Positions 1-64,000 of a stretch of DNA of 64,000 bases are shown here, one piece after another (positions within the stretch are counted from its first letter, which is position 1; each line of letters starts with the position of its first letter). The translations under genes were made by a program, and so were the position numbers. The notes beneath the pieces were generated by a model, which was given only the letters and a program-made list of their open reading frames with translations, had not been told where the DNA came from and made no database searches. The DNA comes from Nostoc sp. LEGE 12450 (GTDB lineage Bacteria; Cyanobacteriota; Cyanobacteriia; Cyanobacteriales; Nostocaceae), in NCBI RefSeq assembly GCF_015206895.1, contig NZ_JADEXU010000022.1, forward strand, positions 1 through 64,000, given 5' to 3'.

Positions 1-48
1 CTTTATCAGATCATGAAGAATGATTAATAAAAACGAGTATAGACAAAT

Positions 49-1317
49 ATGATAAAAATGCTAGCTGAAAACTTGATGGGAATTGAGGCAAGATTACAAA
101 TTAATTGGGTTTGGCTAAATGCCAGCGTACAGTTTGCTAGCTGGGCACTTTTTTCACTCTTACTCGCTGAGGTCTTGAGAGACAGCTACCATGCTTTGTG
201 TCACCAAGTCAATTGGCTTGCTAAATGGCACAACAAGCACCATAGCGCCTATCGCCGAGATTTATCGATAGTTTCCATGAAAATTTACCAAGAATCGCAA
301 CTCTATCACGATATTTTAGAATCGAGTCTGCTGCTGGTGGCGTTGGTAGCCGTTGCCTTAATTGTCCAACAATGGGGGTTATGGCTGGGAGTAGCTTATG
401 GTTCCACCTTCTTGTATGGCGCGTCTGTGCGGTATTTTCAGGGGAAAATTGATACAGACTACAACCACCTACCCGGCCCTTTAGAGACAATTCCATCCAT
501 TTGGTGGGTGAATCGGTCTTACCATTGGCGGCATCATTTTGATGATGTCAATGCTTACTACAGTGGTGTCTTTCCCTTAGTGGATAAAATTCTTGGTACA
601 GGACTGTCTCTCAAGGGGAAAACCATCGCTTTAACCGGAGCATCAGGAGCGTTAGGGCAAGCTTTGGCGGCTGAACTGGTAAAGAATAATGCTAAAGTCG
701 TGGCATTAACCACTAATCCAGAAAAATTAGTAGAGCAAGTTGGGGTAAAGGTGGTTCCTTGGCAATTAGGTAATGAAGCCGAACTGAGGAATAGTTTAGA
801 GAAAGTAGATATTTTAATTATCAACCACGGAATCAATGTCTACGCCAGCCGCACATCGGAGGCTATCAACTCTTCTTATGAGGTGAATACCTTTTCAGCA
901 TTGCGGTTGATGGATATATTTTCGACAACTGTAACAGGACCACAAGCAAAAGCAACCAAGGAAATCTGGGTAAACACTTCTGAGGCTGAGGTTTCTCCAG
1001 CGCTGAGTCCGCTTTATGAACTCAGCAAGCGATCGCTAGGTGATCTTGTTACTCTCAAGCGTTTAGATGGGGATTGTGTAATTCGCAAGTTAATTCTTGG
1101 CCCGTTTAAAAGTCAACTTAATCCCTATGGTGTTATGTCTGCACAGCAAGTTGCTCGTGCTATCTTATTTTTCGCTCGGCGAGACTTCCGAAATATTATT
1201 GTGGCAATAAATCCTCTCACCTATCTGCTGTTTCCCTTAAAAGAAACTAGTACATCGCTATACTATCGACTTTTTAGCCGAACAGCGAAAAGTGAACAGG
1301 ACTTACGCAAACAATAG
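49..1317 (+). CDS. Bifunctional sterol desaturase-like / short-chain dehydrogenase fusion protein
   Basis: The N-terminal half (about residues 1-185) is a membrane fatty-acid-hydroxylase/sterol-desaturase-type domain with hydrophobic segments and histidine clusters typical of a di-iron site: HALCH near residue 48, HNKHH near 62 and HWRHHFDD near 160. The C-terminal half (from about residue 190) is a short-chain dehydrogenase with the nucleotide-binding motif TGASGALG and a catalytic-type YELSK. This two-domain arrangement is known as a conserved cyanobacterial protein; I recall no firmly assigned substrate. The ATG at 49 is used; a second ATG at 58 is possible. It reads away from the minus-strand antitoxin and xisI genes, so it is probably transcribed alone. 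The fusion suggests oxidation of a hydroxylated lipid, which is an inference. Confidence 0.85.
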   Translation: MIKMLAENLMGIEARLQINWVWLNASVQFASWALFSLLLAEVLRDSYHALCHQVNWLAKWHNKHHSAYRRDLSIVSMKIYQESQLYHDILESSLLLVALVAVALIVQQWGLWLGVAYGSTFLYGASVRYFQGKIDTDYNHLPGPLETIPSIWWVNRSYHWRHHFDDVNAYYSGVFPLVDKILGTGLSLKGKTIALTGASGALGQALAAELVKNNAKVVALTTNPEKLVEQVGVKVVPWQLGNEAELRNSLEKVDILIINHGINVYASRTSEAINSSYEVNTFSALRLMDIFSTTVTGPQAKATKEIWVNTSEAEVSPALSPLYELSKRSLGDLVTLKRLDGDCVIRKLILGPFKSQLNPYGVMSAQQVARAILFFARRDFRNIIVAINPLTYLLFPLKETSTSLYYRLFSRTAKSEQDLRKQ

Positions 1318-1338
1318 CCAAAACCCTTGTTTTCAGGT

Positions 1339-1362
1339 AGGGGCAATTCATGAATTGCCCCT
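1339..1362. repeat. 24-bp perfect palindrome, dispersed repeat
   Basis: The sequence reads AGGGGCAATTC then ATGAATTGCCCCT and equals its own reverse complement over 24 bp. Related palindromes with the same TTTTCAGG-type left flank occur at 27821-27848 and, imperfectly, at 19581-19605, so this is a dispersed repeat family. Just after the first gene it could also act as a hairpin in the transcript. Confidence 0.75.
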
Positions 1363-1489
1363 TAGTGCGTGTATTTTTGCATAGGAGTAGCGCGCCGCAG
1401 CCATCGCTCCAAGTGAGTGCTGATTATTTAATGGTGAAAAAAGCATACTCTTATGGACTTTTAAAATGTAAAGGCTGTTCTATTTTGTT

Positions 1490-1729
1490 TCATTTCCCTT
1501 CAAAACTATTCAAAATCTCTTCAGGTAAGGGACTATCAAAATCATCTGGAACAATGAACTCGCCATCACATAAGCCATAAGGTCTAATTTGTCGAAAGGT
1601 GGCTGAAACTGGTTTAATTTCTGCAATAGGTTTACCTGCTTGTATGATAATAATACTTTCTCCTGCTGCTACTTGTTGAAGGTAGCTAGTTAGATTTCGC
1701 TGGATTTCATCAATTGTTACAGTTAACAT
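1490..1729 (-). CDS. Orphan type II antitoxin, Phd/YefM family
   Basis: This is a 79-residue protein starting MLTVTIDEIQRNL, with the Phd/YefM pattern: a short N-terminal beta strand and helix, then 'AGESIIIIQAGKPIAEI', which normally binds operator DNA. The C-terminal part, which in this family wraps the toxin, is acidic (CDGEFIVPDDFDSPLPEE). In a typical locus the toxin (PIN/VapC or RelE) lies just downstream. Here only about 170 bp of repeat-bearing DNA separates it from the first gene, with no toxin-sized reading frame on the minus strand, so it looks orphaned. It could regulate itself or a toxin encoded elsewhere. Confidence 0.8.
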   Translation of the reverse strand: MLTVTIDEIQRNLTSYLQQVAAGESIIIIQAGKPIAEIKPVSATFRQIRPYGLCDGEFIVPDDFDSPLPEEILNSFEGK

Positions 1730-1984
1730 TAGATGTGTCTGTAGGAATATTTCTAGTATGTGAAGTTGATAGTTTTAAGTTATAGCAACTACTATTCCAG
1801 ATTTAGCAGCAGCTTTTAGGCTTAAACCTCGTCTACCTTGAGAACCGTAGTTTTGTAGGTTGGGTGCAGCGATAGCGTAACCCAACATAAATAAGGTGGT
1901 AATGTTGGGTTGCGTTTCACTCCACCCAACCTACATAAATATATCTTTTAAAAAACTCTAGGTTTCAACATAGATGAGGTTTAG
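1730..1984. other. Intergenic DNA carrying a MITE-like inverted repeat
   Basis: No coding frame is visible between the antitoxin and xisI. The main content is the long inverted repeat at 1855-1934, listed separately. Confidence 0.6.
1855..1934. repeat. MITE-like inverted repeat (GTAGGTTGGGTG family)
   Basis: The left arm 1855-1888 begins GTAGGTTGGGTG and ends CCCAACAT. The right arm 1902-1934 is its reverse complement with a few mismatches, ending CACCCAACCTAC. The loop is about 13 bp. The element is about 80 bp, has no coding capacity and would fold into one long hairpin. Elements with this GTAGGTTGGGT...ACCCAACCTAC signature are common in cyanobacterial genomes and behave like non-autonomous mobile repeats (from memory). 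Confidence 0.75.
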
Positions 1985-2320
1985 TTAAGTAACTGCAAAT
2001 TCAGTATACTGTCTGATATCGGCTGGTTGGAAGGCGAGAACAATTTGATTTTTAGGAATACCAGCGTTAACAAGTTCGTTGGCTATACCGTATTCTGTAC
2101 CGTCTCTTTGAATCCAGATTTTATCGTTGATGATGTCAATATGGACTAAGCAACCATGCACCCGTTGATTATTTTCCCAGCCTAATGTTAGTAGTAGGTA
2201 ATGGTTGGCGGTTTGGTCTATAATTAGCTGTCTTTCTAGTTCTCCATAAGCGTAGGGTAGTTGGGCGTATTCGTTTAATATTTTTTGAATGATTTGGCGA
2301 TAATTATCTAAGGTATCCAT
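1985..2320 (-). CDS. xisI: XisI-like fdxN element excision controlling factor
   Basis: The protein is about 111 residues, starting MDTLDNYRQIIQKIL and carrying the family pattern 'RVHGCLVHIDIINDKIWIQ' and the C-terminal 'GIPKNQIVLAFQP'. I chose the ATG at 2318-2320 because homologs begin at MDxLxxYR; an upstream in-frame extension to 2362 is possible but does not look conserved. It overlaps the end of xisH by 13 bp, so the two are translationally coupled. In Anabaena, XisH and XisI control excision of the fdxN element by the recombinase XisF. No xisF or element end is seen here, so this is one of the many stand-alone xisHI pairs of Nostocales, with unknown target. Confidence 0.9.
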   Translation of the reverse strand: MDTLDNYRQIIQKILNEYAQLPYAYGELERQLIIDQTANHYLLLTLGWENNQRVHGCLVHIDIINDKIWIQRDGTEYGIANELVNAGIPKNQIVLAFQPADIRQYTEFAVT

Positions 2321-2724
2321 TGCAGTACCACCTCTCGTTTTGAATCGAAGACAAGTAAACAAAGGCGTTGATTTTCTAATAATATTTTACCAATTGGTTC
2401 TTGAAATAGTTCTGAGTGGGTTTCTTGACGAATAGCCAGATACAAGCGACGGTCAGGCTCTAAACGAGTGAGAATATCGTAATATAAGATATATTGCCCT
2501 AAAGCATTTTCTAGGTCAGTGACTGGAGAAGCACCTATAAAGCTTTTAATTTCGACTGCTATTTTCTCTCCGCTTTTTTCGGCGGCTATGAGTTTTTCTG
2601 CACCTAAGTCTATATATAAATCTCTTGTACCCCATTTGAGAATAAATGGATCTTTGCTGATTTGCCAACTATCTTTTTCTAGGGCGTTCCTAACGGCATT
2701 ATGGTAAATGTCTCTAGCTGGCAT
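2308..2724 (-). CDS. xisH: XisH-like fdxN element excision controlling factor
   Basis: The 138-residue protein starts MPARDIYHNAVRNALEKDSW and has the typical XisH core: 'YIDLGAEKLIAAEKSGEKIAVEIKSF' followed by 'DLENALGQYILYYDIL'. The D...E-x-K arrangement (E in AVEIK) resembles a restriction-endonuclease-like fold, which has been suggested for this family. It is the first gene of a two-gene unit with xisI, overlapping by 13 bp. A nuclease-like fold next to a small partner also makes a toxin/antitoxin or defence role conceivable for stand-alone copies. Confidence 0.92.
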   Translation of the reverse strand: MPARDIYHNAVRNALEKDSWQISKDPFILKWGTRDLYIDLGAEKLIAAEKSGEKIAVEIKSFIGASPVTDLENALGQYILYYDILTRLEPDRRLYLAIRQETHSELFQEPIGKILLENQRLCLLVFDSKREVVLQWIP

Positions 2725-2864
2725 AAAGCTAAATTTATATTAAAATATATATACTATCGCAGTTTCTAGTTTTTGTTTCGCGTCTTGACGCGAAAATTAT
2801 TGAATTTAATTATATAAGATGTTTAAGTAACGTAAAAATTAAAATCCTTACTTTATTGTTGACA

Positions 2865-4325
2865 ATGAAATTTTATAAATTGGAGCCAAGGCGAGTCAGC
2901 GAAAAAAAACCGCCACAAGATGCCGAGTATCCATGTGTTGTATTATTCTATGATAATTGGGATGATTATGGCTACAAGACTTCTTTTGATATGCACTATT
3001 ATGATGATAATGCTAATTTGCAATTCAATAAAAGTCTAAAAATTTTGCAGATAGGTGAAGATCACACTAATCTACCTCAAATATTTGAGTCATTAGATAA
3101 AGATTATGTATCTATTGGGCAAGATATAGAATACTATACAAATATAAAAGACTTGGGTGTATCAGCATATCATCCAATATTGACTGCTCTTAATGATATT
3201 ATTTACTGTAAACATAATATAGACGAACTTAAGCAATTACGTGGATTTCGTATCTCGTTGCTAAGATTTAGTGAAGCAGAAAAAGCTTTCAATGAAGCTG
3301 GAATTATATTTAGAGATGAAGAAAACTTAATTGAACCAAAAAACTTTATATTTAATTTTTCATGTAAAGTACCAGGTGCATTAGCAGAACATATAATTGA
3401 TTTTGATTTTTCACATAATGAAACAGGACTATACAGAATTACGGCAATTATTGGTAAGAATGGAACTGGAAAGACACAAGTACTTGCAAATTTTGCTCAT
3501 TCTATGAGTGGACTAAGACGAAAATCAGGAATATTTAGTCCAGCACGTCCTAGCTTTAGCAAAGTAATTGCAATATCATATAGTGTATTTGATGAGTTTG
3601 ATCGTCCTCCAGAAACTAATCTTACTTTTAGTTATAAATATTGTGGTATTAGAGAAAATGATCGACTTCTTAATGCTCAACAAATTCGTAGTAAACTTAT
3701 TAATGCAATTCTTCAAATAAAACAAAATAGCCGTTTACAACAGTGGACTAAAATTATTGAAGCACTTTTAGATACAACAATTGATATTGCAGAGATAACA
3801 AACACTACTGCTGAATCTAATTTACTATTCTATGAACGTTTAAGTTCAGGACAACGTATTCTTGCTTTAGTTATGACTGAAGTCATTGCAAATATCTCAG
3901 AAGAATCAATTATACTATTTGATGAACCCGAAATCCATTTACATCCTGATGCAGTCGCTTCAGTTGCTAGAGCATTTCATATTCTTTTGGAAGCATTTAA
4001 TTCATATGCTATTATTGCTACTCATTCACCTATTCTTCTACAAGAAATCCCTGCCAAATGCGTCAGAGTTTTCAGAAAGCAAGGTAATTATCCAATTGTT
4101 AGCCAGCTAGGAATTGAGTGTTTTGGTGAAAATTTGACAACTATAACAGATGAGGTTTTTGAAACATCAGAAGACCGTAATAATTACCGTACCCATCTTA
4201 AAAACCTATCGAAAACTTATAGTTATGAGGAAATTATTGAATTATTTGATAGACAGTTAAGCCTTAATGCTAAATCTTTTTTGCTCTCAATTTATGAAGA
4301 AAAAACAGAGGAAGATGATGTATGA
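2865..4325 (+). CDS. AAA/ABC-type ATPase, PtuA-like component of a Septu-like pair
   Basis: Numbering from the ATG at 2865 (TTG codons at 2856 and 2859 are alternatives), the protein has about 486 residues. An N-terminal region of about 190 residues has no motif I recognise. Then come a Walker A GKNGTGKT (197-204), an ABC-type signature LSSGQR (about 326-331), a Walker B ILFDEPEIHLHPD (about 350-362) and a switch histidine in ATHSPILLQE. This is the overcoming-lysogenization/SMC-like ATPase layout seen in PtuA and related defence ATPases. The next gene, an HNH nuclease, starts within its stop codon (ATGA). The region is visibly more AT-rich than ahcY next door, suggesting horizontal acquisition. 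Septu is the best match; another ATPase-HNH system is possible. Confidence 0.75.
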   Translation: MKFYKLEPRRVSEKKPPQDAEYPCVVLFYDNWDDYGYKTSFDMHYYDDNANLQFNKSLKILQIGEDHTNLPQIFESLDKDYVSIGQDIEYYTNIKDLGVSAYHPILTALNDIIYCKHNIDELKQLRGFRISLLRFSEAEKAFNEAGIIFRDEENLIEPKNFIFNFSCKVPGALAEHIIDFDFSHNETGLYRITAIIGKNGTGKTQVLANFAHSMSGLRRKSGIFSPARPSFSKVIAISYSVFDEFDRPPETNLTFSYKYCGIRENDRLLNAQQIRSKLINAILQIKQNSRLQQWTKIIEALLDTTIDIAEITNTTAESNLLFYERLSSGQRILALVMTEVIANISEESIILFDEPEIHLHPDAVASVARAFHILLEAFNSYAIIATHSPILLQEIPAKCVRVFRKQGNYPIVSQLGIECFGENLTTITDEVFETSEDRNNYRTHLKNLSKTYSYEEIIELFDRQLSLNAKSFLLSIYEEKTEEDDV

Positions 4326-5167
4326 AAAAGTTAGTCCCATCTTCATTAGACCCGTATCAAGTATTTAATGATATAGCTTCAGCTAAAAGGTTAGAAAGAG
4401 GAGAACGTTTGAAAAGAATAGCTCCAGAAATCTGTAATTATTATAAAAATTATTATGATTCTATATCTGACCTTTCAGTAATGTACCCAATAGGTTTTAC
4501 TGGATTAGAGAAAGATGATTTAGAAGATTGCTATTTAGGTAAGACAAATCCACTGAATAGACTCTTGGCTGATATTATAAAGTCACAGGCTTTGCCTATA
4601 CGTAATCAATGTCAGTATTGTGGCATGGGTTCTGCTAATACATTTGACCACTATTTGCCAAGAAGCATTTTTCCAGAATTTGCAGTTTTCTCTTTAAATT
4701 TATTGCCTTGTTGCGATACATGTAATAAGCATAAATCTAACGTATTTATTAATAATCTAGAAGGCAAAACCAAAAGGCAAATAATCAATTTATACTATGA
4801 TAATTTGCTATCTGAGCGTTATTTAAATGTTTCTATTCTTTACAAAGGTGATGTACCAATTGCAGAATATTCTTTAGTGCAAACAAGTGGTATTTCTGAT
4901 AGTCAATTTTGTTTAATTAAATCACATTATTCTAAATTAAAATTACTAGAAAGATTTCGGAACCGTTCACCAGAAGTATTATCAGAAACACAATCTAGTA
5001 TTAAAACACACATAAAAGCAAAATCCATTGAACGGGTGAGACAATTTTTATTAGAAGAAGCTCAACGTTTAAGGGATAGATTTTCCAACAATCACTGGAA
5101 AGTAGTATTGCATGAAGGAATGGCAAACAGTTCTAAGTTTATTGAAGATTGTTGCTTAACTCAATAA
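4322..5167 (+). CDS. HNH endonuclease, PtuB-like partner
   Basis: The 281-residue protein has a zinc-supported HNH core: C97-x2-C100 (CQYC), D109-H110 (FDHYLP), then LLPCCDTCNKHKS with C131/C134 and N135-H137. This ββα-metal nuclease core would cut DNA. The C-terminal 140 residues are helical and basic. The start overlaps the upstream ATPase stop by 4 bp, so production of both is coupled. In Septu the ATPase PtuA forms a complex with the HNH protein PtuB to block phage. The typical PtuB is shorter, so the extra C-terminal region may be system-specific. Function as phage defence is inferred from the pairing. Confidence 0.78.
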   Translation: MKKLVPSSLDPYQVFNDIASAKRLERGERLKRIAPEICNYYKNYYDSISDLSVMYPIGFTGLEKDDLEDCYLGKTNPLNRLLADIIKSQALPIRNQCQYCGMGSANTFDHYLPRSIFPEFAVFSLNLLPCCDTCNKHKSNVFINNLEGKTKRQIINLYYDNLLSERYLNVSILYKGDVPIAEYSLVQTSGISDSQFCLIKSHYSKLKLLERFRNRSPEVLSETQSSIKTHIKAKSIERVRQFLLEEAQRLRDRFSNNHWKVVLHEGMANSSKFIEDCCLTQ

Positions 5168-5212
5168 TGAAGTATATCTGACTGGAAGATGAGTAATTGA
5201 TATTTTACAAAT

Positions 5213-5241
5213 AAAAAAGGGATAAGCAAAACGCCTATCCC
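5213..5241 (-). terminator. Rho-independent terminator of ahcY
   Basis: Read on the minus strand there is a 9-bp stem GGGATAGGC / GCTTATCCC with a short loop, followed at once by a run of T (the A6 at 5213-5218 on the plus strand). It starts about 24 bp after the ahcY stop. The opposite strand also has an A/T run, so it may work in both directions between these convergent genes. Confidence 0.8.
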
Positions 5242-5264
5242 AAAAAAATTAACTAATCAATGTA

Positions 5265-6934
<1,670 letters not shown>

Positions 6935-8608
6935 GTGCGTTTTCAATTTTTGGCTTTGGCTTTGCCCGCCGTAGGCATCGCCAGTTCAATGGCCATAGCC
7001 GTTGTACCTATAACAAAAGCCACAGCCCAGATTCCATTTTTACCTCAATTACAAGCTCCCAGTAGTGTCAGTAGTGATTCAAACGATCGGCTTGTCACAG
7101 GCTGGATTTATTTAGATGGTCGGCGGTTATTTCAGATCGCAGCATCAAAAGCCAACTTTCCTGAGCGTTCAGAAGATATCCAAAAGAAGTTGGAGAAAAT
7201 TGCCCAAAATTACTTTCAGTCGGCACCAACAACAGCAGTCAACGTAAATATTCCCAAAGTAAACCAATTACCAGTAATTTATGTCAACGGTCAATATCTG
7301 ATGACTATTACTTCTGAGGATGCTGGACTCCGAGAGGTAGATACATGGACATCGGCAAATCAAATCGCGGAATCGTTACAAGAAGACTTGCAACAAGCAA
7401 AGCAAGAAAGACAAACTCAATTTTTAATCAGCCAAGGTAAAATTGCTGCGGGTACAGGGCTAGCAATGATTATCATGAGTTGGGGGATATATAGTTGGCA
7501 GCGCCGTTCCAAAAAAGATTCAGTACAACCCATTGCCTCTCAACCTCTTAGATGGCCCCTAAACGCCCCAATTTCACCAGCAGCAGCCCAACCAATTACA
7601 ACACAACTAAATCAACAGCAACATCGGCATATCCAAGAAGTCAAAAGGCGATTGTTTCAGCTAACTCAAGCTGGAATTTGGGGTGGTGGAAGTTTCTTTA
7701 TCTTGGGTCTATTTCCCTACACACGACCATTTCAGCTAGGGATTCTCACAGCTGCCCAATTTCCTTTGCGATTAGGTGTTGTGTTCCTGGTAACTTACGT
7801 AGCGATCCGTCTCATCTACGCCCTTATTGACCGCTTCACCACCACTCTAATTAGCAGTGGTGCTTTACTGACTCCAGAAAGTTCTGAACGGCTGCAACTG
7901 CGAGTTTCCACATTTTCTGGCGTGACTAAAAGCATCGCTACTGGTCTCTGCGTAGGAGTAGGCTTTTTGCTAGCGCTGGTGTCATTGGGGATAGATATCG
8001 TTCCCTTGCTAGCGGGTGCGAGTTTGGTTGGTGTTGCCGTGTCTTTAGCTTCGCAAAACCTAATTAAAGATGCGATTAATGGTTTCCTGATTATTCTAGA
8101 AGACCAGTATGCTTTAGGCGATGTGATTAATGTAGGAGACGTAGGAGGCTTAGTAGAAAATCTGAATCTGCGGATGACCCAACTGCGGGATTCTGAAGGG
8201 CGCTTGATCACGATTCCCAATAGTGAAATAAAAATTGTTGCCAATCTTTCCAGTCGTTGGTCACGAGCCGATTTAACGGTTCCCATTGCCTACCAAGCCG
8301 ATACAGAACACGCTTTAAAGTTGATTGAAACAGTTGCTTTCGAGATGAATCAAGAAATGCAATGGCAGCGTCAAATTTTGGAACCGCCCCAAGTTTTGGG
8401 AATAGATCAATTTGGCGATCGCGGTTTGATTATTCGTGTATGGTTTAAAACACAGCCCTTGAAGCAATGGGATGTAGCACGGGAATTCCGCCGTCGCCTG
8501 AAAGTTGCCCTAGACAAAGCCGGAATCTCTATTTCTGTACCTCAACAAGCGATTTGGGTCAATGACGAGCAGTTGTTAAATTTTCAAGGTAATGGCAAAT
8601 CTCATTAG
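6935..8608 (+). CDS. MscS-family mechanosensitive ion channel
   Basis: This is a 557-residue membrane protein with a signal-peptide-like N terminus (residues 1-32, ending near ATAQIP). A periplasmic-type domain of about 130 residues follows, then a first membrane helix near 170-185. Further helices lie at about 240-300 and 330-385, and then the conserved MscS pore-lining and beta region: 'VAVSLASQNLIKDAINGFLIILEDQYALGDVI' and 'EGRLITIPNSEI'. Such channels open on membrane tension to release solutes during osmotic downshock. The GTG start is supported by a strong AAGGAGG. Part of the signal peptide (ALPAVGIAS) is encoded by DNA resembling a dispersed repeat (6964-6982). It probably forms a single-gene unit. 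Confidence 0.92.
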   Translation: MRFQFLALALPAVGIASSMAIAVVPITKATAQIPFLPQLQAPSSVSSDSNDRLVTGWIYLDGRRLFQIAASKANFPERSEDIQKKLEKIAQNYFQSAPTTAVNVNIPKVNQLPVIYVNGQYLMTITSEDAGLREVDTWTSANQIAESLQEDLQQAKQERQTQFLISQGKIAAGTGLAMIIMSWGIYSWQRRSKKDSVQPIASQPLRWPLNAPISPAAAQPITTQLNQQQHRHIQEVKRRLFQLTQAGIWGGGSFFILGLFPYTRPFQLGILTAAQFPLRLGVVFLVTYVAIRLIYALIDRFTTTLISSGALLTPESSERLQLRVSTFSGVTKSIATGLCVGVGFLLALVSLGIDIVPLLAGASLVGVAVSLASQNLIKDAINGFLIILEDQYALGDVINVGDVGGLVENLNLRMTQLRDSEGRLITIPNSEIKIVANLSSRWSRADLTVPIAYQADTEHALKLIETVAFEMNQEMQWQRQILEPPQVLGIDQFGDRGLIIRVWFKTQPLKQWDVAREFRRRLKVALDKAGISISVPQQAIWVNDEQLLNFQGNGKSH

Positions 8609-8704
8609 AAATTTGGCTTCATTACCGAGTGACACTCTTGTTAAGCCCAAAGGCTTGTGTTGCCTCGAAGTCTAAGTTTGGGCACACGCCTGTGATTACT
8701 GAAG

Positions 8705-8734
8705 CCTACGCTGTATATAAAAAATCAGCGTAGG
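8705..8734. terminator. Hairpin between convergent genes (possible bidirectional terminator)
   Basis: CCTACGCTG at 8705-8713 pairs with CAGCGTAGG at 8726-8734, a perfect 9-bp stem with a 12-nt A/T loop. It lies between the convergent mscS and protease genes. There is no strong T run, so it may be a repeat rather than a classic terminator. Confidence 0.5.
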
Positions 8735-8748
8735 TAATTCAAAAGTAC

Positions 8749-11094
8749 TTAAGCAGCAACGAAAATATCTGCATTACTCAGGGACAATCCGGTATTGAGC
8801 GTAGCAATTTGGATTTTAGCGATCGCTCCTGTGCCATCTTGATCGAAGAAGAGAGAACCATTACCTTTGTCGTAAATAAATCTTTGACTACTTGTATTTG
8901 CTGCCGAACCAATGAAAAATTTATTAGCAGCGATCGCCGCATTAGCAACTAGCCCTCCACCAAAACCAGGCGCAGAGACAAAAATCGTATCATCTAGTAC
9001 GCTAAAATCAGTAATCCGGTCGATTCCTTCACTACGAGAATTGAAAGTAAAGCGATCGCTTCCGGTACCACCTGTAAGTGTATCATTGCCAGCACCACCA
9101 ACCAGGATGTCATTACCAGTACCACTATTGAGGGTGTCAATCCCAGCGCCACCATTGAGAGTGTCATTACCAGCACCACCAGTCAGGGTATCATTCCCCG
9201 TACCTCCATCCAGAAGATCATTCCCAACGTCAACTGTTTGAGTTGTAAATTGCAGCGACCAATTATTGAGTCTACCAGTAATTAGACTTTCATCATCCGT
9301 GACTTCTAGTTTCCATGTCCCATTTGGGTTTTGATTGTCAAAAGCAGATAGCAGTTTTTCTGGTTTGAAACTTCCGGTAAAAGGAGCAGTCCCAACTGTA
9401 ATTGATGTTGCTGCCTCATCATCCAATGTCGTGTTGGTGAAATTATTGTCAATACTCCCTACGTCAGTAAACAACTCAACGCGAGTGCCTGTTGGACTAA
9501 TCAGGAATACATCTAAGTCAGAATCCCAGTCGTGGCTAATATTTAAAGTGATGTTGACATCAGCAATTGACCCAGTTAAACCACTGACGGCTAGATTAGA
9601 TTTAATTGTGGATAAATCAGGGATATTGATAGCAGAGGTATTACTAAAGGTCTTAGTTTGGTTGTTAACCCCATCACCAATCAGACTATCATTGCCAGCA
9701 CCACCATATAGGGTGTCATTCCCAGCACCACCATTAAGCTGATTGTTAGCATCGTTACCTGTAATTGTGTTGTTGAGACTGTTACCAGCGCCGTTGATTG
9801 CAGATGTGCCTGTGAGAATGAGGTTTTCTAAATAAGCTGGGCCTAAGTCAAAGGTAAAGGAAGACGCAACTGTATCTGTACCTTCATTAGCGTTTTCATA
9901 GATAGTGTAGTAATTATCACTAGTGACTAAATAGCGATCGTTGCCAGTGCCGCCATAGAGACTATTATTGCCAGTGCCGCCATTGAGCGTATCATTACCA
10001 GCACCACCATAGAGAGTGTCATTGCCAGCGCCGCCATCGAGACTGTCATTTCCAGCTTTTCCATCGATGACATCGTTCCCGCCTTGGCCAGAGAGATAAT
10101 TGTTGTATTCATTCCCCGTTAGAGTGTCATTAAAGTTGCTTCCGATGGCATTTTCAATAACCGATATACCTCCTTGGGAGTTAGCGATCGTAAATCCTCC
10201 TTTAACGCCAATAACTCGACTAAAGAAGCCGCCAGCATTAGGGTCGTTATTCGCCAAAGTAGCATTGTTCAAGTTGATGACGACTGAATTACTTGCCCCT
10301 TGACCAGATATAGTATCTGTTCCGCCTGCATCCCAAATAGAAGACCAATAAGTTCCTGCACCATTAGAGGATGGAAGCACATAGACGTTATTACCTGTGT
10401 TGTATGTCCGATTTATACCGTAAATATGTTGGATAGCTGCAATATCAAATGCCATTGGCCCCGCAGCAAATCCCCAATTCGCGTCATACCCAGGAGAATA
10501 AGAACTTTGAGTATCAACGTAAGACATGATTGTCGTTACAAACTGATTGAGATTCAAGTTGCCAACATCTTCAGCGTTTTCAACACCAGGAAAGATAGAA
10601 GAACTTCCTCCATTATCGTGAGGATGGGCTAATCCCAGAGCATGACCAATTTCGTGAACAAAAGTGTTGTAGTAGTAGCCACCAACTAAGAGATTTGCAT
10701 CAAAATCGTCTTGATAAAACTCCCAGTTAATTAGAACATCTCCTTGCCCAAGCAGGTCAGAAGTTTCTCCTGGGGGCTTTGCTTGACCTAGTACGCCATC
10801 AATGTCCCAAAAAGAAGAATCAACACTATGAAAGGTTAACTCAGCTTGAGGATCATTAAAACCAGAATACTCTAGCTGGAAGTTAGCCACATTAGACCAG
10901 GACTGTACTGCCTTAGTAAAAGCATTTATTTCGGCGTTCTCGAATTTGTAATCCCAAGACTTATTATCAATAAAGGAATAAGTAATTTTTCTATTGTCGT
11001 TTTCAACTTTCCAACGACTGCCCCATAATAAACTGTCTACATAGATTGAACCAGTTTTAGCAACACCACCAGTCGAACCAACAAAATTTGACAT
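8749..11094 (-). CDS. Secreted M10-type zinc metalloprotease with RTX repeats and a P-domain
   Basis: The catalytic domain (about residues 1-235) has the zinc motif HEIGHALGLAH with H147, H151 and H157, and a Met-turn at M190 (TIMSYVDT), as in serralysin-like metzincins. Calcium-binding RTX nonapeptides (GGAGNDTLY type) follow. The first block is at about residues 335-385 and the second at about 440-475. A proprotein-convertase-type P-domain of about 150 residues (ISHDWDSDLDVFL...GTWKLEVTDD) sits next, followed by a third RTX block and a C-terminal domain typical of type I secretion substrates. There is no N-terminal signal peptide, as expected for a type I substrate. No type I exporter is adjacent. 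The likely role is an extracellular, calcium-dependent protease. Confidence 0.9.
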   Translation of the reverse strand: MSNFVGSTGGVAKTGSIYVDSLLWGSRWKVENDNRKITYSFIDNKSWDYKFENAEINAFTKAVQSWSNVANFQLEYSGFNDPQAELTFHSVDSSFWDIDGVLGQAKPPGETSDLLGQGDVLINWEFYQDDFDANLLVGGYYYNTFVHEIGHALGLAHPHDNGGSSSIFPGVENAEDVGNLNLNQFVTTIMSYVDTQSSYSPGYDANWGFAAGPMAFDIAAIQHIYGINRTYNTGNNVYVLPSSNGAGTYWSSIWDAGGTDTISGQGASNSVVINLNNATLANNDPNAGGFFSRVIGVKGGFTIANSQGGISVIENAIGSNFNDTLTGNEYNNYLSGQGGNDVIDGKAGNDSLDGGAGNDTLYGGAGNDTLNGGTGNNSLYGGTGNDRYLVTSDNYYTIYENANEGTDTVASSFTFDLGPAYLENLILTGTSAINGAGNSLNNTITGNDANNQLNGGAGNDTLYGGAGNDSLIGDGVNNQTKTFSNTSAINIPDLSTIKSNLAVSGLTGSIADVNITLNISHDWDSDLDVFLISPTGTRVELFTDVGSIDNNFTNTTLDDEAATSITVGTAPFTGSFKPEKLLSAFDNQNPNGTWKLEVTDDESLITGRLNNWSLQFTTQTVDVGNDLLDGGTGNDTLTGGAGNDTLNGGAGIDTLNSGTGNDILVGGAGNDTLTGGTGSDRFTFNSRSEGIDRITDFSVLDDTIFVSAPGFGGGLVANAAIAANKFFIGSAANTSSQRFIYDKGNGSLFFDQDGTGAIAKIQIATLNTGLSLSNADIFVAA

Positions 11095-11774
11095 CAGTTT
11101 CTCTTTTTCAAAATCAGAACTAGATAGTTATTTCAAGTATTTTGGAGAAAATAAATATAGCTAGGTTTTTACTAAATACAAGCAGAAGTAAAACCCCTTA
11201 TAGCTTCGTATTTTGCCCATTGGTGTGATTATGCTTATAACTAAAGTTACAAACTCATGCACAAAATACAGAATAAAAAAATTACCAAAATTAGTCCTTC
11301 ACCTTTTATGCATTCTTATATGCAAGATTTAGCATCCACATATACATGAACGTGTATGTAAGATTGCAGAAAACTGCATTGTAATTTAGCCAGAATTAGT
11401 GATTAGTCTTGACTCGCTGAAAAATAGCGATCGCGCCTTTACCCGTCAAAGGGCACTCTTAAGATAAGCGAAACGGGCGGTTAGAAACCGCGTTTACACA
11501 AACAAAACCCACCTCCGTGGGTTTCAAAACCTTGATTTGACCTTAGTCTGCGTAGGTGGATGCCTGTATAGCTGCGTACTCCTGCAAAGAAGCAAGCTAC
11601 GCGTCAGCGTGCCGGAGCCTCTATTCCATTCGCCAAGGCTTAAGTTGACACCATGCCCCTGCCCCAATCCTCAATTTTGCGCGATCGCCAACACTAAACC
11701 TTAATAAATCCTTATATTAATAAAAAGCTACTAACTTACGAACCAGTTTTAAACTTTCCTTTATTCCTGGATTT
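11095..11774. other. 680-bp intergenic region with dispersed repeats
   Basis: No gene is visible between the divergent protease and RND genes. The region contains a hairpin CGGTTAGAAACCG near 11480 and a second hairpin, AACCCACCTCCGTGGGTT, at about 11504-11522. Both match a widespread Nostoc intergenic repeat as I remember it. Near 11575-11620 there is a repeat-like stretch (AAGCAAGCTACGCGTCAGC). Promoters for both flanking genes should lie here. Confidence 0.5.
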
Positions 11775-14700
11775 ATGTTTGTCAACACCTTTATCAAACG
11801 TCCAGTCTTAACTACAGTCTGTACGTTTATCATCTTGCTGCTGGGAAGCATTTGTATTCCTATCCTGCCAATTTCTCAGCTACCGGATCTCGCTCCGGTG
11901 CAAATCACTGTTAGCTCCAACAATATTGGTGCGGATGCTCAAACAACAGAAAACACTGTCACCAACATTATCGAGCGACAAATTAATGGTGTTAAAGATG
12001 TATCTTATATATCTTCTAACACGGGTAATGATGGTTCTAGCAATATAACTGTCTCCTTCCCAACTAATGTTAATAGCGATATTGCTCAAGTAAACGTTCA
12101 AAATAAAGAAGCACTTGCTTCACCTCAATTGCCAGATACTGTTCAAAGAACAGGTGTCACCGTTGAAACGGCATCAAGCAGTCTCCTTCTGGTTTATGGG
12201 TTTTACTCAGAAAATAATGAGTATGACAACATTTTTATCAGTAATTATGTCGATCTTTATATTCTCGATCAAATCAAACGACTTCCTGGTGTAGGAAGTG
12301 CCAGGGTTTTTGGGGAACGCAAATATGCCATGCGTCTTTGGCTCGATCCCAACAAGCTTGCCCAACATCAATTAACTCCTCAAGATGTCACAACTGCCCT
12401 GCAACAACAAAATATTCAGGTGGGTGCAGGGGCGATTGGTAAGGAACCAGCACCAGACAATCAAAGCTTTGAATTTGCTTTACGGGCAACCAGTCGATTT
12501 AAAGATGCGGCTGAATTTGAAGATATGGTGCTGAAGGTGAGTCAAGGTGGCACTAATAGTACTAGCAATAGCGCTACGAATAGCACCCTAGTTAAAGTCA
12601 GAGATGTCGGTCGAGTTGAGCTAGGAGCAGAAAACTATCTTGCTGATGCCAAATTTACCATCCCAGGAAATGCTCCCAAGGCAGCCGTGGGTTTGGGGAT
12701 ATATCAACTTCCGGGTAGTAATGCCCTAGATGTTGCTCATGCTGTTGAAGAGCAGATTGTAGCGCTGGAGAAGAGTTTTCCACCTGGACTAAAAGCACAG
12801 TTGGCATTTGATACCACGCCATTTGTGGAAATTTCTTTAGAAGAAGTTCTGCATACTTTGGTTGAGGCGATTATCCTGGTGGTCTTGGTAATTTTCGTCT
12901 TTCTGCAAGATTGGCGTACCACGATCATTCCCACTGTTGCGATCCCCGTTTCCCTGATTGGGACATGCGCGGCTCTCTTGGTTTTAGGATTTCAGATTAA
13001 TACACTGACCTTATTTGGTTTCGTTTTAGCGATCGGGATCGTTGTTGATGATGCCATTATTGTAGTGGAGGCAGTTGCAGTCAAACTGGAGCAGGGCATG
13101 AGGCCCTTTGAGGCAGCTGTCGAAGCTATGAAGGAGTTGACTGGGGCAATCATTGCCACTTCACTTGTACTCATGGCGGTATTCATTCCCGTTGCATTCA
13201 TTCCAGGCACTACAGGGATTGTCTACAAACAATTTGCGTTAACCGTTGCTTGCTCCATTGCCATTTCCACCTTCAATGCTTTAACATTCTCTCCAAGTAT
13301 GGCAGCCATCCTCATGCGCCCTGCTCAGACTGCACGGGGCCCTTTAGGTTGGTTCTTTACGCAATTTAATCGGGGATTTTCTTGGTTCACACGGCGATAT
13401 GTCGGGTTTGTTAGCTACCTTACCCATGTCAAGCCGATTGTAGTTGGAGTTTTCATCACTGGTTTAGTAGCAACGGTTTTAATGTACAGAGCAGTTCCTA
13501 CCGGGTTTATTCCAGAGGAAGATCAGGGTTACTTCTTTGTAATTGTCCAAGGGCCAGATGGGGTTTCTTTGAAGTACACCGAATCTGTTATGGATCGGGT
13601 TGTCAAAGAAGTAACATCGGCTCCCGAAGTTAGAGCTAGTTTTATGATCAGTGGCTTTGGTTTCGATGGTAATGCTTCTAATTTAGGTATTGCCTTTGCT
13701 AATCTGAAACCCTGGAAAGAGAGAGCTAAAGAATCTGAGTCTGTCTATGGCATACTTCAGAGGCTGAACAAAAAGCTCTCGGCTATTACAGAAGCTAGAG
13801 CGATCGCAGTGAATGCTCCTCCGGTTAGAGGGTTAAGTAGTACAGGTGGTTTTGAGTTTATCATTCAAGACCGAACTGGAAGTGCGCCGATTGAAACCCT
13901 AGTTGAGACTGCTCAAAAATTTATTGCAGCCGCAAATAAAAAGCCTGTTTTACAACGAGTTTTTACTCAGTTCACCGCAGACACTCCCCAATTTGACATT
14001 CAGGTAAACCGCAACCAAGCCAAAGCTCTCAATGTAGAGATTAACGACATCTTTGGAGCGTTGCAAACTTACTTGGGGTCGCAATATGTAAATAACTTTG
14101 TCCAAGGACAGCGACAGTATCGAGTATACGTTCAAGCAGATGGGGTTTTCCGCTCTAATCCAGATGATATTGGCAAACTCTATGTTCGCTCTGCAAACGG
14201 GGCGATGATTCCGTTGAGCAGTTTGGTGAAAGTGACTCCCTTTGTGGGGCCGAAAACCATCGCCCACTATAACTTGTACCGATCAATCAAAGTCCAGGGC
14301 GCTCCTGCTTCCGGTTCTAGTTCTGGAGAGGCGATTAAAGCGATGGAGCAAGTAGCAGCAGAGGTTTTACCTCAAGGGTTTGGTTATGAGTGGACAGGGA
14401 CTTATCTCCAGGAGAAGAAATCAGGGGGAGCTACAGGCTTGATTTTTGCTTTAGCGATCGTTATTGTCTTTCTGGTGTTGGCGGCTCAGTATGAAAGCTA
14501 TGTTGACCCAATCATTATTTTGCTGACAGTTCCCCTAGCAGTTTTGGGAGCGATGACGGCGATTTGGCTACGTTCCAATATTTTCATGGCAGGTAGTCTC
14601 TTCCCCAAAGTAGTGGATGATATCTATTGCCAAGTGGGTCTAGTAACTTTGATTGGTCTAGCTGCAAAAAACGCGATTTTAGTTGTGGAATTTGCTAATC

Positions 14701-15092
14701 AGCTGCATGAGCAAGGCATGAGCTACACACGTGCGGCGGTGAAAGCGGGACAAGAGCGTCTGCGACCCATCTTAATGACTTCTTTTGCAGCGCTGTTAGG
14801 ATTTTTGCCCTTGGTGATCTCTCAAGGGGCTGGAGCCAGTAGCCGTTGGTCTTTAGGAACAGCACTCTTTGGAGGGTTGCTGCTTTCAACATTCTTGAGT
14901 TTGTTCTTGGTGCCAATTTTGTATATCCTAGTCAAGACCCTAGCTCAGGCGATATTTTCTCGGAAGCGATCGGGTGGCTCAAAACCTCCGGATTATCCTA
15001 ATGAAACTTCGGGATCTGGACATGAAACTTTACCTACTGGCTTAACTCAGCCAGAGACACAACTTAGGTCTCAGCAGGACGGGATAACCTGA
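11775..15092 (+). CDS. RND-family multidrug efflux permease (AcrB/HAE1-like)
   Basis: The 1105-residue inner-membrane protein has the HAE1 start (MFVNTFIKRPVL...), PISQLPDLAPVQITV, and the large periplasmic loops between TM1-TM2 and TM7-TM8. The TM4 proton-relay motif GIVVDDAIIVVEAV carries the two aspartates equivalent to those of AcrB. The second half has LVTLIGLAAKNAILVVEFANQ and the C-terminal membrane bundle. It exports hydrophobic compounds using the proton gradient, normally with a periplasmic adaptor and an outer-membrane channel. Neither partner gene is adjacent, so they must be encoded elsewhere. The hydrophilic tail after about residue 1060 is longer than in AcrB. Confidence 0.95.
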   Translation: MFVNTFIKRPVLTTVCTFIILLLGSICIPILPISQLPDLAPVQITVSSNNIGADAQTTENTVTNIIERQINGVKDVSYISSNTGNDGSSNITVSFPTNVNSDIAQVNVQNKEALASPQLPDTVQRTGVTVETASSSLLLVYGFYSENNEYDNIFISNYVDLYILDQIKRLPGVGSARVFGERKYAMRLWLDPNKLAQHQLTPQDVTTALQQQNIQVGAGAIGKEPAPDNQSFEFALRATSRFKDAAEFEDMVLKVSQGGTNSTSNSATNSTLVKVRDVGRVELGAENYLADAKFTIPGNAPKAAVGLGIYQLPGSNALDVAHAVEEQIVALEKSFPPGLKAQLAFDTTPFVEISLEEVLHTLVEAIILVVLVIFVFLQDWRTTIIPTVAIPVSLIGTCAALLVLGFQINTLTLFGFVLAIGIVVDDAIIVVEAVAVKLEQGMRPFEAAVEAMKELTGAIIATSLVLMAVFIPVAFIPGTTGIVYKQFALTVACSIAISTFNALTFSPSMAAILMRPAQTARGPLGWFFTQFNRGFSWFTRRYVGFVSYLTHVKPIVVGVFITGLVATVLMYRAVPTGFIPEEDQGYFFVIVQGPDGVSLKYTESVMDRVVKEVTSAPEVRASFMISGFGFDGNASNLGIAFANLKPWKERAKESESVYGILQRLNKKLSAITEARAIAVNAPPVRGLSSTGGFEFIIQDRTGSAPIETLVETAQKFIAAANKKPVLQRVFTQFTADTPQFDIQVNRNQAKALNVEINDIFGALQTYLGSQYVNNFVQGQRQYRVYVQADGVFRSNPDDIGKLYVRSANGAMIPLSSLVKVTPFVGPKTIAHYNLYRSIKVQGAPASGSSSGEAIKAMEQVAAEVLPQGFGYEWTGTYLQEKKSGGATGLIFALAIVIVFLVLAAQYESYVDPIIILLTVPLAVLGAMTAIWLRSNIFMAGSLFPKVVDDIYCQVGLVTLIGLAAKNAILVVEFANQLHEQGMSYTRAAVKAGQERLRPILMTSFAALLGFLPLVISQGAGASSRWSLGTALFGGLLLSTFLSLFLVPILYILVKTLAQAIFSRKRSGGSKPPDYPNETSGSGHETLPTGLTQPETQLRSQQDGIT

Positions 15093-15138
15093 TTTTTACT
15101 ATCCTGTCTCTTTTCTGCCAACTCTACCGTGTAAACGC

Positions 15139-15192
15139 AAGGCTTGCTCTAATTCCCTCCTTTTTAAGGAGGGTTAGAGAGAATCAAGCCTT
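15139..15192. terminator. Long hairpin after the RND gene
   Basis: AAGGCTTG...CCCTCCTT pairs with AAGGAGGG...CAAGCCTT around a very short loop, with a few mismatches in the middle. It begins about 45 bp after the RND stop. It may terminate transcription, but it also resembles dispersed Nostoc palindromes. Confidence 0.55.
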
Positions 15193-15344
15193 AACTCAAG
15201 CATATTGCGCTATGGGCGAAGCCTTCAGTAGTCAGAAAGTGATGTTCATAACATCCTCTAACTCTGTTACCATTTTTTGTAATTTCCTGCTTGCTAAAAA
15301 AGTTAGTCGAATAGAAATTAAGTACTGAGATAAGGAAAAGTGAA

Positions 15345-15782
15345 ATGGGACTTAGCGAAGGACTTTTGAACCCGACCAAAAAAGCGATGGTCGTAGATGA
15401 ATGTTGCAACATGATAGAAGTACAGCTTGCATCCAAGTCAGGTATGAGCGGTATCGCTTTGAAAACTGCCTTTGCTGCTCTTAAAGGAGTCAAGCCAGGG
15501 TATATCCCCTACGTAGTTGAGCAGATCCTGCCGCAGTGCTTCACCGCACTTGATCCCATCTGGAGTGAAGGTGTACAGAAAGGCGATCCAATTGGACACC
15601 TGAGTGCAAATCGCTCTCATACGGCAGATGCGCTACTGGGTGTCACTGATGCTAGAGCCAAAAATGCCAAGCGCCAAATCGTGCGAGGAACCTATGAAAA
15701 ACTTCGCGGTTCAGCCAAAAAGCACGTAGAAGAAGCTATTCCAGACTTAGCCAAAGTAATCGATAATTACACTAAGGTTTGA
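15345..15782 (+). CDS. Small conserved protein, possibly DUF6918-like
   Basis: The 145-residue soluble protein has no signal peptide or membrane helix. It begins MGLSEGLLNPTKK and contains 'LASKSGMSGIALKTAFAALKGVKPGYI', 'ALDPIWSEG' and 'ALLGVTDARAKNAKRQIVRGTYEKLRGSAKKHVEEAIP', an all-helical pattern. From memory, similar proteins with 'SGxSGxAxKxAYxxxK' and 'LLxVTDARA' motifs occur in actinobacteria and cyanobacteria as an uncharacterised DUF. AAGGA 9 nt before the ATG supports the start. It is transcribed alone. No function can be proposed. Confidence 0.75.
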   Translation: MGLSEGLLNPTKKAMVVDECCNMIEVQLASKSGMSGIALKTAFAALKGVKPGYIPYVVEQILPQCFTALDPIWSEGVQKGDPIGHLSANRSHTADALLGVTDARAKNAKRQIVRGTYEKLRGSAKKHVEEAIPDLAKVIDNYTKV

Positions 15783-16010
15783 GGCAGAAGGCAGATCGCG
15801 CAGCGTGTCGCAGACAAAGCAGGAGCAATATTACTTGTAGGATTCGACCCCTCCTAAATTGAAGCCACTGAACTCTCGTAAGAAAGCAGAAAGCTGACAC
15901 AACATTGGGGGTCTGAAACCCAAGACTCTAGCAATTGATAAACGTATGCCGCCATTCGATGCGTCGATAACTGGCATACGGAGCAGATATTAGACATCTT
16001 CGAAAATAAA

Positions 16011-16041
16011 TGTAGAGACGTAGCACTGCTACGTCTCTACA
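16011..16041. repeat. Perfect 15-bp inverted repeat (TGTAGAGACGTAGCA family)
   Basis: TGTAGAGACGTAGCA is followed after a single C by its exact reverse complement TGCTACGTCTCTACA. This element is a frequent dispersed palindrome in Nostoc-type genomes as I recall. Confidence 0.8.
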
Positions 16042-16233
16042 AGGGTTCTGGATAAAACATATTTGATTGCTGGAGATGTTTATTATGCTTTTAGTACGAA
16101 GGTGTCTGGCTAAGGTCTTAAAAATAACATATCTGCTAAACTTCCTGATATTTTCCGAGTTAGCTTGAAACAGCAAATAATCAGAAACTATAGCAATCCG
16201 ATTTGATTTGATTTCTAAACTTATTTGTGTAGG

Positions 16234-16260
16234 AGGCAATAGGCAATAGGCAATAGGCAA
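16234..16260. repeat. Heptamer tandem repeat (AGGCAAT)n
   Basis: Nearly four direct copies of AGGCAAT. Short tandem repeats with a 7-bp unit (STRR sequences) are characteristic of heterocystous cyanobacteria. Confidence 0.9.
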
Positions 16261-16345
16261 GAAGGCTCTTTGAGTTGTACTGAATTTTTTCAGAAATCAA
16301 ATATGAGTCCTATATCTGAATTATTGTTTTAATAGGCTTGCAATT

Positions 16346-17257
16346 ATGAAAAAACTTACCGTTTTTCGATACCGCACTTATGGACTAATTGGGTTAATAT
16401 CTTTAACCACCGTATTAAGTACAACTACATCTGCCCTAACACAGCTAGCAAGCGATTCCCCAATTGGGCAAACTCCTATCCCTGCTTCTAACTTAATCTG
16501 GCCGACTCAAGGGTTTATTTCTCAAGGCTTTCGCAAATATCAACATGAAGGAATTGATATTGCAGGGGCATCTGGAACTCCAGTTGTTGCTGCTGCATCG
16601 GGTACTGTTGTAAAAGCAGGTTGGGATAATTGGGGGTTAGGCAATGCCATAACTATTAAACATCTTGACGGTAGCACTACTGTTTATGGTCATAATCGCC
16701 GTTTGCTGGTGAGCAAGGATCAACAGGTCATTCAAGGTCAAATTATTGCTGAGATGGGATCTACAGGCAATAGTACAGCACCTCATCTCCATTTTGAAGT
16801 GCATCCAAATGGTCGAATAGCAGTTGATCCCCTTCGTCTATTGACATCTTTAACTGCAAGTGTTTCCCCTGCTTCTAAAATTCAGCAAGTGGATAATCCG
16901 AACCGCCCAGTCTCGACAACCTCTGTGGCAAAGCAAGTTTCACCTCCATTGCCTCCAATAGGTTTTGCACCTATAAGCAGTGATACTAAGTGCAATGGAG
17001 TTACCATTATTGATGGTGAGACTGCAAATATTCATGTAAAGGTCTGTGAAGAAAATGGCCAGTTATTTTATATTGGGCAGTTGAAGCAAGACCCAAGCAA
17101 GCCTATAAAAATAGCAGCTTTGAATATTGGTAAAGGCAGATATCGAGCAGATAATGGTAGTTTTTATTATTTAGTCAGCCCTGAAAGAGTGGAAGTTTGG
17201 CGAAATGGCACTCAAATGCGTTCTGACAAATTTTATACTTTAACAAAATCACCATAA
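16346..17257 (+). CDS. Secreted M23 (LytM-type) peptidase
   Basis: The 303-residue protein has an N-terminal signal-peptide-like segment (MKKLTVFRYRTY then a hydrophobic stretch, about residues 1-35). The peptidase domain (about 48-170) carries the zinc ligands of the family: H67-x3-D71 in HEGIDIAG, and H147-L-H149 in HLHFE. This fits a cell-wall endopeptidase, or a LytM regulator of one, acting in the periplasm. A C-terminal domain (about 215-303, with two cysteines at CNG and KVCEE) is not one I recognise. All zinc-ligand positions are intact, so it is predicted to be active. It is flanked by repeats and transcribed alone. Confidence 0.9.
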   Translation: MKKLTVFRYRTYGLIGLISLTTVLSTTTSALTQLASDSPIGQTPIPASNLIWPTQGFISQGFRKYQHEGIDIAGASGTPVVAAASGTVVKAGWDNWGLGNAITIKHLDGSTTVYGHNRRLLVSKDQQVIQGQIIAEMGSTGNSTAPHLHFEVHPNGRIAVDPLRLLTSLTASVSPASKIQQVDNPNRPVSTTSVAKQVSPPLPPIGFAPISSDTKCNGVTIIDGETANIHVKVCEENGQLFYIGQLKQDPSKPIKIAALNIGKGRYRADNGSFYYLVSPERVEVWRNGTQMRSDKFYTLTKSP

Positions 17258-17680
17258 AGTTAGTATTTAATGTTTGACTATGGCTTGAGTTGATTAATTT
17301 GCTCAGTGATTCCATAGCTATCTATATATTGCTATAGAAATTATCACTTGTGATGCGGGGCTTGCTTTTGTTTAAGTCCAGTTAAAAGAGATAACCAGGG
17401 CGTAGGATGTCACTTATGCTGCTGACAGGGATATGTTCAGCTTAACCAAATTTACGTTTGATAATTATCAATCGCATTTGGTCATAAGTAATTTCCTATC
17501 GCTCTGGTGCTTGTTTGGCGGTGAAGTTTCGCCAAAAGTATAAAAGTAAAGGGCTTTTCAAGCCTATAACAATCGTTACTATTTTGCTGTATGAATGGAC
17601 ACAATTTTTGCTAGCTTTCAAATTTCTTCAAGCCTGATATAACACCAACTCGCAATGCTCGTTAAAAAGAAAGTGCCAAA
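17258..17680. other. 423-bp intergenic region between convergent genes
   Basis: The only clear structure is a 7-bp inverted repeat TTTGGCG...CGCCAAA around 17514-17536. It could be part of a terminator between the convergent peptidase and MscS genes. Confidence 0.4.
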
Positions 17681-19264
17681 TTAACCTTCAGCACTTTCAG
17701 CACGGATGGGAATTACAATTCCTTCGCGCAGTAGTGCATCCGTAAAAATCTTCCGAAGAACGCGTTGAATCTGAAGATGTTTTCCTGGCTTCACCTTCGT
17801 TAATGTCCGCAGCAGTAAGTTAGACTCTCCAAGGCTTTCCACTCCATCTATCTGTGTACCTTCAAGTACATCTGGATCGTTTGTTTTTAACTGTTGTCCT
17901 ACCTCCTCAATGACTTTATACACATGAGCTAAGTTGGAATTATAGGGCACACCAACTTCCACTACTGCAAAGATATACTGTTTAGAATAATTAGTGATTG
18001 AGCCAATATCTCCATTGCGAATAATCTGCAATTGACCATTGGGATGTCTAATACGAGTGGTTCTGAGTTCAATTGCCTCAACAATACCTTCGACAACTTT
18101 CTCTTCGGCTTTCCCAGCCTCAATATAATCACCCACTAAGTAGTAGTTTTCAAACAGAATAAAGAAGCCGCAGACTATATCGTTTATCAGTGTCTGTGCC
18201 CCTAAACCTACAGCTATACCGACAATACCAGCACCTGCAAGTATAGGAGTTGGGTCAATGTCAAGAGTATAGAGAATAGAGATAATAGCAGCAAAGTACA
18301 CAAAATATTGTAAGAAACTACGAAAAAGAGGAACGAGTGTCAAGCGTCTACTTCTTTGAATATCACTTAGATTCTGGTCTTTGAACAGTACCTCTTCAAC
18401 AAGTAAGTAAACGACTTCAAACAACACACGACTAATGAAGATGATGCCGATGATCTTGATAATTCGTGGGCCAAAAGCTGCGATATTAGCGATTAACTGC
18501 ACCTGCTGAATCACTAATGTTGCCATGCAGACATAAATTACAAATTCCAGACACCGTTTTAAAAAGGGTATCAGGTGTCGGAGGCGATCGTAGAATCTTA
18601 AGAGGTTATCAGGGTTGGAGTATCTGACGCTGAGAGCATCAAGAAAATCAACTACCGCCGCGACTGCTTTGAGAATCAGCAACCCGACGGCAATAATTAA
18701 ATAGATTCGCAGTGCAATGTACAAATATTCCGAAACCGTTGCTGGCAATTTGAGAAACTGGGCACACAAAATGACAGCCCACAGCCAGATTCCACCGCTA
18801 ATTCTGTGATAAAGGGCGTTAAAAAAAGCATCAATACTTTCATCATCGGCGGTATTTTTTTCTAAGTTCTTGGCGCGAGTGCTAGCTACCTTCAGCCAAT
18901 ATTTCAGAAATTTCAGTGCGATCGCCGCTAACATGAAAGTGCCAATGCTCTGAGCTATGCCAATTCCTAGAGTTATCCAAAATCTTGGTGGAATACGCTC
19001 AAGCATTGCTATGGTGTATTGTTGAAGGTTTTCGCCACGATAAATTAGATAACCATTAGCACCCACAATCAAAATACATGACACCAAGCAAGCAAGTAAC
19101 AACAACCCTGTAATGTTCCGACGCAAGGTTTTGATACTTCTATCTTCGCTCTTTAATATAGAGGTCTTTGCAAATAGCTTGAATAACTTGCTTACAAGCC
19201 AGTTCAATAATAAAAAAACAAAGGTTACAAGGCTGACTTCAGCTAAAATGATTAATATATTCAT
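17681..19264 (-). CDS. MscS-family mechanosensitive channel, multi-helix type
   Basis: The 527-residue protein has several predicted membrane helices before the MscS core (about residues 5-30, 50-75, 90-115, 155-215, 230-265 and 280-295). The core contains 'ILAGAGIVGIAVGLGAQTLINDIVCGFFILFENYYLVGDYI', the pore helix and start of the beta domain, then 'IRHPNGQLQIIRNGDI'. It differs clearly from the MscS at 6935-8608, having no cleaved signal peptide and a larger membrane sensor region. The role is osmotic pressure release or signalling. The hydrophilic loop at about 125-140 is acidic. It is probably monocistronic. Confidence 0.9.
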   Translation of the reverse strand: MNILIILAEVSLVTFVFLLLNWLVSKLFKLFAKTSILKSEDRSIKTLRRNITGLLLLACLVSCILIVGANGYLIYRGENLQQYTIAMLERIPPRFWITLGIGIAQSIGTFMLAAIALKFLKYWLKVASTRAKNLEKNTADDESIDAFFNALYHRISGGIWLWAVILCAQFLKLPATVSEYLYIALRIYLIIAVGLLILKAVAAVVDFLDALSVRYSNPDNLLRFYDRLRHLIPFLKRCLEFVIYVCMATLVIQQVQLIANIAAFGPRIIKIIGIIFISRVLFEVVYLLVEEVLFKDQNLSDIQRSRRLTLVPLFRSFLQYFVYFAAIISILYTLDIDPTPILAGAGIVGIAVGLGAQTLINDIVCGFFILFENYYLVGDYIEAGKAEEKVVEGIVEAIELRTTRIRHPNGQLQIIRNGDIGSITNYSKQYIFAVVEVGVPYNSNLAHVYKVIEEVGQQLKTNDPDVLEGTQIDGVESLGESNLLLRTLTKVKPGKHLQIQRVLRKIFTDALLREGIVIPIRAESAEG

Positions 19265-19935
19265 GCGCGATCGTAAAACTTAAATAATTTAAGCATTTTA
19301 TTATCAAAACCTATTGAGAGATACTTTGATATCTCTATAAGATAGATGATAATTATTTCATATAATCATCTGTTGTCAAGCTATTAACATTTAAATCACT
19401 TTATATCTAAGTGATGATTTCCAAAAAGCCTTTAAGGAAGATATTTGTGTAATTTCGGCTTTTAGAGTTGTATAAATCACCTGTAAGTTAAATATACTTA
19501 AGTATATGTTCATTGATAAGCGATCTAATTCCAGGACTTATACCAATTTGAAAAAAGAATCCAAAAAGCAAGATTTTCGGGTAGGGGCAATTCAATTGCG
19601 CCTACCGCGTATAGTTTTGGGTAAGTTATAAATTTATATCAGGTATTACCGAACACTCGTTTAAGCTGCTTAATGGTAGTTCGTGGCAAGCAATGATGAG
19701 ATTTTTTAGGGCTTTTGAAAACCGTTAAGTAACCGGAATAAACTACACACATCAAAATACATGCAAGAGAAACTGAGGACTGGGGAATAGTATTTTTTAC
19801 TCAGTACTTTCAAGCCAAATGGGTGGAAATAAAGCAATCTATATTAAAAAATATAAATTGACCTTTTTTAATTACAGCGATTTTCAGGTAAATAGACCAT
19901 ACGGTAGGGGCGCAAGGCCTTGGGCCCCTCCCCTA
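19265..19935. other. 670-bp intergenic region with two repeat palindromes
   Basis: No coding frame is supported. It holds the imperfect palindrome 19581-19605 (GTAGGGGCAATTC...) and the palindrome 19904-19936, which runs into the stop codon of the c-di-GMP gene. The promoter of the minus-strand MscS gene should lie near 19270-19400, an AT-rich stretch. Confidence 0.5.
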
Positions 19936-19936
19936 C
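19904..19936. repeat. Palindrome touching the 3' end of the EAL-GAF-GGDEF gene
   Basis: GTAGGGGCGCAAGG and a matching arm ending CCCCTCCCCTAC form an imperfect inverted repeat. Its last base is the first base of the stop triplet at 19936-19938. Related GTAGGGGC palindromes are at 38258-38285 and 19581-19605. It may serve as the transcript's 3' hairpin. Confidence 0.6.
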
Positions 19937-22164
19937 TAAAGGAAAGATTTAGGCTCAACATCCTGACAGTTTATCTGCACCACACAATTTCTTCCTTGTG
20001 CTTTTGCCTGGTAGAGTCCCTGGTCAGCAGCAGCAATTAAGGTTGCGGGAGATAATTGGCTATGAGGAGTTATGGTTGCCACACCAAGACTTAGAGTGAT
20101 GAATTCACTGACCTGAGAATGGGGATGAGGCATTTTTAATGCACTAATATTGGTCTGAATATCTTTTGCAACTGCAATGGCCCCTTCGATACCAGTATTC
20201 GGTAAAATAACTGCAAATTCTTCTCCACCATAACGAGCAACTAAATCAGCAGGGCGTTTGACTGTCTGAGAGATTACCTTGGCAACCTGTCTGAGGGCAT
20301 CATCTCCTGCCAGATGTCCATGCGTATCGTTGTAAAGCTTAAAGTAATCGACATCGCACAAAATCAAAGATAGCGAACCTTGCTCTCGTGCCAACCGTTG
20401 CCACTGTGTGTTGAATGTGTCATCAAAGCAGCGTCGATTTCCCACTTGGGTCAGACCATCCGAACAGGCAAGGCGCTGTAATTCCTGGTTTGCTTGTTGT
20501 AATTGGTGGTAAAGTTCTGATTGCTGAATAGCGATCGCAGCTTGTCCTGCTAACTGGTTAAACAAGTTAATCTCCGATTGCTGCCATTGTCTGGCATTAC
20601 GGCATTGATGAGCAATCAATAGTCCCCACAAACGCTCTTTCTGCAAGATAGGCACGACAAGGTTTGCCCGGATTTGCAAACTCCGCAGGAGGTCAAGATG
20701 ACACGGCGATAATCCAGCAGTTTCAATGTCTTCAATCGCTCTGGTGTTACCTTGTTGAAAGTAAATTGCACGAGTAGATTTAAAGCATGTGTCCATAACG
20801 TGAAATCCCAGAATGGACATACACTCTTCTGCTAAGGATTCTACAGCTACTAACCCACTCCAGTCTGACTCAAACTGGTAAATTATTACTCGGTCTACCT
20901 CAAACAGTTGCCGCACTTCGGCTGCTGTGGTTTGCAAAATCTCGTCTAACTCTAACGATTGTCGAATGCGCTGCGTCACAGCTGCGACAATTCGCTCGGA
21001 CTCATTTTGGTGTTGGACATGCCGCTCAACCAGCTTAGAATCTGTCGATGCTACATTTAACGTGATTGGATCAAAGTGAGGGGTTGTAGTGACAGGCACT
21101 GCACTAGGTTTAGCAATCAAATAGCCTTGAGCAAGATTTGCACCTCGTTCTCGCAGCCAGTTTAGTTCCTCAATACACTCAATTCCTTCAGCAACGGTCT
21201 GGATGTTTAACTTTTGAGTAATCTCTAAAAGCTTCTCGGTAATCGAAGCTTTGTAAAGGTCTTGATGTACATCTCGAATTAACTCCATATCCAGCTTGAT
21301 AAAGTCTGGACGTAACTGATGCAGCAAGTTTAGGCTGGAATAGCCAGAACCAAGGTCATCAAGAGCTACTAAAAATCCAGCATCCCGGTAGTATTTAAGC
21401 ACTGCCTTGAGATGGGTTAAATCTTGAGGATTATCTGATTCTACAACTTCAAAGACAACGCGATCGTGGGAAATTTCGGCAGTATCAATTGCCTCAACTG
21501 AACTACTGAGGCAAAAAGCTGGATCGTAAAGTGATGTTGGCGCAAAATTGATGAAGATATGCCCACTCACTTTATACCGACTGAATTCAGTGATTGCGCT
21601 GAGGCGAGCAATTTGGTCGAGTTGTGGTATTAGTCCGGCTTCGGTTGCTAACTCCATAATTGGTGTCGGTAGCATTAAATTGCCTTCTTCATCCAGCCCC
21701 CGCAAGAGCGATTCATATCCAAAAATCTGCGATGTATCGTTAATTGAGACAATTGGCTGAAAGTAACTGGTAAATCGTTCCGTTGCCAACATTTCAACTA
21801 GCCAGTCGGATTGGTTCAACTTAATGAAGCGTTGTAATGAGGCTATGTCACTAAAATCATGGAGTTGAGGTTGGATATTACCTTGAGTGAAAAGGACTTG
21901 CGTCTCTTTTAATTCTCTAGGTGCAAGTCGTTTGGCCAGGTTACGGGCAATTTCTATAGACTGTCCGGGTTTACACTTCAAACTCAAACCTGGTCGCTCG
22001 TGCATCAGTTCATACTCAAGTCCAAGCTGCTGTAGGTAGGAGGTGACTTTTTTGAGGGTATGTGTAACGGGAAACCAGAGAAAGAGCCTGCCTGCCTCCT
22101 TAGTCTGGCAGCGTGCAACATTGCGACAAGCACAGGTTTTGGAGATAGAACATATCTGGCTCAT
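19936..22164 (-). CDS. EAL - cyanobacteriochrome-type GAF - GGDEF c-di-GMP enzyme
   Basis: The 742-residue protein has three parts. (1) An N-terminal EAL phosphodiesterase (about 115-370) with key residues retained: E151 in YESLLRG (ESL in place of EAL), FINFAP, FEVVES, DDLGSGYSSL, FIKLD, AEGIE and AQGY. (2) A GAF domain (about 400-565) of the bilin-binding type, with a DTCF motif (D458-F461, C460) and a canonical SPCH cysteine C488, then RANLVVPI and LLIAHQC. (3) A GGDEF cyclase (about 590-735) with an intact GGEEF (646-650) and an I-site RPAD (637-640). The DXCF-to-CH spacing of 28 residues is what I recall for TePixJ, a blue/green two-cysteine photoreceptor. So it is probably a light-controlled enzyme making or degrading c-di-GMP. 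The N terminus has a cysteine cluster (C5, C11, C13, C19) of unknown role. Confidence 0.9.
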   Translation of the reverse strand: MSQICSISKTCACRNVARCQTKEAGRLFLWFPVTHTLKKVTSYLQQLGLEYELMHERPGLSLKCKPGQSIEIARNLAKRLAPRELKETQVLFTQGNIQPQLHDFSDIASLQRFIKLNQSDWLVEMLATERFTSYFQPIVSINDTSQIFGYESLLRGLDEEGNLMLPTPIMELATEAGLIPQLDQIARLSAITEFSRYKVSGHIFINFAPTSLYDPAFCLSSSVEAIDTAEISHDRVVFEVVESDNPQDLTHLKAVLKYYRDAGFLVALDDLGSGYSSLNLLHQLRPDFIKLDMELIRDVHQDLYKASITEKLLEITQKLNIQTVAEGIECIEELNWLRERGANLAQGYLIAKPSAVPVTTTPHFDPITLNVASTDSKLVERHVQHQNESERIVAAVTQRIRQSLELDEILQTTAAEVRQLFEVDRVIIYQFESDWSGLVAVESLAEECMSILGFHVMDTCFKSTRAIYFQQGNTRAIEDIETAGLSPCHLDLLRSLQIRANLVVPILQKERLWGLLIAHQCRNARQWQQSEINLFNQLAGQAAIAIQQSELYHQLQQANQELQRLACSDGLTQVGNRRCFDDTFNTQWQRLAREQGSLSLILCDVDYFKLYNDTHGHLAGDDALRQVAKVISQTVKRPADLVARYGGEEFAVILPNTGIEGAIAVAKDIQTNISALKMPHPHSQVSEFITLSLGVATITPHSQLSPATLIAAADQGLYQAKAQGRNCVVQINCQDVEPKSFL

Positions 22165-22725
22165 AGCTAACTACTTTGTTCAATCAAATTTATTTTATTA
22201 TTCCCACTATTTTTACAATAAAAGATAAACTATGCTTCAAATATATGAAGATTTGATGAGTTCGGTAGTTTGAAGAATTTGGTGTATCAAATAACAGAGC
22301 AGCACATCTATAGCTTTGTATCAAAGGTTTAAGTAATAGTCGATCAATTATTGTAGAATGAAGCAAATTAATAAGAGTTATATAAAGAATTTAAGCCATG
22401 AAATCAAAAGAAAAATCAGCTAGGTAAGGAATAATTTTTTGCTAGACTAATTTAGCTTGACCTTATCCATATCGTTAAATGATGCGCTTGGTGTTAGTTT
22501 TTACATCACTCAAGTAGGCTGACAGATAAGATAGTTAAGTAATTAATTTCAAAAATAAGAGTAGAGATGTTGCAATGAAACATTTTTACTCGCCAAGATA
22601 GTGCAGAATTGCGATCGCTGGAGACTTTGTATTATTTTTTAACCACAGATTCACATAGATAATTCATCGGTATCAATCTGTGGTTTCATTTTCATAAAAT
22701 TGACTTTTGCACAAAGTTTACTGTT
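22165..22725. other. 561-bp intergenic region downstream of the polysaccharide block
   Basis: No gene was found. The region is AT-rich and should contain the promoter of the c-di-GMP gene. At 22641-22685 the arms AACCACAGATT and AATCTGTGGTT form an 11-bp stem with a long loop, about 40 bp after the last glycosyltransferase gene. It may be the 3' end of the polysaccharide transcript. Confidence 0.5.
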
Positions 22726-23856
22726 TCATTCAGCAGATGAAACACTTGGTATTGCAGAACGAATTGCACTAATAAAGTTTTGAGCATAGTTCTGTGTTGA
22801 GAAATCCAAGGCGCGTTGCCTGGCAGCTATTCCTGCACTACGGGCAAATTCTTGTTCGTCAAGATAGCGGAGAATTGCGATCGCTAATTTATCCACATTG
22901 CCGTAAGGTGTTAATAGTCCATTCATGCCATCGGTAATAATCTCTGTCGGGCCTCCTGCATCGCCAGCAATCACAGGTTTACCCAGCGCCATCGCCTCAA
23001 TAATCACAATTCCAAAGGGTTCTTTATCCGATGCATGAACGAATACATCCATCGCCTGCACCCACTCAGGGATATTACGCTGTAGTCCAGCCATAATTAC
23101 TTGCTTTTTCAAGCCCAAGTTTGTGATTTCTGCTTTTAAAAAGTCCTCATAGTCTGGTTCCAAATCGTGCTTACCGCCAACTACCACACAATGAGCATCA
23201 GGATACTTCTCTAAAATTTTGGGCATCGCTTGCACTAATACGTGCATTCCCTTCCATCGTTGCAATCGTCCCACAATTCCAATCAATGGGCCGTGTAAAG
23301 GTAAGCCCAGTTTTCGGCGTGCTTCTTCTGGGGTTGGCAAAGCATCAGGCTCAAATCGGTCTAGCGCGACACCGGGATAAACCAAGGGTGTTGGCCTGTG
23401 GGGCCAAATCTCTGCTTGTGCTTGCTTACCATCTTGAGAGAGAGTGATAATTGCGCGGGCTGGGATTAAAGTAGCAAGTCTTACCAACCAAGTTTTATCG
23501 CTAGGTACTTCTAGCTGATACCATACAGCAGGCAAACCAGCCAGCATCGCCGCCAAACCTCCAGATATATGCGTAATCCACATCCAATTGACAATTATAT
23601 CTGCACGTTCGCGGCGTGCGATCGCAGCTATCCGAAAAACAGCACCAATAAAACGGTGGATTTGGCGTAAACGTCCACTTTCTACAACTCGCGCATCAAT
23701 GCCAAGGGACTTTACTTGTTCTACCATCGGGCCGTGTTCTAAAAATATCACTAGCCACTCAACACCAGCATTACGTCCCTGCTGTACCAAATCCCAAAGC
23801 ATCATTTCACCGCCGCCTCGTTGTTCGGCTAGTGGCATTACAATAATTGCTTTCAT
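22726..23856 (-). CDS. Glycosyltransferase, GT4 family
   Basis: The 376-residue GT-B enzyme has an N-terminal nucleotide-fold start (MKAIIVMPLAEQRGGGE), the mid-protein 'GIVGRLQRWKGMHVLVQAM' that opens the donor domain, and the E-x7-E motif in EPFGIVIIEAMALGKPV. It transfers a sugar from a nucleotide donor to a lipid-linked or growing glycan in the cytoplasm. It is the last gene of the minus-strand polysaccharide block, 55 bp after the Wzy/ligase-like gene. Donor and linkage cannot be read from sequence. Confidence 0.92.
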   Translation of the reverse strand: MKAIIVMPLAEQRGGGEMMLWDLVQQGRNAGVEWLVIFLEHGPMVEQVKSLGIDARVVESGRLRQIHRFIGAVFRIAAIARRERADIIVNWMWITHISGGLAAMLAGLPAVWYQLEVPSDKTWLVRLATLIPARAIITLSQDGKQAQAEIWPHRPTPLVYPGVALDRFEPDALPTPEEARRKLGLPLHGPLIGIVGRLQRWKGMHVLVQAMPKILEKYPDAHCVVVGGKHDLEPDYEDFLKAEITNLGLKKQVIMAGLQRNIPEWVQAMDVFVHASDKEPFGIVIIEAMALGKPVIAGDAGGPTEIITDGMNGLLTPYGNVDKLAIAILRYLDEQEFARSAGIAARQRALDFSTQNYAQNFISAIRSAIPSVSSAE

Positions 23857-23911
23857 AATTTAATCAGTCCTATTTAAGTTGTAATATTTTGTTGTTTAAC
23901 TCAATTCATAT

Positions 23912-25342
23912 TTATAAATTCTTGGGATTGCTATAGTATTTGTGTCCTGCCATAGCCATAGCTAAAAATCCCCAAAGAATCATCCCTGCCACACTTAACA
24001 TTCCACTACCAATAATTAGCTGTGTAGCTGAACTGATACCAATCGCACGAGCAGCACTGATAAAACTATCAAAACGTCCTTCACCATAACTGCTAACACT
24101 AATAATTAACAAGATTAATCCACCCATATAAAAAATGGCTCCAAACCAACCAAGGGTGAAAAACATATCTAAAATGCCACTATCAATCACCACTACTTCA
24201 ATTTGACCAGTTTTTTCGTTGACTTTCCAAATATTTCCCAAGCCGTTACCTAAACCATTAGAAAGGGCTAGACCAAGGTTTTTGTCATAACTTCCCGATC
24301 TATCTTTAAAACTGGTATCTTCTTGAAGATTAGAAAAAGTTTCCAAACGGGCTGATACAACTCCAGCAATTGGCTCAATAGTTGTCAATGGCACAACACA
24401 AATTGCCATCACCGCAATTATGATGATTAAGCGCATTTGAATTCGCGCCTTTACTGAAGCCACAATCATAATTATTCCAAATAACCAGCCTCCCCAATTA
24501 GTCCGCGCTTGTGTCAGTAGGAACGACAAGTAACCAACAGCTGAAGCAGGAAAAATTAAATTTCCCGAACTGGTAAATAACAACAGTAAACCAGCTTGCA
24601 TGACGGAACCAAAAGGGCCGACTGAGTGCAATGTACTCCAAACACGCATCCCGAAAGGTACAGGGTTTCCAGAACTCATGAATAGTTTTGATTGGATGAG
24701 CCAATACCTATCCCACTCAGGAGCTACTACGAATTGATATATGCCATAAGTTCCTAAAATTAGCACACACCAAAGAAATGTTCGCTGAATATTCTGGCGA
24801 TAGCTAGGATAATCTCGCCAGTTTATAAATAAGTGAAAAGCGAAGATAATCGGACTGAGCCAATCCAGCAGTCCGCGTGCTACAGGGATTGGTGGGTTAT
24901 AAATCAGACCGATAAGAAAGCCATAAAAGACTCCGATAAAAGCCATAACAAACGGCAAACCCCCTTGACGTGAGGCACGGGGAAAATGTCGCAAGAAGGT
25001 TGCTATGGTTACAAACACCACTAAATATGGCGCTATAAGCATCTGGCGAGTAGCGTCCCAACCCACCCGATAGTCAACTAAGCGAGTAGCTAAGGGCGTG
25101 AGAAACCATATCCACCAAGTAAAGCTGATGTAGAGAATGGGATGCCGCAAGTATAAAAACACGGCTACTGCTAAAGCCGTCACCGGGTAAATTAGGCGCA
25201 GTGCAGCAGTAGCACCAGCAAAATAGCAAACTACAGTTAGTAGTATAAAGCCTGCGATCGCCATCCACCCCTGTTGCGATCGCTCTTCGGGAGAATAATT
25301 TTTTTCTAAAAAACTATTGAAAAGTATCTGTCTAGAATTCAT
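23912..25342 (-). CDS. Polysaccharide polymerase / O-antigen-ligase-like membrane protein
   Basis: The 476-residue protein is very hydrophobic, with about ten or more membrane segments and a hydrophilic loop around residues 335-390 (LETFSNLQEDTSFKDRSGSY). That topology is typical of Wzy polymerases and WaaL-type ligases. It lies among glycosyltransferases and in the same cluster as a Wzc-like protein, so repeat-unit polymerisation in the plasma membrane is the likely job. No Wzx flippase was recognised in the window, although HepA could export the unit. Family assignment rests on topology and context. Confidence 0.75.
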   Translation of the reverse strand: MNSRQILFNSFLEKNYSPEERSQQGWMAIAGFILLTVVCYFAGATAALRLIYPVTALAVAVFLYLRHPILYISFTWWIWFLTPLATRLVDYRVGWDATRQMLIAPYLVVFVTIATFLRHFPRASRQGGLPFVMAFIGVFYGFLIGLIYNPPIPVARGLLDWLSPIIFAFHLFINWRDYPSYRQNIQRTFLWCVLILGTYGIYQFVVAPEWDRYWLIQSKLFMSSGNPVPFGMRVWSTLHSVGPFGSVMQAGLLLLFTSSGNLIFPASAVGYLSFLLTQARTNWGGWLFGIIMIVASVKARIQMRLIIIIAVMAICVVPLTTIEPIAGVVSARLETFSNLQEDTSFKDRSGSYDKNLGLALSNGLGNGLGNIWKVNEKTGQIEVVVIDSGILDMFFTLGWFGAIFYMGGLILLIISVSSYGEGRFDSFISAARAIGISSATQLIIGSGMLSVAGMILWGFLAMAMAGHKYYSNPKNL

Positions 25343-25484
25343 TCAATTTTAGATTTTAGATTTACACATAAAAAATCCCAAATGAAATAATCAGTCTGCA
25401 ATGACCAATACTTCTCTACGAGAGGCTACGCCAACGGCTTCTCTACGAGACGCTACGCGAACGCTCAGTACAAGTGACAAATGA
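25343..25484. repeat. Dispersed repeat and heptamer repeats
   Basis: The stretch 25413-25470 repeats CTCTACGAGA-GCTACGC units (two tandem-like copies, CTCTACGAGAGGCTACGCC and CTCTACGAGACGCTACGCG). From about 25476 a 7-bp unit of the type AATGACC/AATGACT is repeated up to the next gene's stop. Confidence 0.75.
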
Positions 25485-26411
25485 CTAATGACCAATGACA
25501 AATTGTTTATATCCTTGCCAACGCCCCCGCCAAGATGCCAGCAATTTTTTCCCCGCCAACTGCCCTTGGCTAGGTAAAAATCTCAGCCATTGTACAAAAC
25601 CCAAACTATCACACGTACCTATAAATACTGCCCAGAATAAAAATACAATCCGGCGCATAAATGGCAAATGTTCTAGTAAAACTAGGGTTTCATTATGGAC
25701 TAAATTAATAAAAGCAATCTCGTTAAAATTATTTCGCTGATCTTCATCAAAACGTTTTGCTGGATAGTGGTCTACAGCAACATTAGGATCATAAATTATC
25801 TTCCAACCAGCCCGCTTTAATGCCAGAGTGAATGCCATTTCAAAATGTACCTGCGCTCCAGTACCACGCATCCGCTCGTCAAAGCGTAATTGCCCGATGG
25901 CCTCTTTACGAAAACTCATGTTTACGCCTTTGAGAATATCGACTTCGCGGGGTTCTCCCACTCCCAGATGATGGTTGCCAATCACTCGCCCAAACCATTG
26001 CAACTGTCCCACTATTGGGCGGGATTCGTCTTCTAATTTGCTGCCGTGGTATACCCAATCACGCCCTCCCAGACCGCCGAGGCGACTATCTGAGGTAAAG
26101 TAAGCGGCGATGCGCTCTAACCAATCTGGGTGTGGTGCAGCATCATCATCAGTAATGGAGACAATATCGCCCTCCACTGCTGCTAATCCGGCATTGAGGG
26201 CTGCTACTACGCCCGGTTGTGTCACTTTCACAGTATGCAGTGGCAGATTGGGCGCGTTTAATTGCGCTAAAAATTGCCAAGTTTCTGCATCCGTATCGCG
26301 GACAACCACTATCACCTGATCGACGGGTTTAATTTGCTTCTGTAGCGCTAAAAGGCAGCGTGATAGGTCTTGTGGACGGCGATAAGTTGGTATCAGAACG
26401 GTGTTCCGCAT
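25485..26411 (-). CDS. Glycosyltransferase, GT2 family
   Basis: The 308-residue GT-A enzyme starts MRNTVLIPTYRRPQDLSRCL, has the metal-binding acidic triplet in SITDDDAAPHPDWL, and a C-terminal hydrophobic segment (about 255-275) that may anchor it to the membrane. Its start lies 83 bp inside the end of the upstream GT4 gene, in another frame; the conserved N terminus MRNTVLIPTYRR means the overlap is real rather than a mis-called start. It is likely translationally coupled to that GT4. The donor is unknown. Confidence 0.92.
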   Translation of the reverse strand: MRNTVLIPTYRRPQDLSRCLLALQKQIKPVDQVIVVVRDTDAETWQFLAQLNAPNLPLHTVKVTQPGVVAALNAGLAAVEGDIVSITDDDAAPHPDWLERIAAYFTSDSRLGGLGGRDWVYHGSKLEDESRPIVGQLQWFGRVIGNHHLGVGEPREVDILKGVNMSFRKEAIGQLRFDERMRGTGAQVHFEMAFTLALKRAGWKIIYDPNVAVDHYPAKRFDEDQRNNFNEIAFINLVHNETLVLLEHLPFMRRIVFLFWAVFIGTCDSLGFVQWLRFLPSQGQLAGKKLLASWRGRWQGYKQFVIGH

Positions 26412-27552
26412 TGCTTAACTCCTCGAATAGATCCACATAAGTTTGTGCCATACTAGTCCAGCTATGTTGTTCTGCCACAGAACGAGCAGCTTTGCCCATT
26501 TGCTGTATGAGGGTGGGACTACTCACCAAAGTCAGCAATGCCAGAGCCAAAGCATCAATATCATCTGAGTCGGATAAGACGATGCCACATTCTGGTGTCA
26601 CCAACTCTCCGCCCCCGGTAGCTGTGGCAGTAATTACTGGTAGTCCTGAAGAAAGTGCTTCTAACAATACGAGGCTGCAAGCTTCGTATCGGGAAGGAAA
26701 AACAAATAAATCTACTGCTTGCATAATTTGGGGGATATCACGGCGAAATCCGACAAAATGCACACGTTCATTTAACCCCAAAGAGGCTGCTAACTGCGGG
26801 AAAGGGCTATTTTGGGTGTGTCCTACTACCACCAAATGTAAATCTGGAACTTTCACCAAGGCGTGCAGTACTGTATCTAAGTTCTTTCTGGGTGTGCGGA
26901 TATCTCCGGCGAACAATGCTAGGGTGACATTCTCCGGTAAACCTAACTTTTGGCGTAGGCGTAGCCCGCCGCAGGCATCGCTTTTTTCACTAGGGGCAAA
27001 CTCGTCTAAATCAACGCCATTGATAATTACGCGAATGCGAGAACGAGGTACACCAATGTTGACTAATTCGTGAGCTACCTTTTCAGATACAGCCACAACA
27101 ACCTGCGCCTTTTGGAAAGCCTGTTTTTCCCAACGCGCATTAAAAGCCGTAAACAGCCACTGGTATAAACCATATAAATCGCGGCGGTTGCGAGAAATAT
27201 GAACAGGCGATCGCAACCATGAACTGTGGACAAAATGTACAGCATTCACATCAGCCGCAGCTAGATTAATTGCGCCATTGACTTTAACCAGATCAATCTC
27301 AGAGCGATGTTTCCGCAACCAATCTGTACTTTTTTGGGCAAATACGAAATTACGTACAAATTCTGTCGGATAATCTTTGACTGGAATTGGAATCCAATTA
27401 ACTTGACTATTAGCTTCTAGTTCTGGTGCGACTTCACTAGCTAATAATGTTAGTTGATGACCACGACGAATTGCTTCATTAGCAACCTCATAGTTTACTC
27501 GTCCCTGTCCATCACCTTTTTTAATTTTATGAGTAACAATACAAAGTTTCAT
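26329..27552 (-). CDS. Glycosyltransferase, GT4 family, with an in-frame repeat insertion
   Basis: The 407-residue GT-B enzyme has an N-terminal MKLCIVTHKIKKGDGQGRVNYE and a donor domain starting near 'LALFAGDIRTPRKNLDTVLHAL'. The E-x7-E motif is in EACSLVLLEALSSGLPV. Between the two domains a 30-bp dispersed repeat (26953-26982) encodes SDACGGLRLR (about residues 191-200) without breaking the frame. Its last 83 bp overlap the following GT2 gene, and the C-terminal tail (about 380-407) looks unconserved. It is part of the polysaccharide block. Confidence 0.92.
   Translation of the reverse strand: MKLCIVTHKIKKGDGQGRVNYEVANEAIRRGHQLTLLASEVAPELEANSQVNWIPIPVKDYPTEFVRNFVFAQKSTDWLRKHRSEIDLVKVNGAINLAAADVNAVHFVHSSWLRSPVHISRNRRDLYGLYQWLFTAFNARWEKQAFQKAQVVVAVSEKVAHELVNIGVPRSRIRVIINGVDLDEFAPSEKSDACGGLRLRQKLGLPENVTLALFAGDIRTPRKNLDTVLHALVKVPDLHLVVVGHTQNSPFPQLAASLGLNERVHFVGFRRDIPQIMQAVDLFVFPSRYEACSLVLLEALSSGLPVITATATGGGELVTPECGIVLSDSDDIDALALALLTLVSSPTLIQQMGKAARSVAEQHSWTSMAQTYVDLFEELSNAEHRSDTNLSPSTRPITLPFSATEAN
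26953..26982. repeat. 30-bp dispersed repeat inside a glycosyltransferase gene
   Basis: The repeat reads GCGTAGGCGTAGCCC then GCCGCAGGCATCGCT. A copy with 27 of 30 matching bases lies in-frame in another gene at 42656-42685, and a 19-bp relative lies at 6964-6982. Its length is a multiple of three, so the gene stays open. Confidence 0.85.
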
Positions 27553-27865
27553 CCACTACCTTCTTTAGTAATTTAAGCTTATGCAGAACCGCAAATAAAA
27601 AGTTGAAAATAATCCAATACAGTTCAGTTAAACATTTCTTTATTCTCTCAGTGTCCTCTGTGTCTCTGTGGTAGCCTGCGGCAAGCCGCTCCGCGTCTAC
27701 GTAAAAAAATGACCTTGACAAAGATTTTTAGCCTTAACTTAACCGTATTATCAAATAATCTTCTTTTCTTACCTTCGCGGTTCGTTAAAAAATAGCATTT
27801 ACACAAACAGAGATTTTCAGGTAGAGGCAATTCATGAATTGCCTCTACAAGACCATATTGCTCTA
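27553..27865. other. 313-bp repeat-filled gap
   Basis: No gene. It contains TCTCTGTGGTAGCCTGCGG and AAGCCGCTCCGCGTCTACG, a sequence shared with 41095-41135, and the perfect 28-bp palindrome at 27821-27848 listed separately. Confidence 0.6.
27821..27848. repeat. 28-bp perfect palindrome
   Basis: GTAGAGGCAATTCA followed by TGAATTGCCTCTAC is exactly self-complementary. It is a member of the same family as 1339-1362. Confidence 0.85.
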
Positions 27866-28858
27866 CTATTTCGACAATTCTATTAATTTATTTGCTAAAA
27901 ATTGCGGAGTAAAACTAAGACTTAGGGCTACTAAAGTTCGCGCATTAAATTTTTGTTTAGTCAGCGCCTGCCAAAAATAAGGACGTGCTACCGCTATCTG
28001 TTTACTTCGCAGCAAACCAATTCCCAAAGTTGTATTAGCCTCTAACCATTTCTGTTGAAAGTGCGTTCTAAATTTCTGTAATCGAGCGTCTTCCATAAAG
28101 ACTTGATAACAGAACATTTCGCTTTTAGCTTTGCGAATTTTTGCTTGCACATCTCGACTACCACTGAGCATAGTATCAGTTTGCTCATGAGCGCGATATC
28201 GCGTCAGTCTTTCTGGATAGTAGTAAGCGCCATAACCCGATATACAACACAGGTAAGTTAAATATAAATCCCACATTCCACCAACTTCTGGAGGAATACT
28301 ATCCCAATCAACCAGATTATTGCGAATCAAGCAAGATGCAGCAGTAGGTATACTTTTATCTACCAATCCAACTTTGTAAAAAGGTTGATAAATTCCTTCT
28401 TTGAGTTTATCTCGCTTATAACCGCGTGTATTTTTTTCAGTCCCAGCATTATCAATTATGCCATTTGCATCTATGATATATTGGTCGCAAAAAGCAATAA
28501 TTAACTCAGAATTTGCTTCCAAAACTGGTACAAGCTTTGCTAGAAAGTCTTCATTCCAGATATCATCATCATGAAGACTAGCAATATATTTACCTCGTGC
28601 CATATTGAACCCATGCTGCTGATTAGCAAGCATACCTACATTTTGTTGGTGTCGCCAAAATCTGATGCGTGAATCACCAAAAGATGCCACAAGTGCTTGA
28701 GGATTTTCTGGACTGCAATTATCTGAAACAATAATTTCGATATTTTGATAAGTCTGTTTAATAGCACTAGCGATCGCTTGCTTGAGATAGTCTGGTCGGT
28801 TATAGGTAGGAATAATAACACTGACTAAAGGCTGTTGGCATTTTTGAGATAATGACAT
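27866..28858 (-). CDS. Glycosyltransferase, GT2 family
   Basis: The 330-residue GT-A enzyme has 'PLVSVIIPTYNRPDYLKQAIASA' at the start, SDNCSPENP, and the acidic metal/nucleotide motif SLHDDDIWNEDF around residue 95. The C-terminal part is helical without a clear membrane segment. It is the next gene after the GT4 at 28922-30124, 63 bp apart, in the minus-strand polysaccharide block. Typical members add hexose or deoxyhexose units; the specificity here is unknown. Confidence 0.92.
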   Translation of the reverse strand: MSLSQKCQQPLVSVIIPTYNRPDYLKQAIASAIKQTYQNIEIIVSDNCSPENPQALVASFGDSRIRFWRHQQNVGMLANQQHGFNMARGKYIASLHDDDIWNEDFLAKLVPVLEANSELIIAFCDQYIIDANGIIDNAGTEKNTRGYKRDKLKEGIYQPFYKVGLVDKSIPTAASCLIRNNLVDWDSIPPEVGGMWDLYLTYLCCISGYGAYYYPERLTRYRAHEQTDTMLSGSRDVQAKIRKAKSEMFCYQVFMEDARLQKFRTHFQQKWLEANTTLGIGLLRSKQIAVARPYFWQALTKQKFNARTLVALSLSFTPQFLANKLIELSK

Positions 28859-28921
28859 ATTTTTTTCCTTTATAGTTAATAGATAAAAGATGCACCATTA
28901 GAGATTTTGACCAAAATAAGC

Positions 28922-30124
28922 TTATTTCACTTGAGAAATACTATAGAATTTTTTCGTTCTCGCAGGAAAGTCAGCTATTGTTTTTTCATAAATTGTTCGC
29001 AGATTATTTACATGAGCAGCCATTGTAAATTCCTTCATCAATAAAGCATGGCCTTGTTCGCCCATCTGCCGACTTTTTTGATAATCTTCATCCAAAGAAT
29101 GAATAGCATCAACTAGCTTTTTGATATCATTACCTGGAACAAGAATACCTGTTTCTCCATCTCGTAAATGTTCTGGAATTCCTCCGACTGCACTACCAAT
29201 TACAGGGCGATAATTAGAGTATGCTTCTAGTGTTACAAGACCAGCAGGTTCAGGCCAGACACTAGGAAAGATGACTGCAAAACACTGTTGATAAAGTTGA
29301 TTTATTTTGTCAGCATCGCACCAACCATGCCAAGTGATCCGATTACTTAATCCGAGTGTGTTTGCTAACTTTTCTAACCGTGGCCGTTCCCAACCTTCAC
29401 CTGCAATATCAAGTTTAATTTGCGGATTTGTATGTATTAAGGTTTTAAGTAGCCATTCCAGACCTTTATCAGAAACAATGCGACCAACAAATAAAATTCT
29501 ATGATTTTGATGAACTTCTAAGCTCAAAGGGGCAGTCTTGATTTGCGGTACAGAGATACCACAGTGTAGGGTTACAGTTTGCTCAGAAGGTACGCCGTTT
29601 TGAATCAACTCTTGACGCACGTATTCACTATTGGCGACAAAAGTAATTTTTACCTTTTTTAAGGTATCTAATAACTGATGAGTAATTTGAAGTTCTTTAA
29701 GAGTTCTTAACGGTCTACGGCTACCACATTTATCTACTAACTTACCCCAAGTACAACCTAAGTAAGAAAAGTTGCGATCGCAGATTGTCCGTTGCCCTGC
29801 TAAATACTTTGTGCCACTAGGACAGTACAATGAGTGATTATGAACACTAAAGACAGTAGGACATTCGCCTGTAAGCTGCAATAGTAAATCTGGGCTGTGG
29901 ATGTGCAGCAGCTTGAATTGGCTTTGGTCAACACCCTTAAGGGATTTTATCACGCGATCGCTAACTTCAGGTGGTCGATGTTCAAACAGAGAAGCTAAAT
30001 AAGTTTCAACACCTCCGCCCTCACCCACATCAAAATTCGAGCATTGATAAATCAGGTCTTCTTCAAAAATTCCTCTATGCAAGTGTTTATTAGCTTGTTT
30101 GGCTTCATTGATTGAGTTAAGCAT
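28922..30124 (-). CDS. Glycosyltransferase, GT4 family
   Basis: The 400-residue GT-B enzyme's donor domain begins 'RILFVGRIVSDKGLEWLLKTL' and has the E-x7-E motif in EPAGLVTLEAYSNYRPV. The acceptor half has several cysteines (CPSGT, CDRNFSYLGCTWG, CGSRR), a pattern also seen in some GT4 enzymes, perhaps structural. It lies 70 bp after the GT-A-like gene at 30195-31034 and before a GT2. Confidence 0.92.
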   Translation of the reverse strand: MLNSINEAKQANKHLHRGIFEEDLIYQCSNFDVGEGGGVETYLASLFEHRPPEVSDRVIKSLKGVDQSQFKLLHIHSPDLLLQLTGECPTVFSVHNHSLYCPSGTKYLAGQRTICDRNFSYLGCTWGKLVDKCGSRRPLRTLKELQITHQLLDTLKKVKITFVANSEYVRQELIQNGVPSEQTVTLHCGISVPQIKTAPLSLEVHQNHRILFVGRIVSDKGLEWLLKTLIHTNPQIKLDIAGEGWERPRLEKLANTLGLSNRITWHGWCDADKINQLYQQCFAVIFPSVWPEPAGLVTLEAYSNYRPVIGSAVGGIPEHLRDGETGILVPGNDIKKLVDAIHSLDEDYQKSRQMGEQGHALLMKEFTMAAHVNNLRTIYEKTIADFPARTKKFYSISQVK

Positions 30125-30194
30125 TAATCTCCATTTGTCTTTACGTTATTATTAATTAGATTCCTCATATCAATAGAGGCTTATCTTCATCCAC

Positions 30195-31034
30195 TTATAT
30201 GCCAACATTAAACCAAAGCTTGTGTCTAACATCACTCACATAATGTCTGAGAGCAATGTTTTTACTTGCAGATTTATCTGGATAAATAAACTGATCTTCT
30301 ACATTGAGAATATATTTATTTAAGCATAGAGGTTTACCATGATTGTGGTGCATGGTTAAATGGACAATTGTTTGCTCAGTAAAATAACTAGGAACTTCTG
30401 GAAGATTTGCTAAACGTTCGATGGCAAAACTCCAGTCAAATTCATGCCTAAATAATATAAATCCACCATTTACGGGATTCGATTTCTCAGACTCATCATA
30501 AATAATTCGCTCGTCAAGAGACATCGAACAATCAGGTAGATAAAGAGAGTATTTTTCGTCCGACTTACTCAAATCAATTAAGTCAATCCCACCAGGAAAA
30601 AATAAAATATCCGAATCAGTGTAAATCGTAGTACCATTAACAGGAATCGACATCAATGCCGACAACTTTCTGCCCATTGGATGCAGTTGGGCATAATCAA
30701 GAACACATTGAGGTAAATCTGTTCTCAGGAAGTTTTGTAAAAGTATTACCTGAACGCAGGGATGGATACGGCGGAGTAAATTACAGCTAGAATCAGTATA
30801 ACTACCATCGGAAACTACAGTAAATGTCTCTGGAATGCCGACATGACGAATGAATGAGCGAATACTTGCCACTTGTTCTGGTAGATCGCGTTCGCATGAC
30901 AAGGCATAGATACTTACCGGAGCTTGCCGAGTTTGCTTAATGGGGATGTTGACAATCTGAGAAATGGCTGCTTTATATAGAGAACGATTAAATTTACCCT
31001 GAATTTTAGCAGTGTGGTAGCCTATATTTACCAT
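30195..31034 (-). CDS. Putative GT-A-fold glycosyltransferase, unassigned family
   Basis: The 279-residue protein contains a DxD-type motif in YTDSDILFF (D140, D142) preceded by KLSALMSIPVNGTTI, the arrangement of nucleotide-diphospho-sugar transferases of the GT8 kind. A second block, NPVNGGFILFRHEFDW, resembles the 'N-GG' acceptor/donor loop in such enzymes, and YFTEQTIVHLTM would follow it. The N-terminal 40 residues do not match anything I know. It sits immediately downstream of hepA, so it is very likely part of envelope polysaccharide assembly. The family call is tentative. Confidence 0.7.
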   Translation of the reverse strand: MVNIGYHTAKIQGKFNRSLYKAAISQIVNIPIKQTRQAPVSIYALSCERDLPEQVASIRSFIRHVGIPETFTVVSDGSYTDSSCNLLRRIHPCVQVILLQNFLRTDLPQCVLDYAQLHPMGRKLSALMSIPVNGTTIYTDSDILFFPGGIDLIDLSKSDEKYSLYLPDCSMSLDERIIYDESEKSNPVNGGFILFRHEFDWSFAIERLANLPEVPSYFTEQTIVHLTMHHNHGKPLCLNKYILNVEDQFIYPDKSASKNIALRHYVSDVRHKLWFNVGI

Positions 31035-31169
31035 TTATTTTTCCTTGTTAAAATTATCAATAAATGAGTAGAGAAATGAATTCGTAATTTACAAAATATA
31101 AATTACGAATTCCGTAAAGCCTGCGGCATAGCTCCGCTTAGAGCGTAGCGGGGCATAGCCCATTACGAA
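31035..31169. repeat. Heptamer repeats and dispersed repeat overlapping the hepA stop
   Basis: AATTACGAATTC-type heptamer repeats flank AAAGCCTGCGGCATAGCTCC and an inverted GAGCGTAGCGGGGC segment. The right-hand ATTACGA repeats run into the hepA stop codon at 31170, so its last codons come from repeat DNA. Confidence 0.7.
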
Positions 31170-33011
31170 TTACGAATTATAGTATTGCATCTGGTGATAT
31201 TCCCACAGCTTGCCTTGGCGTGCGAGTAGTTCTTGATACTTGCCCTGTTCTACTATCCGTCCTGCTTCCAAGACCACAACTTTATCTGCTTTCGCAATAG
31301 TAGAAAGACGGTGAGCGATCGCAATTACTGTTCTACCCACAGATAGCTTTTCTAATGAATCTTGAATTAAGCGCTCGGATACAGAATCTAAGGCACTAGT
31401 TGCTTCATCCAAAATCAAAATTTCTGGGTTCCGTAGTAGTGCCCGCGCGATCGCAATTCGCTGTCTCTGTCCTCCAGATAATCTAACACCCCGATCTCCC
31501 AATTGGGTATTAAAACCTTCGGGCATTTCTAAAATAAATTCCAGTGCATTCGCTAATTTAGCAGCTTCTTGAATTTGCTCATTAGTAGCTTGTGGAGTGC
31601 CATAAGCAATGTTTTGCCAAACATCAGTATTGAAGATAAATGTATCCTGACTGACAACAGCTATTTTACGACGTAGAGAGTTAATTTCAAATAGTCTTAT
31701 ATCAACTTCATCGATATAAACATTTCCCTCTGTAGCATTATAAAAGCGAGGAATTAAATCAGCCAGAGTCGTTTTACCAGCGCCAGAGGCTCCGACTAGT
31801 GCAGTCATTTTTCCCTTTTCAATGGTTAGGGTAATGTTATGTAGTACTATATTCTGGTCATCGTAACCGAAATCTACAGATACTAAATTTATTGCCCTTT
31901 CTAAAGCTTTAAATTCAAGCTTTCCATTCTTAAAATAATATTTATCCTCACTTTTCAACAGATTTTTAATATTGTCTGCTGAACCGTGTAAGGTACTGAG
32001 AAATGCCCGCGTGCCATTAATATCTTGAACAAACGGGACAAAGCGAAATAGTACAAAGAAAAATGTTAACAAAGAAGCGACTTGTAGCGTTCCATTACTA
32101 ACCAGGCTAGTGAATGCCAAAACAATCATTCCGACCAATACCGTAGTAGCTGCTCCTTCGGCAATTGGCTTGACAAGTGTCCAAGTAAATACAACTTTAG
32201 TTGTAGAACTTACTACCTTATTGCTAGCTTTGTAGTAACGCTGGCGTTCAAATTCTTGAGTACCACAAGAATGAACAGTGCGAATACCATTAATAAATTC
32301 TATGGCTGTTGATGTAAAGTTAGCATTGGCAGTTGTCATGCCAAAACTGGATTCTCTGACTCTGGCATTTAGATTAGATAACCCTACACCTAAGAGTGTA
32401 AATAGTAATGCTGAAATTACAGTTAGTTGCCATGATATCAAAAACATTGAGATTAAGTAGACAAGAGTTGTTATCCCTCTAGTTACTAAAAATGCTGCAC
32501 CACTAAAACCCTGTCTAATTCTTTCGATTTCTGTGGTTATTGTGTTAATTAGTTCACCAGAACGAGTTTTGGCAAAGTAACTTAACGATAAGGATTGTAA
32601 TTGTTCAAAAATTTGCTTGCGTAAGCGATCGCCAAAATGCAGTTGGGATAATTCAGTATAAACTAGTCCAAAATAATTGAAAGCAACACGTAACCAAGTA
32701 CTTAATAATATCAGTGAAGATATGCGGTATAGACGGTTAATTGATGATGACTTAGATCCTAAGACTAAAGTATCAAACCATTCTATTCCTGTTTGGACAG
32801 GTTGAGCATTTGGGCTAGTTAAGCTTTGCAAGAAGGAGAGTAAAAAACCAATGCTTACTCCTTCAAAAGTTGCTGCTAAAATTGAGAATGTTAGAGCTAA
32901 AATTACTATTTTGCGAAAGTGTTTAAATTCTCGCAATATTAAATAGTTGTCTTGCCAAAACCTGGAAGCTTTGAGCAAACTACGGAATTTTTGAGGGAGT
33001 TGGGAATTCAT
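31170..33011 (-). CDS. hepA: ABC exporter, HepA-like (heterocyst envelope polysaccharide)
   Basis: The 613-residue protein fuses a six-helix ABC exporter membrane domain (about 30-330) with an ATPase domain (about 370-605). The ATPase has Walker A GASGAGKTT, signature LSGGQRQR, Walker B ILILDEATSALDS and switch H in IAIAHRLST. The ATG at 33009-33011 is used; the TTG immediately before is an alternative. HepA of Anabaena is an exporter of this MsbA-like type needed for the polysaccharide layer of the heterocyst envelope. The hepC-like gene directly upstream (112 bp) reproduces the known hepC-hepA order, which is why I use the symbol. It probably moves lipid-linked glycan units across the plasma membrane. 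Confidence 0.88.
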   Translation of the reverse strand: MNSQLPQKFRSLLKASRFWQDNYLILREFKHFRKIVILALTFSILAATFEGVSIGFLLSFLQSLTSPNAQPVQTGIEWFDTLVLGSKSSSINRLYRISSLILLSTWLRVAFNYFGLVYTELSQLHFGDRLRKQIFEQLQSLSLSYFAKTRSGELINTITTEIERIRQGFSGAAFLVTRGITTLVYLISMFLISWQLTVISALLFTLLGVGLSNLNARVRESSFGMTTANANFTSTAIEFINGIRTVHSCGTQEFERQRYYKASNKVVSSTTKVVFTWTLVKPIAEGAATTVLVGMIVLAFTSLVSNGTLQVASLLTFFFVLFRFVPFVQDINGTRAFLSTLHGSADNIKNLLKSEDKYYFKNGKLEFKALERAINLVSVDFGYDDQNIVLHNITLTIEKGKMTALVGASGAGKTTLADLIPRFYNATEGNVYIDEVDIRLFEINSLRRKIAVVSQDTFIFNTDVWQNIAYGTPQATNEQIQEAAKLANALEFILEMPEGFNTQLGDRGVRLSGGQRQRIAIARALLRNPEILILDEATSALDSVSERLIQDSLEKLSVGRTVIAIAHRLSTIAKADKVVVLEAGRIVEQGKYQELLARQGKLWEYHQMQYYNS

Positions 33012-33125
33012 CAATTTTATAATAATAGTTTGGCAAGGTAGAGAGACCGCTATAGATGCAATGTAAGTAATTTTTGTGTTAGCCTCAGTGCGGTAGATGA
33101 AATCATCAATTACCGCACAGATGAA

Positions 33126-33851
33126 TTACAGTGTTTGGCTATCTAGATGTAATAGGTGAGACTGTGCCTCTATTTCCCAGGAAGCTTTAATGTCTGGTAG
33201 TTTATTTAGCTGTATTGCATCTTCCAAAGTCCAGCAATGAGATCCACCACCAGTCAAACTCATGTCACCCCGCAGTACGTTAAATAACTGTGGGAGATTG
33301 TCGAGATTGTATTTACCTATCCAACGCCCTAGTGGTGTGATATTGTGCGTACAAAACTTCATTGCTTGAAAGAGTTTACCCCGTTCTCCAACACGCCATT
33401 CATGACAAAAAAGCGATCCTGGTGAGTAAACCTGCATTAATACCATCAATCCCAGCATGACTGGACTTACTAATACCAGCAATACTAAAGCAGCAATCCA
33501 ATCAATTAATCGCTGCAATTGTCTCCAGGGTTGATTAGAAGGTTTATTACCAGCAGGTATGCTTAGGAATATTGGTTTTTCAGCTTCTTGACATGCATCT
33601 GCCCAAAACCTGAGCAAAGCCTCACCCAGCTTTGGATCTATGCTTACCAAACTTACTGGAGAATGTTGTAAGCATTCTACTAGCGATCGCTTACTATCTA
33701 ATGCAGGCAGATATGGTTGTTTCACTTGTCCAGGCTGCTTCACCAACAACTGACCCCGCCGCCACAGGAGTGTGCAGTACCCACGATTATCTTGGTGTTC
33801 CTGGGTTACATCATATAAATTCTCTAGAGGTGGAATTATTGAAACTGTCAT
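33126..33851 (-). CDS. hepC: HepC-like bacterial sugar transferase (divergent)
   Basis: The 241-residue protein has an N-terminal soluble region (1-105), a membrane helix (about 115-135, WIAALVLLVLVSPVMLGL) and a short phosphoglycosyl-transferase-like domain. The family's 'LDELPQ' reads LDNLPQLFNVLRGDMSLTG here, and the usual GPRP that follows is replaced by GGGSHCW. Compared with WcaJ/PglC-type enzymes the catalytic part is compressed. It lies directly upstream of hepA. Anabaena hepC, required for the envelope polysaccharide, encodes a protein of this kind. It would add the first sugar phosphate to the lipid carrier, unless the altered motif means a regulatory role. Confidence 0.82.
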   Translation of the reverse strand: MTVSIIPPLENLYDVTQEHQDNRGYCTLLWRRGQLLVKQPGQVKQPYLPALDSKRSLVECLQHSPVSLVSIDPKLGEALLRFWADACQEAEKPIFLSIPAGNKPSNQPWRQLQRLIDWIAALVLLVLVSPVMLGLMVLMQVYSPGSLFCHEWRVGERGKLFQAMKFCTHNITPLGRWIGKYNLDNLPQLFNVLRGDMSLTGGGSHCWTLEDAIQLNKLPDIKASWEIEAQSHLLHLDSQTL

Positions 33852-34386
33852 AATGTCTTTGGGTTTATACAGGAGTGAATTACTGAGGCGTTATCAAAGG
33901 CTATTAATGCCAAAGACCCAAATCCGAATCTTGTTGTAAGTCCAAAAAATTGGAGATAATTGAGGGCAAAAATATGTTATTGCTATTTGCCACTCAGCCA
34001 AGTACATATCGTCCAGAAGTTTGCTGGTGTAGAGGTTTACAAATCAACGTTACTATCAATATTCATGGGTAATCGGTATTTTCCGGTAACTACTGAAAGT
34101 AGAAATATGTAGAGGGAAATTACCCATAAATTTATATCTACGTTTAATTGCACTGAGGTGTTTCTTGTATCGATAAATTTACCAAAACCAGTCTGCTCTT
34201 GTCTTCTAGCCTTTGTGAAGTGCTTTAATCTCTAGAATATAAGACTATTTAGGAATAGCGATCGCTCCAATAAATTCTTTATTTACTCTTTAAAGAGCTA
34301 GTGATTTCTCTGAAAAGCCATAAAGATCGCATAAATATACTAAAATTTTCCTGATAGCAATAAAATTAAATTTTGTTCATTAAAAA

Positions 34387-34414
34387 GTAGGGTAACACTG
34401 ATGTGCTACCCTAC
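34387..34414. repeat. Hairpin GTAGGGTAACAC / GTGCTACCCTAC
   Basis: A 12-bp stem with one mismatch and a TGAT loop. Transcribed from the minus strand it would lie about 75 nt after the Wzc-like gene's stop. It resembles dispersed palindromes elsewhere in the window. Confidence 0.6.
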
Positions 34415-34439
34415 CACGTGTTGTATTTAAACTAATTAG

Positions 34440-34471
34440 ATCCCCGACTTCTCTAAGAAGTCGGGGATCTA
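34440..34471 (-). terminator. Hairpin downstream of the Wzc-like gene
   Basis: GATCCCCGACTTCT pairs with AGAAGTCGGGGATC across a 3-base loop, a 14-bp perfect stem starting about 20 nt after the Wzc-like gene's stop. It is a strong candidate terminator, though this sequence is also a familiar Nostoc repeat and lacks a strong T run. Confidence 0.6.
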
Positions 34472-34489
34472 TACATCTCGCGGTACTAG

Positions 34490-36718
34490 CTACTTTTCCA
34501 CGGCTTGACGGAGAGCCAATTGCTGTTGTTTGATATAAGGTACGTAATTACTGCTAGAGTTTGATACTCCGTTAGCTACAACCCCAATCAGGTTTAACTT
34601 ACTTAGCATTGCCGTAGCCTGAGTCAACTGGCTTCGTGTCACAATACCAATGCTTGCCACCATAACGACGCTACGACAAGATGATGCAGTAAGCATGGCA
34701 TCCACCAAACCAAGAACTGGGGGAGCATCTATGAGTACCAAATCATAGTTTTCCTCAAAAGCTGCCATCAATTGCATCATTCGGGGAGAACTCAACAGAT
34801 TAGCTGGGTCAGCAGGTTTGGGCCCAGCAGTTAAAATATCGATGTAGGCGGAACCTGCGTATTGAAGACTAATCTGGCTGGGTAGACTTGCATCACTCGC
34901 TAGTAGAGTTGAAAGCCCTTGTTCATTAGGAAGATTCAGTTGGTGGTGCAGGCTGGGATCGCGTAAGTTGGCATCAATTAGTAACACTCTTTTGTGTAAA
35001 CGAGCAGCACTCATCGCTAAACCTAACGCCAAAGCTGACTTACCCTCATCTGGTAAAGCTGAGGTAATCATCAAAGACTTCAAGTTAGCAACAGTATTTA
35101 AAAGTTCAATATTCTTGTAAATCAGATCCAGCGATTCCCAACGTGGTGGAGATTGCAGTACTTGAATTGTCCAAGGGGCGAGAACTTCTGGCTTGCCAAA
35201 GGGCAATTTGATCATTGATTCTCTGGGTTTGGCTGGCGGTAACTTGGGGGTTGTTCCCAACAAAGGTAGCGCCATTTGCTTCTCTAATTCAGCAGTAGTA
35301 TGAACTGCATCATCAGCCGAATCTCGAATAAAGGCAGCAATGCCTCCTAACATCAACCCAACCACAGCACCTAACAGCAAATTCTGTTGGAGATTAGGGC
35401 CTAATTGTGCGCCTTTTTGGGGATCTTCTACCACTTCCCAATTAAATCCACCCTTGGAAAGCTCTTGCCGCAATTGCTGTTCTGCTCTTAAAAGCTGCTC
35501 TAACCTTTCACGGCTAAATTGCAACTGCGGTAGCATCCGATTGTAATAAGCCAAAAGAGGCGGGAAGCGTTTGATTTCCAAACGTAACTCGTTTTCTTTC
35601 TGAGCTAAACTTTGATCGCGGGCAGTTAAAGCAACTATAGTTGTCTGCGTTTCTACTAACTGACCAGCAAGGCTAAGATCGATTTGGCCAAGTTGTCCTT
35701 TTTCAAGAAGAGAGTCTCCAGAAGTGAATGCACTAGCAGACTTTTCACCTAAAGTTCTTCCTACTTCTTGTTGCAATAATTCCTTCTGGCCCTGAAGCTG
35801 TTCTTTGAGCTTTTGCACACTTGGAGTCTGATCTGTAAAGCGTAAGCGTTCTTGCGCTAGTGCCAATTCGCTTTTTTGGATTTCGTTTAGTAAGCCTTGA
35901 TAGCGAGTAGACTGACTCAGGCGAGAAGCAACTAGAGCATTTTGAGGAGAACGGTTAAGTTGTTCTTCCAAAGATTTTTGGCGTGCTAAGGCTTCGCCAT
36001 ACTGAGCGCGAGTTGTCTGTCTTTCTTGAGCGATATTATTTAAAGCTGTCTCAATCGCTTTGGCCTGTGACTCTGGATCAATTAAGTTCTGATTTCTGCG
36101 AAACCTTTGTAAATTAGTTTCAGATGCGTTTACTTCTTCACTAGCTTTACTTAACTGTTCCCTAATAATTTGCAGACCTTTTTGTAACCGTGAAGTCTGC
36201 TGTTGTTTGTTATATTCCAGATAAACTTGTCGAATTGCGCCCAGAACTTTTTGTGTCTTTTCTGGATCTCCAGCAGTGTATTCAACTTGAAAGATTTTTG
36301 TAGCGACATTATCTTCTTTGCTTCTCAATTGAGTTAAGACTAAAGAAGCTTTAATTTCACCTGTACTGATATCTGGATAATCAGACTGAAGTTTATCAAC
36401 TGCTTTTTGGATAAGTCCAGAACTCTGCATCAAGTTAAGCTGAGTTGCTGTATCTATGACAATATTAGAGTCAGTAAACTGGCTATCTACCCCTGCTCCT
36501 TCTTTCTTACCTTGATAGTTGGATTCTACTAGCAGTTGCATTGAACTTTTATAAGTTGGTTTAGTTTTTAAAGTTACGATGCCTGCTATAGCAATAGAAC
36601 TAATTAATACTGCTAAAAACCAAGGAAATCTTCGCACAAATACGGCAAACAATTGTCCGTAACTTGGTTCAGTTTCAGAGGCTGGATTTATTTGAGGATT
36701 TAGACTAGTTTGAACCAC
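34490..36718 (-). CDS. Wzc-like polysaccharide chain-length protein with tyrosine-kinase domain
   Basis: I chose the GTG at 36716-36718 because AAGGA lies 8 nt upstream; an in-frame TTG at 36739 has none. The N-terminal Wzz domain has a membrane helix (about 35-55 from the GTG). A long coiled-coil stretch (about 170-430) projects into the periplasm, and a second helix (about 465-485, LLLGAVVGLMLGGIAAF) returns to the cytoplasm. The BY-kinase domain follows, with Walker A SALPDEGKS, Walker A' VLLIDANLRDP and Walker B YDLVLIDAPP. The tail has only two tyrosines (NYVPYIKQQQ) instead of a rich cluster. It controls polymer length and export together with the polymerase. Confidence 0.93.
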   Translation of the reverse strand: MVQTSLNPQINPASETEPSYGQLFAVFVRRFPWFLAVLISSIAIAGIVTLKTKPTYKSSMQLLVESNYQGKKEGAGVDSQFTDSNIVIDTATQLNLMQSSGLIQKAVDKLQSDYPDISTGEIKASLVLTQLRSKEDNVATKIFQVEYTAGDPEKTQKVLGAIRQVYLEYNKQQQTSRLQKGLQIIREQLSKASEEVNASETNLQRFRRNQNLIDPESQAKAIETALNNIAQERQTTRAQYGEALARQKSLEEQLNRSPQNALVASRLSQSTRYQGLLNEIQKSELALAQERLRFTDQTPSVQKLKEQLQGQKELLQQEVGRTLGEKSASAFTSGDSLLEKGQLGQIDLSLAGQLVETQTTIVALTARDQSLAQKENELRLEIKRFPPLLAYYNRMLPQLQFSRERLEQLLRAEQQLRQELSKGGFNWEVVEDPQKGAQLGPNLQQNLLLGAVVGLMLGGIAAFIRDSADDAVHTTAELEKQMALPLLGTTPKLPPAKPRESMIKLPFGKPEVLAPWTIQVLQSPPRWESLDLIYKNIELLNTVANLKSLMITSALPDEGKSALALGLAMSAARLHKRVLLIDANLRDPSLHHQLNLPNEQGLSTLLASDASLPSQISLQYAGSAYIDILTAGPKPADPANLLSSPRMMQLMAAFEENYDLVLIDAPPVLGLVDAMLTASSCRSVVMVASIGIVTRSQLTQATAMLSKLNLIGVVANGVSNSSSNYVPYIKQQQLALRQAVEK

Positions 36719-37031
36719 TTTTATTATCCTTGTCTTCAAGACTTACGCTAAGAGATATCCCGAAGATTACCTGTTTTTTTTACGAACCGCCTTCGCGTTA
36801 GCGTCTCGTTAGAGAAGTGCGCCAAGTACGCCAAGGAGGAGAGGAAATCAATAGGTAATCTTATAGTGGAAAAAGATTCAGAAATAGCAAGAGTCATTAT
36901 TTATTGAGATACCACGCTTACAAAGAAGGTGGTTTATATTAGTCTGATATCAGAAAGTTTTTTGCCCACTTTTAAAGTTAGGTTTATACCAAAAACTAAT
37001 GACCAATGACTAATATCTAATGACGACTTTA
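36719..37031. other. 313-bp gap with a dispersed repeat
   Basis: No gene. It contains the repeat-like ACGAACCGCCTTCGCGTTAG with CGTCTCGTTAGAGAAG (about 36781-36818) and AATGACC-type heptamer repeats at about 37000-37023. Confidence 0.55.
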
Positions 37032-38132
37032 TCAAATGAATATTTGATGCGCGCCACAAGCTTGGTTAATAATTTGCTCAACTTTCCCAAAGAAGGCATT
37101 CTCTGAGAAGTTTGCTACTGCATGATTACGGATGCGATCGTAATCCCAAGAGATGCCATTGGCTTCTTGTAATGCAATTTGTAGAGATTCGGGTGTTTGT
37201 CTTTTGAAAAAGACTCCTGTTTCACCTGGTATTTGAGTATCTAATACTCCACCGGCACCATAAGCGATAACTGGTGTGCCGCTAGCATTAGCCTCTACTG
37301 GAACTAACCCGTAATCTTCTAGGGCTGCGACAATAATAGACTTGGCTTTGGAAAACAAGTCTTTACGGGTTCTATCACTTACGTGTCCCAAGAACACAAT
37401 ATTTTTTAATGCTTTAGATTTTAACCGTTCTAGTTCTGGCCCGTCACCTGATATTAATAAGTGCCATCCTAGCCAGTTAAAAGCTTCGACTATTATATCA
37501 AGGCGTTTATAGCTAATCATCCGGGCTGAAGCCAGATAATATTCATCTTTTATATCTGAAAAAACAAATTTACTAGTATCAATTGGATAGTTCACCATCA
37601 TTGCCTTTTTGCCATAAATACTTTCAATACGGCGGGCAACAACACTAGAATTGGCAATGTAAAGGTCAGGTTCCTGTGCATATTTCAGGTCTACCTTTCT
37701 CATTAATTGAAATACTTGTTCAATTAATGGTGCAAAATATCTATAGTCTCCGTATTCTCTTAAATAGGTTGCTGTATCCCATAAGAAACGGGTGACGTTA
37801 TGGCAAAAGCAAATGTGGTGGGCATGAGGATTTTTTCGTACTGCTTTGGCGAAGCTGGTGCTACTGCTAATAATTAGATCGTAGTCTTGCAGATCCAAGG
37901 AGCGAAAGGCAGGAAAATATAGAGGAGCCATTGACCTGAAATACTTTGCTGCACCAGGGATTTTTTGTAAGAAGGTTGTGTTGACTATGCGATCGCCTAG
38001 ATCAATAGTTTTTTGAGGATCGTACAGAGATGTGAAAATGTCTGCTTCAGGATAACGCTTACAAAGCAGTTCAAATACACGCTCTGCCCCACCTCGCTGG
38101 GTTAAATAATCATGGACTAGAGCAATTTTCAT
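37032..38132 (-). CDS. Glycosyltransferase, GT4 family
   Basis: The 366-residue GT-B enzyme starts MKIALVHDYLTQRGGAERVFE, a classic GT4 N terminus with the glycine-rich acceptor loop. It has 'FCHNVTRFLWD', 'ASARMISYKRLDIIVEAFN' opening the donor domain, and E-x7-E in EDYGLVPVEANASGTPV. It resembles mannosyl- or GDP-sugar-dependent GT4 enzymes of exopolysaccharide clusters. It lies 313 bp upstream of the Wzc-like gene, so it may be separately promoted. Confidence 0.93.
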   Translation of the reverse strand: MKIALVHDYLTQRGGAERVFELLCKRYPEADIFTSLYDPQKTIDLGDRIVNTTFLQKIPGAAKYFRSMAPLYFPAFRSLDLQDYDLIISSSTSFAKAVRKNPHAHHICFCHNVTRFLWDTATYLREYGDYRYFAPLIEQVFQLMRKVDLKYAQEPDLYIANSSVVARRIESIYGKKAMMVNYPIDTSKFVFSDIKDEYYLASARMISYKRLDIIVEAFNWLGWHLLISGDGPELERLKSKALKNIVFLGHVSDRTRKDLFSKAKSIIVAALEDYGLVPVEANASGTPVIAYGAGGVLDTQIPGETGVFFKRQTPESLQIALQEANGISWDYDRIRNHAVANFSENAFFGKVEQIINQACGAHQIFI

Positions 38133-38257
38133 GAATTTGACCTAAAGTTTCGATCGGGTTTGTTTCAAGGCTCCCCAGCAAGTTATTATCAACAACTTTA
38201 GTGTCCCGCAGTATAGCTTCCTATCCTCTTGACGAAATTCTGGCGACAAATACGTTG

Positions 38258-38285
38258 GTAGGGGCGTACCGCTGTACACCCCTAC
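38258..38285. repeat. 28-bp imperfect palindrome GTAGGGGCGTAC...
   Basis: The left arm GTAGGGGCGTACCG and the right arm CTGTACACCCCTAC are complementary apart from two positions. It is one of the GTAGGGG palindrome family, located between two convergent-facing gene ends of the cluster. Confidence 0.7.
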
Positions 38286-38323
38286 AGCCAATTCATTTGT
38301 CGCAAATATTTTTAGAATCGATA

Positions 38324-39637
38324 TTACCCAACTGCTACCAAGATTTTTTCTGGGGCGAAATAATTGTTTTGTTCAGTTCTTAGTTGGTCGCAGAGTCTGC
38401 CTTCAGGTAATTCTACATCCTCATAAGTGAGAACTTGATCCTTAGAAATATCTCGTTTGAGACGACATCCTTCAGCTAAACCAATTGGTAGGAGATTTTG
38501 CTGTTGGACGATGGGGGAATTTTCACATTGTCCGTAGGTCATGTAGTAACCGATGCCATCTAGGGTTTCTCCAGCTTTCAGGTCGATTTTGGCGGTGGTG
38601 ACAACATCTACTAACGGGCCTGCTAGCGGAGACATAACGGCATCACCGAACAGGACAGCACGCGCTACAGACAAGGGAACTTCAAAATGACAGAGGTGAT
38701 AAGGAGTATAGAAGCTGTAAAGAGGGCCTTCGCCTAATTTGTATAAGTTGAGATAGTGCTGTTGCTTGGGGTCGTCGTGAGTGGCAAATACATATACGCC
38801 TGGGCCTGGTTTTGCTCCAACTACATAATCGACAATACCACCCAGTTCTTTGAGTTGTTCAACATCATATAAATGGGTCATTTCTTCGACATAACCGTTG
38901 AAGTCATATCCCAACATTCCCCGTTTGGCGACTTTCATCCCTGTGGCATTGGCAACGATCGCTTGCTCAAAGGAAATTTTGGTTCCGTCAGCGAAGCTAG
39001 CCACCATGTGGGGCTTTTGACCCCAACGTTTAGCAAATCCTTCCTGGGTGGTGGGATTGCGATAGGGGTCTTGGAGTCCTTTAATGTTACCGCACAATAA
39101 CGGAGTTAAACCAATGCTTTTTACAAAGCGGTAGAGGTTCATTTGCACCCCTGGCTGATCGCCATCACAGGCGCTGAGAATCACACCTGCTTTGTCAGCA
39201 TAGACTTTGAGGATGGGGCCAATAGTGCCGTCGAGTTCGGCATTCATCATAATCACATGTTTGCAATGAGCGATCGCTTCCATTACGATGTGAGCGCCAA
39301 ATTCCACTGCACCTGTGACTTCGATTATGGCCTCGATGCCCTCAGCCTGACACAGTAACTTAGCGTCTTCTGTGACTGCATACTTACCGTTTGCGATCGC
39401 ATCTTCTAATTCGCTGACAGTTGCAACAACTTGAATATCTTCAATTCCTGCTTCCGAATAAGCTTGTTTAGCTGCATCAATCTTGCGATTGGAGATAGCA
39501 ACTAACTCCATTCCTGGCACTGAATTGACAATTTGGTTGGCAATTCCTCGACCCATAAAACCAGCACCGATCATTCCTACCTTGATAGGATTTCCTGCTG
39601 CTGCACGGGCTTGTAAGGCGCGATCGATAATAATCAT
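38324..39637 (-). CDS. NAD(P)-dependent oxidoreductase with SAF domain
   Basis: The 437-residue protein has an N-terminal Rossmann fold with GMIGAGFMGRGIA (about 21-33) and a homoserine-dehydrogenase/Gfo-like middle. A C-terminal SAF-type domain ends 'CRLKRDISKDQVLTYEDVELPEG'. Proteins with this layout occur in several nucleotide-sugar and exopolysaccharide clusters and in the HEP island, as I recall, but the reaction is not established. A role in making a deoxy- or branched sugar donor is the likely context-based guess. Length and motifs look complete. Confidence 0.85.
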   Translation of the reverse strand: MIIIDRALQARAAAGNPIKVGMIGAGFMGRGIANQIVNSVPGMELVAISNRKIDAAKQAYSEAGIEDIQVVATVSELEDAIANGKYAVTEDAKLLCQAEGIEAIIEVTGAVEFGAHIVMEAIAHCKHVIMMNAELDGTIGPILKVYADKAGVILSACDGDQPGVQMNLYRFVKSIGLTPLLCGNIKGLQDPYRNPTTQEGFAKRWGQKPHMVASFADGTKISFEQAIVANATGMKVAKRGMLGYDFNGYVEEMTHLYDVEQLKELGGIVDYVVGAKPGPGVYVFATHDDPKQQHYLNLYKLGEGPLYSFYTPYHLCHFEVPLSVARAVLFGDAVMSPLAGPLVDVVTTAKIDLKAGETLDGIGYYMTYGQCENSPIVQQQNLLPIGLAEGCRLKRDISKDQVLTYEDVELPEGRLCDQLRTEQNNYFAPEKILVAVG

Positions 39638-39746
39638 GAACTAAACTCCTTTTTGGAACTGTTGGTTGTGATACAAATTCTCTATAAACTTGTACTTAAT
39701 GATTTTTTACAGCTAAATATTAAGTACATTTTCATGGGAATTAAGA

Positions 39747-40988
39747 TTAGCTATGGCTACTAACTGGTTGTTTGCTAGGTGCTATAGAACCAGTCTGTTT
39801 TTCCTGGCTGTGATTTTCGATAATTTGCTCTACAACATTTCTGTAAACTTGAGCAAATTTTTCTTTAGTATGATTTGCTCTTGCATATTCCCATGCCTGA
39901 CGAGACATTAGCTTTAGGTCTTCTACAGGCAAATTGGAAATACTTCTAACTTTCGCCTTAATTTCGCCAACAGAAAGATTATCGAAAATCACACCAAAAT
40001 CATGAACATCGACACCAGATTCGTAGCTTAAAATTGGAATTAACCCAGCTTGTAAGCAACTGATTACTGCTCCTGACTGTCCTTCAGAAACGGAAGGATA
40101 AACAAGCCCTATACAGTTATTTGTAACCTCTATAAAGTCAGGACTACTAACATCAATCCAACCATAAGTGTGGATGTTAGGTGTTTCGTACAGTTCTTTA
40201 TAGAAAGCTTGCTCAAATTCTTTGTCATTACTTACCGGGCCACAAACTGTTAAATGGTATTCCGGCATTTGGGCAAAGGCATCTAAAACTAAATCTAATC
40301 CTTTCAGGACTAAAGCACTACCACCAAACCACAGAAAACGCTTTCTTACCGCTTCAAAATCTTTCTTTTCAGGATAAGGATAAACGCTAGGCGAAGAAAT
40401 TGGGATACGATACATTGGTTTTTTGGCATACTTAAATGTATCAGTTGTGAAATCATTACCCAACACAATCGCGCAATCGGCATATTCAATTCCCAAGTTA
40501 GGAACCTCAAATCGTTGTGGTTTTAAGGTGATACCTTTGCGCCGTTGTAGTTCTAGAAGCCTGTTGCATTCTGCTGCATTGCGAAACACCATATTTGCAA
40601 TGTCAACATGGAAAATTTTGATGCAATCTTTATTGAGTTTTGGTGCAAGTACTTCCATCCGATGACGAATATCAATGAAAAATGCGTAGTGCTTTTGCGG
40701 AACGAATTTATCATTGTGGAACTGGATAGCATCAACGTTATAGCCCAAGTCTAAAAAAGTTTGGGCGATTTGCCAAACTTCCCAGTACCAAGAGTGGTCA
40801 TTAGGCATTGGCTGACCAGGTTTTAAGAGGAATGGCTCAATCCGATAAGAAAGAAGTACATTCCCCTTAGAAGGCTGTTTTGGCTTTAGAGAAACAACCT
40901 GTAAGGTCTTAGCGTAATTGATCCGAGCTTGAATTTTTTTGGAAACAAAAGAGATAGTATTTTCGACACGAGATAGAATCTTTGACAT
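39747..40988 (-). CDS. Glycosyltransferase, GT4-like, divergent
   Basis: The 413-residue protein has a GT-B donor domain near 'FLWFGGSALVLKGLDLVLDAFAQMPEYHLTVCGP' and a weakened E-x7-E region, SEGQSGAVISCLQAGLIP, in which the second glutamate is absent. The N-terminal 45 residues are basic and helical. The acceptor half includes 'IDIRHRMEVLAPKLNKDCIKIFHVDIAN'. It sits between the SAF-domain oxidoreductase and rfbC-like genes. It may act on an unusual donor, or have lost activity. Confidence 0.82.
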   Translation of the reverse strand: MSKILSRVENTISFVSKKIQARINYAKTLQVVSLKPKQPSKGNVLLSYRIEPFLLKPGQPMPNDHSWYWEVWQIAQTFLDLGYNVDAIQFHNDKFVPQKHYAFFIDIRHRMEVLAPKLNKDCIKIFHVDIANMVFRNAAECNRLLELQRRKGITLKPQRFEVPNLGIEYADCAIVLGNDFTTDTFKYAKKPMYRIPISSPSVYPYPEKKDFEAVRKRFLWFGGSALVLKGLDLVLDAFAQMPEYHLTVCGPVSNDKEFEQAFYKELYETPNIHTYGWIDVSSPDFIEVTNNCIGLVYPSVSEGQSGAVISCLQAGLIPILSYESGVDVHDFGVIFDNLSVGEIKAKVRSISNLPVEDLKLMSRQAWEYARANHTKEKFAQVYRNVVEQIIENHSQEKQTGSIAPSKQPVSSHS

Positions 40989-41172
40989 TTATTTCTACCT
41001 AATTTCATTAATTTAATATCTCAAACCTTAATTAGTAATTGATAGTTGTATTTACATCAATTCTAATTTCTTTCTTTACTTTGCGCTCTTTGCGTCCTAC
41101 CCTACGGGAAGCCGCTCCGCGTCTATGCGGTTCGTTAAAAAAATTTTCACGAACCATCTAATACCGCTAAAT
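40989..41172. repeat. Dispersed repeat between glycosyltransferase and rfbC-like genes
   Basis: The segment 41080-41145 reads TTTGCGCTCTTTGCGTCC then GAAGCCGCTCCGCGTCTATG and GGTTCGTTAAAAAAAT. It is the same family as the repeat at 27640-27795. Confidence 0.6.
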
Positions 41173-41727
41173 TTATCTAGAAGTACCGCCAACAGTCATC
41201 ATTCTCAACAAAGGCCAACTTAAATCTTTCTCAGAGATTTCAGTCACATCTAGAGGCCAATCAATGGCAAAGAATGGGTCATCATAGCGTAAACCTCTCT
41301 CATACCCTGGCGTGTAAAATTCGCCTACTTGATATACCACTTCAGTTTCATCTGTCAGTGCTTGATAGCCGTGAGCAAACATTTCTGGAACATACAAAGC
41401 GCGGCGGTTTTCTGGTGTTAGTTCCACCCCAATGTGTGATAAAAAGCTAGGAGATTCAGGACGCATATCAATAATTACGTCATAGATAGCGCCTTTAGTA
41501 CAGCGAATTAATTTCGTTTCTGCTGCTGGCAGAATTTGATAATGCATTCCCCGGATAGTGCCTTTTTTGTAGTTAAAAGACAGGTTACATTGGGCAACTG
41601 TTGGCTTTAATCCGTGTGCTTCAAATTCTTGAGCGCAGAAAGATCGAGCAAAAAAACCACGGTGGTCTGGCTTTTCTTCTAAGTCAATAATAAATGCGTC
41701 TTTGAGTGCAGTTTCGGTAAAAATCAT
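41173..41727 (-). CDS. rfbC: dTDP-4-dehydrorhamnose 3,5-epimerase-like enzyme
   Basis: The 184-residue cupin enzyme has the family blocks 'GFFARSFCAQEFEAHGL', 'GTIRGMHYQ' (catalytic-site histidine), 'VIIDMRPESPSF' and 'MFAHGYQALTDETEV'. I chose the ATG at 41725-41727, which has AAGGA 7 nt upstream and gives the usual length; an extension to 41775 looks spurious. It epimerises C3 and/or C5 of a 4-keto-6-deoxy-hexose nucleotide. With a CDP-glucose-forming RfbF in the same block the true substrate may be CDP- rather than dTDP-linked. Confidence 0.93.
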   Translation of the reverse strand: MIFTETALKDAFIIDLEEKPDHRGFFARSFCAQEFEAHGLKPTVAQCNLSFNYKKGTIRGMHYQILPAAETKLIRCTKGAIYDVIIDMRPESPSFLSHIGVELTPENRRALYVPEMFAHGYQALTDETEVVYQVGEFYTPGYERGLRYDDPFFAIDWPLDVTEISEKDLSWPLLRMMTVGGTSR

Positions 41728-41914
41728 TATGGTTCCTTTGAGATGAATGTTGAGTAAAGAAATTAAGCAAACCACAGAGACGCAGAGGGCACAGAGAGAT
41801 ATTTTGTATTAGTCTTAAATCTACAAATCGGGTGCAAATCCTTTCTTTCTCTTCATCTGTGTTCTCTGTGCCTCTGGGTTAATTAAATTAAATATTCTTC
41901 TGGTGAGAACATTT

Positions 41915-42787
41915 TTAAGTTGATACTTTAGCTGCATCAGATGCAGAACGTAACTCTGCTCTGGGATAAGTATCATCCCAGTATTGGGTGCAGAGGTCTG
42001 GCCGTTCAGGAGGATTGGCGGTGTAACAAAAGAATAGTGTTGACCGATCTTCTGTACGAACTGTGCCGTGATGTAAAGCATTTTTCGTATCTACAATAAT
42101 GACTGTACCTGCTGGCCCTGGGCAGGATTTCCAAGCTGATTTGGGGATGACTGGTTTTACTTGTTCATCGTCGATACCCATATAGCCTGACTTCCAAAGT
42201 TTGTAGTAAAGTCGAAAATAATTCCAACTAAATAAGGAAGTTAGGGAGCGAGGGATGTATTGGAAAGGCCCAGTTTTTTCTTCTACATCATTCAAGTAAA
42301 TAATAATTTTGATAATCCGCCGGTCTTCGGCATCGCTATGCCATAGTAGCGTCCCAAACTGATGTTTACTCTTGAAATCTTTGCGTAAATGTACACCATG
42401 AAAAGCAATTGGAAGACCGATATAATTTTCGATGATGTTGAGTAGCCTTTTCTCTACCCCCCAGGCATAAAATTCTGGTAAACCTGTAACTGTATAAATT
42501 TGTGGCAACCTTTCATCTAGATGCTCATTGGTGGGATTTTCCATCTGAAACAATTGATGGTGAGCAGCTTTGAGCAGTTCGGAGCTAGAGTCGAACCCTA
42601 AATCTGCCAAGTTTGTGACGCAAACACCATCTTTTTTGAGAGTCTTAAGGATGTTGCGTAGGCGTAGCCCGTCGTAGACATCGCTTCCTGCCAATGCTGG
42701 CAGATTTCTGCTATGCTTCCAACGAGCTAGGTAATATTCAAAGTCAGATGAGAGTGTAGCTATTTTGCGTTTAATCGCGTTGAACAT
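41915..42787 (-). CDS. Phytanoyl-CoA-dioxygenase (PhyH)-like Fe(II)/2-oxoglutarate enzyme
   Basis: The 290-residue protein has the iron-binding HxD in LLWHSDAED (about 151-157) and the distal histidine in ALHHGTVR, with an R following (EDRST) for 2-oxoglutarate. This fits the PhyH-like double-stranded beta-helix. In the block it may hydroxylate a sugar, lipid carrier or glycan. A 30-bp dispersed repeat at 42656-42685 encodes SDVYDGLRLR (about residues 35-44) in-frame near the N terminus. An unusual dioxygenase in a HEP-like cluster is interesting; the substrate is unknown. Confidence 0.85.
   Translation of the reverse strand: MFNAIKRKIATLSSDFEYYLARWKHSRNLPALAGSDVYDGLRLRNILKTLKKDGVCVTNLADLGFDSSSELLKAAHHQLFQMENPTNEHLDERLPQIYTVTGLPEFYAWGVEKRLLNIIENYIGLPIAFHGVHLRKDFKSKHQFGTLLWHSDAEDRRIIKIIIYLNDVEEKTGPFQYIPRSLTSLFSWNYFRLYYKLWKSGYMGIDDEQVKPVIPKSAWKSCPGPAGTVIIVDTKNALHHGTVRTEDRSTLFFCYTANPPERPDLCTQYWDDTYPRAELRSASDAAKVST
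42656..42685. repeat. 30-bp dispersed repeat inside the dioxygenase gene
   Basis: The repeat reads GCGTAGGCGTAGCCC then GTCGTAGACATCGCT, 27 of 30 bases identical to 26953-26982 and in the same reading phase. The flanking protein sequence continues normally on both sides. Confidence 0.85.
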
Positions 42788-42836
42788 GGCGCAAATCCTT
42801 CTCTTATTGATATATAGTTGTTAGTAATTAGGTAGT

Positions 42837-43844
42837 TTATGGCTTATAGGTACGGACTTCTTCAGTAGATATTTCGCTTGATTCTGCTAAACCGAATTCT
42901 TTAGAAACCATCACATCAAAAGCACATAAGCTGACTAAAGCCAAAAATGGAACTACTATTTTGATGGCAGACATCGGCCATCTTCTTAAAGCACCCAAGA
43001 AAACCTTTAAGTTGACTTCTTTACTATTCTGCAAAAGCATCCGTCTACAAAATTGCTTAGAATATCCACTTTGCTCTAATTTCAAAATCACTTCAGGAAT
43101 GTGTTTGTATTGCATTAACAGTGCTGATTTTGGTTCTTTCTGCCAATAACTCACACCAACAACACATTCTAAATAAGTCTCTTTAGTGACAATTACACTA
43201 CCATTAGCAGCGCAATATCCGGCTAAATATGCTAAAGATATCCAGTTATTCTCAGCATCTTGCCAATCTTGTAGAGCGCGTTTTACTAAGTCAGTACGAT
43301 AGACTGTAGCAGTTAGAAAAATGACTGCGCCGACACTTTTTGAAAAACAATGTTCAAATATGGCTTTACCATCACCCTTACCATCTTCACTATCAACATC
43401 AAACCAGCGATTACCAACGATTGTTGGTGGATGAACTGGTTCACCAGTCAGTTGGTTACGACCGGAAAAGTTGAGGAACAATAATGATAAATCTTCATGT
43501 TGTTTAAGTTTGCTAATCACATAAGCAATTGCTCTATCTTGAATTGGGTCATCATCGCCGATTGTCCAAACATATTTTGTTGTTGTAGACTTTAGGCAAT
43601 ACATAATATTTTTAACTACGCCTAAATTCTTTAAATTTTTATTTGATTTAAATGTAATATTGTTAAGTGCCGCTTGCCATTTTTGGATTACCTCTTGAGT
43701 ATTATCTGTTGAACAATTATCGGAGACTAAAATCTCACATTCATCTTCAAAACCTTTGATAGCTTGAGCCAACCATGTTAGCTGTTTATCAAGTAACCCG
43801 GCACGATTAAAAGTGGGTATGGCAATAGTCAGGAGTTTATTCAT
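42837..43844 (-). CDS. Glycosyltransferase, GT2 family
   Basis: The 335-residue GT-A enzyme starts MNKLLTIAIPTFNRAGLLDKQL, has SDNCSTDNTQE and the acidic motif in TIGDDDPIQD. A C-terminal hydrophobic stretch (about 290-312, IKIVVPFLALVSLCAFDVM) may anchor it to the membrane. It lies 49 bp upstream of the dioxygenase gene, probably co-transcribed with it. Confidence 0.92.
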   Translation of the reverse strand: MNKLLTIAIPTFNRAGLLDKQLTWLAQAIKGFEDECEILVSDNCSTDNTQEVIQKWQAALNNITFKSNKNLKNLGVVKNIMYCLKSTTTKYVWTIGDDDPIQDRAIAYVISKLKQHEDLSLLFLNFSGRNQLTGEPVHPPTIVGNRWFDVDSEDGKGDGKAIFEHCFSKSVGAVIFLTATVYRTDLVKRALQDWQDAENNWISLAYLAGYCAANGSVIVTKETYLECVVGVSYWQKEPKSALLMQYKHIPEVILKLEQSGYSKQFCRRMLLQNSKEVNLKVFLGALRRWPMSAIKIVVPFLALVSLCAFDVMVSKEFGLAESSEISTEEVRTYKP

Positions 43845-44043
43845 ATTAAGCTTAAATCTATAGTTAAGAGGCTACTAACAACAGCTTGTTAATAAACAAG
43901 TTGCTTTTAAGTTGATTTTTTGATATTTAACAACAAAAGCTTTATGAAACTACGCCTTTTAATTACTTTTCACCTATTGTCTATGCTCATAATGACAACA
44001 ATAAAATAGTAACAAAAGGCGCTTTTTGGGTTATAATTAGTAA

Positions 44044-45312
44044 TTACGACGCTATTAAAAGCCTATCCGGAATAGGACACGGATAAATTTTTACTTCAGG
44101 AATTGGTACAACAAACTGTCCACCCCACTCGCCAATAAATGCCATTTGTTCCATAATTTCCTCTTTGAGATTCCAAGGTAAAATTAGGACATAATCTGGT
44201 TTAGTTTCGCGGATTTTGTCTGGTTCAAAGATGGGAATATGAGTCCCTGGCAAAAATAAGTCTTGTTTGTAAGGATTGCAATCGACTGTGTAATCGATAA
44301 AATCTTTCCCAATCCCACAGTAATTAAGCAATGTATTGCCTTTGGCTGGTGCGCCATAACCAACAATTGATTTTCCTTCTGCTTTTGCACTCAGAAGGAA
44401 ATTTAATAGCTTATGCTTTGTTTGTCTGGCTTTTTCGCCAAATGTAATATAAATCTCTATCCGATGCAGTCCAGCAGCAATTTCTTTTGCTTTTAGATGG
44501 CTAACTCGGTCACTGATACCAGGACTATCAGCATTGTCATGTTTGGCATAAATTCTTAGTGAACCACCATGAGTTGATAATTCCTCCACATCAAAAAGTT
44601 GCAAATTGTGTGCTGCAAAAATCTTTTCGATAGCAAGAAATGAGAAGTAAGAAAAATGCTCGTGATAAATAGTATCAAACTGATTTTGTTGAATCAATTG
44701 CAAGATGTGAGGAAACTCCATTGTCAAAATACCATTCGGTTTGAGGATGAGTTTCATTCCAGCTATGAAATCATTTAAATCTGGTACATGAGCTAAAACA
44801 TTATTGCCTATCAAAAGATCGGCTAGTTTTCCTTGTATCACAAGTTCTTTGGCAGTCTCAACCCCAAAAAACTTGTTGATACTAGGAATACCTCTATCTT
44901 GAGCTATCTTAGCTATATTTGCGGCTGGTTCTATTCCTAAAACTGGGATTCCCTTTTCTACAAAATATTGCAGTAGGTAGCCATCGTTGCTAGCAATCTC
45001 AATAATTTGATTATGATGATTAAAGCCAAATTTTTCTACCATCATATCGGTGTAAGCTTTGACGTGTTTTAGCCAACTTACTGAGTAAGAAGAAAAGTAA
45101 GCATAATCGCTAAAAATACGATCGGGAGTTTCAAATTGTTCTAATTGAACTAAAAGAGTGTCTTCAGACACATAAGCATGGAGCGGATAAAATTTTTCGG
45201 CATGATTTAGCTGTTCTGCTGTCAGATAAGCATTGGCTAAAGGTGACATTCCTAAATCAATAAAGGTTTGGTGCAGAGGTTGACCACTAAAACGGCATTT
45301 TGCGTTCGCCAT
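44044..45312 (-). CDS. Sugar C-methyltransferase (SAM-dependent, three-domain)
   Basis: The 422-residue protein matches NDP-sugar C-methyltransferases. It has an N-terminal zinc-binding-type region (CRFSGQPLHQTFIDLGMSPLANAYL), a Rossmann methyltransferase core (IIEIASNDGYLLQYF, 'GIEPAANIAKIA', 'NNVLAHVPDLNDF') and a C-terminal domain (IVGYGAPAKGNTLLNYC). Three of the four cysteines expected in the zinc site appear replaced (CRFS; YVSEDTLL), so zinc binding may be lost. The ATG at 45310-45312 is used; TTG at 45321 is an alternative. Members typically methylate C3 of a 4-keto-6-deoxy sugar. With rfbF and rfbC-like genes nearby, a branched-chain deoxysugar is likely. Confidence 0.88.
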   Translation of the reverse strand: MANAKCRFSGQPLHQTFIDLGMSPLANAYLTAEQLNHAEKFYPLHAYVSEDTLLVQLEQFETPDRIFSDYAYFSSYSVSWLKHVKAYTDMMVEKFGFNHHNQIIEIASNDGYLLQYFVEKGIPVLGIEPAANIAKIAQDRGIPSINKFFGVETAKELVIQGKLADLLIGNNVLAHVPDLNDFIAGMKLILKPNGILTMEFPHILQLIQQNQFDTIYHEHFSYFSFLAIEKIFAAHNLQLFDVEELSTHGGSLRIYAKHDNADSPGISDRVSHLKAKEIAAGLHRIEIYITFGEKARQTKHKLLNFLLSAKAEGKSIVGYGAPAKGNTLLNYCGIGKDFIDYTVDCNPYKQDLFLPGTHIPIFEPDKIRETKPDYVLILPWNLKEEIMEQMAFIGEWGGQFVVPIPEVKIYPCPIPDRLLIAS

Positions 45313-45422
45313 AAATTTCAACTCACTGATTACAAATAATTTGATGGATGAAATAAGTCCGAACCAAATATTGTTGATTCGGAAACTTAGATTATTTCTT
45401 CTTTGCTGATAGGCAACTCTAT

Positions 45423-46451
45423 CTACTTTTTATTCCAGAAGAAATCTTTGTCAATTTGCTCGGTACGAATTAGATACTCTAGCTGTTTTAAGCGAGTAAA
45501 TCCTCTAAACAAGAAAGTGTCTTCAGCCATATCTATTTGGCTAAATAAATCAAATAGCTGCTGGGCACCAAGTCGGGCATTCCAATCACATTTAAATCCG
45601 GGGAGAATTGTGTTGATTTTCTCGAAGGATACTCGATAGCTGCGGTTATCTGAGCCGTTGTCACCAAAGGACAATTTACAATCTGGGAAAATATCAGCAA
45701 TAATTTCCGCAATTTCTTTGACACGATAGTTGTTTGCTGTATCTCCGACGTTAAAGATTTGGTTATGTACAATATCTCGTGGTGCTTCTAAAGCACAGAC
45801 TATTGCTTTGCAAATATCCAGTGCGTGGACTAATGGTCGCCAAGGTGTACCATCACTGGTCATTTTGATTTGTTTGCTAGTCCATGCCAACCCAGCTAAG
45901 TTGTTTAAAACAATATCAAAGCGCATTCTGGGAGAAGCACCAAAGGCTGTGGCATTCCGCATAAAGGTGGGAGAGAAGTCATCGTCAGCTAGTGGTCTGA
46001 CATCCCGTTCTACTAGAGTTTTGCACTCTGCGTAGGCTGTTTGGGGATTAATTGGGGATTCTTCTGTAACATCACCTGCGGTAGCAACACCGTAGACACT
46101 ACACGAAGACATATATACAAAACGACGCACACCCATAGCTTTAGCTAGGCTAGCGAGACGAACTGAACCTATATGATTAATTTCGTAGGTAATATTGGGT
46201 GCTAATTGTCCGGCTGGGTCGTTAGAAAGTTCCGCCATGTGAACTATTGCTTCAACACCTTCCAAATCGTCAGGGGTGATGTTGCGGATATCTTTGTTAA
46301 GGGTTTTAGGTGTTACGCCATTAGCGTTGTATAGCCAACCAACTTTATAGAACCCTGTATCTAGACCGATAACTTCATGTCCACGTTCAATTAACAGAGG
46401 CGGTAATAATGAACCTAGATAGCCTTCTGTTCCAGTTACTAATATTTTCAT
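45423..46451 (-). CDS. NAD-dependent sugar epimerase/dehydratase (extended SDR)
   Basis: The 342-residue protein starts MKILVTGTEGYLGSLL with the GxxGxxG cofactor motif, and has the catalytic YAECK and SSCSVYG upstream of it. It belongs to the extended SDR group acting on nucleotide sugars. It is not clearly a CDP-glucose 4,6-dehydratase: the typical TDK-type signature is not obvious. The product may be the 4-reductase or an epimerase of the deoxysugar route. It is separated by about 450 bp from the upstream LhgO-like gene, and is likely first in a group with the C-methyltransferase. Confidence 0.9.
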   Translation of the reverse strand: MKILVTGTEGYLGSLLPPLLIERGHEVIGLDTGFYKVGWLYNANGVTPKTLNKDIRNITPDDLEGVEAIVHMAELSNDPAGQLAPNITYEINHIGSVRLASLAKAMGVRRFVYMSSCSVYGVATAGDVTEESPINPQTAYAECKTLVERDVRPLADDDFSPTFMRNATAFGASPRMRFDIVLNNLAGLAWTSKQIKMTSDGTPWRPLVHALDICKAIVCALEAPRDIVHNQIFNVGDTANNYRVKEIAEIIADIFPDCKLSFGDNGSDNRSYRVSFEKINTILPGFKCDWNARLGAQQLFDLFSQIDMAEDTFLFRGFTRLKQLEYLIRTEQIDKDFFWNKK

Positions 46452-46903
46452 TGTGGTTAACGCCTTTGTATTGATGAGTTAAATTTTTCGTTTAGTAGGG
46501 ATGCACAGATGTTCGCCCTAAAGGGTGTTGCATCCAAGAGGGAACCGCTATATTTTTCGTTTGTATGCAATCATTTGACCTCTCTCCTAAGAGGAGAGAG
46601 GCTTTGAATCTTGCTCCCATTCCCTCTCTTCGAGACGCTGCGCGAATGTGGGAAGGGGTTGGGGGTTAGGTCATTGGACTCAACCCAGAAGCGCTATATA
46701 TAACTCGGCTAACAGTCATTACATAGTTTGCCGACTTACCTATTGAGTAACAACACTCTATAGCAGTTCTTAATTGATGCACTACACTTTTTTCTTGTGA
46801 GATAGGTATCTTACCCGCCTCTTATATTTCCAGGCTGGAAAAGATGCCCACTATACAAGATTCATCCTTTTATTCAGCAGCCCGGAAGTAATAACAATGT
46901 TAT
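46452..46903. other. 452-bp intergenic region within the polysaccharide block
   Basis: No gene is seen. It contains repeat-like DNA including CTTCGAGACGCTGCGCGAATG (about 46637-46657). The stretch may hold an internal promoter for the downstream epimerase gene. Confidence 0.45.
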
Positions 46904-48118
46904 CTATGCAGTTACTGCAATATCTAGATGCGTGGGTTGGGGAATTTCTGCTACAAGCGCTTTGCCGATTTCTAGAGAAGATGTGGCCGCTGGAGAAGGA
47001 GCATTGCAAACATGGATGGAGTTTTGACCGGAAACAATCAAAAAGTCGTCTACAAGTTTGCCGTCGTTCATTAAGGCTTGAGCGCGAACTCCTGCGTGGG
47101 TGGGAACTAAGTCTTCTGCTTGGACTTCGGGAATTAGTTTTTGCAAACTTCTGGTGAAGGCTGCTTTACTAAAGGAACGAATGATTTCTTGGATGCCTTC
47201 ATCAGCGTGTTTGGCTGCCAATTTCCAGAAACCAGGATAGGTGACGACTTCAAGAAAATCTCGTAAGTCAAAGTCGGTTTTTTTGTAACCTTCGCGTTTG
47301 AGGGATAGAACCGCGTTTGGCCCTGCGTGGACGCTACCATCAATCATCCGGGTAAAGTGGACACCCAGGAAGGGAAAATCGGGATTGGGAACTGGATAAA
47401 TTAGTGTCTTGACGAGATAGCGTTTTTCTGGCGTGAGTTCGTAGTATTCTCCCCGAAATGGGACGATTTTGGCTTGGGGTTCAACTTGACCTAGTTTGGC
47501 GGTGCGATCGCTATGCAATCCCGTACAATTAATTACAAAGCGGGTTGCAAAGTTACCTTTGTTTGTTTCTAGTACCTGATTTTTACCACTTGGGGAGATT
47601 TTCAGAACTTTTGTATTGAGATGCAAATCTCCGCCCTGTTGTTGAATTAGCTGGGCATATTTCAAACAAACTTGCTTGTAATTAACAATCCCAGTTGAGA
47701 ATACCCGAAGCCCACCTACGCATTTTACGTGAGGTTCAATTTCCTTGACTTCTTCGGGGCTGATTCTTTTAACTTCTATACCATTGTCTAAGCCGCGTTG
47801 GTAGAGATTTTCTAGACGTGGTAGTTCTTGTTCTTCTGTTGCAACAATGACTTTACCACAAACTTCATGTTCTATTCCATGCTCTTGGCAAAATTCTACC
47901 ATAGAGCGAGAACCATCACGACAAAATTTAGCTTTGAAACTCCCTGGTTTGTAGTAAATACCAGAATGAATTACCCCGCTATTATTGCCGGTTTGGTGAA
48001 ATGCCCATTGACTCTCTTTTTCTAGTACTAAAATACGCGCATTGGGATAGCGTTTTCCTAAAGCCAATGCTGTAGAGAGTCCAACTATTCCCCCACCTAT
48101 AATCGCAAAATCATACAT
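46904..48118 (-). CDS. lhgO: L-2-hydroxyglutarate oxidase (LhgO)-like FAD enzyme
   Basis: The 404-residue flavoprotein has the N-terminal dinucleotide motif GGGIVGLSTA (residues 8-17), 'NNSGVIHSGIYYKPGS', 'NCTGLHSDRTAKL', 'HFTRMIDGSVHAGPNA' and the C-terminal 'IHVCNAPSPAATSSLEIG'. These match LhgO, which oxidises L-2-hydroxyglutarate to 2-oxoglutarate. Placement between rfbF and the epimerase raises the possibility of an oxidation of a sugar or hydroxy acid, or of replenishing 2-oxoglutarate for the PhyH enzyme of the same block; these are inferences. The symbol reflects the family, not a proven function. Confidence 0.88.
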   Translation of the reverse strand: MYDFAIIGGGIVGLSTALALGKRYPNARILVLEKESQWAFHQTGNNSGVIHSGIYYKPGSFKAKFCRDGSRSMVEFCQEHGIEHEVCGKVIVATEEQELPRLENLYQRGLDNGIEVKRISPEEVKEIEPHVKCVGGLRVFSTGIVNYKQVCLKYAQLIQQQGGDLHLNTKVLKISPSGKNQVLETNKGNFATRFVINCTGLHSDRTAKLGQVEPQAKIVPFRGEYYELTPEKRYLVKTLIYPVPNPDFPFLGVHFTRMIDGSVHAGPNAVLSLKREGYKKTDFDLRDFLEVVTYPGFWKLAAKHADEGIQEIIRSFSKAAFTRSLQKLIPEVQAEDLVPTHAGVRAQALMNDGKLVDDFLIVSGQNSIHVCNAPSPAATSSLEIGKALVAEIPQPTHLDIAVTA

Positions 48119-48217
48119 TAGTATTATCGCACTTAAAATTACAGTAAATCCATAAAGTTATTTGGGATTTGGTACTGGGTATTGGGTTAGAAAAATTTCC
48201 CCCAGCCCCCAGTTACC

Positions 48218-48991
48218 TTACCATGCCTTCCAAGGAGCCTGACTGCTTTTCCATAGCCCCTCTAGATAGTTTTTATCGCGTAAAGTATCCATCGGTTGCC
48301 AAAAACCATCATGTTTGAAAGCAGATAGTTGTTCCATATCAGCTAACTTTTCTAATGGCTCTTGCTCCCATACTGTAGAGTCATCAGCAATCAAATTGAT
48401 TACTTCTGGTTCTAACACAAAATAACCGCCATTAATCCAAGCTCCATCACCTTCAGGTTTTTCCCGAAAGCTGGTAATTTTAGTTTGCTCATATCCCAAG
48501 GAAATGGCTCCAAAACGTCCGGCTGGTTGAACCGCTGTGAGTGTTCCTAATGTATTTTGTTCTTTGTGAAACTTCACTAGCTCGGTGATATTAATATTGC
48601 TTACACCATCACCATAAGTAAAGCAAAAGGTCTCATTACCAAGATGTTCCCTGATTCGCTTTAAGCGTCCGCCTGTCATGGTATTATCACCCGTATTGAC
48701 TAAGGTAACACGCCAGGGTTCCGCATAACCAGAATGCACGTTCATCTGGTTAAATCGCATATCAAAGGTAACATCTGACATGTGTAAGAAGTAGTTAGCA
48801 AAATACTCCTTAATTATGTAACCTTTGTAACCGCAACAAATTATGAAGTCATTAATGCCGTGGGCGGAGTAAGTCTTCATTATGTGCCAGAGAATTGGCT
48901 TACCACCAATCTCAACCATCGGCTTGGGTCTGATACTAGTTTCTTCACTGAGGCGTGTACCAAGCCCTCCAGCCAAAATCACCGCTTTCAT
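48218..48991 (-). CDS. rfbF: Glucose-1-phosphate cytidylyltransferase
   Basis: The 257-residue enzyme has the nucleotidyltransferase start KAVILAGGLGTRL and the lysine motif RPKPMVEIGGKPILWH. The CDP-glucose-pathway-specific stretch 'CCGYKGYIIKEYFANYF' and the product motif 'FTYGDGVSNINI' follow. It makes CDP-glucose from CTP and glucose-1-phosphate, the entry to CDP-linked 3,6-dideoxy or branched deoxysugars. The window contains no unmistakable rfbG (CDP-glucose 4,6-dehydratase), so a needed step is elsewhere or performed by the SDR at 45423-46451. It is the first gene of the minus-strand block. Confidence 0.95.
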   Translation of the reverse strand: MKAVILAGGLGTRLSEETSIRPKPMVEIGGKPILWHIMKTYSAHGINDFIICCGYKGYIIKEYFANYFLHMSDVTFDMRFNQMNVHSGYAEPWRVTLVNTGDNTMTGGRLKRIREHLGNETFCFTYGDGVSNINITELVKFHKEQNTLGTLTAVQPAGRFGAISLGYEQTKITSFREKPEGDGAWINGGYFVLEPEVINLIADDSTVWEQEPLEKLADMEQLSAFKHDGFWQPMDTLRDKNYLEGLWKSSQAPWKAW

Positions 48992-49339
48992 GCAATTACC
49001 TCGGAGATTTGTAGGGATATTATTTTATTTGACTTTTCGACATGAAGAGGATGCACTTAAATAGAGAAAAATTGATTTCTGATTTGTTTTTCTCCGTCAA
49101 TAATCTAACTGTAATTTTCCCTGAAATTATAAAGGAAAGATAAATTAACATCTTTTCTATATAAAAGCTCTATGAATATCTATAAACATGAGATTGAAGA
49201 AAAATTCTGTCCGATAAATTACTTAATTAAATAAAAATGTTACCAAATAAATAACTAGGGCTAGCTGATACTAACCCTAGTTAGGCTTGATTTATCCAAT
49301 CAAAACCGATAATATATGAGCAAAAAAACTTACTTGTTT
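48992..49339. other. 348-bp AT-rich intergenic region
   Basis: No gene is visible. It probably contains the promoter of the polysaccharide block's first gene and the 3' end of the kinase-TPR gene. An 8-bp stem AACTAGGG / CCCTAGTT at 49253-49282 is a candidate transcript end. Confidence 0.5.
49253..49282 (-). terminator. Possible terminator of the kinase/PP2C/VWA transcript
   Basis: AACTAGGG at 49253-49260 pairs with CCCTAGTT at 49275-49282, about 60 nt after the kinase-TPR stop. The loop is 14 nt. A short A/T run follows on the minus-strand side. Confidence 0.45.
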
Positions 49340-51508
49340 TTAGTTAGTTTTTTCCAAATTACTTGAGCTTTGAAATAAAGGATCGCATTTGTTTTCTACG
49401 ACTACACATAAGTTACTGAGTGCTTGTTGATAATTATCCATATCATCTTGCTCAAGAAACATTTTGGCAGATGCCTGTACATCTTCGATCGCTTTCGCCT
49501 GATTTCTGTTAGATTCACTACCACCATATTGTGCTAGCTCATAACGAACCATACCTCGTTTGAGATATACTTTTGCTAATTTAGGGCTGATAGTTAATGC
49601 TTGGTTAAAGTCAGCGATCGCTTGATTGTATTCTTGTTCATAATTGCTGCTATATTGAGCAATTTGATAATAGACAACACCTCGTTGAAAATAAGCTTCT
49701 GCTTTCGATACATTACGTTTTATGACTTGAGTAAAATCTGCGATCGCTCTTCTGTAAGCTTGTTGAGATTCACCACTATATTTAGCCATTTGGGTGCGGA
49801 CAATCCCCCGTCTGATATAAGCTTCAATTTCGTTATTATCCAGACCGATGGCTCGATTATAGTCTGCGATCGCTAGGTTATACTCTGTATCAGGATCGTT
49901 GCTATATTCGGCGAGCATATAGCGGGCATTACCCCGATTCACCAGGGCTTTAGTTTGATTGGGATTAATTTTGAGAGCTTGGCTATAATCTGTAACTGCT
50001 CCTTCGTAGTCTTTGAGGTTATAACGGGCATTGCCCCGATTTACAATTGCTCTGGTATGTGTTGGTTGTTGTTCAATTGCTGCGGTTAAGCTGGCAATTG
50101 CTTTTTCGTAATCTCGGTCTTTGTAAGCAGTTTGACTCTGCTGATAGTAATCAGCGAAGCTGAGTTTATTAATTGTTTGGCGAGACTTTAATGTTTGTTG
50201 AGTGTAAGAATTTTGAGAAACCAACGGCTGAGTAAATTTGATCATTACGTCCGCATATCCCAATAAACCGAAACCCAGTAAACAACAAAGAACCGGGTAC
50301 AATTTTGACTTCTTGGAACGTTTATAAGATGAACCGCTTGGGGTCATTACTGGCTGCCAATAATTACCTAAGTGCGGTGACATACTGCGCTGGGGAAAAT
50401 GCGGTGTCTGGGTGTAACGCTTTTTCGCTTTGATTCGCGGTTGGAGATGTTCTCTCGCTTCTATAGCCCGATGTGATGGGAAGGGGTCGCGTCCGCCTAA
50501 TCGCACGGTACGTTCACACCACGGACAGCTACGCATGTGGTTGTTGTAGCGATGCTGAGGATTTGTGGTGCAGGTAATTAAAGAATCTTCGGCTTCAGCG
50601 ATGGCTGAGAGCCAAGTCTGGGCATTGGGGCGCAGATGTGGGTTGTTGTGACCATCTTCAAAACAACGGACAAATAGTTCTTGTAGGCTGGGATGAAGAA
50701 TTTCCCAAGGGGGTGCAATGGGGGTAGGTAAGTAGGGTACGTACCGCTTTTGGCTATAAGTGAAATGCCCCGATGCAATGCGGGCTTCGTAGGGCGGTGG
50801 CTCAATAGAGCCTTGAAAAATCCCCGAAAATGGGTGAGTGCCTTCCATTAAGAGTTGGAATACCAGCACTGCTAACCCAAATAAATCGTGAGAAATTTCG
50901 CGATCGTGTTGGGCAAAAGTTTTATTCTGTAGTTCTGGTGGCGTAAACTCTGGTTTTCCGACTGGGCAGCGATAAACAACATTGCTGTTGGGGTCGAGTA
51001 CTTGGAAAGAGTCTGTGTCTATCAAAGTCACCAGTGCGGTGTCACTGACGAGGATATTTGACTCGTTCACATCACCTATACAATATCCACTAGCGTGCAA
51101 AGCGGCAAAAGCTGCCGCCAAGTTACGAGCCGTGCGGAGCAGGTACTGATAGTTGAATAGAGGACAGTGTTGACGACGGGTTCTGGGGTTGTAAAAGTCG
51201 ATGATTGGACGCATCCCCTGAATCCGTGGCATCAAAAAGCCCAAGATGCTATTTTTGCCATCTGGTGTCCGTAATAAATCCTCTGGCCAAGCGATAGAGA
51301 TATGACCCAAACTAGCTGTCGGGTTTTCTGGCGGATTGGCAAGCATCGCCTGTAATTTGTCAGCATGGGCTGTAGTTGGCTTGTGGTAAATCTTCGCCAC
51401 CAAGTCATTATCTGATGGCACTGCATAAACACAAGCTTCACCGCCACGCCCCAAACTGACATTGAGGCTGAGGATTTCTTTTCTAGGGGAACAACGTAGT
51501 ACCTGCAT
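49340..51508 (-). CDS. Protein-kinase-like protein with zinc ribbon, membrane helix and TPR repeats
   Basis: The 722-residue protein has a kinase-like domain (about 1-310). It has a glycine loop GRGGEA (20-25), K39 in VAKI, a catalytic-loop GDVNESN (D146, N151) and a DTD (164-166) in place of DFG. A small Cys/His cluster (C313, H319 or H324, C328, C331) follows, then a basic linker, one membrane helix (about 403-419) and at least six TPR units (about 440-700). It is the third gene of a VWA-PP2C-kinase cassette, like the TerY-P triad linked to stress or tellurite resistance. HRD is replaced by IGD and DFG by DTD, as in this kinase subgroup. Confidence 0.88.
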   Translation of the reverse strand: MQVLRCSPRKEILSLNVSLGRGGEACVYAVPSDNDLVAKIYHKPTTAHADKLQAMLANPPENPTASLGHISIAWPEDLLRTPDGKNSILGFLMPRIQGMRPIIDFYNPRTRRQHCPLFNYQYLLRTARNLAAAFAALHASGYCIGDVNESNILVSDTALVTLIDTDSFQVLDPNSNVVYRCPVGKPEFTPPELQNKTFAQHDREISHDLFGLAVLVFQLLMEGTHPFSGIFQGSIEPPPYEARIASGHFTYSQKRYVPYLPTPIAPPWEILHPSLQELFVRCFEDGHNNPHLRPNAQTWLSAIAEAEDSLITCTTNPQHRYNNHMRSCPWCERTVRLGGRDPFPSHRAIEAREHLQPRIKAKKRYTQTPHFPQRSMSPHLGNYWQPVMTPSGSSYKRSKKSKLYPVLCCLLGFGLLGYADVMIKFTQPLVSQNSYTQQTLKSRQTINKLSFADYYQQSQTAYKDRDYEKAIASLTAAIEQQPTHTRAIVNRGNARYNLKDYEGAVTDYSQALKINPNQTKALVNRGNARYMLAEYSNDPDTEYNLAIADYNRAIGLDNNEIEAYIRRGIVRTQMAKYSGESQQAYRRAIADFTQVIKRNVSKAEAYFQRGVVYYQIAQYSSNYEQEYNQAIADFNQALTISPKLAKVYLKRGMVRYELAQYGGSESNRNQAKAIEDVQASAKMFLEQDDMDNYQQALSNLCVVVENKCDPLFQSSSNLEKTN

Positions 51509-51564
51509 AATGAAATTACCGCTAACGGAAGTTATTTAAGATGTGAAACCTGTAAATTGATTGC

Positions 51565-52347
51565 TCATGAGTCGTTGAATGCAGCTATAATGAGTGTCAA
51601 ATCATCATCAGTGCGTTGTGTAATTCGGTCTGAGCGTAAAAACTTTACTAACTGCTCCTTCGCTTCTGTCTTATCTTCGGTATTAGCTACAAATTCAAAC
51701 AGTGGAAAAAAGAATGGTTTGTGAGGTTCTCCAACAACCATATTCAATGCCAGCATTTGTAGTCCGTCGGTGATGATACCAACATTAACTATGTCGGTGC
51801 GCCATAATCTCATCTGGGCTGTATCTAAGGCCGTAGGAGAAGTTAAAAAAGTGGTCTCGTTGATGTACTCGCCGCTATCAGGTATCGTTAGAGCGATGAG
51901 ATTGCCCGTGCTATCTTTTGCTACTGCCAAACCATCACCTATTTGCACTACAGCTACAAGTTCTGGTGTGGCAACCATCATAATTAAGGTAGTTGCTAAG
52001 TCTTGAGGCTGTTTGTCACAAGTAGCTGCTTCAGCCTCCACAGCTTTTTTGGCGGCTAGTATGGCATCATTTAAGAGCGATCGCACAAACGCATCATCAC
52101 TTAAAACTTTTTGGGTGATTCCTTTGGTGGAAATACTTTCTATTGCTGTCTCCACAGCAATCATCGCTCCCACTTTCCCAAGGCTAGCAGAACCCGCGCC
52201 ATCTGCTGCGGCTGCCACCAAAACATTATCAGACAATATTTGCCAGTGATGAGCATCCTGACATAACTGCTTGTTTTTTAAGTGACTTGTACCACATACC
52301 GACGCAGCCACAATCCGCCATTGAGCAATCTGTTTTGATATTTTCAT
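51565..52347 (-). CDS. PP2C-type protein phosphatase of the TerY-P-like cassette
   Basis: The protein is about 260 residues from the ATG at 52345-52347 (MKISKQIAQWRIVAASVCGTSH). Two upstream in-frame starts (52380 ATG, 52413 TTG) are possible, and the latter would overlap the VWA gene by 16 bp. PP2C features are CQDAHHW, the metal-binding AAADGAGSASLG, GDGLAV and ITDGLQML; the final 'RTDDDLTLIIAAF' matches the C-terminal metal aspartate. It would counteract the kinase encoded next. The gene sits between the VWA and kinase genes on the same strand, 56 bp from the latter. Confidence 0.85.
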   Translation of the reverse strand: MKISKQIAQWRIVAASVCGTSHLKNKQLCQDAHHWQILSDNVLVAAAADGAGSASLGKVGAMIAVETAIESISTKGITQKVLSDDAFVRSLLNDAILAAKKAVEAEAATCDKQPQDLATTLIMMVATPELVAVVQIGDGLAVAKDSTGNLIALTIPDSGEYINETTFLTSPTALDTAQMRLWRTDIVNVGIITDGLQMLALNMVVGEPHKPFFFPLFEFVANTEDKTEAKEQLVKFLRSDRITQRTDDDLTLIIAAFNDS

Positions 52348-52397
52348 AGATTTTTTTTCAACAGCTCGCTGTGTCAACATTAAGCTGCGATTTTTAA

Positions 52398-53072
52398 TTA
52401 AACAGTCCCCCAACCAATCGGCGGTAGTGCTACCTGTTCGTCTACCTGCGAATGAGAAACAGCCGACATACTAGTTGATAGCCAGACAAACATCTCGATG
52501 AAATTTAGTCCTTTAAGCTTCAAAGGTGTACGTACAGTTATTTGATTTAAACGCGTCATATTCGCATTTTCTACACCAACTGTAAAGAATGCTACACGCT
52601 TGTTCGCCTCGTCTCCCTGTAAGCGCACAGATGCTTGCTCCACCACATTCTCTAACTCACCTTGGGGTTCTCCATCGGTAATCATGAATACCCAAGGACG
52701 ATAGTAAGCAATCCCATTGGTACGATACTGAGATTTCCGCTCTTGAATTATATCCAAAGCTTTATGAATGCCTGCACCCATTGTAGTCAAGCCCTGTGCT
52801 GTTAAAATGGGCGGATTAAATTGATCGGCAGTCACAAAGTCTTGTACTACATTGACATTACTATCAAAAGTGACGATCGCCACTTCTACACGTCTTGCGG
52901 CTAAGGAATTTTTGACTAATTCATCCTTTAGACTGAGTAAACCTTGATTTAAAGCCTCAATCGGATCTCCTTGCATCGAGCCAGATGTATCTAGTAAAAG
53001 TACACAAGGACAACGTGGTTCTGGGTTCTCAGCAAATTCTACTACTTCATCAAGTCTTAATGTATCATGCAT
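52398..53072 (-). CDS. TerY-like von Willebrand factor A domain protein
   Basis: The 224-residue protein begins MHDTLRLDEVVEFAENPEPRCPC (ATG at 53070-53072; an upstream TTG at 53099 is an alternative). It has an intact metal-ion-dependent adhesion site: D28TSGSM33, T in LTTMGAG, and D in ITDGEP. The pattern 'RCPCVLLLDTSGSM...PIEALNQGL' fits the TerY group of cytoplasmic VWA proteins. It is the first gene of the three-gene cassette with a PP2C phosphatase and a kinase-TPR protein. These triads are thought to sense stress by phosphorylation. The target is unknown. Confidence 0.88.
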   Translation of the reverse strand: MHDTLRLDEVVEFAENPEPRCPCVLLLDTSGSMQGDPIEALNQGLLSLKDELVKNSLAARRVEVAIVTFDSNVNVVQDFVTADQFNPPILTAQGLTTMGAGIHKALDIIQERKSQYRTNGIAYYRPWVFMITDGEPQGELENVVEQASVRLQGDEANKRVAFFTVGVENANMTRLNQITVRTPLKLKGLNFIEMFVWLSTSMSAVSHSQVDEQVALPPIGWGTV

Positions 53073-53823
53073 AACTTTTTGTGTTATGTTAAAGTTCAAA
53101 GCTTTATTTCCTTTTTGTCCGAGTATATAATTTCAGTCGTCGAGGTCACTACAGAATATAGTATCTAGTGGTAGATGCTCTAATCTTTATTAAACAAATT
53201 ATTTTCATGAAGTTCTCAATATATTTTTTAAGAAAAACTTGAGTACAGCTTAGTTTAGCAAAAAAGAGTTTATCAAAACCCAGTGTTACCTGTTGTAATG
53301 TATCTACCAAAAATTTATATCCAATAAACCTACAGTACAATAAATACGTAAACTTTCCCAGATAAGTTTTTAAAGATTTTATGTAGAAGAATCCTTCCTT
53401 TACAGAAAAATTATTAACCATAATTAAGAGCCTTAGCTCCAGAAGTATACCAGCGTAACTGCGTTAACTTGGAATCAAATTTGCCTGTTTTTTGTGAGTA
53501 GGCATAAATAAACGTCATTACTAAGGTCTTAAGGTAAGAGTTGTCAGGAGTTGGTAAAATCCATAATTAACCAATATTTACTGATAGGCTAGCTAGGATA
53601 AATGTTTCTCTTTATTCATACCTACTTGTGGTTTAAGACAAATTAAGTAAAAAGTACCAAATGTAACAAATAAGTTATAAAACTTATATTTTTTAAAATA
53701 TATACATATTTTAAAAGGAATAACTTGTCCGTAGATAAATATTACAAAGAAGAGAATACTTCATCGTTGATATTTTCAATCTACAAATGTTCAGTTGTTG
53801 ATTCCGCAAGAAACTTGAAAAAT
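53073..53823. other. 751-bp intergenic region between the VWA cassette and the PatA-like gene
   Basis: The two flanking genes point outward, so this AT-rich region should contain both promoters. A minus-strand reading frame at 53149-53421 has no recognisable family and low-complexity composition, and I do not count it as a gene. Just before the PatA-like gene, AAGGAA at about 53715 precedes a TTG at 53725. Confidence 0.5.
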
Positions 53824-55212
53824 ATGAATAACTCAGGCGCATTCACCAAACTACGTCCTCTAAGTTTGTTAAGACAGTTATCCAATTGCTTTGATAGTAC
53901 TTGTTTACAAGCATTAAGTAACTCAGTTTGTTGGTCAATTTACTTAGAACAGGGCAAAATAACTTACGCGACTCATTCAGTAGAACCTTTTGATCGACTA
54001 GAACGCCATTTGCGCCGCCTCAGCCACCAAATTCCCCTGCTTACTAGCGAAGTTCGGGTTCAAGTCCGTCTGATGTTTGAACCTGACTCACACAATCATC
54101 AGTTACTCGAATATGACAGCAATTCCAGAAGCCACCCTCCCGAATATCAGGCGATATCCTGGCTTGTTAGTCAACAACATCTACATTCTACACAAGCAGT
54201 AGTGCTGATTCAAGAATTAGTTAAAGAGGTGATTGAATCATTTTTGCTCATTAAAGAAGGTACTTATGAATTAACAGAACCGCTTGAGAGAATGCCAAGA
54301 ATTTGTAGGCTAGATGTAGAAAAGATTCTAGAACGTTGTCAAGGAAGATTACAGAATTGGCAAGCTTTTGTTCCGCAAATCTCTTCTCCATATCAACGTC
54401 CATATCTGTTGATTAACAGCAAAATTGAGGAAAAAGATTTACCAAAACTTCAGCCAGATTTGATTAATTGGATGAAGGGTTTCAGCTTGTGTCATCTGGC
54501 AACAATTTTGAATCAAGATGAAATTCAATTGGCTCGCAATTTATACCCTTATATACTTAATGGTGCGATTATCTTGCATGAACCCGATCCACCATTTGAT
54601 AAATTACCAAAGCTATTTGAAGAGCAATCACTTTTATCAAAATTAATTCCAGAGATAGAAAATACCACAAAAGAGCTAAATAGCACCATCAACTCTTACC
54701 CTGATATTGCTGAAGAGAATATATCTCCTGTTTCAGGATTACCACAGATTTCTCTTCCTCCCCAAGAAGACTTTCAGGAACCAACACTATCAAATAACAT
54801 AAATCCTGCTTCCCAAAAAGTAACAGCTGCTACTGTAACGGCACAAAAAGTCCACAAAATCGTTTCTGTAGATGATAGCCCCACAATTCTCAAAGAAATT
54901 AGCCGTTTCTTAGAAAATGAAAATTTTTCTGTAGTGACTATTAACGATCCAGTAAAAGCCGTTTTATCAATTATAAGGCACAAACCAGACTTAATTTTGT
55001 TGGATTTAAATATGCTAGGAATAGATGGTTATGAGTTGTGCCGAATTATACGAAATAATTCGATATTTCAAAAAACTCCCATTATTTTTGTGACTGGGAA
55101 TAAAGGAATTGTAGATAAAGTAAAAGCCAAATTGGTTGGGGCATCTGGATATCTGACTAAACCATTTACTCGCGCCGAATTACTTAAAATAGTCTTCATG
55201 CATTTGACTTAA
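53824..55212 (+). CDS. PatA/PixG-like response regulator (PATAN + receiver)
   Basis: From the ATG at 53824 it is about 462 residues; a TTG at 53725 with AAGGAA could add 33. The N-terminal PATAN/DUF4388-type region has FTKLRPLSLLRQLS and 'WSIYLEQGKITYATHS'. A poorly conserved linker (about 285-365) leads to a C-terminal receiver with VDDS, phosphoacceptor D394 (LLDLNM), VTGN and TKPF. PatA controls heterocyst patterning and PixG phototaxis; both share this architecture. The gene is followed 43 bp later by a CheY-like receiver, as in pixG-pixH, but no CheW, MCP or CheA follows. So it is a stand-alone pair. Confidence 0.9.
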   Translation: MNNSGAFTKLRPLSLLRQLSNCFDSTCLQALSNSVCWSIYLEQGKITYATHSVEPFDRLERHLRRLSHQIPLLTSEVRVQVRLMFEPDSHNHQLLEYDSNSRSHPPEYQAISWLVSQQHLHSTQAVVLIQELVKEVIESFLLIKEGTYELTEPLERMPRICRLDVEKILERCQGRLQNWQAFVPQISSPYQRPYLLINSKIEEKDLPKLQPDLINWMKGFSLCHLATILNQDEIQLARNLYPYILNGAIILHEPDPPFDKLPKLFEEQSLLSKLIPEIENTTKELNSTINSYPDIAEENISPVSGLPQISLPPQEDFQEPTLSNNINPASQKVTAATVTAQKVHKIVSVDDSPTILKEISRFLENENFSVVTINDPVKAVLSIIRHKPDLILLDLNMLGIDGYELCRIIRNNSIFQKTPIIFVTGNKGIVDKVKAKLVGASGYLTKPFTRAELLKIVFMHLT

Positions 55213-55255
55213 ATTAACCACAAAATCTAATAATTGTGAGCTAGTGAGGATAAAT

Positions 55256-55618
55256 ATGGCTACAGTGTTAGTTGTTGAAGATACTCCTTCTCAATTGGAA
55301 TTAATCAATAGTTTTTTAAGAGACAGTGGATACACGGTGATTAAAGCTTATGATGCCAAAGATGGGATGAGCAAAGCAATAAATCACCAGTTGGATGCAA
55401 TTATTACTGATGTGGTAATGCCAGAAATTAGTGGTTTTGAATTCTGCCGTCAATTAAAAAAAAATCCAGTGACTCAAAAAGTACCAATTATTATTTGTAG
55501 TTCTAAAAATCATCCAATTGGCCGGATTTGGGGAATGCGACAAGGTGCAAATATTTATTTAACGAAGCCTTTTACTAAACAGCAATTACTAAATGCACTC
55601 AAATCTCTTGTAGAGTGA
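55256..55618 (+). CDS. CheY/PixH-like single-domain response regulator
   Basis: The 120-residue protein starts MATVLVVEDTPSQLELIN, with the acidic pair ED8-9, phosphoacceptor D52 (ITDVVMPE), S82/S83 in IICSSK and K104 in YLTKPF. The ATG at 55256 has GAGGA 5 nt upstream. No output domain is present. It probably pairs with the PatA-like gene just upstream, acting as a phosphate sink or motor/pilus regulator as PixH and PilH do. Confidence 0.92.
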   Translation: MATVLVVEDTPSQLELINSFLRDSGYTVIKAYDAKDGMSKAINHQLDAIITDVVMPEISGFEFCRQLKKNPVTQKVPIIICSSKNHPIGRIWGMRQGANIYLTKPFTKQQLLNALKSLVE

Positions 55619-55650
55619 GAGAGGTAATTCGTAATTAAAAGAGTCAGTAC

Positions 55651-55851
55651 ATGGCTACTAATCTAGAAATTGACGAAAACTTAATTAAGGAAGCTCTCGA
55701 ACTTGGTGGTCATCCAACTAAGGACGCGGTTGTTGAAGAGGCATTACGAGAGTATGTGCAACGTCGAAAGCAACTGAAAATTATGGAGCTATTTGGCATG
55801 ATTGAATACGATCATGATTATGACTACAAGCAACAGCGTCAGAGTCGATGA
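55651..55851 (+). CDS. vapB: VapB-like antitoxin
   Basis: The 66-residue protein MATNLEIDENLIKEALELGG...TKDAVVEEALREYVQRRKQ has the ribbon-helix-helix antitoxin pattern, with an acidic, tyrosine/aspartate-rich tail (EYDHDYDYKQQ) for toxin binding. It overlaps the PIN toxin gene by 4 bp (ATGA), the usual coupling. It would repress its own promoter together with VapC. The tail fits the VapB2/AF1095-type 'VapB antitoxin' of cyanobacteria, as I recall. Confidence 0.9.
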   Translation: MATNLEIDENLIKEALELGGHPTKDAVVEEALREYVQRRKQLKIMELFGMIEYDHDYDYKQQRQSR

Positions 55852-56252
55852 AAGTCATTGTTGATACTTCAGTCTGGTCTTTAGCTCTCAGACGCAATTA
55901 TAAAGTTGACGACTCACCCCATGTTGCCGTGTTGCGAGAATTAATTACTGATGGTCGAGTTGCTTTTCTTGGTGCTGTCCGGCAAGAGATACTCTCAGGT
56001 ATTCGTGATGCCAACCAATACAATCGGCTGAAAAATTATCTCCGCGCATTTCCCAATCTTGAGTTAGATATGGAAGACTATGAACTTGCTTCTGAGTTTT
56101 ATAATATTTGCAGAAGCAATGGTATTCAAGGTGCAAACACAGATTTCCTCATTTGTGCCGTAGCAGCTCGGAGAAATTACAAAATAATAAGCACAGATAA
56201 GGATTTTGAGAATTTCAGTCAGCATATTCCCATAACCTTGTTTCAATGCTAA
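55848..56252 (+). CDS. vapC: VapC-like PIN-domain RNase toxin
   Basis: The 134-residue PIN domain keeps the acidic residues D6 (VDTSVW), E47 (RQEILSG), D99 (NTDFLICAVA) and D117 (STDKDF). These coordinate metal for single-strand RNA cleavage. The toxin would inhibit translation, probably by cutting tRNA or rRNA, when its antitoxin is degraded. It overlaps vapB by 4 bp. The active site looks intact, so the module should be functional. Confidence 0.92.
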   Translation: MKVIVDTSVWSLALRRNYKVDDSPHVAVLRELITDGRVAFLGAVRQEILSGIRDANQYNRLKNYLRAFPNLELDMEDYELASEFYNICRSNGIQGANTDFLICAVAARRNYKIISTDKDFENFSQHIPITLFQC

Positions 56253-56532
56253 GTTTACCTACTTACTCGCACACATAGATCGTAGAAAATTTAAATACTT
56301 GGGATTATTATTTATATATATCCATATCCTCTAGCAATAAAAATTCTCCGTAGATTAGATGGAACTCGCACAAAATGTAAAGATAAAGCAAAAAAGCGAT
56401 ATTGTTCTGCGAGTCTAACGTAGTAGGATTGTTCAAGTGAAGGGGGTACGCTTTGCACGATGAGTAGCCATCGATCGCTAGTAGGCACCCTAAAATAAGA
56501 ACAAAAGACGATTCCTAAAACAAGCACACTCC

Positions 56533-58983
56533 ATGCGTATTTCTCTAAATTGGCTGCGCGAACTAGTAGAGATAAAACTAAGTCCAGAAGAATTAGCCGA
56601 AACCCTGACAATGGCGGGGTTTGAGGTAGAAGATATTGAAGATCGCCGCACTTGGGCAAATGGCGTGGTTGTAGGGAAAGTGCTTGAGCGTCAACCCCAC
56701 CCCAACGCCGATAAATTAAGTGTTTGCCAAGTCGATATCGGTGCAGGTGAAACTTTAAATATTGTCTGTGGCGCTGCCAATGTGAAGGCAGATATCTATG
56801 TACCGATCGCAACTACGGGTACTTACTTACCCAACATCGATTTAAAAATTAAACCTGCAAAACTCCGTGGTGTCCCTTCTCAGGGCATGATTTGTTCTTT
56901 AAAGGAACTCGGTTTGCCCACCGATGTAGACGGAATTCATATTTTTACCCAGGAAAATTTACCATTAGGTAGTGATGTGCGTCCTTTGTTGGGTCTAGAT
57001 GATGTAATTTTAGACCTGACTGCAACTGCCAATCGCGCTGATGCTCTGAGTATGGTAGGTGTAGCCAGAGAAGTCGCAGCTTTAACTGGTGGAAAGTTGA
57101 GCATCCCTGAACCTGGTGAAGTTTCTATTAGCAAAAATACTGGAAATTTAACTTTAAAAATTGCTGATACACAAGCTTGTCCTGCATACATCGGTACGGT
57201 AATTGAACAGGTCAAAATTGCTCCATCTCCTGAATGGTTGCAACAGCGTTTGCGGGCAGCTGGGGTACGTCCTATAAGTAATGTTGTGGATATTACTAAC
57301 TACGTTTTGTTGGAATGGGGACAACCATTGCACGCCTTTGACCGCGATCGCATAAAATCTGTTGCAAGTAGCGAAAATTTAACCATCGGCGTTCGTTTCG
57401 CTAATAATGGTGAATCCCTCAAAACCTTGGATGGACAAACTCGCACCCTCTCAACCCAAAATTTGTTAATTACCGCTAACGACAAGCCCGTTGCATTGGC
57501 GGGAGTCATGGGTGGGGAAGAAACAGAAGTCTATGAAGGGACTCAAAGCCTAGTTTTAGAAGCAGCTTTATTTGATTCTGTGGCAATTCGCCGTTCTTCG
57601 CGCAGTGCAGGCTTAAGAAGTGAGGCTTCTGGGAGATATGAACGGGGAGTTAACCGCGCTGAGTTGGAAATAGCTAATCGCCGCGCTTTATCCTTAATTA
57701 GCGAATTAGCGAGTGCAATTCTTGTCCAGCAAGAAATTGCCGACACTCGCCCCGATCCTTCTACCTGGAGTCGTTCGATCGCACTGCGTTTAGACCGAGT
57801 TAATCAGATACTAGGGCCAATCGATTTGGGAGAGGACACAGGTGAACTCCAAGGACAAGATGTTGAGCGCATCCTGACTGCACTAGGATGTCAGTTGACT
57901 TCTTCAGGTGAAGATAGCAACCATCAACCTACATGGTCAGTTGCCGTCCCACCCTATCGTTACCGCGACTTAGAGCGAGAAATTGATTTAATTGAAGAAA
58001 TCGCCCGTCTCTATGGTTACAACCGATTCTGCGATACTTTACCAGAAAAATCGGAAGGTGGTTATCTACCTTTAGACGAGGAACTGATTCGCAAGTTACG
58101 GGCTTTCCTCCGGGCTGAAGGATTGACAGAATTAATCCACTATTCTTTAGTTAAACCAGGAGAAGACAGACAGATAGTACTGTCAAATCCTTTATTTGCC
58201 GAATATTCAGCGCTACGAAACGATTTGCTATCTGGGTTGATTGATGCCTTTCAATACAATTTAGAGCAAGGTAATGGTTCCCTAAACGGCTTTGAAATCG
58301 GGCAAATTTTCTGGCGAGAAGAAGACGGTTTGCAAGAAACAGAAGCCTTAGCTGGGATTATAGGAGGCGATCGCACCATTGGCAAATGGTCAAAAAGTGG
58401 ACGTGAAGAACCCATCACCTGGTTTGAAGCCAAAGGCACTTTAGAAAGCATATTTCGGCAACTTGCCTTGCCGGTAGAATTCCAACCCGATCGCCGCGAC
58501 GAGCGCTTACATCCAGGACGTACCGCTTCTCTGTGGATTCGGGGTAACAGACTAGGTATTTTTGGACAACTCCATCCCCAATTGCGACGAGAAAAAGGTT
58601 TACCAGATTCCGTTTATGTTTTCCAGTTAAATCTAGATGTGCTTTTAGATTCTCTGGGAGAAGATGAAGTTCTGGTACCAACATTCCAGCCTTATTCTAC
58701 CTATCCAGCTAGCGATCGCGACATCGCCTTTTTCGCACCTGTGAAAATCTCAGTTTCCGAAATTCAAAAAGTAATTACCAAAGCGGGTAAAGATTTGCTC
58801 GAATCAGTGGAATTATTTGATGAATATCGCGGCGAAAATGTCCCCGAAGGGCAGAGGAGTTTAGCATTCCGTCTAGTTTATCGAGCTAGCGATCGTACTT
58901 TGACTGAGGCTGAAGTCGAACCAGTACACAATAAAGTTCGCGAAGCTTTGGTGGAAAAATTCGGCGTAAATCTTAGAAGTTAG
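56533..58983 (+). CDS. pheT: Phenylalanine--tRNA ligase, beta subunit
   Basis: The 816-residue protein has the N-terminal '[21 protein letters not shown]', the tRNA-binding EMAP-like domain (about 40-150, '[27 protein letters not shown]'), the B3/B4 editing region (about 210-370) and B5 (about 400-480). The catalytic-like core (about 490-680) and the C-terminal FDX-ACB anticodon domain (about 720-816, '[14 protein letters not shown]') follow. It charges tRNA-Phe with the alpha subunit, pheS, which is not in this window. The gap between pheS and pheT is normal for cyanobacteria, in which the two are unlinked. Confidence 0.98.
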
Positions 58984-59095
58984 TCATTTGTCCTTTGTCA
59001 TTGGTCATTTGTTAAGAGTTAGGAGTTAATAATTCCTCACTCTTAAACCTACTGGCTCCAAAATCTAAAATCTAAAATCCAAAATTGGTAAAGTT
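58984..59095. repeat. AATGACC-type heptamer and direct repeats
   Basis: Tandem-like variants of GTCATTTGTCCTTTGTCATTG at 58983-59013 and AAAATCTAAAATC repeats near 59060 fill the gap after pheT. Confidence 0.6.
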
Positions 59096-59365
59096 ATGCC
59101 TAAATATGTACTCTGGGGAAGTTACTGCGAAGATGTTCTTGAAAAACGCGCCCCACACCGTGAAGCTCATTTAGACGGATTAGCAAAACAGAAAGAATCC
59201 GGTGTGCTAATTATTATTGGCCCCACCAAGGATGTCACAAAAGTTTTTGGAATTTACGAAGCCGAAGATGAAGCCACTGTACGCCAGTTGATTGAAAACG
59301 ATCCCTACTGGAAAAATGGCATCTGGACTGAATATTCTGTCAAAGAATGGATTCAGGCTTTATAA
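59096..59365 (+). CDS. YciI-like small protein
   Basis: The 89-residue protein has the YciI-family look: 'MPKYVLWGSYCEDVLEKRAPHREAHLDGLAKQKESG', with a conserved H20 in REAHL, a 'IIGPTKD' turn, the acidic 'DDEATVRQLIENDPYWKNGIW' and an end near 'YSVKEW'. YciI proteins are ferredoxin-like alpha/beta dimers; the histidine and aspartate suggest an enzymatic role that is not settled for most members. It sits between pheT and the Tab2-like gene. Confidence 0.85.
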   Translation: MPKYVLWGSYCEDVLEKRAPHREAHLDGLAKQKESGVLIIIGPTKDVTKVFGIYEAEDEATVRQLIENDPYWKNGIWTEYSVKEWIQAL

Positions 59366-59448
59366 ATTGGGCATGGGGCATGGGGCATTGATTATAATTC
59401 TCCTCCCCCATTCCCAATTCCCCATTCCCAATTCCCAATTCCCAATTT
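59366..59448. repeat. Heptamer tandem repeats (CATTCCC/AATTCCC)
   Basis: Units GGGCATG appear at 59371-59390, and (C/A)ATTCCC is repeated about five times at 59409-59446, ending directly before the next gene's ATG. The ribosome-binding region of that gene is replaced by repeat DNA. Confidence 0.85.
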
Positions 59449-60243
59449 ATGAAAATTTGGCAGGTTGATTTTTATCGTCGTCCCTCACAAGATGCGTCTG
59501 GACAAGTTCTATGGGAGTTGTTGATTTGTAATGCAACTCGCAGCTTTGAGTATGAAGCTACCTGTCTTCAGTCAGCAGCAAATTCTAATTGGGTAGCTGC
59601 TCAACTTGAGCTAGCCGCAGGTGAAAAATTGCCAGATGTGATTCAGGTGTTTCGTCCTCAGTCTCTAAGCTTAATTGAGGCGGCGGGACGCAATTTAAGT
59701 ATAAATGTCGAACCTACACGCCACACTTTGGCGTTGAAGCAGTGGTTACAAGAAAAGCAATATCCCTCAGCGCTAGATAAACCACCTCCAGCACCATTAC
59801 CAGAGAACCTCTGGGGAGAACAATGGCGGTTTGCGACTTTACCTGCTAGTGATGTAGAAACGAGATTTAGCGATCGCCCCATTCCCATTTTGCACATCCC
59901 AGAACATCTTAAACCCATCAATTTGGGTTTAGCGTCAACAGTGCCCGTCCCTGGTGTAATAATTTATGGTGGACGGCAATCGATGCGCCTAGCCCGGTGG
60001 TTACAGCAAGCCCGTCCTGTGGCGTTAAACTACATTTCTGGCGCACCAGATGGCTTAGTATTAGAAGCTGGCTTAGTAGATAGGTGGATTGTTGCCACTT
60101 TTGAAGATCCAGAAGTTACAACAGCAGCCCAAACATATCAACAGCGAAAAAAGCATTGCCGAGGATTGCATTTTTTGTTAGTACAACCAGATGATTCCGG
60201 TATGACTTATAGCGGCTTTTGGTTATTGCAGGCAGAAGATTGA
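59449..60243 (+). CDS. Tab2/Atab2-family RNA-binding protein
   Basis: The 264-residue protein starts MKIWQVDFYRRPSQDASGQVLWELLICN and has the family landmarks 'AGRNLSINVEPTRHTLALKQWL', 'LPENLWGEQWRFATL' and 'IYGGRQSMRLARWLQ'. Homologs in plants and algae bind the psaB mRNA and help make photosystem I; the cyanobacterial protein is thought to have a related role. No typical Shine-Dalgarno precedes the ATG, because heptamer repeats abut it. Confidence 0.9.
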   Translation: MKIWQVDFYRRPSQDASGQVLWELLICNATRSFEYEATCLQSAANSNWVAAQLELAAGEKLPDVIQVFRPQSLSLIEAAGRNLSINVEPTRHTLALKQWLQEKQYPSALDKPPPAPLPENLWGEQWRFATLPASDVETRFSDRPIPILHIPEHLKPINLGLASTVPVPGVIIYGGRQSMRLARWLQQARPVALNYISGAPDGLVLEAGLVDRWIVATFEDPEVTTAAQTYQQRKKHCRGLHFLLVQPDDSGMTYSGFWLLQAED

Positions 60244-60433
60244 TATTAATTGCCAAAAATATTTGTCTGCTTAATTTCTATAGCTAAAAAAATCAACTAA
60301 AGCGAAGTCTGGCTGCAAACCGATTGTCTACACTTTATTGTAATTTGCCTATATTAGGTAAGGTACATAGGCTTGGCAAATTATAGTATGATAATTAAAT
60401 CATACTAAATAGTAATACTAAAAAATCATATAG

Positions 60434-60664
60434 ATGCTCAAAGTTACAATTACCTTAGAAGAAGACATTCTGCAATTTGTAGATCAGTATGCACAGGGAA
60501 ATCGTAGTGCATACATCAATACACTGCTAGCAGAACACCGCCGTCAAATTTTGGCAGCAGAAATGATTGCAGCTCTCAAGCAGGATACTGAAGATCCAGA
60601 ATATCAAGCTGAAATTGCTACTTGGGATAGTGTTGTTGGGGATGGCATAAATGCCAGGGAGTAA
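60434..60664 (+). CDS. MazE/RHH-like antitoxin
   Basis: The 76-residue protein starts MLKVTITLEEDILQFVDQYAQGNRSAYINTLLAEHRRQ, with the ribbon-helix-helix pattern (beta strand 'KVTITLEEDIL', then two helices). An acidic tail, LKQDTEDPEYQAEIATWD, would occupy the toxin. The 3' end overlaps the MazF-like gene by 14 bp. It is the likely repressor of this toxin-antitoxin pair. Confidence 0.85.
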   Translation: MLKVTITLEEDILQFVDQYAQGNRSAYINTLLAEHRRQILAAEMIAALKQDTEDPEYQAEIATWDSVVGDGINARE

Positions 60665-61010
60665 TTTAACTTATCAGCGAGGAGAAATACGTTGGGTTAA
60701 TCTCGATCCAACAGTGGGGGCTGAAGCGAAAAAAATCCGTGCTTGCTTGATTGTGCAAAATGACATCATGAATCAGTATGGGTTGCTGACAATTGTGATT
60801 CCATTTCGACCCGGAAGTAAACAAGCCCCCTACGTTGTAAATGTGAAAGCAACACCAAATAATGGATTAGACCAAGACCGTTTTATAGATATTGGCCAAA
60901 TTCGTGCTGTTGATCATAGTCGTATTTTAGGTTTGGTGGGCGTGCTGGAGTCAGAATACTGGGAACTTATTCATACAGCTTTAAATGTAGTTCTGGGATT
61001 TGTAGTTTAG
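60651..61010 (+). CDS. mazF: MazF/PemK-like mRNA interferase toxin
   Basis: The 119-residue protein has the MazF start 'YQRGEIRWVNLDPTVGAEAKKIRACLIVQND', an 'IVIPFRPG' strand, and 'QIRAVDHSRI' containing the family's RxxD-like catalytic region. It is predicted to cut mRNA at short sequence motifs. The upstream antitoxin overlaps it by 14 bp. Its first residues (MPGSNLT) lie inside the overlap. Confidence 0.93.
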   Translation: MPGSNLTYQRGEIRWVNLDPTVGAEAKKIRACLIVQNDIMNQYGLLTIVIPFRPGSKQAPYVVNVKATPNNGLDQDRFIDIGQIRAVDHSRILGLVGVLESEYWELIHTALNVVLGFVV

Positions 61011-61331
61011 GGGTATTAGGGAATAAAGAAAGATAGAGATTAAATTGAGGCGAGCGCTTTTCTGTAATAAGCCTTGTAATCAGAATATTGCTTATGTATT
61101 TGCGTGTATTAATTATTTATAGTATATTTGTTTACTAATTACAATTTACTAGCAAGCAAGCTGAGGAAGTGATGTCTGAAGACGCACTCAACTAGTTGTA
61201 TGTGCTGTGAAGAGGCGATCGCATCTTTGTCTGATGTCAGCTAATTTTTCTTGCTAAATAGTACAAGAATTATACCTGTGATATTAGTTACTTAACTAGT
61301 CTTACTAATCTGATTACCGGAGATCATCAAC
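61011..61331. other. 321-bp intergenic region upstream of the TcmP-like gene
   Basis: No gene or clear repeat is present, apart from one octamer GGCGATCGC near 61214. The TcmP promoter probably lies here. Confidence 0.45.
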
Positions 61332-62648
61332 ATGAGTAAAACACAAGCAACCTGGAATGCAGATGGAAGTAAACTTCCTTCAATAGATATTCATACTAAA
61401 GCCAAGCATTTAATTATTGATAAATACATTGAAAATCTGGTTATTACACTTTATAAAAAAGCTGCTTATGGAGTAACTACGTTTACTTTTATAGATGGTT
61501 TTTGTGGTGGTGGAATGTATAAGGATAATAATAACGAATGGGAAGGATCTCCTATTAGGATCATAAAAGCTGTGAGAGAAGCACATAAAAAGTCACGCCG
61601 AATTTATCCAGAACCATTAAATGTCAGATTTATTTTTATAGACAATAAGAAATCTCATTTGAGTTGCTTAAAAACATACTCAATGCCAAAATCAGGTTTA
61701 GCAGATTTAGTGGACGAACAACCGCATAAATTTACCTATGATTATGGAGATAGGATAGAACAATGTGAATTTATTAATGGTGAATTTGAAAACTTAGCTA
61801 ATGCCTGTATATTTACAGTAGAAAATCGTAAAGGTCATTCTTTCTTCTTACTTGATCCATTTGGATGGACAGATGTATCAATGAAAACAATTAGGAATAT
61901 AAATAACCTTAAAGGATCTGAAATACTTTACACTTATATGATTGCCTTTATTACAAGATTTATTAGCGAAAGATACACAACTCAGATGCGAGGTTTTCAA
62001 AATATACTTGAAGCAGATGGATACTATGATGCAGCTAATTTAGAAGATACAAGTAAAGGAGAACAGTGTTATTTGAGAGATCAAACCGTGAAGCTTTTCA
62101 TGGAAAAAGGTAAATCAAGGTATGTATTTACGTTTGCACTGATTCCTAGAGGTGAGAATATCGTATTGTACTATCTGCTACATTTATCACAAAATTTAAC
62201 AGCGCTAGAAGTCATAAAAGAATGTTTTGAATTAGAAAATAATTTAAATTATCAATATCATTATGAAATTTATGGCTATGGATTTAGAAGTGCTAATTAT
62301 TATAATCAAAATCAGCTTTCACTTGAACTTAATATTACTAAAAACACCTATGAGATTTGCCTAGATAAACTAGATCAAGATGTAGGAAAACTAATAACAG
62401 AGAATCCTGATGGTATTTCTTATAAAGAAATCAAACAGAAAACTATGCATCTTAATCCAGCTAACAGAAGACTATATAATGAATATTTAAATAGGAATTT
62501 AAAAGAAAAAGAAATAGAAGTTTGGAGAGATGGCAAAATCTTGACAAGAAGTCAGACAGATTATAAAAAGTCAGATATAATAAAGGTACCGAGTAAATAT
62601 CAATTTTCATTATTTTCTAAACCCAAGTTTTTTCTATCTGATTTCTAA
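61332..62648 (+). CDS. tcmP: TcmP-like 'three-Cys-motif partner' protein
   Basis: The 438-residue protein matches the family I recall as three-Cys-motif partner: an N-terminal 'DIHTKAKHLIIDKYIENLV', then 'FIDGFCGGGMY' (a methyltransferase-like Rossmann nucleotide loop), 'FIFIDNKKSHLSCL' and 'FFLLDPFGWTDVSMKTI'. The C-terminal part (about 330-438) resembles a winged-helix region ('GISYKEIKQKT'). It is AT-rich, unlike the Tab2-like and pheT genes. It is followed 46 bp later by a radical SAM gene with CxxxCxxC, as this family's name predicts. The reaction is not known. Confidence 0.8.
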   Translation: MSKTQATWNADGSKLPSIDIHTKAKHLIIDKYIENLVITLYKKAAYGVTTFTFIDGFCGGGMYKDNNNEWEGSPIRIIKAVREAHKKSRRIYPEPLNVRFIFIDNKKSHLSCLKTYSMPKSGLADLVDEQPHKFTYDYGDRIEQCEFINGEFENLANACIFTVENRKGHSFFLLDPFGWTDVSMKTIRNINNLKGSEILYTYMIAFITRFISERYTTQMRGFQNILEADGYYDAANLEDTSKGEQCYLRDQTVKLFMEKGKSRYVFTFALIPRGENIVLYYLLHLSQNLTALEVIKECFELENNLNYQYHYEIYGYGFRSANYYNQNQLSLELNITKNTYEICLDKLDQDVGKLITENPDGISYKEIKQKTMHLNPANRRLYNEYLNRNLKEKEIEVWRDGKILTRSQTDYKKSDIIKVPSKYQFSLFSKPKFFLSDF

Positions 62649-62694
62649 AACATAACTAGATAATATTTTCTGATACATTAACTGGCGGTACACA

Positions 62695-63717
62695 ATGTCC
62701 ATCGTCAAAGGCACTGAAAAAATTATTAATCCCCTTCAAGAAAGTGCCCTTAATAAAAAAGGGCTATGTGACTATGTAGTTAACGTAGCATCAGGGTGCC
62801 TGCATGGTTGTACCTTCTGTTATGTACCTTCGACTCCTGCAATTCGTACAAAGCAAGCCCAGTTAAGAGAACAAGGAGTTAGCGATCCTCAGATGGATTG
62901 GGGAAAATATCTCTTCGTTCGTGAAGAAATACCTGAGCAATTAGAAAAGACCCTAAGCCGCAAGAAGTCATGGCGCGTAACACCAGAAGGTAAAGGTGTT
63001 GTTCTTCTTTGTTCTGGAACAGATCCTTACCAGAACAAGCAAACTGCTAATGTTACCCGTGGTGCCGTTCAGGCTTTATTGCACTATAAAAAACGAATAA
63101 GAATTCTGACTCGTAGCCCCTTGTGGGTGAATGATATCAATATTTTCAAAGACCCCAACGTTATAGTCGGTATGAGTTTACCATATTTGGATGATGAACT
63201 TAGTCGGCAAATTGAACCTCAAGCCCCTTTACCTTCAGAACGCTATAAAGCCTTAATCAAAGGTCATAAAGCTGGGTGTAGGTTGTATGTTGCAATTGCT
63301 CCTACCCCTCCTAATATGAATTTAGATGATTTCAAAAGACATTTGTATAAAATTATGCAATTCGATCCAGAAGTAATCTTTTGGGAACCTATAAATGCTC
63401 GCGGAACTAATGGCAAGCGGATGATAGCAGCAGGCTTGGAATTTGCCAGTTCTATTATGACAAAAAGCTCATGGGGAGAATGCTTCAAAAGACAATGGGA
63501 TGATATTGAAGCAGCAGCAAGAGAAGTGGGATGTGAGGATCGCCTTCATATTTGGCCTGATCCTGAACTAAGAGGGTATGTTGATGAAGCTAAGATAGCG
63601 TATTGGTTATATAAACCAACAGTAGAAAAGTGGAACAGCATGACGGTATCAGAATCCAAAGTCAAACCTCTTCAGCCTGTTCGTAATAAATCTCAAACAG
63701 CTATTACTAATAGTTAA
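62695..63717 (+). CDS. Radical SAM protein with CxxxCxxC, partner of TcmP
   Basis: The 340-residue protein has the radical-SAM iron-sulfur motif C34-x3-C38-x2-C41 in SGCLHGCTFCYVP, the SAM-binding 'LLCSGTDPYQNKQ', 'ILTRSPLWVNDINIF' and 'VGMSLPYLDDELSRQIEPQAP', the layout of spore-photoproduct-lyase-like or DUF5131/Gp37-Gp68-related proteins. The downstream 'FWEPINARGTN' is also typical. It would form a 5'-deoxyadenosyl radical to modify a substrate, possibly nucleic acid. It forms an operon with the TcmP-like gene. The TcmP/radical SAM pair is widely conserved but its function is unknown. Confidence 0.82.
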   Translation: MSIVKGTEKIINPLQESALNKKGLCDYVVNVASGCLHGCTFCYVPSTPAIRTKQAQLREQGVSDPQMDWGKYLFVREEIPEQLEKTLSRKKSWRVTPEGKGVVLLCSGTDPYQNKQTANVTRGAVQALLHYKKRIRILTRSPLWVNDINIFKDPNVIVGMSLPYLDDELSRQIEPQAPLPSERYKALIKGHKAGCRLYVAIAPTPPNMNLDDFKRHLYKIMQFDPEVIFWEPINARGTNGKRMIAAGLEFASSIMTKSSWGECFKRQWDDIEAAAREVGCEDRLHIWPDPELRGYVDEAKIAYWLYKPTVEKWNSMTVSESKVKPLQPVRNKSQTAITNS

Positions 63718-64000
63718 AAGACTTCCATATTTAAAGAGTAAACTGCCTCTTAAAAAGCTAATCTAATTCCCATTATTACTGAAAATAAATCAACAAACCG
63801 AATCTTCTGGATAGATACTTGACTCACATTCCACAGGTTAGTTAAGGAAGAAGATGATGAGATTGATGTTGTCCGTGTGGGAATTAGATATCGCAAGATG
63901 GAGCCTTTATTCTTAAAATCGTAGACTTGTATTAAGTTGTAACTAATGCCAGGGTGCGATCGCCTGATCTTGTGGGATGGGCATTACCAAAAAATGTCGC
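63718..64000. other. 283-bp end of window
   Basis: No complete gene. A short open stretch at about 63823-63923 (plus strand) ends in VVRVGIRYRKMEPLFLKS-stop and could be the tail of a decayed or truncated gene, but I cannot name a family. Confidence 0.4.

Follow-up and report, generated by a model that had tools for sequence, protein, structure and literature searches.

The window analysed (the whole stretch of 64,000 nucleotides, positions 1 to 64,000 of contig NZ_JADEXU010000022.1 of Nostoc sp. LEGE 12450, whose genome measures 8.8 Mb) contains on its minus strand, at 22164..19936, an open reading frame of 742 amino acids with an ATG start, as read from the list of open reading frames and from translation of the window. 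Frame 1 of the plus strand at 19936-22164 is closed by many stops on translation; the strand had been left unstated in the preliminary description. Pfam matches were obtained for EAL (residues 121-353, E 3.3e-54), GAF (residues 405-546, E 1.7e-24) and GGDEF (residues 567-726, E 2e-50), and no Pfam family matched residues 1-120. The gene with EAL, DXCF cyanobacteriochrome (CBCR) and GGDEF domains that had been proposed here is thus borne out by the frame, by Pfam and by 62 fused homologues, as is its cysteine-rich N terminus, where C5, C11, C13, C19 and C64 are present. Glycosyltransferase-like and O-antigen-ligase-like genes (named by inspection) lie upstream on the same strand at about 560 bases, so that polysaccharide-type genes do adjoin the gene, as had been noticed. 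The features are collected in Table 1.

Table 1. Features of the predicted EAL-CBCR-GGDEF gene, in positions of the window
Feature	Position	Strand	Basis
Whole gene, N-domain / EAL / DXCF-CBCR GAF / signalling helix / GGDEF	19936..22164	-	ORF, Pfam, 62 fused homologues
CxCx5C motif, residues 11-19 (C11, C13, C19)	22108..22134	-	Conservation in 62 fused rows
N-terminal domain, residues 25-120, predicted ferredoxin-like	21805..22092	-	AlphaFold2 model
C64, fourth conserved N-domain cysteine	21973..21975	-	61/62 fused homologues
EAL phosphodiesterase domain, residues 121-353	21106..21804	-	Pfam
EAL-CBCR linker, variable, residues 354-386	21007..21105	-	62-row alignment
DXCF cyanobacteriochrome GAF, residues 387-548	20521..21006	-	Pfam GAF; ungapped alignment to 3vv4_A
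C460, second (DXCF) cysteine	20785..20787	-	Opposite DPCF of 3vv4_A; 61/62
C488, canonical bilin cysteine	20701..20703	-	Opposite CH of 3vv4_A; 62/62
End of long GAF-GGDEF helix, residues 549-566	20467..20520	-	Predicted helix 529-566; fixed spacing
GGDEF diguanylate cyclase domain, residues 567-728	19981..20466	-	Pfam PF00990; GGEEF 62/62
I-site RPAD (R637-D640)	20245..20256	-	Present here; RxxD in 26/62 fused
GGEEF signature (646-650)	20215..20229	-	62/62

The protein occurs in conserved form in many Nostocales and also in several cyanobacteria of the Leptolyngbya/Nodosilinea type, and its closest named relative, that of Desmonostoc muscorum FACHB-395, is 99% identical. With a threshold of E 1e-120, 22 of 34 other genomes of the same genus and one of 24 genomes of the same order yielded a full-length relative, and the same searches returned one broken copy (G008). 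In a draw across the phylum, where the best two candidates per genome were scored, the full-length form occurred in 11 of 386 genomes, its own included. A scan of named genomes, in which 80 of 82 matches were kept as 75 loci, located the full-length protein in 50 of them (L073-L121 and L124), the hosts being, among others, Nostoc, Desmonostoc, Chlorogloeopsis, Calothrix, Tolypothrix, Nodosilinea, Leptolyngbya, Pantanalinema and Halomicronema. After duplicate removal at least 62 distinct fused proteins were available. No description of a protein in which this N-terminal domain (N-domain) is followed by EAL, CBCR and GGDEF was found in the open-access literature; most subscription papers lay outside that search, and the word “unstudied” is provisional.

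Judged by their residues, both enzymatic domains look competent. E151, N206, E239, E242, D269, D270, K290, E326, E329 and Q346 are each found in 62/62 fused homologues; E151, N206, E239, D269, D270, K290, E326 and Q346 are presumably the EAL catalytic residues, and E242 and E329 are taken to be catalytic or metal-binding together with them, so that, with these assumed roles, the EAL domain was rightly described as having all catalytic residues. In the GGDEF domain D604 (which we take to be the metal aspartate), D606, R644 and the GGEEF signature, reported as intact and present in this copy, are also found in all 62 sequences. The same is true of two cysteines, C218 and C521.

As had been stated, the motifs DTCF (458-461, with C460) and SPCH (486-489, with C488) lie 28 residues apart on translation, and RANLVVPI and LLIAHQC are both found. 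In phmmer the GAF domain was aligned to 3vv4_A, which we take to be TePixJ with its cysteines presumably numbered C494/C522, over 144 residues with no gaps (E 9.4e-33), DTCF lying opposite DPCF and SPCH opposite TECH. In this ungapped alignment both cysteines are in register, so C460 and C488 occupy both CBCR cysteine positions, and the concern that they might lie elsewhere is removed. The canonical cysteine stands before His/Tyr (H489 in 60/62 fused homologues, Y in L107 and L115) and the second one lies in a DXCF motif 28 residues upstream, as expected of a DXCF cyanobacteriochrome. Three matches to the bilin-reductase family in the genome make it likely that bilin synthesis is available in the host. 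A GAF domain that no longer binds bilin, within a bifunctional and light-independent enzyme, would be in keeping with the loss of C460 in one relative (L033, where it is G), but scarcely deserves belief against C488 and D458 in 62/62 and C460 in 61/62 fused homologues and the presence of bilin-reductase-family genes.

By analogy, blue/green is the default expectation for the DXCF domain described here. The typical behaviour of DXCF domains is a blue/green one with phycoviolobilin (PMC11284453; here and below, cited papers stand for the accessible parts of their text), and the C-terminal CBCR of Cph2, which lies beside a GGDEF domain, binds phycocyanobilin/phycoviolobilin via two cysteines and absorbs green/blue (PMC5812497). 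It is quite improbable, on these grounds, that the enzyme is light-controlled with another colour pair (for example blue/orange, blue/teal or another phycocyanobilin:phycoviolobilin mix) or with the reversed sign, even though several lineages have DXCF and the red/green one is derived from DXCF lineages via cysteine loss (PMC11284453). What speaks for such a departure, besides tyrosine in place of H489 in two of the 62 rows, is that colour is not settled by lineage, because the top-scoring solved GAF domains in phmmer have no DXCF cysteine (6oap with EDQYF and 6mgh with DRYF, 3vv4 being fifth) and because the fused GAF domains, although they form one clade (100/100), sit in an unresolved fork of the GAF tree. 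The colour class can also shift, as is seen from DxYF in the related CBCR-GGDEF proteins L049, L060, L065 and L070. In the full-length model the GAF domain is among the poorly modelled parts.

The two linkers on either side of the CBCR differ. From H489 to D569 there are 81 residues in 62/62 fused rows and half of columns 549-566 are invariant, whereas the EAL-CBCR linker comprises 28-36 residues (33 in 47/62) with zero invariant columns. Among 15 non-fused relatives the GAF-GGDEF distance is 81 in 11, 74 in three and 82 in one, and it is also 81 in a Cph2-type protein (L148). The value of 74 is one heptad less than 81. Coiled-coil linkers of phytochrome-controlled cyclases have been reported to vary in steps of seven and their length to influence function (PMC9587094). 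The CBCR, we infer, acts on the cyclase via a helical pair, and the EAL domain is attached more loosely; since one distance is fixed and the other linker variable, the control by light is probably tight on the cyclase and loose on the phosphodiesterase.

The order EAL-CBCR-GGDEF had been regarded as undescribed, which does not hold, as the same order makes up the C-terminal half of Synechocystis Cph2 (PMC5812497). In sequence comparisons Cph2 was represented by L148 (genome G160), a protein of Cph2 layout and not Synechocystis Cph2 itself; it has 1238 aa and comprises GAF, PHY, a degenerate GGDEF (HGDRF), EAL, CBCR (EPCF...SCH) and GGDEF. The CBCR-GGDEF part of the Nostoc protein is homologous to the C-terminal part of L148 (53% identity over 344 columns) and shares its spacing. 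The EAL domain belongs to another family: its identity to the EAL of L148 is 27.5%, as against 61.5-75% to five proteins consisting of N-domain and EAL only, and 54-75% to 16 rows of this kind. In the EAL tree, whose bootstrap is not fully settled, 51 fused and 16 N-domain+EAL rows lie on one side of a 100/100 branch, and the other side holds the Cph2-type EAL, present as two copies of one protein, and a single additional EAL. A Cph2 shorn of its N-terminal half was rejected on the strength of this branch and of the low identity. Of the traits by which a Cph2 orthologue would be recognised, the C-terminal CBCR-GGDEF is present, and the phytochrome half (one GAF and one GGDEF are found here) and the Cph2-type EAL are absent; where Cph2 has its GAF-PHY-GGDEF half, the Nostoc protein has an N-domain with conserved cysteines. 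The 16 N-domain+EAL proteins, 360-394 aa long, have the same N-domain and EAL without CBCR-GGDEF, and no published description of them was found in the open-access literature. A RimA-type EAL (NF052265), which was the second-best NCBIfam match via the EAL domain (E 5.7e-56), was also rejected, its 189.5 bits being far below the cut-off of 430.

The simplest account of these sequences is that an N-domain+EAL phosphodiesterase joined a CBCR-GGDEF module in one fusion, separate from Cph2. All 23 fused rows entered in the CBCR-GGDEF tree fall into a single clade (100/100). The EAL tree, by contrast, does not place the fused rows on one side of a branch: L151 (Anabaena sp. 4-3), which has only N-domain and EAL, is nested among fused EAL domains, weakly (81/78), and the position of L123 is unresolved. 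No CBCR-GGDEF remnant was found beside L151 or L123; L151 looks as if it had lost its CBCR-GGDEF part secondarily, as perhaps does L123.

A DXCF CBCR together with competent-looking EAL and GGDEF domains makes a light-regulated c-di-GMP enzyme the best reading. Control by light is very probable, and the conserved protein is probably a switch of c-di-GMP set by the colour of light through a blue/green-type CBCR. Several systems of this sort have been described. The CBCR of Cph2 activates the adjacent GGDEF in blue light and the EAL of Cph2 is active, yet c-di-GMP differs between blue and green light by only some 50% (PMC5812497), so the light switch proposed here may be modest too. SesA is a blue-activated cyclase, and with SesC c-di-GMP is made in blue and degraded in green light (PMC5871770, PMC9090330). 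Both proteins of Thermosynechococcus were compared by published description; SesA resembles the Nostoc protein in that a blue/green CBCR is joined to a c-di-GMP-making GGDEF, and differs in that no EAL or N-domain is described for it. The best reading, by analogy with SesA, SesC and Cph2, is that blue light would raise c-di-GMP and that green light or darkness would lower it.

The following mechanism can be proposed. The photoreceptor enzyme would be cytosolic and probably dimeric, its GAF domain binding phycocyanobilin at C488 and probably converting at least part of it to phycoviolobilin. In the dark state a bond between C460 and the chromophore would make the form blue-absorbing, and blue light would isomerise the bilin and break the C460 bond, giving a green-absorbing form. 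The change would travel along the helix of fixed length to the GGDEF pair and increase c-di-GMP synthesis in blue light, with reset by green light or darkness. The EAL domain would hydrolyse c-di-GMP constantly or under weaker light control, and the net result would therefore be synthesis in blue and breakdown in green light or darkness. This net light switch, built by a separate fusion of an N-domain+EAL protein with a CBCR-GGDEF module, is held with somewhat better than even confidence; in it we infer the bilin binding, the colours, the sign, the activities and the single fusion.

The same architecture could also serve mainly as a phosphodiesterase, as in SesB, in which the EAL domain dominates and the CBCR-GGDEF part, as a sensor of GTP and light, tunes hydrolysis up in green/teal and down in blue light. 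Teal light and GTP stimulate the phosphodiesterase SesB (PMC5871770), and in CdgSH the phosphodiesterase activity was dominant in vitro (PMC8682488). The full conservation of the EAL domain, its existence without a CBCR-GGDEF part, and L151 and L123, which carry cysteines of the fused type and retain only N-domain and EAL, point in the same direction. Nevertheless this is judged unlikely, because GGEEF and the spacing of 81 residues are invariant throughout the fused family while the EAL linker is variable, so that selection seems to have preserved both the cyclase and the way in which the sensor is coupled to it.

The control of the cyclase by its product differs among relatives. The I-site had been described as intact, which is true of the present copy, where RPAD stands as RxxD five residues upstream of GGEEF, and not of the fused family as a whole: R637 is found in 26/62 and D640 in 57/62 fused homologues, and the RxxD pair in 26/62, so that 36/62 are without an intact site and product control is not uniform. 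The pair is present in 14 of 15 non-fused CBCR-GGDEF relatives, as against 26 of 62 fused ones (Fisher p 3e-4, a value that ignores kinship), and on the tree at least six changes are forced by the starred branches. Strict product inhibition has been reported for SesA (PMC5871770), in which respect it differs from these fused relatives. A cyclase with a phosphodiesterase built in may depend less on inhibition by its product.

The element that sets the protein apart is a predicted ferredoxin-like N-domain with four co-conserved cysteines. C11, C13 and C64 are each present in 61/62 fused homologues, C19 in 60/62 and C5 in 37/62; L114, the row without N-domain cysteines, has a frame that begins late, and in L107 a cysteine stands one position before C19. 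In the AlphaFold2 model of residues 1-120 the order b-a-b-b-a-b extends over 25-94 and is followed by short helices, with pLDDT per ten-residue block of 81-95 from residue 21 on (84-95 within 25-94) and <50 in the cysteine-bearing tail (residues 1-20). A comparison of the N-domain model with the PDB gave no significant structural match; PII-like folds stood level in its list with designed proteins and one ribosomal protein, and the list rules out no family. With the whole model the list was filled by EAL and GGDEF structures. In the phylum draw the N-domain occurred in 25/386 genomes (including the G008 fragment), in short frames of 375-406 aa and fused ones of 743-765 aa, and 16/16 short proteins examined also matched EAL.

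In 13 of the 16 N-domain+EAL rows without CBCR the CxCx5C motif is replaced by CxxC (L176 is without CxxC), and the position of C64 is occupied by L, I or V in 14/16. Cysteine stands there only in L151 and L123, which carry the CxC form (L123 without C19); as C64 is present only alongside the CxC form in these rows, the N-domain cysteines vary largely as a set. C11, C13, C19 and C64 may form a four-cysteine metal or redox site, whose geometry is not readable from the model. A distinctly doubtful extension is a switch with two inputs, in which light would act via the CBCR, redox or metal sensing by the four-cysteine N-domain, which differs from its CxxC counterpart and accompanies the CBCR-GGDEF lineage, would gate the EAL domain, and the built-in phosphodiesterase would replace the limiting role of the I-site; such limitation of the product would explain the repeated loss of this site in the fused family.

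As to the output, the adjacent polysaccharide block had been suggested as a target of c-di-GMP. The adjoining glycosyltransferase and ligase-like genes have relatives next to the photoreceptor gene in only two of 52 named loci (L073 and L083, 97% and 99% identical), and no PilZ domain was matched in the source genome, with 5/14 control genomes positive, so the suggestion is unsupported. A mechanosensitive-channel-like neighbour recurs in 6/52 named loci. This search (tblastn, E 1e-20, half of the query) covered relatives of the window's own neighbours only; 50 of the 52 loci are fused (all except L122 and L123), and 38/52 extend over at least 17 kb, the others having shorter flanks. No RNA element or riboswitch was found at the gathering threshold in 15000-29000, and a scan for promoter-like (9 against 9.3 expected) and terminator-like motifs (2 against 2.5 expected) was uninformative. 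A c-di-GMP receptor of Anabaena is CdgR (PMC13075795), and by analogy motility, aggregation or control of cell size would be likelier outputs than the polysaccharide block.

Similar light switches are known; what stands out here is the likely separate origin of the Cph2-like order, the contrast between the linkers, an I-site that was lost repeatedly and an N-domain bearing four matched cysteines. The comparison with Cph2 suggests that the order EAL-CBCR-GGDEF arose more than once. With the length of the cyclase linker fixed and that of the phosphodiesterase linker not, the protein is a natural experiment on which end is controlled by light. If the net light switch is right, a compact protein of about 740 aa would both synthesise and degrade c-di-GMP under the control of a single blue/green sensor. 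It would then be a candidate two-way optogenetic tool, and its cysteine-bearing N-domain would be a possible junction between light signalling and redox or metal signalling.

Among the 62 distinct fused homologues, the cysteine of the DXCF motif is replaced in a single protein, L033 (contig C26 of genome G003), where C460 is glycine. It probably comes from the source of locus L080, the lichen cyanobiont Nostoc sp. 'Peltigera membranacea cyanobiont' 210A. If the blue/green cyanobacteriochrome (CBCR) reading of the sequence is right, this protein would be a natural colour mutant.

Other CBCR-GGDEF proteins (L062, L064 and L066) carry EPCF in place of DXCF, and their GAF-GGDEF spacing is 74 residues vs 81, exactly one heptad less. 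EPCF is also found in the C-terminal CBCR of a Cph2-type protein, the first GGDEF of which is degenerate (HGDRF). In the own genome, 7 of the 12 other CBCR-like proteins at the loci examined carry a [DE]xCF motif followed 28 residues later by a cysteine, and one protein (L017-L019, contig C36) comprises three DXCF GAF domains in tandem.

Coordinates of a broken and a Cph2-type relative
Feature	Genome	Locus and positions	Length
Broken copy of the fused gene	G008	L149:6464-7836	
Gene of Cph2-type protein	G160	L148:3563-7279	1238 aa

The broken copy begins with a fragment of the protein start (29 residues matched), followed by a second piece whose frame opens within the EAL and stops within the GGDEF. 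The fused-lineage cysteine pattern is also carried by two N-domain+EAL proteins, L151 (G073; probably Anabaena sp. 4-3, as L122) and L123, the latter lacking C19. Both are devoid of CBCR-GGDEF, and no remnant of it was found nearby.

At E 1e-3 no PilZ domain was matched in the own genome, while 5 of 14 control genomes gave a match; c-di-GMP in this strain probably acts via receptors other than PilZ.
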